Shown here piece after piece: positions 1 through 20,536 of a DNA stretch of 20,536 nucleotides; position 1 is the first letter of the stretch, and each line of letters begins with the position of its first letter. The notes under the pieces are model-generated. The model saw nothing but the letters and a program-made list of their open reading frames with translations. It did not search any database and was not told where the DNA came from. A program made the translations under genes and the position numbers. The DNA comes from a virus, in the IMG/VR virus record IMGVR_UViG_3300028388_004174, positions 1 to 20,536 of that record, one strand, 5' to 3'.

Positions 1-87
1 GTTCAGCGCTTCGGCGATCTTCGCGTAAGTGGCATTGCGTGCCTTCATCGTGAGGACAAAATTGTCCTCTGCGTCAGTCCACTTCAT
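1..87 (-). CDS. Putative DNA-binding protein (SANT/HTH-like), partial, cut by window edge
   Basis: Only the first 29 residues are in the window, starting MKWTDAEDNFVLTM and continuing to the left edge with no stop. The Trp-Thr-x-x-Glu-Asp start followed by a predicted helix and 'YAKIAEAL' resembles the beginning of SANT/Myb-like or small helix-turn-helix domains common in phage regulators. The ATG overlaps the stop of the MazG-like gene in an ATGA motif (84-87), so it is the next gene of the same leftward operon. Family membership is a weak guess from so few residues; that it is a real gene is better supported, by the coupling. Confidence 0.5.
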   Translation of the reverse strand, partial: MKWTDAEDNFVLTMKARNATYAKIAEALN

Positions 88-551
88 GCTTTTGCCCCTT
101 TGATTACAGCGCGGATGTCCGGCGGCGTGTAGTTCGGGCCTTTTAGCACCTTGCCATCCTCACGCAGGATCGGCTTACCGTCCTCGCCTAGCTTGCTCAT
201 GTTGGCCCGGTGAATCTCCTTGCGCACGTCGTCAAGCGGGATGCCGTAGGCCAGCGCCGTCCCGTCTGCGATCACGCCGATGTCGCCTAGTGCGTCAGCG
301 ATGGCCACTAAATCACTGTCTAGTTCCGCGTTCAAATATTCGGCCATCTCTTCGGCCATCAGGCCGATCCGCAGATATCTGTCACCGCCTTTTTCTTTCG
401 CTTTGTCTGCTAAACACTCTAACGCGGAAATCGCTAACATTGGTTCTGCCAGTTCCAGCGGCTCAACACTAAGCCTAGGCAAGCGCGGTTCCGTTTGCAC
501 AGGGTGGCCAACCGCCTCGTGGAACTCTCGCTGGTCGTCGAGGTGGCTCAT
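84..551 (-). CDS. MazG-like nucleotide pyrophosphohydrolase
   Basis: Predicted all-alpha NTP pyrophosphohydrolase (MazG/PRA-PH superfamily), which hydrolyses (d)NTPs to (d)NMPs and pyrophosphate; phage copies may trim nucleotide pools or alarmones. The middle of the protein carries the acidic signature: an EE-x-x-E helix (LMAEEMAEYLNAEL) followed about 12 residues later by DALGDIGVIADGTALAYGI, the second metal-binding helix. The conserved tail EIHRANMSKLGEDGKP and GPNYTPPDI is typical of the phage/enterobacterial branch. I chose ATG 551 (MSHLDD, 155 aa) because it overlaps the SSB stop as ATGA and has an AGGGGG ribosome site; a GTG at 566 is possible but less likely. Follows SSB in the replication operon. 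Confidence 0.85.
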   Translation of the reverse strand: MSHLDDQREFHEAVGHPVQTEPRLPRLSVEPLELAEPMLAISALECLADKAKEKGGDRYLRIGLMAEEMAEYLNAELDSDLVAIADALGDIGVIADGTALAYGIPLDDVRKEIHRANMSKLGEDGKPILREDGKVLKGPNYTPPDIRAVIKGAKA

Positions 552-988
552 GTCCACCCCCTGCACGCAACGTCAAAGGGGATTTCGTCCTCGAAGCCAC
601 CGCCTGCGTGAACATCAGGCGGAGCCTGGTAGTCCTGTGACTCACTGGACTTTGAGCCGCCTAGCATCTGGAGCTGGCTGACATTAATCTCAGTCGTGTA
701 CCGATCGTTGCCGGTCTTGTCCTGCCACTTGCGCGTTTGGATGCGGCCTTCGACATACAGAGCGTCGCCCTTGTGGACATACCTCGACACTACCGCTTTA
801 GCTAGCTTGCCCCACACCACGCAGCGGTGCCACTCGGTTTTTTCCTGCGGCTGGCCGTTCTTGTCTTTCCAACTCTCGCTCGTTGCCAGGCTGAACGTCG
901 CCACACCTTGACCAGCCTGCGTGTAGCGCATTTCCGGCTCTTGCCCGACGCGCCCGATCAGGATTGCTTTATTTACTCCGCCTTTCAC
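548..988 (-). CDS. ssb: Single-stranded DNA-binding protein
   Basis: Coats single-stranded DNA during phage replication and recombination. The N-terminal ~110 residues form a clear bacterial-type OB fold: NKAILIGRVGQEPEMRYT, ATFSLATSESWKDK, EWHRCVVWGKLAKAV and GDALYVEGRIQTRKW are all hallmark segments. A short Gly/Ser/Gln-rich linker leads to the acidic tip FEDEIPF. In bacterial SSBs the IPF motif is the extreme C terminus and docks partner proteins; here eight more residues (DVACRGWT) follow. The start is GTG 988, with AGGAG seven bases upstream; no ATG is available. It overlaps the upstream small gene by 20 nt and the MazG-like gene by 4 nt. Confidence 0.95.
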   Translation of the reverse strand: MKGGVNKAILIGRVGQEPEMRYTQAGQGVATFSLATSESWKDKNGQPQEKTEWHRCVVWGKLAKAVVSRYVHKGDALYVEGRIQTRKWQDKTGNDRYTTEINVSQLQMLGGSKSSESQDYQAPPDVHAGGGFEDEIPFDVACRGWT

Positions 989-1178
989 TGTTTTCTCCTG
1001 CGGTTAACAGCTCGTCATAGTATAGCTCAACATCTAACAGTTCGCCTAACTCTTGCGCCTGGTGGATGTCCTCTATGCGCCTACGCACAGCGCCGCGTCG
1101 AAGGTCTGCCTCGGTCGACTGCTCCGGCGGTTTCGTGCGCGGCGGGATGACAAAGTTCGTCCAGCCATGATTAGCCAT
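969..1178 (-). CDS. Small conserved-looking phage protein, function unknown
   Basis: 69 aa, starting MANHGWTNFVIPPRTKPPEQ. I do not recognise a family. The N-terminal part is Pro-rich and the rest is charged and probably helical (RRIEDIHQAQELGELLDVELYYDELL), with no membrane segment. The start at ATG 1178 is supported by GGAGG eight bases upstream and by the ATGGCTAA overlap with the stop of the helicase-loader-like gene; the frame stays open upstream to 1202, but that lies inside the neighbour. It ends 20 nt inside ssb. Its place between a helicase-loader-like gene and ssb suggests a role in replication, which is inference only. Confidence 0.7.
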   Translation of the reverse strand: MANHGWTNFVIPPRTKPPEQSTEADLRRGAVRRRIEDIHQAQELGELLDVELYYDELLTAGENSERRSK

Positions 1179-1794
1179 TCTGCGCCTCCAGTAGTCCTGC
1201 AATGCCCTTGCCGCCAGTAAGCAACGGCTTTGTCCCGTTCTTTTGGTTCTCTATGCGATGCCGCGCGTCCGGTAGGGCTTCCAGTGAAACCGGGTCCGGC
1301 GCCGTCAGAAACATTTGTTCCTCCCACGCGATCCTGTCCGGCTCCCGCTGCCCTATCGGCCGCGTAAGCCACCAGCGCGGGCGATCCGTCTTACCGGCGA
1401 TGGCGGACTTGTAGCTCTCGATGAACGCCATCCGGGCGCCGACCATATCGCCCCGGTCGATGGAGTCATGGCAAGCAGCAAGCCCTGCCATGATCTCGTC
1501 CGTGACCCAGCCGCCTTCGTACTCGCTCTTCGGCACGCGATTCCACGCTTCCTCAGGCGCAGGGTGCGGGTTGAGCGCTTCGACGATGTTAGCGATGCGC
1601 GGGAGGAACTCCGACGTTTCGAGCTGCTTGGCCATCAACCCCTCAAACTGCTCGATGCTCACGCGCGCCCGCATCGTGCGCCACCACAGCTTGGCTGCCG
1701 CCTCGGTCAACGTCTTGCCGTAGTAGTCATAAACCGCCGCCAGAGTGTCCTGGAAGCGGGTCTTGTCGGCATCAGTCAAGGTTGAAGTATTCAC
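1171..1794 (-). CDS. Putative replicative helicase loader-like phage replication protein
   Basis: About 207 aa. The N-terminal half (VYDYYGKTLTEAAAKLWWRTM, then IEQFEGLMAKQLETSEFLPRIANIVEAL) has the helical pattern of phage helicase loader/inhibitor domains of the G39P type: an aromatic 'Y..' helix, a W-W helix and 'FLP.IA.I'. Such proteins recruit the replicative helicase to the origin. The C-terminal half is Trp/Pro-rich (RPRWWLTRPIG) and not recognised. GTG 1794 has GGAG nine bases upstream; GTG 1809 is the alternative (212 aa). It overlaps the upstream 74-aa gene by about 23 nt and lies just before the small gene and ssb. The G39P link is a pattern judgement; P-like or DnaT-like loaders are alternatives. 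Confidence 0.7.
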   Translation of the reverse strand: MNTSTLTDADKTRFQDTLAAVYDYYGKTLTEAAAKLWWRTMRARVSIEQFEGLMAKQLETSEFLPRIANIVEALNPHPAPEEAWNRVPKSEYEGGWVTDEIMAGLAACHDSIDRGDMVGARMAFIESYKSAIAGKTDRPRWWLTRPIGQREPDRIAWEEQMFLTAPDPVSLEALPDARHRIENQKNGTKPLLTGGKGIAGLLEAQNG

Positions 1795-1996
1795 GCCGCT
1801 TTGCTCCACGGTTGTTGCCTTTGGGCGGGAATACTCCCGTCCACCTGTTGCGTATCGTCGTGTCCACCATTTCGCGCTGCTGCTCCGGCGTGTGCCGGCT
1901 CAGCAGGGTGACGACCTTCTTTGCCGCCAGGGGCGTGAGAGGCTTGCGGATGTCCTTGCGATGCGCCAAGAAATCCTCCCACGCTTGGCCGTCCAC
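1772..1996 (-). CDS. Detached C-terminal domain of a phage replication protein
   Basis: 74 aa. The sequence AWEDFLAHRKDIRKPLTPLAA...VVTLLSRHTPEQQREMVDTTIRNRWTGVFPPK matches the short domain usually found at the C terminus of phage replisome-organiser or DUF1376-type proteins ('W..F...R......LT..A....L..L.......I..SI..GW.GLFP'). Here it stands alone. The reading frame is open for a few codons upstream of the GTG at 1996 and reads VIPPDVDGQAW, also typical of the domain, but that stretch lies in the -1 frame at the end of the DUF1376 gene. It may be translated alone by coupling, be joined by frameshift, or be a remnant. It overlaps the helicase-loader-like gene. Confidence 0.65.
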   Translation of the reverse strand: MDGQAWEDFLAHRKDIRKPLTPLAAKKVVTLLSRHTPEQQREMVDTTIRNRWTGVFPPKGNNRGAKRREYFNLD

Positions 1997-2007
1997 GTCC
2001 GGGGGGA

Positions 2008-2316
2008 TTACGACTTCTTACCGGCGGCCGATTGCCTAGCCTTCCGGTCCTCCAGCCGCTCACGCTCGACCTCCAGCCGCTTGTTGACCCATCCGCGCTC
2101 CTCCAGCGTCCAGTAGTTCTGGAGGATGTAGCGCAGTGCTTCGATAGGAGGGTTGGCGGCCAGCCTGGCCAGGTGATCCATGTCGTCTGGAAGTGGTCCG
2201 CGCTGCCAGCTCACGGCCAGCAGCAGCAGGTAGACGCCGTGCTCGCAGCACGACAGGCCCATGGTGTCGGCGAGGTAGTCGCCGGGGAAGAACGCGAAGT
2301 AAGGACGTGCAGACAC
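2008..2316 (-). CDS. DUF1376-family phage protein (YdaU-like), short form
   Basis: Members of DUF1376 sit in phage replication modules and are thought to act with replication initiation; the biochemical role is unknown. The signature is clear: PYFAFFPGDYLADTMGLSCCEHGVYLLLL, then PLPDDMDHLARLA and the WTLEERGWVNKRLEVERER segment. The GTG at 2316 (VSARPYF, ~102 aa) fits the family start and has a GGGG-rich ribosome site; the frame also opens from a TTG at 2367, giving a Pro-rich extension I consider unlikely. The protein stops at ARQSAAGKKS, where relatives usually continue into a linker and second domain; that domain appears downstream in another frame. Confidence 0.8.
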   Translation of the reverse strand: MSARPYFAFFPGDYLADTMGLSCCEHGVYLLLLAVSWQRGPLPDDMDHLARLAANPPIEALRYILQNYWTLEERGWVNKRLEVERERLEDRKARQSAAGKKS

Positions 2317-2322
2317 AGAAAA

Positions 2323-2407
2323 CCCCGCTACTCGGGCGAGGGAGCCCGGCCAAGGGCGGGTCGGCAACGCAACGCGACCGCGTCCCTCGCCCCAATAGCG
2401 GGGCGAG
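2323..2407. repeat. Imperfect 21-bp inverted repeat with internal hairpins
   Basis: Positions 2323-2343 and 2383-2403 are reverse complements at 19 of 21 positions, separated by 39 bp. Each arm also folds on itself. In the right arm CTCGCCCC (2386-2393) pairs perfectly with GGGGCGAG (2400-2407) around a 6-nt loop. In the left arm CCCG (2324-2327) pairs with CGGG (2333-2336). No T-tract follows on either strand apart from a short GTTTTC after the left hairpin on the minus strand. It lies in the leader of the DUF1376 gene and may be an attenuator, a translation-control structure or part of an origin. Confidence 0.6.
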
Positions 2408-2454
2408 TCTTGCGTTGCTGTTTTGGCCTTGGGTGGCTAGCCCAAGGCGCATCT

Positions 2455-2460
2455 ATTATA
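2455..2460 (-). promoter_or_regulatory. Possible -10 box for the DUF1376-ssb-mazG segment
   Basis: The minus strand has a perfect TATAAT at 2460-2455, in the gap after the small membrane-protein gene. The only -35-like hexamer is TTGATG at 2486-2481 with a 20-bp spacer, longer than optimal, and there is no extended -10. If used, transcription would start near 2448 and the leader would contain the hairpins at 2323-2407. Weak support as a promoter. Confidence 0.3.
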
Positions 2461-2482
2461 CCGCGCCTCGTCTTTTGCGGCA

Positions 2483-2749
2483 TCAACCGCGCTTTGCCAC
2501 GCGCCACGACTTGACAGCGCAATGCAGCCGCATAGCCGAAACCGCGCCGATCCCGCCACCGAGGCTTATCCACGGCCATGCCGCCCAACCATCAAGCACA
2601 ATTGCGCCGACTACGGCAATTTCGCCGGCCGCTATCAGCATTGGCGTCAAAGCGGCCGCGATATAATGGCCCCCGGTGACGTTGAGCTGTTGGATTGCGC
2701 GACCGAAGACGAGTAGCGCGGTTGCCGCTGCTGCTATTGGCCCGGTCAT
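2483..2749 (-). CDS. Small membrane protein, function unknown
   Basis: 88 aa. It is strongly hydrophobic, with about two to three probable membrane segments: IAAAATALLVFGRAI near the N terminus, YIAAALTPMLIAAGEIAVVGAIVL in the middle, and a shorter WPWISLGGGIGAV. The ATG at 2749 overlaps the helicase stop as ATGA, so it should be co-translated with the helicase. It is not a recognisable holin and sits in a replication operon, not a lysis cassette. The overlap start and the hydrophobic pattern support a real gene, but no family is recognised. Confidence 0.6.
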   Translation of the reverse strand: MTGPIAAAATALLVFGRAIQQLNVTGGHYIAAALTPMLIAAGEIAVVGAIVLDGWAAWPWISLGGGIGAVSAMRLHCAVKSWRVAKRG

Positions 2750-4143
2750 GCTGCAACGCCCATGCGCATAAAACGCGGCAGCTCGATTGGTTCCTTGCCG
2801 CTGTAAATGTTGCTTTGTCTACGCTGCCCAAGTACTTCACTCTTAACGGATTCCGCGGTCTCAACCTTGAGCGCTTTCATCATCGCTTGTGCGTCCTTTT
2901 CTTTGCGCTCCAAGTTTGCTCTAACACTGCCCTCGAGGTCAGAGACAAACAAATATGCCGTTACTTTTCTTTTCTGTCCAAATCTCCAGCATCTACGGAT
3001 AGCTTGGTAATAAGACTCGTAGGAGTCCGTGACGCCAACAAATGCAACATGCGCACAGTGCTGCCAGTTTAACCCCATGCCTGCAATTTTTGGCTTAGTA
3101 ATGAGCACGCGAATATGCCCGTGTGCAAAATCACGAAGCGCCTGCTCTTTTCGCTCTGGCGTGTCATTGCCCCTAATCTCAACAGCATCAGGTATCGCTG
3201 CACGCAGGGCGTCTGCCTCTGCATTTAGCTCGCACCACACTATCCAAGGCTCTTCATTGCCGTTTACCCTTGCTGCGCAAGCGTCGACGCGATGACGCAA
3301 CGAATCTCTGCGCGCTTGCCGACGCTCCGATAACGTGCGGGCTTCTGTTGCAAACAGCTCGCCATTCTTTGGAGCCTGATCATTCGCTACCGATACCTGC
3401 TCAATTTGCAGTGGCGGCAAATCATACATAGACGCATCAAAGCCAAGGTCGGCCGGGCTTTGAATCATCGCGCCCCAAGATGAAACCCACCTCCAGAACT
3501 CGCCGCGAGCATGACCTTTTAGCCTCCAAGATTGAGTCTCGCCGCCGTCATGAACAAAGAACTCGGAAAGCATTTCGCTGCGCGTACACACGCCAAGAAA
3601 CTCTGCGTGCGTACCTAGCTCTGTCCAGTCGTTCGGTGCGGGCGTTGCCGTTGCACACAGGCGATACGGAGTGCTTGCAAAGGCATCCATCAACACGCGC
3701 AGTGTCTTAGCGTCATGGTGTTTGATGATGCTAGACTCGTCAAGAACTACTGCGCCAAAGCGCGACGCATCAAAGCGGTGCAAGCGCTCGTAATTGGTAA
3801 TGTTTAGCCCTGGGCGAACGTCTGCACCGTCGCGGGCATGGGTAACATTTACTCCAATTTCCCTCCCTTCCTCGCTTGTTTGCTCAGCCACAGCAAGCGG
3901 CGCAAGCATCAGCACATCAAGCCCCGTGCGCTCATACACAAGATGAGCCCATGCTATTTGTATTCTGCTTTTCCCGAGTCCTGTATCCGCAAAGACGGCT
4001 GCGCGGCCTTTTCGGCAAGCCCATCTCACTAGCGCGCCTTGATGCGGGAATAGTCTCAGATGATCAATGTCGCGCGCCGCCACGTCAAAACCCTGTGGCT
4101 CATGTGCGCGCAGTTTACTATCGAGAAAAAGGCCGTAATCCAT
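2746..4143 (-). CDS. SF2/SNF2-like DEAD-box helicase
   Basis: ATP-dependent DNA helicase or translocase of superfamily 2, about 465 aa. Residues are counted from GTG 4146. Walker A ADTGLGKS is at about 53-60; the DExx box is DESS at 136-139 (VVLDESSIIK); motif III ATATPAPND is at 165-173; motif V KIAGMGLNWQ is at 353-362; motif VI QAIRRCWRFGQ is at 381-391, with the arginine finger region and the Q typical of SNF2-type proteins. All motor motifs look intact. I prefer ATG 4143, which overlaps the methyltransferase stop as TGATG behind GGGGG; GTG 4146 is equally possible. In related phages this helicase is encoded beside or fused to a DNA methyltransferase, as here. It likely acts in replication or restart. 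Confidence 0.9.
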   Translation of the reverse strand: MDYGLFLDSKLRAHEPQGFDVAARDIDHLRLFPHQGALVRWACRKGRAAVFADTGLGKSRIQIAWAHLVYERTGLDVLMLAPLAVAEQTSEEGREIGVNVTHARDGADVRPGLNITNYERLHRFDASRFGAVVLDESSIIKHHDAKTLRVLMDAFASTPYRLCATATPAPNDWTELGTHAEFLGVCTRSEMLSEFFVHDGGETQSWRLKGHARGEFWRWVSSWGAMIQSPADLGFDASMYDLPPLQIEQVSVANDQAPKNGELFATEARTLSERRQARRDSLRHRVDACAARVNGNEEPWIVWCELNAEADALRAAIPDAVEIRGNDTPERKEQALRDFAHGHIRVLITKPKIAGMGLNWQHCAHVAFVGVTDSYESYYQAIRRCWRFGQKRKVTAYLFVSDLEGSVRANLERKEKDAQAMMKALKVETAESVKSEVLGQRRQSNIYSGKEPIELPRFMRMGVAA

Positions 4144-4817
4144 CACAACACCCCCGCAAACAGATCGCCTTGGGCGCCTTGGTTTTGCAGGTTGCGCATC
4201 GCCTGCTGGTAATAACTCTCCTTCAGCTCGACGCCGACAAATCTTCGACCGAGCTCAAGCGCCACGTATCCCTCAGAGCCGATACCCGCGAAAGGCGATA
4301 GCACAATATCGCCAGGATTCGTCCATAAATCTATGCCCCGGCGTATTACCTCAAGCTGCAATGGGCAAATGTGGCGCTCGTCATCATGCTCTCGCGCGCT
4401 GCGATATTGCAGCGTATCGCCCGGATCAATATCGGTCCAGACAGGCGACGCAACGCGCTGCCATTTATCAACCGGATAGCTTTGCGGGTCGTGAGTCACT
4501 TTCTGCGACTGCTCACCTGGCGTGCGCATCGTGATGAGATAATCCGGTATGCCTTGCCGGCTCATGGCCGCATTGCCTCGCACCGTTTTATGCAGCAGGC
4601 CAAGCGCTTTTGTGCGCTGCATGGCAGTAACCGGGTCTTTCCAAATGACAACCTCTGAGTGATAAATAAACCCATCTGCTTGAAACGCGCGGATTAGATC
4701 GCCCCTGAAATCGCGCAAGCCGATATAGCCGTCCCGTTCCTTTGAGGTCGGGATCAGCTTGCAATGAAAACTGATGTCTCTTCCCGGCATCATCACTCGG
4801 CGCAGCTCTTTGATCAA
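4143..4817 (-). pseudogene. N-terminally truncated DNA methyltransferase (beta class)
   Basis: Clear C-terminal two-thirds of a phage adenine/cytosine-N4 methyltransferase. PGRDISFHCKLIPTSKERDG, YIGLRDFRGDLIRAF, SEVVIWKDPVTAMQRTKALG and ERHICPLQLEVIRRG are family signatures, and the SAM-binding motif FAGIGSEG is at about 176-183. In this beta-class order the catalytic S/DPPY/F motif IV lies N-terminal of this part and is absent. Homology-like sequence continues upstream in frame as NVRNDKEFFEHFAYL to an in-frame TAG at 4860, where it stops. The only starts are TTG 4817 or an internal ATG, both with weak ribosome sites. A catalytically dead remnant is most likely; a regulatory or DNA-binding fragment is possible. 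The helicase follows with overlap. Confidence 0.75.
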
Positions 4818-4876
4818 ATACGCAAAATGCTCAAAGAACTCTTTATCGTTTCGTACATTCTAGTGCATTGGTGATA

Positions 4877-4910
4877 GCCATTGCGTGATGGTGACGCATC
4901 ACGCAATGGC
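4877..4910. repeat. Perfect 14-bp inverted repeat, 6-nt spacer
   Basis: GCCATTGCGTGATG (4877-4890) is perfectly complementary to CATCACGCAATGGC (4897-4910) around GTGACG. It begins three bases after the stop of the small HTH gene and ends about 16 bp before the break point of the truncated methyltransferase. There is no T-tract on either strand, so it is not a standard intrinsic terminator. It could be a Rho-related or antitermination structure, a palindromic repeat that mediated the deletion, or a regulator binding site. Confidence 0.75.
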
Positions 4911-4913
4911 GCC

Positions 4914-5087
4914 TCAATCTGCCCAAACCTGCCCGCTCACAATACGAGAAACGCTGCATTGCCGAATGCCGTAGCGCTCTGCAAGCTCGCGCTGATTGGC
5001 CTCTCTGGCAAAGTACGCGCGGCGTATCTCTTGTGCCCGCTCAGGCGTCATGTTCCTGTACCTGCTTTTCGGCCTGTGTTGCGTCAT
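4914..5087 (-). CDS. Small helix-turn-helix DNA-binding protein
   Basis: 57 aa, starting MTQHRPKSRYRNMTPERAQEI. The C-terminal part, with ELAERYGIRQCSVSRIVSG, is a compact helix-turn-helix of the resolvase/sigma-like type often seen in small phage proteins ('L.EKYGVSQ..VSRI..G..W'). The basic N terminus would contact DNA. ATG 5087 is chosen because GGAGGTG sits eight bases upstream; the longer open frame to 5216 is antiparallel-like low-complexity sequence inside the neighbour. It overlaps the preceding gene by 47 nt, an unusually long overlap in this window. It is probably a regulator; its target is unknown. Confidence 0.7.
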   Translation of the reverse strand: MTQHRPKSRYRNMTPERAQEIRRAYFAREANQRELAERYGIRQCSVSRIVSGQVWAD

Positions 5088-5355
5088 CTTCGCACCTCCG
5101 TCGTGCTTCTTCTGCTGTGTCAAACGTCCCGAGCCATTCCCGCGGCTGCGGGATGCGCTCGCCTGCTTCGTAGTGCGCCTTCGGCTCCTCGCCGCTCCAG
5201 TGGGTGGCTTCGCCATCGCGCCATGCGCGATAGTCCCAACCTTCAGCCCGATCCGGCCCTAGCGCGATAAAGCGCCACGCGTCGCCGACGCGAATGGCTG
5301 TGACGCGATGCCCTGTGTCAGAGTCCTGCCACGATGCGCCGCGTGTCCAGATCAT
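5041..5355 (-). CDS. Small phage protein of unknown function
   Basis: 104 aa, starting MIWTRGASWQDSDTGHRVTA. It is soluble, Trp-rich and acidic towards the C terminus. The N-terminal two-thirds look like a small beta sheet (HRVTAIRVGDAWRFIALGPD), followed by a helix (TFDTAEEARRRCEDDATQAEK). Similar short proteins occur in phage early regions but I cannot assign a function. Its ATG overlaps the stop of the Cro-like gene as ATGA (5352-5355), so it is the second gene of the leftward early transcript. Confidence 0.7.
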   Translation of the reverse strand: MIWTRGASWQDSDTGHRVTAIRVGDAWRFIALGPDRAEGWDYRAWRDGEATHWSGEEPKAHYEAGERIPQPREWLGTFDTAEEARRRCEDDATQAEKQVQEHDA

Positions 5356-5549
5356 TCGAACAACTCCGGCAGCAGCTCCTCACGCGGCACGCCCGTAGCG
5401 CGCTCCACTGCCACAGCCCACTCCCACGGGATCGAGCGCTTGTCGTTGCGCACGCGCCACGATATCGCCGCCTGCGACGTGCCGACAATCCGAGCAAGCG
5501 CGCTCTGGCTGCCGGCGGCCTGGATGCATCTGTCTAGTGGTGTGTCCAT
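5352..5549 (-). CDS. Cro/YdaS-like DNA-binding protein
   Basis: 65 aa. A five-helix Cro-type HTH: CIQAAGSQSALARIVGTSQAAISWRV places the helix-turn-helix at about residues 14-34, followed by the YdaS/Cro-typical IPWEWAVAVERATGV.REELLPELF. Small proteins of this type act as Cro-like repressors at the early switch of lambdoid phages; some were described as antitoxins (YdaS). It is the first gene of the leftward operon and faces the rightward operon across a 225-bp control region, as expected for a switch gene that binds there. The start codon lies 8 nt from a good -10 box, so the mRNA is probably leaderless and no ribosome site is present. Confidence 0.85.
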   Translation of the reverse strand: MDTPLDRCIQAAGSQSALARIVGTSQAAISWRVRNDKRSIPWEWAVAVERATGVPREELLPELFE

Positions 5550-5557
5550 GGGGGCGA

Positions 5558-5586
5558 AGTATAGCTACAAGTTTTTTTGATGTCTA
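5558..5586 (-). promoter_or_regulatory. Leftward early promoter (near-leaderless)
   Basis: On the minus strand, TAGACA (5586-5581) and TATACT (5563-5558) are separated by exactly 17 bp, each one base from consensus, with an A-tract in the spacer. Predicted start of transcription is at 5551-5549, at or just before the ATG at 5549. It drives the Cro-like gene and probably the whole replication operon. Confidence 0.75.
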
Positions 5587-5589
5587 CGC

Positions 5590-5618
5590 TTGACGTGTGT
5601 TTATGGCTCGGCTACAGT
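5590..5618 (+). promoter_or_regulatory. Rightward early promoter
   Basis: TTGACG (5590-5595) and TACAGT (5613-5618) are separated by 17 bp, a good sigma70 match. It is back-to-back with the leftward promoter, the two -35 boxes being 4 bp apart, so one bound repressor could control both. Transcription would start near 5625 and give a leader of about 150 nt containing the GGCNN array and a hairpin. Confidence 0.7.
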
Positions 5619-5635
5619 ATGCCTCATGCCAGCGA

Positions 5636-5694
5636 GGCAAGGCGGGGCTTGGCAGGGCCGGGCAAGGCGCGGCAAGACACGGCAGGCGAGGCAA
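5636..5694 (+). repeat. GGCNN pentanucleotide array 1
   Basis: Twelve near-contiguous 5-nt units with fixed GGC and variable last two bases: GGCAA, GGCGG, GGCTT, GGCAG, GGCCG, GGCAA, GGCGC, GGCAA, then one off-consensus GACAC, a 4-nt GGCA, GGCGA and GGCAA. It lies in the 5' leader of the rightward early transcript. Positions 5670-5687 are identical to 7183-7200 in the second array. Because the period is 5, it is not a codon repeat. Confidence 0.85.
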
Positions 5695-5704
5695 AGACCG
5701 ATGT

Positions 5705-5724
5705 GGGCGACGGTTAAATCGCCC
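5705..5724 (+). promoter_or_regulatory. Leader hairpin before the 271-aa gene
   Basis: GGGCGA (5705-5710) pairs with TCGCCC (5719-5724) around an 8-nt A/T-rich loop, between the GGCNN array and the start codon at 5775. No T-tract follows, so it is more likely an RNA structure in the leader than a terminator. Confidence 0.4.
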
Positions 5725-5774
5725 TAGCAACAGCGCAGCAATGATCGCTGCAAAACAGAAAGAGAGACAAACCA

Positions 5775-6590
5775 ATGGCAACACGTAAGACAACCGACGT
5801 TTCTATCGAGGTTCAAGAGCTTCGACGCGAGACTTTCGAGGTCGTGATTCTCGGCGAATCGCCGCTGATCATGAACGCGATGAGCGCAAAAGCGATGCAG
5901 CAGCTCCTGTTGCCTCCGGGAAGAAAGACCGGAGCTGATAAGGCGTCAACCCTGAAACATCAGCCCTATGCAGAGTTTGTGCGCAGCATGTACACCGCGC
6001 GGTCAGAGGATGCGGACACGCTGGCAGTCATTAAGGCGACCGCTCCGAAGGGCGCCATTATGGGCGCGGCTCTCGATATGCCGGGCGCGACCAAAACCAA
6101 GATCGGCAGACTCCTGTTCGTCGAGGGCATCCACGCTACTGACGAGATCGGTATTTTTGGCGTACCCGAAATGATGATGGCCGTGACCCGTTCCGCGGAC
6201 ATCAACAAGACGCCGGATGTGCGCACACGCGCGATATTCCCGACTTGGTGCGCAAAGCTGCGCGTGACCTACACTGTGCCGCTGCTTAATCAGCGCACGG
6301 TGGCCAACCTCCTGGCGGCTGCTGGCATGACGCAGGGCATCGGCGACTGGCGCGTCGAGAAGGGCAGCGGCAACTACGGCCGCTTCCAGGTGGTAGACCC
6401 GCAGCATCCGGTTGTGCAGATGCTGATGAGCACCGGGAACCGCGAAGCGCAGATCGAAGCCATCAAGAGCCCGGCCTACTATGATTCCGAGACGGAAGAG
6501 CTTGCCAGTTGGTATGACTCAGAGATCGAGCGGCGGGGCATGACGGGGCTGCTGGATAAGACCCCGGCAATGGCTGAGATGAACGACTAA
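5775..6590 (+). CDS. Phage early protein of unknown function (271 aa)
   Basis: First gene of the rightward early operon. Recognisable patterns are GESPLIMNAMSAKAMQQLLLPPGRK, KHQPYAEFVRSMYTAR, the Ala/Gly-rich PKGAIMGAALDMPGATKTKIGRLLFVEGI, DVRTRAIFPTWCAKLRVTYT and a Gly-rich GIGDWRVEKGSGNYGRFQV near residue 200. Similar proteins occur beside recombination genes in other phages, but I know no tested function. The 'IMN...', 'G..K' and Gly-rich 'G.G..R...YGRF' spacing recalls RAMP/Cas7-like RNA-binding folds; this is a speculative comparison. ATG 5775 follows an AGAGAG ribosome site. The long leader with repeats suggests post-transcriptional control. Confidence 0.75.
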   Translation: MATRKTTDVSIEVQELRRETFEVVILGESPLIMNAMSAKAMQQLLLPPGRKTGADKASTLKHQPYAEFVRSMYTARSEDADTLAVIKATAPKGAIMGAALDMPGATKTKIGRLLFVEGIHATDEIGIFGVPEMMMAVTRSADINKTPDVRTRAIFPTWCAKLRVTYTVPLLNQRTVANLLAAAGMTQGIGDWRVEKGSGNYGRFQVVDPQHPVVQMLMSTGNREAQIEAIKSPAYYDSETEELASWYDSEIERRGMTGLLDKTPAMAEMND

Positions 6591-6643
6591 CCAGCGCGAT
6601 CCTGCCTAGGGACGGGCGCTGATACAAGTAACCCGAGAAAACT

Positions 6644-7147
6644 ATGATGAGCGAAGCCAACGATCGCAAGCAAGCGATGGCTGCCGAACTCAATCGGCTT
6701 GCTAAACAAAATGGCGGCAAGATCACGCCGAGAATGATCGTAGACGCGGCGCGCGACGAGAACTCGCCGCTCCATGACTACTTCGAGTGGAACGACGATG
6801 TGGCCGCAGAACGATACCGCGAAATGCAGGCCCGAACGCTGCTGCGCAGTGTGACGCTGAAAGTCAGCACCGAGACCAAGAGGTTCGATGTAAACCAATA
6901 CATCCGCGACCCCGAAGCCAAGCCCCAAGATCAGGGGTACGTGAGCGTGACCGCCATTCGCTCGCAGCAAGACCTTGCGAGAGACGCGCTACTCGCTGAG
7001 TTTGACCGCGCCGCCGCAAACCTGCGTCGTGCTCGGGCTTACGCAAAATACTTCAACCTACTGCCGTTGATGGACGAGCTTGAAGATCAGGTTGGGTTGG
7101 CCCGCGCGACCATTGAGTCCGCAGCCGCGAACAGCCAAGCGGCCTAA
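6644..7147 (+). CDS. Phage protein of unknown function (167 aa)
   Basis: The N-terminal half contains KITPRMIVDAARDENSPLHDYFEWNDDVAAERYREMQARTLLRSV, a pattern seen in many phage early proteins with an alpha-helical 'D A R D . . S P L H . Y F E W D' motif. The C-terminal half is a long helix (LLAEFDRAAANLRRARAYAKYFNLL...LEDQVGLARATI), probably a coiled coil used for assembly. No catalytic motif is visible. It starts at ATG 6644 or 6647, 53 bp after the preceding gene; that gap has a possible hairpin, CAGCGC (6592-6597) with GCGCTG (6616-6621). Its recurrent company with the 271-aa type and ERF genes suggests a role in recombination or replication. Confidence 0.75.
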   Translation: MMSEANDRKQAMAAELNRLAKQNGGKITPRMIVDAARDENSPLHDYFEWNDDVAAERYREMQARTLLRSVTLKVSTETKRFDVNQYIRDPEAKPQDQGYVSVTAIRSQQDLARDALLAEFDRAAANLRRARAYAKYFNLLPLMDELEDQVGLARATIESAAANSQAA

Positions 7148-7183
7148 CGGAATCGATTTGCCACGGACGGCGCTGTTGCGCTC

Positions 7184-7266
7184 GGCAAGACACGGCAGGC
7201 ATGGCAAGGCCAGGCGAGGCAAGGCGCGGCCGGGCTAGGCTCGGCATGGCGAGGCAGGCGTGGCGC
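7184..7266 (+). repeat. GGCNN pentanucleotide array 2
   Basis: Starts GGCAA, GACAC, GGCA as in array 1, then runs GGCAT, GGCAA, GGCCA, GGCGA, GGCAA, GGCGC, GGCCG, GGCTA, GGCTC, GGCAT, GGCGA, GGCA, GGCGT and a terminal GGC. The unit boundaries stay in register except at two 4-nt units. It fills most of the 144-bp gap between the 167-aa gene and the nuclease-like gene. Shares 18 identical bases (7183-7200) with array 1, including the one irregular unit. Confidence 0.85.
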
Positions 7267-7291
7267 CGCAGAAAAAAGTGAGGCACTGACG

Positions 7292-7741
7292 ATGAGCAAG
7301 CACACTGAGCGCACAATCGCGCTACTGCAGGAAGCAGGCATGCAATGCGACGTGGTAGAGCGGTGGATTCCCGGCGCAGGAGTACGCCGAGACTTCCTCG
7401 GCTGCATCGACATAATCGCCTTCAACCACGCCACTACGCTAGGCGTGCAGAGTTGCGGCGAGGATTTTGCCCAACACGCGCTGAAAATGCTTGACGAGCC
7501 GAGGCTTGGGCACTGGCTGGAAGCCCCTAAGCGCCACGCCGTGCTCGTCGGCTGGCGCAGGCTAGCCGCGTACCGCAAAGACGGGACGCGAGCCGCACGG
7601 GACCGCTGGGCACCTCGCGTGCAGTATTTCGCGCGATCTGGCGGGAAAGTGATATTTGACGGGCTGGAGCTCGAACACCTGCGCCGCTACTCTTGGCCGG
7701 ATGTCGATCCTATCGACCAGAACCTACAGGGCAAAAACTAA
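7292..7741 (+). CDS. Putative PD-(D/E)XK nuclease-like phage protein
   Basis: 149 aa. The segment VVERWIPGAGVRRDFLGCIDIIAF....TLGVQSCG resembles a minimal restriction/resolvase-type nuclease core: a Glu helix (E24), Asp40 at the end of a strand, and a strand 'LGVQ' (Gln53), where Gln replaces the usual Glu as in some phage members. Later parts (HAVLVGWRRLAAYRKDG, WAPRVQYFARSGG) fit a small alpha/beta nuclease fold. A catalytic Lys after the LGVQ strand is not evident, so activity is uncertain. The ATG is preceded by array 2, with AAAAAAGTGAGG providing a possible ribosome site. It lies close to recombination genes, suggesting processing of branched or damaged DNA. Confidence 0.55.
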   Translation: MSKHTERTIALLQEAGMQCDVVERWIPGAGVRRDFLGCIDIIAFNHATTLGVQSCGEDFAQHALKMLDEPRLGHWLEAPKRHAVLVGWRRLAAYRKDGTRAARDRWAPRVQYFARSGGKVIFDGLELEHLRRYSWPDVDPIDQNLQGKN

Positions 7742-8019
7742 TGTATCCGCGAGTCGATCCACCACCAATAAGAAGGCGGCCCACGTTCCACAGCGGAGAA
7801 GCCTCAGACGGCTCCACGGCCAGCTACTACGAGCTGCCGGAGGGCGCGACAGAGCTGCAAGACCTGATCTCACACCGAGACATGAACGCGCAGATTGGGG
7901 AAATATTCAGAGCATGCTATCGCTACGGGCAGGCATCGCACTCTGACAAGCTTCGGGATGCGCGCAAGATTCTGTTCTACGCGAAGGCTGAAGTAGAGCG
8001 GCTGGAGAAGTACACATGA
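7741..8019 (+). CDS. DUF3310-family phage protein
   Basis: 92 aa. The C-terminal half has the DUF3310 pattern: YYELPEGATELQDLISHRDMNAQIGEIFRACYRYG, then DARKILFYAKAEVERLEKY. DUF3310 proteins are common in phage genomes, often named as nucleotide-kinase-related, but no activity is established. The N terminus (MYPRVDPPPIRRRPTFHS) is Pro/Arg-rich and probably disordered. ATG 7741 overlaps the previous stop as TAATG, so the gene is translationally coupled; a longer open frame to 7693 inside the neighbour is rejected. Confidence 0.8.
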   Translation: MYPRVDPPPIRRRPTFHSGEASDGSTASYYELPEGATELQDLISHRDMNAQIGEIFRACYRYGQASHSDKLRDARKILFYAKAEVERLEKYT

Positions 8020-8180
8020 GCAACGAACTGACTAACACACGCGATCACCTCAAGCGAGTGACGATCGATCTGTACGAGTCTATCGTGCTGCGAAACTACG
8101 TTGCGGCCGAGGATTACGCCGCTACCATCGTCACGCTGATCCATCACATCAAGCGTCTTGAGGGCCTAGATAATCGTTAG
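8016..8180 (+). CDS. Small phage protein (54 aa), function unknown
   Basis: Starts MSNELTNTRDHLKRVTIDLY and ends HHIKRLEGLDNR. It is helical, charged and without membrane segments or known motifs. The evidence for a real gene is the ATGA overlap with the DUF3310 stop (8016-8019) and continuity with the rightward operon. Its last 32 bases run into the 3' end of the convergent Ref-like gene (stop at 8149), an unusual tail-to-tail coding overlap. Confidence 0.55.
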   Translation: MSNELTNTRDHLKRVTIDLYESIVLRNYVAAEDYAATIVTLIHHIKRLEGLDNR

Positions 8181-8442
8181 CTCGCTCAAGCAAGTCTTGC
8201 TCGGTCAGCCCGTAGGTGGCCGCAAACCCGCGCGTTCCGAGCCCGTGCAGCCCAGTCGCTCCTCGATGATGCTCAGGACATAGCGGAATAGCCTCAGAGT
8301 CAGGAGCGCGCTGTCCGAGCCCCTGGCCGGCTCTCAGATGATGAATCTCCGCCGGCGTTCCTGGCATCCCCAGGACGCGACACAGGATGCACCCCTGCTC
8401 CGCCAGTGCCGCTAACCGCTTGCGATTTCGTTTCCCGGTCAC
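8149..8442 (-). CDS. ref: Ref-family HNH nuclease (recombination enhancement)
   Basis: 97 aa, a minimal version of the Ref/RecA-dependent nuclease family known from phage P1, where Ref is a RecA-dependent endonuclease that stimulates recombination. Visible features are the CxxC pair C18/C21 (GCILCRVLG), IHH at 33-35, the GxGLGQRAPDSEAIPLCPEHHRG stretch with C55 and H58/H59, and HGLGTRGFAATYG. These give the zinc ligands and the HNH metal site. It lacks the long basic N-terminal region of P1 Ref. It starts with GTG overlapping the repressor stop as GTGA, so the nuclease is made under the same control as the repressor. Confidence 0.8.
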   Translation of the reverse strand: MTGKRNRKRLAALAEQGCILCRVLGMPGTPAEIHHLRAGQGLGQRAPDSEAIPLCPEHHRGATGLHGLGTRGFAATYGLTEQDLLERANDYLGPQDA

Positions 8443-8711
8443 GCCGGCGGATCAGAGTGCGTTTTGTCTAGGAAGCGCTCGTACAGATGATAGTAGTGGC
8501 TCGCTAAGTCAGGGCGAAGCTGGCCGAGCGTCCAGCCCGTGACCTCGCTTACTTTGTCGCAGAACTCTTCGCTGACATATCCCTGCTTGGCCCACTTGTA
8601 GAGCGTCACACGAGATACCCCGATTCGGTCAGCGAGCGCGCCAAGCCCAGGCTCATATCGATATTGTGACAGCAGATTTTTGATCGCTTCCCGAGCGCTT
8701 TGTGTTGCCAT
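8439..8711 (-). CDS. HTH transcriptional repressor
   Basis: 90 aa. It has an N-terminal helix AIKNLLSQYRYEPGLGALADRIGVSRVTLYKWAKQG, a classic helix-turn-helix with the recognition helix VSRVTLYKWAKQG, followed by VSEEFCDKVSEVTGWTLGQLRPDL, as in Cro/YdaS-type regulators. There is no peptidase or ligand domain, so RecA-dependent self-cleavage is not expected. ATG 8711 has AAGGGG eight bases upstream. It is divergent from erf across a 56-bp gap filled with a large dyad and two overlapping promoters. It most likely represses itself with ref, and erf. It is the second such repressor in the window. Confidence 0.85.
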   Translation of the reverse strand: MATQSAREAIKNLLSQYRYEPGLGALADRIGVSRVTLYKWAKQGYVSEEFCDKVSEVTGWTLGQLRPDLASHYYHLYERFLDKTHSDPPA

Positions 8712-8733
8712 GCGGTTATCCCCTTGCTATACT
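8705..8733 (+). promoter_or_regulatory. Promoter of erf
   Basis: TTGCCA (8705-8710) and TATACT (8728-8733) with a 17-bp spacer. The -35 box overlaps the start codon of the divergent repressor gene, and the -10 box is the left arm of the dyad. Transcription would start near 8740, 28 nt before the erf ATG. Confidence 0.65.
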
Positions 8734-8757
8734 GTAGACTCTAGTATAACACAAGGG
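8721..8757. promoter_or_regulatory. Divergent operator dyad
   Basis: CCCTTG (8721-8726) is mirrored by CAAGGG (8752-8757), and TATACT (8728-8733) by AGTATA (8743-8748). Both TATACT arms are -10 boxes, one on each strand. A repressor dimer bound here would block both promoters. The minus-strand -10 has no good -35, so the repressor promoter may be weak or activator-dependent. Confidence 0.65.
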
Positions 8758-8767
8758 AAACCGCCCC

Positions 8768-9346
8768 ATGACAGAGCACAAAACAATCTATGCGGCACTT
8801 CTTGCCGCTCAATCGAAATTCAAGCCAGCGCTAAAAACGGCGCTGAACAAGCATTTCGGCTCCAAGTACGCCGACCTCCAGGCGTGCTTGGATGCCGTCA
8901 TGCCTGCCCTCTCGGCCGAGGGCATCGTGATTCACTGGAGCCTGCGAAGTACTGACACATGGGTGGTATCGTGCCATCTGTACCATGTCGCCTCCGAAAG
9001 TGGTATCTCCTGCGATTGGCCTGTGATCGCTAGCAAGCAGGACGCGCAAGGCTTCGCGAGCAGCTCGACGTATGCCAGGCGCTATTCGCTTATGGCGGTC
9101 GTCGGCATTGCGCCAGAGGATGACGACGGCAACGCTGCTGCATCGACATCTGCACCGCAAGTTGCGCAAGCAGAAAAACAAGCATCCGCTCTTTTAAGCG
9201 GTTGCATTGCCGCCATTGAGCACGGCGACGACGAGTGGCTCGCTGCAAACGTGCTTGCGGCGCCGCCCTCCGTGCGGGCGGTGATTGCGCGCTCTCTGAC
9301 GGCAGAACAGAAGCGATACCTTGCGTCGCTCAAGGAAGGCGACTAA
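8768..9346 (+). CDS. erf: ERF-family single-strand annealing protein
   Basis: 192 aa. ERF proteins anneal complementary single strands in RecA-independent phage recombination. The signature region is intact: KHFGSKYADLQACLDAVMPALSAEG (28-52) and AQGFASSSTYARRYSLMAVVGIAPEDDDGNAA (93-124). Then comes a variable Ala/Gln linker and a C-terminal helical domain (IEHGDDEWLAANVLAA, LTAEQKRYLASLKEGD). The ATG at 8768 lies 34 nt after the predicted -10 box. No partner exonuclease of the Exo/RecE type is next to it, as is common for ERF. Control by the divergent repressor suggests timed or conditional expression. Confidence 0.9.
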   Translation: MTEHKTIYAALLAAQSKFKPALKTALNKHFGSKYADLQACLDAVMPALSAEGIVIHWSLRSTDTWVVSCHLYHVASESGISCDWPVIASKQDAQGFASSSTYARRYSLMAVVGIAPEDDDGNAAASTSAPQVAQAEKQASALLSGCIAAIEHGDDEWLAANVLAAPPSVRAVIARSLTAEQKRYLASLKEGD

Positions 9347-9374
9347 TGGCCCACTACTACAGGCGTGGGCTGTG

Positions 9375-9779
9375 ATGAACCTCGCTGTTATCTACCACGG
9401 AGACGGCGTGTTGCGGATCGCTGATGAAAATCCGCAGCACCATATGCGCATCGGCGGACAGTACATGATCGACGCGCATGTGACGGGCGACCGGAACGCC
9501 GGCCACCATCGCAAATTCTGGGCGATGCTTCGCTACTTTGCCGAGTTCTTGGATACCCCCATGTCTGACAGCTCGCTGAAGGCATGGGCTGTCATCGGGG
9601 CAGGATGGTTCGACATCGCGCCCGACGGAACGCTGCTCGCGCACAGCATTGCATTCGACGCTATGCCGCAAGCCGAGTTCGAGCGGCTCTATTCTGCTGC
9701 GCTAGACTACTTGCTTCGGGCCGTTGCGCCCGACGCTATGACTAGACAAGATGTCGACGATGCGCTACGCTTTGCATAA
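9375..9779 (+). CDS. DUF1367-family phage protein
   Basis: 134 aa from ATG 9375. It matches the DUF1367 pattern: HHRKFWAMLRYFAEFL near the middle, a short central domain (GWFDIAPDGTLLAHSIAFDAMPQAEFERLYSAALDYLL), and a polar C terminus. DUF1367 members lie in lambdoid nin-like or recombination regions; function unknown. A longer frame from 9321 starts inside erf and is rejected. Between the erf stop and this ATG is a 9-codon reading frame (9346-9375) that overlaps both by one base (TAATG and TGATG) and could carry ribosomes across. Confidence 0.75.
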   Translation: MNLAVIYHGDGVLRIADENPQHHMRIGGQYMIDAHVTGDRNAGHHRKFWAMLRYFAEFLDTPMSDSSLKAWAVIGAGWFDIAPDGTLLAHSIAFDAMPQAEFERLYSAALDYLLRAVAPDAMTRQDVDDALRFA

Positions 9780-9815
9780 CACACGATTGCCTCTGTCGTT
9801 TCTCCTGTGCTGCAT

Positions 9816-9844
9816 GCCCCGTTTCTCCTGCGGGGCTTTTTTTT
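9816..9844 (+). terminator. Intrinsic terminator after the erf operon
   Basis: GCCCCG (9816-9821) pairs with CGGGGC (9831-9836), 9-nt loop, followed directly by eight T (9837-9844). The loop contains GTTTCTCCTG, also present at 9798-9807 as a direct repeat. Strong rho-independent terminator for rightward transcription. Confidence 0.93.
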
Positions 9845-9865
9845 GCTTAATGTGTAAGTTTCGGG

Positions 9866-9894
9866 TTGACAGGTAGGCAGCAGGCGTCTATACT
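9866..9894 (+). promoter_or_regulatory. Near-consensus sigma70 promoter
   Basis: TTGACA (9866-9871) and TATACT (9889-9894) with a 17-bp spacer: perfect -35, one mismatch in -10. Transcription would start near 9901, 21 nt before the ATG at 9922. No obvious operator dyad overlaps it, so the cassette that follows may be expressed constitutively, including from a prophage. Confidence 0.85.
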
Positions 9895-9921
9895 GAGCAA
9901 CAACTAGACGCAGGGCAACAA

Positions 9922-10200
9922 ATGAACGCCTTTAAGGCAATAACTTTAACGGATTTCTACCGTCTCGCCGGGATAGGGTTTGAAAACCCAATTACCGACG
10001 GCCTAGTCGCCGCTGAGTCTTGCCTTTGCACGTGGCGTCGTGGACGTGGCTCGCTGATGATCTGCCCTGAGCGCGACGAATGCCCGTCAGATACGCGACG
10101 GCGTGCAGAACAACAAGCTAGGAAGCTGACCGAAAGCACGGGCAGACAATACAAAGCCGAGGCGGGGATTGCTTCGTGCTGGTTTGTTCTTGAGGATTAG
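9922..10200 (+). CDS. Small cassette protein, unknown function
   Basis: 92 aa, starting MNAFKAITLTDFYRLAGIGF. It contains four Cys (SCLCTW, MICPERDECPS) between about residues 33 and 55, possibly a small metal site, then a basic helical region (RRRAEQQARKLTESTGRQY). No family is recognised. It is the first gene behind the strong promoter, with a GCAGGG ribosome site about eight bases before the ATG. Position as lead gene of a self-contained cassette makes it a candidate accessory or host-interaction gene. Confidence 0.65.
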   Translation: MNAFKAITLTDFYRLAGIGFENPITDGLVAAESCLCTWRRGRGSLMICPERDECPSDTRRRAEQQARKLTESTGRQYKAEAGIASCWFVLED

Positions 10201-10203
10201 AAA

Positions 10204-10491
10204 ATGGCTAACCACACCCCCTGTTGTCAACGCCGGCACACTAAGCGGGCCGTTCGCGGCGCGCTGCGTCAGGCAGCGCGGCTGCGCATGCGCGATATTG
10301 GCGACAAGCGCCGGCTTGCGCTAGATGACCTGGAGGCGTATCGGAATGCCCTTTTCGGCAAGTACGTCGCTCAGTGGCAACAGCATCAACACGAGTTGAT
10401 GGACTACATCGAGCGCATAGACGCCGAACTAGTCGAGCTAGCCCGAGTCGTCGACGGCTCGCCGGAAGGCGAGGACGGAGTTTTGACATGA
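10204..10491 (+). CDS. Small basic, coiled-coil-like protein, unknown function
   Basis: 95 aa. A basic N terminus (CCQRRHTKRAVRGALRQAARLRMRD) is followed by a long amphipathic helix (FGKYVAQWQQHQHELMDYIERIDAELVELARVV), predicted coiled coil. No known domain. It starts 3 nt after the previous stop and overlaps the next gene as ATGA, so the cassette is one transcript. A DNA- or RNA-binding role fits the basic region, but that is inference. Confidence 0.65.
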   Translation: MANHTPCCQRRHTKRAVRGALRQAARLRMRDIGDKRRLALDDLEAYRNALFGKYVAQWQQHQHELMDYIERIDAELVELARVVDGSPEGEDGVLT

Positions 10492-10652
10492 GGCCATGCA
10501 AACGATGCGGCAGCTACGCTATCAACCCTACCCGCCACGGTCGAACCAAAGGAGTTGACCTTGACCTCTGTGACGTTTGTTACTGGCGAAAACGCGCAGA
10601 AACCGCTGAAAAACGCCTCACTGACCAGAGCAAAAAATCGGAGGAAACATGA
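10488..10652 (+). CDS. Small zinc-ribbon protein
   Basis: 54 aa, starting MRPCKRCGSYAINPTRHGRT. Two CxxC pairs (C4/C7 and C28/C31) 20 residues apart form a probable zinc ribbon, followed by a charged helix (RKRAETAEKRLTDQSKKSEE). Such miniature zinc proteins are frequent in phage accessory regions and may bind nucleic acid or a host protein. ATGA overlaps on both sides (10488-10491 and 10649-10652) strongly support it as a gene. Confidence 0.7.
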   Translation: MRPCKRCGSYAINPTRHGRTKGVDLDLCDVCYWRKRAETAEKRLTDQSKKSEET

Positions 10653-10804
10653 TGCTTGAAGCCCTACTCGATCCGCTGCTGGCCGTGCTCCTGATGGCCG
10701 CCTGCCTATTCCTGGCGTTTGCCGCGCTAGGTGCGTGCGCGTGGCTCATCGATGGCCATCATCCGCGCCACCTTTCGCGTGTGCGAAACCGTCGTCGCGA
10801 GTAA
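10649..10804 (+). CDS. Small single-span membrane protein
   Basis: 51 aa. One long hydrophobic segment, LLAVLLMAACLFLAFAALGA, covers about residues 10-29, then a short basic tail with HHPRHLSRVRNRRRE, which by the positive-inside rule would be cytoplasmic. The ATG has a strong GGAGG five bases upstream and overlaps the zinc-ribbon stop as ATGA. Too short and too isolated from lysis genes to call a holin; a membrane-acting accessory or spanin-like function is possible but unsupported. Confidence 0.6.
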   Translation: MMLEALLDPLLAVLLMAACLFLAFAALGACAWLIDGHHPRHLSRVRNRRRE

Positions 10805-10809
10805 AACGC

Positions 10810-11022
10810 ATGGACTATTTTGAGGCACACGCAACGTACATCACGCTTGGCTCAGACGTGATCCGATTGCAAGACGGGGCTAACGCTATTTCCATTGCCG
10901 AAGAAGCAAACAGGCGCCAGCGGGGCGGCGACTCTGAACCGGACGTGATCGCTGACATCATCAAAGCCTACGGCCTAGGTTGCACGCGTTTGACAGCGTT
11001 TGCCCTGGCGGCAGGAGGCTAA
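10810..11022 (+). CDS. Small cassette protein, unknown function
   Basis: 70 aa, starting MDYFEAHATYITLGSDVIRL. Acidic, alpha/beta-looking, with ISIAEEANRRQRGGD and VIADIIKAYGLG helices. No family is recognised. A longer frame from 10735 is rejected because it would overlap the membrane gene heavily. It ends 3 bp before the stop of the tail spike gene on the opposite strand, with no terminator between, so the two transcripts should run into each other. Confidence 0.6.
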   Translation: MDYFEAHATYITLGSDVIRLQDGANAISIAEEANRRQRGGDSEPDVIADIIKAYGLGCTRLTAFALAAGG

Positions 11023-11025
11023 GCA

Positions 11026-13611
11026 TCAGCGCGGCCACCAGCGGAGGTTGCATTTGATTTGTGGCACAGCCCGCGTTGCTGCACTAGCTGCCCCGCGATC
11101 TACGTGCAGTCGCAACTGTCGACCATCCGAATTTAGATCAATGTCGTTGTCAACGGCGGCTGGTCGATTTCCCCTGGCTTTTACCGATCGTGTAACGCCG
11201 ACAGGGCCACTGTAATCTACAGAATAGACAATGCGTCGCACAACCCCTTCGCGCCTATCTCCTGTTTCCCAGGTCAAATCAGAAACACGCATGCGAATAA
11301 CCAGGTCTCTCCACATGTCTTCGTAATTCGGGGCTTCCGCTCCGGAGCCGGAGGGTTGTGTGACGGAAAAAACAGTCTGCCATAAATCAGTATCCGGCCC
11401 ACGATCATAAAGCGTCAATACCGTGTCGGCAAGGGAAGTACCAACGAGGAACAGACTAATTCGCAACTCTACTTCGTCATGCAAGACCCAGGGCAATCCG
11501 GGGGGTATGTTGATCTGAAAAAGATCGCCAGTTCCGGCCCTATAATGCTGGTAACCATAATCTTCGTAGGCAAGCAAAGGCAGCATGCCACGCCGAAGAA
11601 TTTTTGCCGCACGCGGCACCCGCGCAACAGAACGGCCGCCCGTTACTCCGCCAAATTCGATTGGCGATACCGCTTCCTCATCGTTTGATGAACCGTCCCA
11701 CCCGCCGATGGTGTTATAGATTTCGTCAACTTGTAAATTATCAAAAGTCCACAAATCCGTGGCGTTCAAACCGTCAGCAATCGGCGCGCGCGACTGTTCT
11801 GGCAAATACAGAATTCCAGGGATTGTGCAATTACGAATTACTCCGCCAGAATCGGCAGCAAGAAGAATGCCCTGCCCGCGTACATCTCCATCATGCTTGA
11901 TAATCACGTTATCAAACATATTATCTTGCGGCGCTCCCTCATCTTGGCCACCGAACCAAGACTCGCACGAAAGATACCGATACACTGCGCCTGATGTTAT
12001 CGTAATCACGCCGTTTCTTAGGGTCGTTGCGCGTGGCTTATGCAACCGTTTATGCGCTTCCGATTGATACGGGTTTACGTCTGCGTTCTCCCCAGAAACG
12101 TGATCAGCAGCCGCCGCAGCACGAATCTCAATAATATTGACGTATCCTACATCATCTTCTCCGCTAATCACAAAATCGAAGTCTTCGATTGTGCTGGAAT
12201 AATCAAAACCATCGGAGGTGAGCCACTTGCTTAGACTTGCGCCTCCGGTGTTTCCCCATGGCACATCATCAAAAACTTTGATTGTTTTGTGGTGGCATAG
12301 CTGCCCCAATCGAACAGACACAATAGCCGGATCGCCGACTTCGAATCGGTCGGTAGACGTATCCCGAGAAAATATGCAGCGAGTCATTGGGCTATTGTAA
12401 TAGCCGTCAGCAAACTCCCAAATTCTGCGCCTATAACGACAGTGCACGTCCGTATGCGGAACATGGCTTAAAGCGTTGTGATAAAAACCGATAACGCCGT
12501 TCCATTCTCCACCAGTAATTTCGCCCTCGTACCAGGCCTCTTTGCCGCTTGATACGGGAAAGGCGTCTGATTTTAGCCAACCGCCGGGCTCGCAAATGAT
12601 GCTGAAATTGCGCACCGCATGCGGAACAATGTCTACGTATTCAGGCCCGCTGAAAAGCGCGTCAGAACCACATTGCAGATTATATTGTTGAGTACCGCGC
12701 CCATGCGCAGTACTAAAATTGACGATGTATAAATAGTTTTTATATTCAGGAAACGCGCTCGGCAACTGCGTCAGCGGCCAAAAGATCGGGTCTCGAAGCG
12801 TTAACGTAGCGCCATCAATATCGTCAACAATGGTAAGCAAGTTCCGATAGCTGTTACGCACAAGTACCCGATCGCCGACAGTAAAGTAAGTGGCGTCTCC
12901 AGCCGTACTCAGTTCGACGGTATAGCTGCCGGGCTCCGCCTCCTCCAACGCATACGCAGCCATTTTCCCTAGGTTGTCTACATCGGGATGGTCTGGCAGA
13001 TATTCGGGGCTGAATGATCCAGCCCAAAAAACAGCGCCACTGAGATTAGTTGAGGCAGCGGCACCAATTTTCTTGGCCGCTGACGTGATGTTAGCGTTCC
13101 GGATTCCGCATCCGGCAGCAACCCTCAATGTTATGTTATCCCGCGCGAACAAAGGTCCGCGAATCACAAACTCCCGCTCAGCGCTCACCGGGTCCGCCAC
13201 CGAAATTGGCTCGCCGCGCATCTCATCGCCGCCGATGTCGCCGCCAAGCGCCTGAAGCATCGCTTCCCACTTCGCCCACTCGCACGACCCGTCACCGATG
13301 ATGCCAAACGCCTGCACGGGAATGCCGTTTGGGTGGTAGGACGTGTCGCGTTCAAGCGCCAATGAACCATCGCCGCCAGTTGGCAGAAGGCGCATACCGA
13401 GGTCATCTGTATACGTCTCTGGGGCGCCCTCGATTGGGTAGAAGTGGCCGCCACCGCCGTCGCCTTTTGTAAGCGCGCCGCGCGTAATAAATGCGGCTGG
13501 ATATCCAAGCGCCGCAAGCGCATCGCGCGCGTCCTGCGCGGTATCGACCTCGATCGGTATCTGCCCGGCAGGGATGCGAGCATGTCGCGCTAGATTCTCG
13601 GGGTAGCTCAT
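11026..13611 (-). CDS. Tail spike with beta-helix-like body (possible depolymerase)
   Basis: 861 aa, last gene of the tail operon. The N-terminal ~115 residues carry an adaptor typical of spikes (VDTAQDARDALAALGYPAAFITRGALTKGDGGGG, LRLLPTGGDGS-like turn, FGIIGDGSCEWAKWEAMLQAL), the last part being the usual entry to a right-handed parallel beta-helix. The middle, about 140-650, has repeated short strands and turns (NITLRVAAGCGIRNANI, VRNFSIICEPGGWL, TTLRNGVITITSGAVYRY, GGVIRNCTIPGILYL). The C-terminal ~200 residues look like a jelly-roll or binding domain. Such proteins bind and often cleave surface polysaccharide; no catalytic residues can be assigned by eye. The body is richer in A+T than its neighbours, suggesting exchange between phages. 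Confidence 0.85.
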   Translation of the reverse strand: MSYPENLARHARIPAGQIPIEVDTAQDARDALAALGYPAAFITRGALTKGDGGGGHFYPIEGAPETYTDDLGMRLLPTGGDGSLALERDTSYHPNGIPVQAFGIIGDGSCEWAKWEAMLQALGGDIGGDEMRGEPISVADPVSAEREFVIRGPLFARDNITLRVAAGCGIRNANITSAAKKIGAAASTNLSGAVFWAGSFSPEYLPDHPDVDNLGKMAAYALEEAEPGSYTVELSTAGDATYFTVGDRVLVRNSYRNLLTIVDDIDGATLTLRDPIFWPLTQLPSAFPEYKNYLYIVNFSTAHGRGTQQYNLQCGSDALFSGPEYVDIVPHAVRNFSIICEPGGWLKSDAFPVSSGKEAWYEGEITGGEWNGVIGFYHNALSHVPHTDVHCRYRRRIWEFADGYYNSPMTRCIFSRDTSTDRFEVGDPAIVSVRLGQLCHHKTIKVFDDVPWGNTGGASLSKWLTSDGFDYSSTIEDFDFVISGEDDVGYVNIIEIRAAAAADHVSGENADVNPYQSEAHKRLHKPRATTLRNGVITITSGAVYRYLSCESWFGGQDEGAPQDNMFDNVIIKHDGDVRGQGILLAADSGGVIRNCTIPGILYLPEQSRAPIADGLNATDLWTFDNLQVDEIYNTIGGWDGSSNDEEAVSPIEFGGVTGGRSVARVPRAAKILRRGMLPLLAYEDYGYQHYRAGTGDLFQINIPPGLPWVLHDEVELRISLFLVGTSLADTVLTLYDRGPDTDLWQTVFSVTQPSGSGAEAPNYEDMWRDLVIRMRVSDLTWETGDRREGVVRRIVYSVDYSGPVGVTRSVKARGNRPAAVDNDIDLNSDGRQLRLHVDRGAASAATRAVPQIKCNLRWWPR

Positions 13612-14057
13612 GGGATGAACCTCCAGGCCGTCAGCGCATCGCCCGCTAGACGCGCACTGGTAAATGTGATCGTGTCGCCGCTCAGCGTGTAATCAGCCCA
13701 CGGCTGGGCGTGCGCGCCGTTGATGGCCACGTCCAGGTGCTCGATGCTTGCGGGCGCTGTGCTTAGGGTCCATGTTGCCTGCCCTGCTGTTGCGGTGGCT
13801 GTCTCCGTCGCGATGCTGGTGATGCTGCACGCATTGAGCGCGGCAAGCGCCGCAGCAAGCGACGGAAGGCCGCTGCATGCGGTTTCGTCATCGCCCGTCA
13901 GCACGCAGCTTAGTAGCTGCTGCGCCGCAATAAGCTCTTCGCGTAATTGCTGCGCCAGATCGCGCAGGCGGCGGATATCGGCAACATGGGCGTTTGCCTC
14001 GTTGCATACGGCCTCGATGCAGTTGAGCAGCGTGCGTGTGTCGCCGGAGCAGCTCAT
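13608..14057 (-). CDS. Small tail fibre-associated protein
   Basis: 149 aa from ATG 14057 (MSCSGDTRTLLN). A helical N-terminal part (VADIRRLRDLAQQLREELIAAQQLL), probably a trimeric coiled coil, leads to a C-terminal beta domain: TATAGQATWTLSTAP..IEHLDVAINGAHAQPWADYTLSGDTITFTS.RLAGDALTAWRF. That domain, with 'V.VNG......DYT.SGDTITF' order, is common in phage fibre and tail proteins and resembles the C terminus of the upstream gene. Overlaps of ATGA type join it to both neighbours. Likely a fibre linker or chaperone-like piece for the spike. Confidence 0.75.
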   Translation of the reverse strand: MSCSGDTRTLLNCIEAVCNEANAHVADIRRLRDLAQQLREELIAAQQLLSCVLTGDDETACSGLPSLAAALAALNACSITSIATETATATAGQATWTLSTAPASIEHLDVAINGAHAQPWADYTLSGDTITFTSARLAGDALTAWRFIP

Positions 14058-14803
14058 CCGTATGTCCTCACTTCGATTTGATCGCCGCGATTGAGCGGCC
14101 ATGCCAGCGTTACGCTATCGGCCGCAATGGTGACATCCGTCGGGCCAATTGCCGCGCCGTTTACCCAAACGCGGGTCCGGGCTGGCGTGACAGTAGACGG
14201 CAGGGTAATGGTTTCCTCCCCGCCGAGCCCGCAGTATTTCCAGCGAGACAATCCCCCGCCTAGGTTGTTGATGCGCCAGACAAGCGTGCTGAGCGCCGGC
14301 AGCCACTCGCCGCCGATCTCCACCCATGACACGCACGGCTCTGGTTTGATGATCGCCAGCAGTCTGGCAACCTCCGCAACCACATCGGCGCCTGATGTGT
14401 CGGCAAGCGTTTGCTGGCCGTCGGCCAATGCCTGGAGGCGGTTACGGATGCCGTCGCAGCCGGTAATCGTCAGCGACGATGGCGGATACAGTCGATCAGT
14501 TAATAGACCGATCGAGACAGGCGCCACGCCATGCCCGTAGACCGTCGGCGCATAGAGGGCATCTGTCTCTAGGCCGAGCGATACTAGGTCAACCTGAGCG
14601 CGCGAGCCTGTGACCGTTGGTGCATAAAGCGCGTCGACGTCGTTCAGCGAGATTGGCGCTATGCCACGGCCGTAGACCGACGGCGGGTAGAGCTCATCGG
14701 CAACTAGGCCCAACCAACCCGGCGCCACGCCACGGCCGTAGACCGACGGCGCATAAAGCGCATCGGTCAATACGCCGCCAAGCCAGACCGGGTTAATTGC
14801 CAT
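14054..14803 (-). CDS. Tail fibre protein with LYAPSVYGRGVAP repeats
   Basis: 249 aa. The first ~110 residues are five repeats with period about 22: LYAPSVYGRGVAP (16-28), LYPPSVYGRGIAP (38-50), LYAPTVTGSRAQV (59-71), LYAPTVYGHGVAP (83-95) and a last LYPPS (105-109). Such short beta repeats are known in siphophage tail proteins and probably stack as a fibre. A helical stretch (IRNRLQALADGQQTLADTSGADVVAEVARLL) is followed by a C-terminal beta domain (SRWKYCGLGGEETITLP...RVWVNGAAIGPTDVTIAADSVTL). The third repeat is degenerate. The gene starts 6 bp after the previous stop and overlaps the next by ATGA. Confidence 0.75.
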   Translation of the reverse strand: MAINPVWLGGVLTDALYAPSVYGRGVAPGWLGLVADELYPPSVYGRGIAPISLNDVDALYAPTVTGSRAQVDLVSLGLETDALYAPTVYGHGVAPVSIGLLTDRLYPPSSLTITGCDGIRNRLQALADGQQTLADTSGADVVAEVARLLAIIKPEPCVSWVEIGGEWLPALSTLVWRINNLGGGLSRWKYCGLGGEETITLPSTVTPARTRVWVNGAAIGPTDVTIAADSVTLAWPLNRGDQIEVRTYG

Positions 14804-14809
14804 CGGACG

Positions 14810-15265
14810 TTAGGCCGCAGGCCCCCACTCAATAATGCCGTTTGCCGACCAGGACACCACAAACGGTTGGCCAGGCACCGCGGTTTCGCTGCTCTCGAAA
14901 CCGATGTAGAACAGCGGCAGCTTTGTCGTCCCGCCCCCGTCTACGTCTAGATAGATCACGGCCTTGTATGCTGGCCCGATGTTGCCGCCAGTTGCGGTAA
15001 TAGAAAGATCTTCACAGTCTAACCGGACTGCGTTTGTGTCGTGCGTGAGCGCAGAGAGCGTCAAGGCCTCGCCGCCCGCGCTCCAGCCGTTGCCGGAGAC
15101 TTCATAGGCACCTGCGTTGTCCACATCTGTCAATGCAGTGTGCGTTGCATCGAAGACTGCCGAATTGTTCAGCAGCTCAAAATAGAAATTGCCGGCTTGG
15201 TTTTCCAGGCCGTAATTCAGCAAAACCTGCCGTGTATGATTGTACCCATTGATTACGTCTGGCAT
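14810..15265 (-). CDS. Tail structural protein, unknown exact role
   Basis: 151 aa, starting MPDVINGYNHTRQVLLNYGL. Contains a beta-rich pattern: FYFELLNNSAVFDATHTALTDVDNAGAYEVSGNGWSAGGEALT and YLDVDGGGTTKLPLFYIGFES. Similar proteins ('.HT.L.D......EVSG.GW..GG..L') occur between the tail tip and fibre genes of other siphophages, so a baseplate or fibre-attachment role is likely. There are no catalytic motifs. It is separated by 10 bp from the upstream gene, with GGATTAGGCG as ribosome site. Confidence 0.7.
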   Translation of the reverse strand: MPDVINGYNHTRQVLLNYGLENQAGNFYFELLNNSAVFDATHTALTDVDNAGAYEVSGNGWSAGGEALTLSALTHDTNAVRLDCEDLSITATGGNIGPAYKAVIYLDVDGGGTTKLPLFYIGFESSETAVPGQPFVVSWSANGIIEWGPAA

Positions 15266-15275
15266 CGCCTAATCC

Positions 15276-16145
15276 TCAGTTGTAGCGGCCCCAATCTGTT
15301 TCATCGCCCCATGCGGCCGCAAAGCCTGCGGCGTCGAAATTCACTTCGACAGTCTGCGCAATGTCCGTTGTGCACGTTAGCACGTCGCTCGGCACGTAAT
15401 CACGCAAAGCTGTTTCTTCATTCGCGCATGCCTCCTCCAGCGTCGCAGACATCTCCGCATAGCCGCCGCCAACATAGTTTACGGCGAGGTCCGATGCCAA
15501 TCTAACGGTATGCGGCGTCGTGTCGTCTCGCCCGGATTCGCCGCTTAGCAGCTCTAGTGTATGCCATGCCGTGCCGCGCTCATTTATCCACGCCTCTGCT
15601 TGCGCGAGCTGTGCGTGAGTCAGCCGCCAGCGCAATTGAAACAGCCGAGGGCGTTGCGTGAATAGTCGCTTCTGCCGTGCGGTGTATGCCTCAAACGGCG
15701 TGCGCACAATCCCGTATGCCTCGCCGTAGCTGTAGCCTTGCAGCATCGCACAGGGCCATATCCAGCCGTCTGTGCTGGCCGGCGTAATCCCGCTGGCTTG
15801 CTCAACGTCGAGCTCAATTCGAAGCAGGTTCGAGGTTTCGCCGCTGACAGAGATGTCGCCAATCATGCGCACAGTATGGCTCGCGAGCGCGCCATCTGCC
15901 ACTTGCCCCGATACCAGCGGCATTACAAACCAGTCAGCGCCGTACTCGGCCAGGAATGCGCTCATGGTGTGCCACTGATCGCCAGTGACGCGCCAGACCA
16001 GCCGCCACTGCCGAGGCCAATGAAAGTACCTCCGCCGCTGAATCGTGTTGCCGCCGCGGAAGCGATTGCGCACCAGCCCAAGGCCAATGCGGTAACCTGA
16101 GTCCACCGTCGGTGGCGGCAATCGCAGATCGGCCCATGTCGTCAT
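15276..16145 (-). CDS. Tail protein with a duplicated domain
   Basis: 289 aa from ATG 16145 (MTTWADLRLP). Two copies of one beta domain can be seen: WRLVWRVTGDQWHTMSAFL...GADWFVMPLVSGQ....SHTVRM (about 47-93) and FQLRWRLTHAQLAQAEAWI...GTAWHTLELLSGE....PHTVRL (169-215), offset about 122 residues. Both end in a strand that leads to a further beta segment. It starts by ATGA overlap with the J-like gene stop, so it is made together with the tail tip. Probably part of the distal tail or baseplate, where duplicated sandwich domains are common; no known family can be named. Confidence 0.75.
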   Translation of the reverse strand: MTTWADLRLPPPTVDSGYRIGLGLVRNRFRGGNTIQRRRYFHWPRQWRLVWRVTGDQWHTMSAFLAEYGADWFVMPLVSGQVADGALASHTVRMIGDISVSGETSNLLRIELDVEQASGITPASTDGWIWPCAMLQGYSYGEAYGIVRTPFEAYTARQKRLFTQRPRLFQLRWRLTHAQLAQAEAWINERGTAWHTLELLSGESGRDDTTPHTVRLASDLAVNYVGGGYAEMSATLEEACANEETALRDYVPSDVLTCTTDIAQTVEVNFDAAGFAAAWGDETDWGRYN

Positions 16146-18376
16146 GCGTATTGCCTCTCGTCGTAGCGCCACGCAGTGAGCCGCACGCGATGCTCGTCAA
16201 GGCTCTCAGCTTGCTGGATGATCCAGCTAGACGTGCCGACAAGCGGATGCTCGACACGCACGCGGGCGCCGATAGCGACTAGATGCCCTGCAAGCTCCGT
16301 TGTCCAGGTAAGATACTGTCGCCGATACTGCTGACGTGCCCACAGTCCTTTTGCCGCATCCAGCGCGACGGCGGCATCGGAGCATCCGTCTAAGGTCACG
16401 TCTTCCGGGTCCGCGCTGTCTGCTGGCCACAATACCGTGGCGTCTTTGCCGGTTGACTGCACGGTGTATTCAACGCGAAAGCCGTCCGTCGCGTTGGATT
16501 GATCAAATTGGCTTAACACTTGCGCGTCGGTCATTGTGTCGACGGTGAAAGTAGCTGTGTCTGCCGCTTGCGGCGCGTCATGCGCTACGCTAATCAGGCC
16601 GCCGAGCGGGACAGGGTAATGATTGGTTGTCCGGCATACCGACTCAAGCGCCGGCCACATCGTTGTGCGCCGCGTAAAACGCCAGTTGAAGCCGTTATGT
16701 GATGCCGTTCGGCTTTCCATCGCGTCAATAGCGTCTGCATCAAGTTCAGACAGAGGGCGGCGGCCGCCGTAGACGTCTGACGTATAGATGTCCCGGAATG
16801 CCACCGCCGAGTTATTGCTTTCGCCATCAAGGCCAACGCGCGTCGCGTCCACGCTGATTTGATTTGCCGCATCACTGCTGATGCCGTCGGTCGCTTTCAT
16901 GCGCACGGCGAGCAGCGTAGTGTCGCCGTAGATTTCGCCAGGCGTTGATCGCCGAAACCCCCTGAGCCCCGTCCAGACGAGTCTCGATTGATCTTGAGCG
17001 CGGCCGGTGGGCTCTGTCGTGCGAGCCACTGAGACAGCAACGCGGCGCGCCGACGACACTCCGTATCCAAAGGTATAACGCTTCGGCGTGTTGTCTGCCG
17101 CGCTTAACTCTTCGTTGTGAGTTGAGAGCGTGCCGATAACATCGCCATCGTCGTCTATTTCATAGATTTTGATCTGCACGCCGACAGAGAATCTCGTTAA
17201 GTCGCCGTTGGCGTCATTGACCGCATACAGCCCACCAGGGAATTGCAGATCGACGTTAACCCAGTTTGCTTGCTTGCCTGGCGCGACCGCAGCGAAGGGG
17301 CCAGCCTCGCGAGGCGCTTTAACTTGTTTTGTGTATTGATAATCTATTTCAAACCTACGTGTGGCAACACTAGGCACCCCTGTTGTGTTTTTTAAGGCGA
17401 AATACGTCTTATTGAGTCTTTCCGTATCCAAAAATGCGTCGTACTCGTTAATCTTCCTATTTGCGGAATCGTATTCCCTAACATGCACCGATCCGCTGTT
17501 CTGTATCCAGTATGTAGAGGGGTCGGCGAACGACCATACGAATGGCTGCCATGGCGCTATCGCCCGAACAAAGTTTGTGCCGCGACCAGTGATATTGGTG
17601 ACAGAAAGGCTTTCGGTTTCTGTCACTGTAATTGTTTCGGTCGCCGGCTCTTGCAGCTCCTGGTCAGATACCTCAACAGACGTTTCTGCGTCTTCGTCGA
17701 TCCCGGAAATAGACTGTATGGGTCCCATGCGCTTTTCGTGGCGCCATGATGGGAAAACCCAGTAGGACAAAACGCCAGGCTTCAACTGGCTTGCCGGCGT
17801 GTCTGACACATAAACCTCATGCACATCAAAGTCGCCATGTCCAAGGCAAAAAATGGCGTTGATGTACTGATTATTGTTTGTAAATTGTATGTATGGCTCA
17901 GAAGCCAGGTCCGGCGTAAAGCGCACGCGCCCGTATTGTACGGGTATCGGCTCGCCAAGCCTCGCGCTGTTTGTGGGCAGCCCAAGGCTGTTGACGCGGC
18001 GGGCTGCTGGCGTGTTTGCGCTGCCGCGCGTGCCAGTCGCCTGGAAAGGCTTTGGCGGTTTGGCGCCGAATAGCGCATTGGCGGCGTAGCTGATCGCCGC
18101 AGAGATTGCGGCGCCGATGAGCGCTTTGCCAATTGCACTAGCTGCAAACGCTGCAACAGGCGCAGAAGGCCACAGCACGATGTCCACCACATCAAGCGGG
18201 CCGACTTCGATGTCATACAGCGCCGGCTCTAGCAACTCCCCGTTAACGCGCACCTGCGCCGGGCGGCCGAAGCCCTGCGGATAATTCGATTGCAGCCAAT
18301 CGATCAGCGGGCCGTCGTGCTCGTGGCACTCCGGCTCAGCGCCGAACGGGTTGACGCGAACGCGGATTAAGGCCAT
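16142..18376 (-). CDS. Tail tip / host specificity protein (J-like)
   Basis: 744 aa. This is the central tail hub that contacts the host receptor and starts DNA ejection. The N-terminal part is unlike lambda J: residues 1-70 look like a ubiquitin-like beta-grasp (QVRVNGELLEPALYDIEVGPLDVVDIVLWP), and 72-104 are a hydrophobic Ala/Gly helix (PVAAFAASAIGKALIGAAISAAI), the order typical of tail assembly protein I. After a Pro-rich link come hub segments (NSLGLPTNSARLGEPIPVQYGRVRF, NNNQYINAIFCLGHGDFDVHEVYV) and central/late parts such as SDVYGGRRPL, FNWRFTRRTTMWPALESVCRTTNHYPV and DEHRVRLTAWRYDERQY. Starts at ATG 18376, overlapping the peptidase gene by 10 nt. Confidence 0.88.
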   Translation of the reverse strand: MALIRVRVNPFGAEPECHEHDGPLIDWLQSNYPQGFGRPAQVRVNGELLEPALYDIEVGPLDVVDIVLWPSAPVAAFAASAIGKALIGAAISAAISYAANALFGAKPPKPFQATGTRGSANTPAARRVNSLGLPTNSARLGEPIPVQYGRVRFTPDLASEPYIQFTNNNQYINAIFCLGHGDFDVHEVYVSDTPASQLKPGVLSYWVFPSWRHEKRMGPIQSISGIDEDAETSVEVSDQELQEPATETITVTETESLSVTNITGRGTNFVRAIAPWQPFVWSFADPSTYWIQNSGSVHVREYDSANRKINEYDAFLDTERLNKTYFALKNTTGVPSVATRRFEIDYQYTKQVKAPREAGPFAAVAPGKQANWVNVDLQFPGGLYAVNDANGDLTRFSVGVQIKIYEIDDDGDVIGTLSTHNEELSAADNTPKRYTFGYGVSSARRVAVSVARTTEPTGRAQDQSRLVWTGLRGFRRSTPGEIYGDTTLLAVRMKATDGISSDAANQISVDATRVGLDGESNNSAVAFRDIYTSDVYGGRRPLSELDADAIDAMESRTASHNGFNWRFTRRTTMWPALESVCRTTNHYPVPLGGLISVAHDAPQAADTATFTVDTMTDAQVLSQFDQSNATDGFRVEYTVQSTGKDATVLWPADSADPEDVTLDGCSDAAVALDAAKGLWARQQYRRQYLTWTTELAGHLVAIGARVRVEHPLVGTSSWIIQQAESLDEHRVRLTAWRYDERQYA

Positions 18377-18726
18377 CGGTATGCCTCAATCAGCGGATAG
18401 CTTTGCCGCACAAGGCCAAGCGGCTGCGCGACAGTGCCGAGCGGACGCGATGCGTGCACGACAAGATTCGGCTCAACGAGCACGCCAGCATGATGAGGAC
18501 GCTTGCCGATGCCAAGGATCAGCACATCTCCGGGCTGCGGTGACTCCACGCGCCTATACTCGGCGCGTAGCGTCGTCATCATGTGCTGCGCTGCCGCCTC
18601 GTCGTCTGCTGTGTAGTCCGGCAGCCCAGGGACGAGCTGAAGCACCAACCCCCAACAATCGAGGCCCTGTGCCGGATCGCGCCCGCCCCAGAGAAACGGC
18701 GTGCCGATCAGGTGCTCCCAATTCAC
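18367..18726 (-). CDS. NlpC/P60 tail peptidase (lambda K-like)
   Basis: 119 aa. A cysteine peptidase of the NlpC/P60 fold, thought to cut host peptidoglycan during entry or act in tail-tip assembly. The catalytic Cys is C24 in the motif GTPFLWGGRDPAQGLDCWGLV; the His is in PHHAGVLVEPN (H78/H79), with a further polar VVHAS (H91). PQPGDVLILGIG precedes the His motif as usual. It starts with GTG 18726, which overlaps the previous stop as GTGA; a longer frame to 18897 is out of place. It lacks the JAB/MPN domain found at the N terminus of lambda K. Directly before the J-like gene. Confidence 0.9.
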   Translation of the reverse strand: MNWEHLIGTPFLWGGRDPAQGLDCWGLVLQLVPGLPDYTADDEAAAQHMMTTLRAEYRRVESPQPGDVLILGIGKRPHHAGVLVEPNLVVHASRPLGTVAQPLGLVRQSYPLIEAYRWP

Positions 18727-19211
18727 CGATCCAGCCCCGGGAAAAGGTCGCGCGTATACAGCACGCTCGGAAATGGCCGATTGAGCAAGTCTGCGCTGCT
18801 TGCCTGCGCGGCCGCAGCGGTGTCGGTAATCACTACCTCTGTTAGCGTGAGCGGCAACAACGGCACCCATTGCTGCGTCGGGTCGCCGCGCAGCCATTGG
18901 CCGTATCGCAACAGGATGCCCTCTGTCGGATCACCTAGCGCAGTGTTCACGTGCGCCTGCGCCTCACCGCCGATGGCGCACAGCTCCACTCGCAAATCTT
19001 GCCTGCCGTCGGCGCTGCGTGCGGGCAGTGTGAGCCGAAACGGCACGGCTTGAAACGTATGGGCTATTCCGTCGACCTCGCCTATTTGCGGGGCCTCGGC
19101 ATTGCACAGGTACAGTGCTCCGGCGAGGCTATGAGATAGGACCAGCCCCTCCCACCAATCCTGGTCGACCTCGGTCGAATAGCGTGCGACAAGCTCTGCG
19201 GAAATGCTCAT
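18723..19211 (-). CDS. DUF1833-family minor tail protein
   Basis: 162 aa from ATG 19211 (MSISAELVARYSTEV). Strands such as WWEGLVLSHSLAGALYLCNA, HTFQAVPFRLTLPARSADGRQDLRVELCAIG, and the C-terminal LLPLTLTEVVITDTAAAAQASSADLLNRPFPSVLYTRDLFPGL match the DUF1833 pattern, usually encoded between the tape measure and the NlpC/P60 gene in siphophage tails; it replaces the lambda M/L position. The exact assembly role is not known. ATGA overlap with the tape measure stop and GTGA overlap with the peptidase. Confidence 0.82.
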   Translation of the reverse strand: MSISAELVARYSTEVDQDWWEGLVLSHSLAGALYLCNAEAPQIGEVDGIAHTFQAVPFRLTLPARSADGRQDLRVELCAIGGEAQAHVNTALGDPTEGILLRYGQWLRGDPTQQWVPLLPLTLTEVVITDTAAAAQASSADLLNRPFPSVLYTRDLFPGLDR

Positions 19212-20029
19212 CCGCCACGCCCCAGGCCATAGGCCGAGGCCATGTTGCGCACCCAAGGCACGCCGCCCCGGCTGGCGTCATCGGCTAAAGCCGCGCGCAC
19301 GATATCGATGGTCAGCCCACCGCCGGGCTCTTCTCGCGGCTGCACATCGACGCCGGACGCCATGTTATTGATCGTCACGGCCATGGCGCCGCCGTTAATC
19401 TTGTGATTCGGCACGATGGTGCCCGATGCGGCCGGCACGAAGATTTCAGGACCTTGCTCGCCGACCAGGTACGGCGTGCCCCCGCGCACCGGACCGCCGG
19501 CCGCTTTGCCGGGAAACAGGTTGTCGACGACATCGCCGATAAATCCGCTGATCGCTTTGCCTGCCGTCTCTCGATACAAAATTTGCGCGATATCTTGCAG
19601 CAGCGCTCGCATCACGTCGCGGGCCTTTCCGCCCTCAGTAATCAATCGACCCATCGCCGACTCAAACGCCAGGCCCATGCTTTCGGCTGCGCCGTTCGTT
19701 TCTTCCACAACTTCTTTTACTCGCTCGCCCGCATCGACCGCGTTCATCAGCTCGTCTGACGCAGCTTGAGCCGCACGGCGGAACTGCTCCATGTCATCCG
19801 CCATCGTTGACCGATCCGGGTCCGCGGCAGTATTCAGCGCGCCGGCCTCATATAAGCGCTCCAGCTCCGCCAGCGTCTCTGTGTATCGCTCCATGGCGGT
19901 GCGGTTCGACTCTATGACCGCATCGCCCTCGCGCATGAGCCTCTGATGCTTGCGCTCCGCGTCCGTCAGCCCGCGCGTGACTTTTGCCGTTTTGGTCCGC
20001 GCAGCGGCGACCTTCTCCCCGCGCGGCAT
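19208..20029 (-). CDS. Tape measure protein, C-terminal part (separate frame)
   Basis: 273 aa. Predicted coiled coil (LTDAERKHQRLMREGDAVIESNRTAMERYTETLAELERLYEAG) followed by the tape measure C terminus: FESAMGRLITEGGKARDVMRALLQDIAQILYRETAGKAI, then AAGGPVRGGTPYLVGEQGPEIFVPAASGTIVPN, a hallmark. Tape measures set tail length and are ejected ahead of the DNA. The ATG at 20029 has no good ribosome site, and the frame is closed by a TGA just upstream, while the preceding tail frame runs on in the other phase. It is therefore probably the 3' half of one gene, interrupted by a frameshift or by programmed +1 slippage. Confidence 0.85.
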   Translation of the reverse strand: MPRGEKVAAARTKTAKVTRGLTDAERKHQRLMREGDAVIESNRTAMERYTETLAELERLYEAGALNTAADPDRSTMADDMEQFRRAAQAASDELMNAVDAGERVKEVVEETNGAAESMGLAFESAMGRLITEGGKARDVMRALLQDIAQILYRETAGKAISGFIGDVVDNLFPGKAAGGPVRGGTPYLVGEQGPEIFVPAASGTIVPNHKINGGAMAVTINNMASGVDVQPREEPGGGLTIDIVRAALADDASRGGVPWVRNMASAYGLGRGG

Positions 20030-20536
20030 CGCTGCCGTAGCTCAAGTCTGCCGCGATCCCGCGCACATGCGGCGCATTAGGCGACGGGCGAGCAACCCAG
20101 TTGTCCGCAATCTCCGGATCGCCGTACTTTTTCAGCGCGGCTTCCCAGAGACGCTGCTGATCCTCGATCTCGCGCTTGGCGTTTTTGACGCCTATGACTA
20201 GTCCTTCCTCAGCCGCCGCGGCGATCATTGCGCGCACGCCGCTTGCAAACTCCGGCCGAGTACCCGCAAGCGCATCACCTTCAACGCCGATCTCGAGCTT
20301 TCCGCCGGGCGGCTTGCTCCAATCCTGACCACGCTCAGTCATCATGCGCACCGGCCAGAAGGTGGCCCAAGCGCCCGCCCAGTCGCCGTTCAGCAAATCG
20401 GCGAGAAACTGCACTTCGGCGCTGATCTCGCTCAGCAGTTGCTTGACGCCACGGCCGGCCGGGCCATCGGCAATGTCATTGAGCGACTGCAAAAAGTCGC
20501 TGATGCTCGGCAGCAACTCGGTCGCCAGCGTGCGCC
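19848..20536 (-). CDS. Tape measure protein, upstream part with M15 peptidase-like half-domain, partial
   Basis: Open to the right edge of the window (no start seen). The segment SISDFLQSLNDIADGPAGRGVKQLLSEIS, GDWAGAWATFWP... and a helical linker lead to QRLWEAALKKYGDPEIADNWVARPSPNAPHVRGIAADLSYG, which matches the beginning of a VanY/M15-like peptidoglycan peptidase with its first His and the A-A-D-L zinc Asp. The C-terminal half with the third zinc ligand (usually 'EPWH') is absent; from about 20035 on the frame only shadows the next part of the tape measure. The meaningful protein ends near 20030. Confidence 0.75.
   Translation of the reverse strand, partial: RTLATELLPSISDFLQSLNDIADGPAGRGVKQLLSEISAEVQFLADLLNGDWAGAWATFWPVRMMTERGQDWSKPPGGKLEIGVEGDALAGTRPEFASGVRAMIAAAAEEGLVIGVKNAKREIEDQQRLWEAALKKYGDPEIADNWVARPSPNAPHVRGIAADLSYGSDAARGEGRRCADQNGKSHARADGRGAQASEAHARGRCGHRVEPHRHGAIHRDAGGAGALI

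Follow-up and report, generated by a model that had tools for sequence, protein, structure and literature searches.

Two GGCNN arrays and their neighbouring genes

The window, a 20,536-nt stretch of viral DNA, carries on its plus strand two arrays of 5-nt GGCNN units, one upstream of a gene for a 271-aa protein and the other downstream of the following gene for a 167-aa protein (Table 1). Array 1 consists of 12 units (GGCAA GGCGG GGCTT GGCAG GGCCG GGCAA GGCGC GGCAA GACAC GGCA GGCGA GGCAA). Array 2 consists of 17 units, of which the first nine are GGCAA GACAC GGCA GGCAT GGCAA GGCCA GGCGA GGCAA GGCGC and the last eight GGCCG GGCTA GGCTC GGCAT GGCGA GGCA GGCGT GGCGC. Unit positions 1–3 are invariant in the window except for one GACAC per array, and positions 4–5 are variable. 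Array 1 ends 80 nt before the ATG at 5775, and array 2, which lies between the 167-aa accessory gene and a 149-aa gene, ends 25 nt before the ATG at 7292; both arrays precede plus-strand genes, as had been noted.

Exact matches to six consecutive GGCNN units occur ten times in the window, all on the plus strand and every one within array 1 or array 2, and none was found in 100 dinucleotide-preserving shuffles of the window. A period-5 parser run on both strands recovered the 12 and the 17 units and no other array. The exact-match count, the parser and the shuffles thus confirm the two arrays of the original prediction. A direct blastn search with array 2 against phage records gave no match, and low-complexity filtering is the likely reason.

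Table 1 Features located or predicted in the array region of the window
Feature	Position	Strand	Basis or content
Sigma-70-like promoter TTGACG-17-TACAGT (inferred)	5590-5618	+	Consensus scan
Putative vrRNA1 repeat tract (array 1)	5636-5694	+	9 units (one GACAC), GGCA at 5681-5684, 2 units
Candidate vrRNA1 tail, predicted H-type pseudoknot	5697-5724	+	ACCG-ATGT-GGGCGA-CGGT-TAAA-TCGCCC
vipr, predicted 271-aa RAMP protein	5775-6590	+	phrog_4652; profile match to 36pp_D; AlphaFold2; Foldseek
Candidate vap (vipr-accessory protein), 167 aa, phrog_15946	6644-7147	+	Linkage to vipr
Putative vrRNA2 repeat tract (array 2)	7184-7266	+	2 units, GGCA, 11 units, GGCA, 2 units
4-nt boundary unit GGCA	7194-7197	+	Parser, periodicity
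11-unit guide between GGCA boundaries (putative)	7198-7252	+	NN = AT AA CA GA AA GC CG TA TC AT GA
4-nt boundary unit GGCA	7253-7256	+	Parser, periodicity

Arrays in other viruses and their link to one gene family

Searching IMG/VR with an exact 9-unit GGCNN pattern yielded at least 120 stretches, and the locus set comprises 121 listed array loci, the window included. Across these 121 loci, successive units are spaced by 5 nt in 3,098 cases (95%), by 4 nt in 149 (4.6%) and by 6 nt in 16 (0.5%). The statement that the last two bases vary freely proved slightly too strong: at the fifth position the four bases are used about evenly (A.27, C.26, G.23, T.24), and at the fourth purines are favoured (A.34 and G.34, with T.19 and C.13). 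Across relatives GGC is fixed and NN is variable, the triplet drifting far less than the dinucleotide rather than equally, which bears out the earlier argument for selection on GGC at 5-nt spacing. All arrays lie on one strand in 119 of the 121 listed loci, and GC content among these loci ranges from 39% to about 71%.

The array loci were chosen by DNA pattern alone. An iterated profile nevertheless detected the family of the 271-aa protein in 87 of the 121 listed, and in the loci with a family gene 292 arrays lie on the strand of that gene and 8 on the opposite strand. A control of 132 IMG/VR loci picked with unrelated patterns, amounting to 1.14 Mb versus 1.04 Mb for the array loci, contained no member of the 271-aa family, no member of the 167-aa family and no 8-unit array. 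Of the arrays that lie downstream of the 271-aa family gene in the listed loci, roughly one in two begins no more than 15 nt after its stop codon, and the upstream arrays leave a gap of 21 nt or more to its start. The arrays of relatives thus adjoin the same gene and are found again at comparable sites, in support of the suggestion that the then unknown 271-aa product is the partner of the arrays.

Identification of the 271-aa protein and its candidate accessory gene

The original prediction knew of no described function for such an element. The VIPR system (Viral Interference Programmable Repeat) was reported in a preprint of April 2026 (bioRxiv 2026.04.26.720920; PMC13142463), and in the characterised systems NN is the guide. 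As described in its main text, VIPR combines a RAMP protein encoded by the phage with an accessory gene (vap) and with vrRNAs that carry 9–16 YNNGG repeats; through their NN dinucleotides these RNAs pair with double-stranded DNA, one target base being skipped per unit (PMC13142463). In nature VIPR is mostly aimed at competing phages and satellites, and transcription is repressed by programmed complexes. The same text describes a Vipr architecture of RRM core, G-loop and thumb, and a 3' tail after the vrRNA repeats that is a pseudoknot in the SUSP1 clade (PMC13142463). VIPR has been proposed to be the phage-borne forerunner from which CRISPR RAMP effectors arose. The arrays of the window match the published vrRNA form (9–16 GGY/NN repeats with hypervariable NN), having 12 and 17 units and an 11-unit guide between boundaries.

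Pfam searches with the 271-, 167- and 149-aa genes gave no significant match, and hence no family for the 271- or the 167-aa protein. When the profile of the 271-aa family was compared with PDB sequences, the single significant match was 36pp_D, 'SUSP1 Vipr protein' (E = 2.3e-41, positions 3–189), and it covers almost the full SUSP1 chain. All 71 aligned family members belong to phrog_4652, as does SUSP1 Vipr (1.4e-96). Despite the weak pairwise match between the window protein and SUSP1 Vipr (28% over 71 aa), the family profile is, as far as sequence comparison goes, decisive for the predicted Vipr identity. The 271-aa protein contains the motif R.R..F..W and a G-loop, AGMTQGIGDWR...GRF, in which GIGDWR is conserved in the family alignment. 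Its AlphaFold2 model has a mean pLDDT of 92.8, and the best PDB matches of this model in Foldseek are RAMP subunits of the Csm3/Cas7 type (E = 5e-6, probability 1.0). We identify the locus as VIPR because the profile of the 271-aa family matches SUSP1 Vipr and the predicted fold is that of Cas7/Csm3 RAMPs. At its C-terminus the 271-aa protein has a helical extension of ~65 aa (6396–6590 in the window), which is also present in array loci L047 and L099 and is missing in most aligned Viprs.

The 167-aa protein is a candidate accessory protein (Vap) of the window locus. Of the 32 matches to its family, phrog_15946, 28 are in loci where a Vipr gene was mapped, on the strand of that gene and no more than about 500 nt away from it; the remaining 4 are in phage records that also carry phrog_4652. 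In 32 phage records of Mycobacterium and Gordonia, homologues of the two families are immediate neighbours, and 27 Mycobacterium records carry both genes. The 167-aa protein has no confident fold match in structure comparison and shows no sequence relationship to SUSP1 vap1 (phrog_5926). Another family of small proteins (~160 aa) is encoded no more than 25 nt away from arrays in loci L004, L016, L055, L081 and L115 and is possibly a further accessory gene.

Four-nucleotide units within the arrays

The original prediction had also remarked on a few 4-nt units in the arrays. These units (GGCA at 5681, 7194 and 7253) are real and do not behave as random slips: in long arrays GGCA recurs regularly, with GGCT in its place in locus L114. 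Counted in 5-nt units, the gap from one GGCA or GGCT to the next peaks at 9, and 77% of the gaps fall within 7–13 units, compared with 26% (maximum 35%) when the order of units is shuffled. The coefficient of variation of the spacing is 0.39, against ~1 for random placement. Variability of NN is 3.5–3.7 bits beside the boundary and about 3.9 bits inside the guides. From this pattern we infer that a 4-nt GGCA unit marks the junction of consecutive guides of ~9–11 units each. The 18-nt stretch common to both arrays, whose identity we confirmed (5670–5687 = 7183–7200), reads C GGCAA GACAC GGCA GGC and would correspond to a GGCA boundary plus its neighbouring units.

Among Vipr loci, 28 of the 31 that have phrog_15946 contain boundary units, versus 10 of 61 without it (Fisher P = 4e-12, relatedness ignored). 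We tentatively propose that in the phrog_15946 branch GGCA or GGCT ends one guide of 9–11 units and begins the next within a tract, the accessory protein or Vipr reading the slip for capping or processing; we regard this as a real possibility, though somewhat less likely than not. The 4-nt boundary unit is not mentioned in the main text of PMC13142463, and the 'staggered arrays with overlapping vrRNAs' of its fig. S18 may be the same thing as the 4-nt punctuation. An array of a different style from this continuous punctuation occurs in locus L099 (minus strand, 3451–3663), where an exact repeated spacer, GGGTGAACGTGAAGTGAC, following GGCA GGCAT parts successive guides.

Promoter, RNA tail and target search

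A sigma-70 consensus scan of the region gave 3 sites versus 0.7 in shuffles, and the site upstream of array 1 predicts a transcription start near 5625, about 11 nt before the array. Two divergent sigma-70-like promoters stand back to back at 5558–5618 (TAGACA-17-TATACT on the minus strand, TTGACG-17-TACAGT on the plus strand) and separate the VIPR locus from minus-strand genes that include one for an HTH protein (4914–5216).

The candidate tail of array 1 begins 2 nt past the last unit and has the element order, A-rich loop and offset of the SUSP1 tails, with different stems. The threshold pseudoknot score of 12.5 is reached by 14 of 185 array flanks, whereas shuffling the flanks leaves on average 1.4 (maximum 5) that reach it. 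The stem GGGCGA/TCGCCC of the candidate tail is present in the MFE fold too. The flank scan found no pseudoknot tail after array 2, and an Rfam scan of the window found no RNA family. The 136-nt RNA of array 1 and its flank folds with a z of −0.42, its stability no higher than that of shuffles, so that a conventional stable leader is not supported. Directly after arrays in locus L013 (3' of 1661) and locus L042 (3' of the second array) lies a pseudoknot-like tail, GAAC-C-TGGGYA-C-GTTC-GMAAAC-TGCCCA, of the same topology as those of SUSP1 and the window and with other stems.

Under the published 1-nt skip rule (PMC13142463, main text), guide 2 would read the target ATxAAxCAxGAxAAxGCxCGxTAxTCxATxGA. 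Exact 8-unit seeds of guides 1 and 2 with a 1-nt skip match IMG/VR about as often as expected by chance, and none of these matches extends along the guide. Recurrent KGLSRNAK matches were rejected as targets, as they end at a stop codon and the next guide unit is mismatched; the sole 2-mismatch match in 300 genomes, in a malic-enzyme gene, was also rejected, being about the chance expectation. When skip lengths were compared in a small set of loci, near-matches numbered 7 (skip 1), 10 (skip 0) and 10 (skip 2), so that this set did not separate the skip lengths or reproduce the published rule. No target was found, and it is therefore homology alone that argues for targeting by the window locus. 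An 11-unit guide of mycobacteriophage Saal, read with a 1-nt skip, matches 21 of 22 bases in a single IMG/VR contig (L379, reverse strand, 798), which may be due to chance.

Discussion

Region 5590–7266 is in our judgement very probably a VIPR locus, in which the arrays serve as guide vrRNAs of a Vipr RAMP, with a Vap. Homology, fold, gene–array linkage, array grammar, the pseudoknot-like tail and boundary periodicity were established in the present analysis and carry this reading; RNA binding, the skip rule and repression come from the main text of PMC13142463 and would hold by extension for the window phage and its targets. Both arrays would be transcribed as vrRNAs, along which the 271-aa Vipr would bind in many copies, probably one for each GGCNN unit. 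The dinucleotides NN would then be offered to double-stranded DNA, the target being read NN-x-NN-x with one base skipped per unit, and the 4-nt GGCA units would split an array into guides of about 9–11 units. By analogy with the characterised systems, the window phage would most likely block transcription of competing phages or satellites.

Other roles had been suggested for the arrays, among them a generic protein-binding platform, which finds no support. That the arrays are cis-acting leaders, in which Vipr or another protein on GGCNN repeats of the mRNA controls downstream translation in the manner of TRAP, seems to us improbable. TRAP binds (G/U)AG triplets with 2-nt spacers, one subunit per unit, and its targets resemble GGCNN arrays in this plan of a triplet plus a 2-nt spacer; TRAP spacers carry no information, and TRAP has no DNA target. 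A leader would fit the intercistronic position of the arrays, their nearly constant placement on the coding strand and the short distance from array 2 to the next start codon, and autoregulation could coexist with a guide function. A pure leader would need neither hypervariable NN nor bounded modules of 9–11 units, nor would it require a tail whose pseudoknot persists as the sequences of the stems change; moreover, several arrays are long multi-module tracts.

The Erf annealing protein had been named as a possible partner, and recombination between modules as a possible function. An Erf gene does lie in the window (8768–9346) and the arrays are intergenic, but Erf relatives occur in only 6 listed array loci versus 87 with the 271-aa family, the NN diversity lowers homology between arrays, and the strand bias (292 versus 8) is likewise unfavourable; we give an Erf platform or an inter-module hotspot almost no credence. 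Equally remote is an origin of the arrays as neutral, low-complexity GC repeats produced by slippage. In bacterial genomes most exact 10-unit GGCNN matches are repeats without a Vipr gene nearby (one is present at 5 of ~120 loci), so the bare pattern can arise otherwise. The viral arrays, by contrast, are strongly tied to one gene family and exist even in contigs of 39% GC; their GGC is fixed while the fifth base is uniform, their module lengths are regular, and in relatives GGC drift is much lower than NN drift.

The VIPR reading of the window can be compared with several known systems. Like the RAMP backbone of Class 1 CRISPR systems (Cas7/Csm3), the window Vipr has the corresponding predicted fold and a G-rich loop. 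Cas7/Csm3 subunits are arranged along the guide RNA, with pairing interrupted periodically. CRISPR loci consist of repeats and spacers, whereas the guide information of the window would be split into dinucleotides; neither CRISPR repeats nor spacers were found in the window, whose tandem repeats include none of the CRISPR type, and the Pfam search of the 271-, 167- and 149-aa genes gave no cas match. The closest characterised likeness is to the type II VIPR of Escherichia phage SUSP1 (PMC13142463), which shares a Vipr of the same PHROG, GGY/NN repeats, one vrRNA upstream and one downstream of vipr–vap, and, as predicted for array 1, a pseudoknot tail directly after the vrRNA1 repeats. SUSP1 differs in having mainly GGT units without 4-nt boundary units and an accessory protein (phrog_5926) unrelated in sequence to phrog_15946; the window Vipr has the C-terminal extension, and array 2 of the window is without a tail.

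The window locus belongs to the VIPR class already described in PMC13142463 and is no new kind of element. It adds a VIPR system whose accessory protein and array grammar are unlike those of the characterised one. The accessory-linked punctuation of the arrays may be new. With a periodic GGCA boundary each guide of a punctuated locus could be read separately, and targets could therefore be searched for with arrays that resemble one long tract. It may also be new to regard as VIPR loci the phrog_4652/phrog_15946 pairs found in mycobacteriophages, in Gordonia phages and in a cyanophage. On this view VIPR-like loci would exist in mycobacteriophages and Gordonia phages that are well studied and whose copies of these genes carry only the label hypothetical.

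In mycobacteriophage Saal, Gordonia phages UmaThurman and ODay and cyanophage Cy-LDV1, as in the window, phrog_4652 and phrog_15946 stand beside GGCNN arrays; in these phages the gene pair is annotated only as hypothetical proteins. The arrays lie before, between or after the pair, with GGCA boundaries mostly 7–12 units apart. Unlike the window with its two short arrays, these phages have 33–69 units per locus and several tandem guides. A 51-unit GGCNN array in Saal (L341, NC_023580.1, 2094–2344), with GGCA every 8–11 units, immediately precedes gene 51 (Vipr) and gene 52 (phrog_15946). Cy-LDV1 (L344, BK059895.1), a cyanophage of Cylindrospermopsis, has a VIPR-like locus at 1557–3150 with a Vipr homologue of phrog_4652, a phrog_15946 protein and two GGCA-punctuated arrays.
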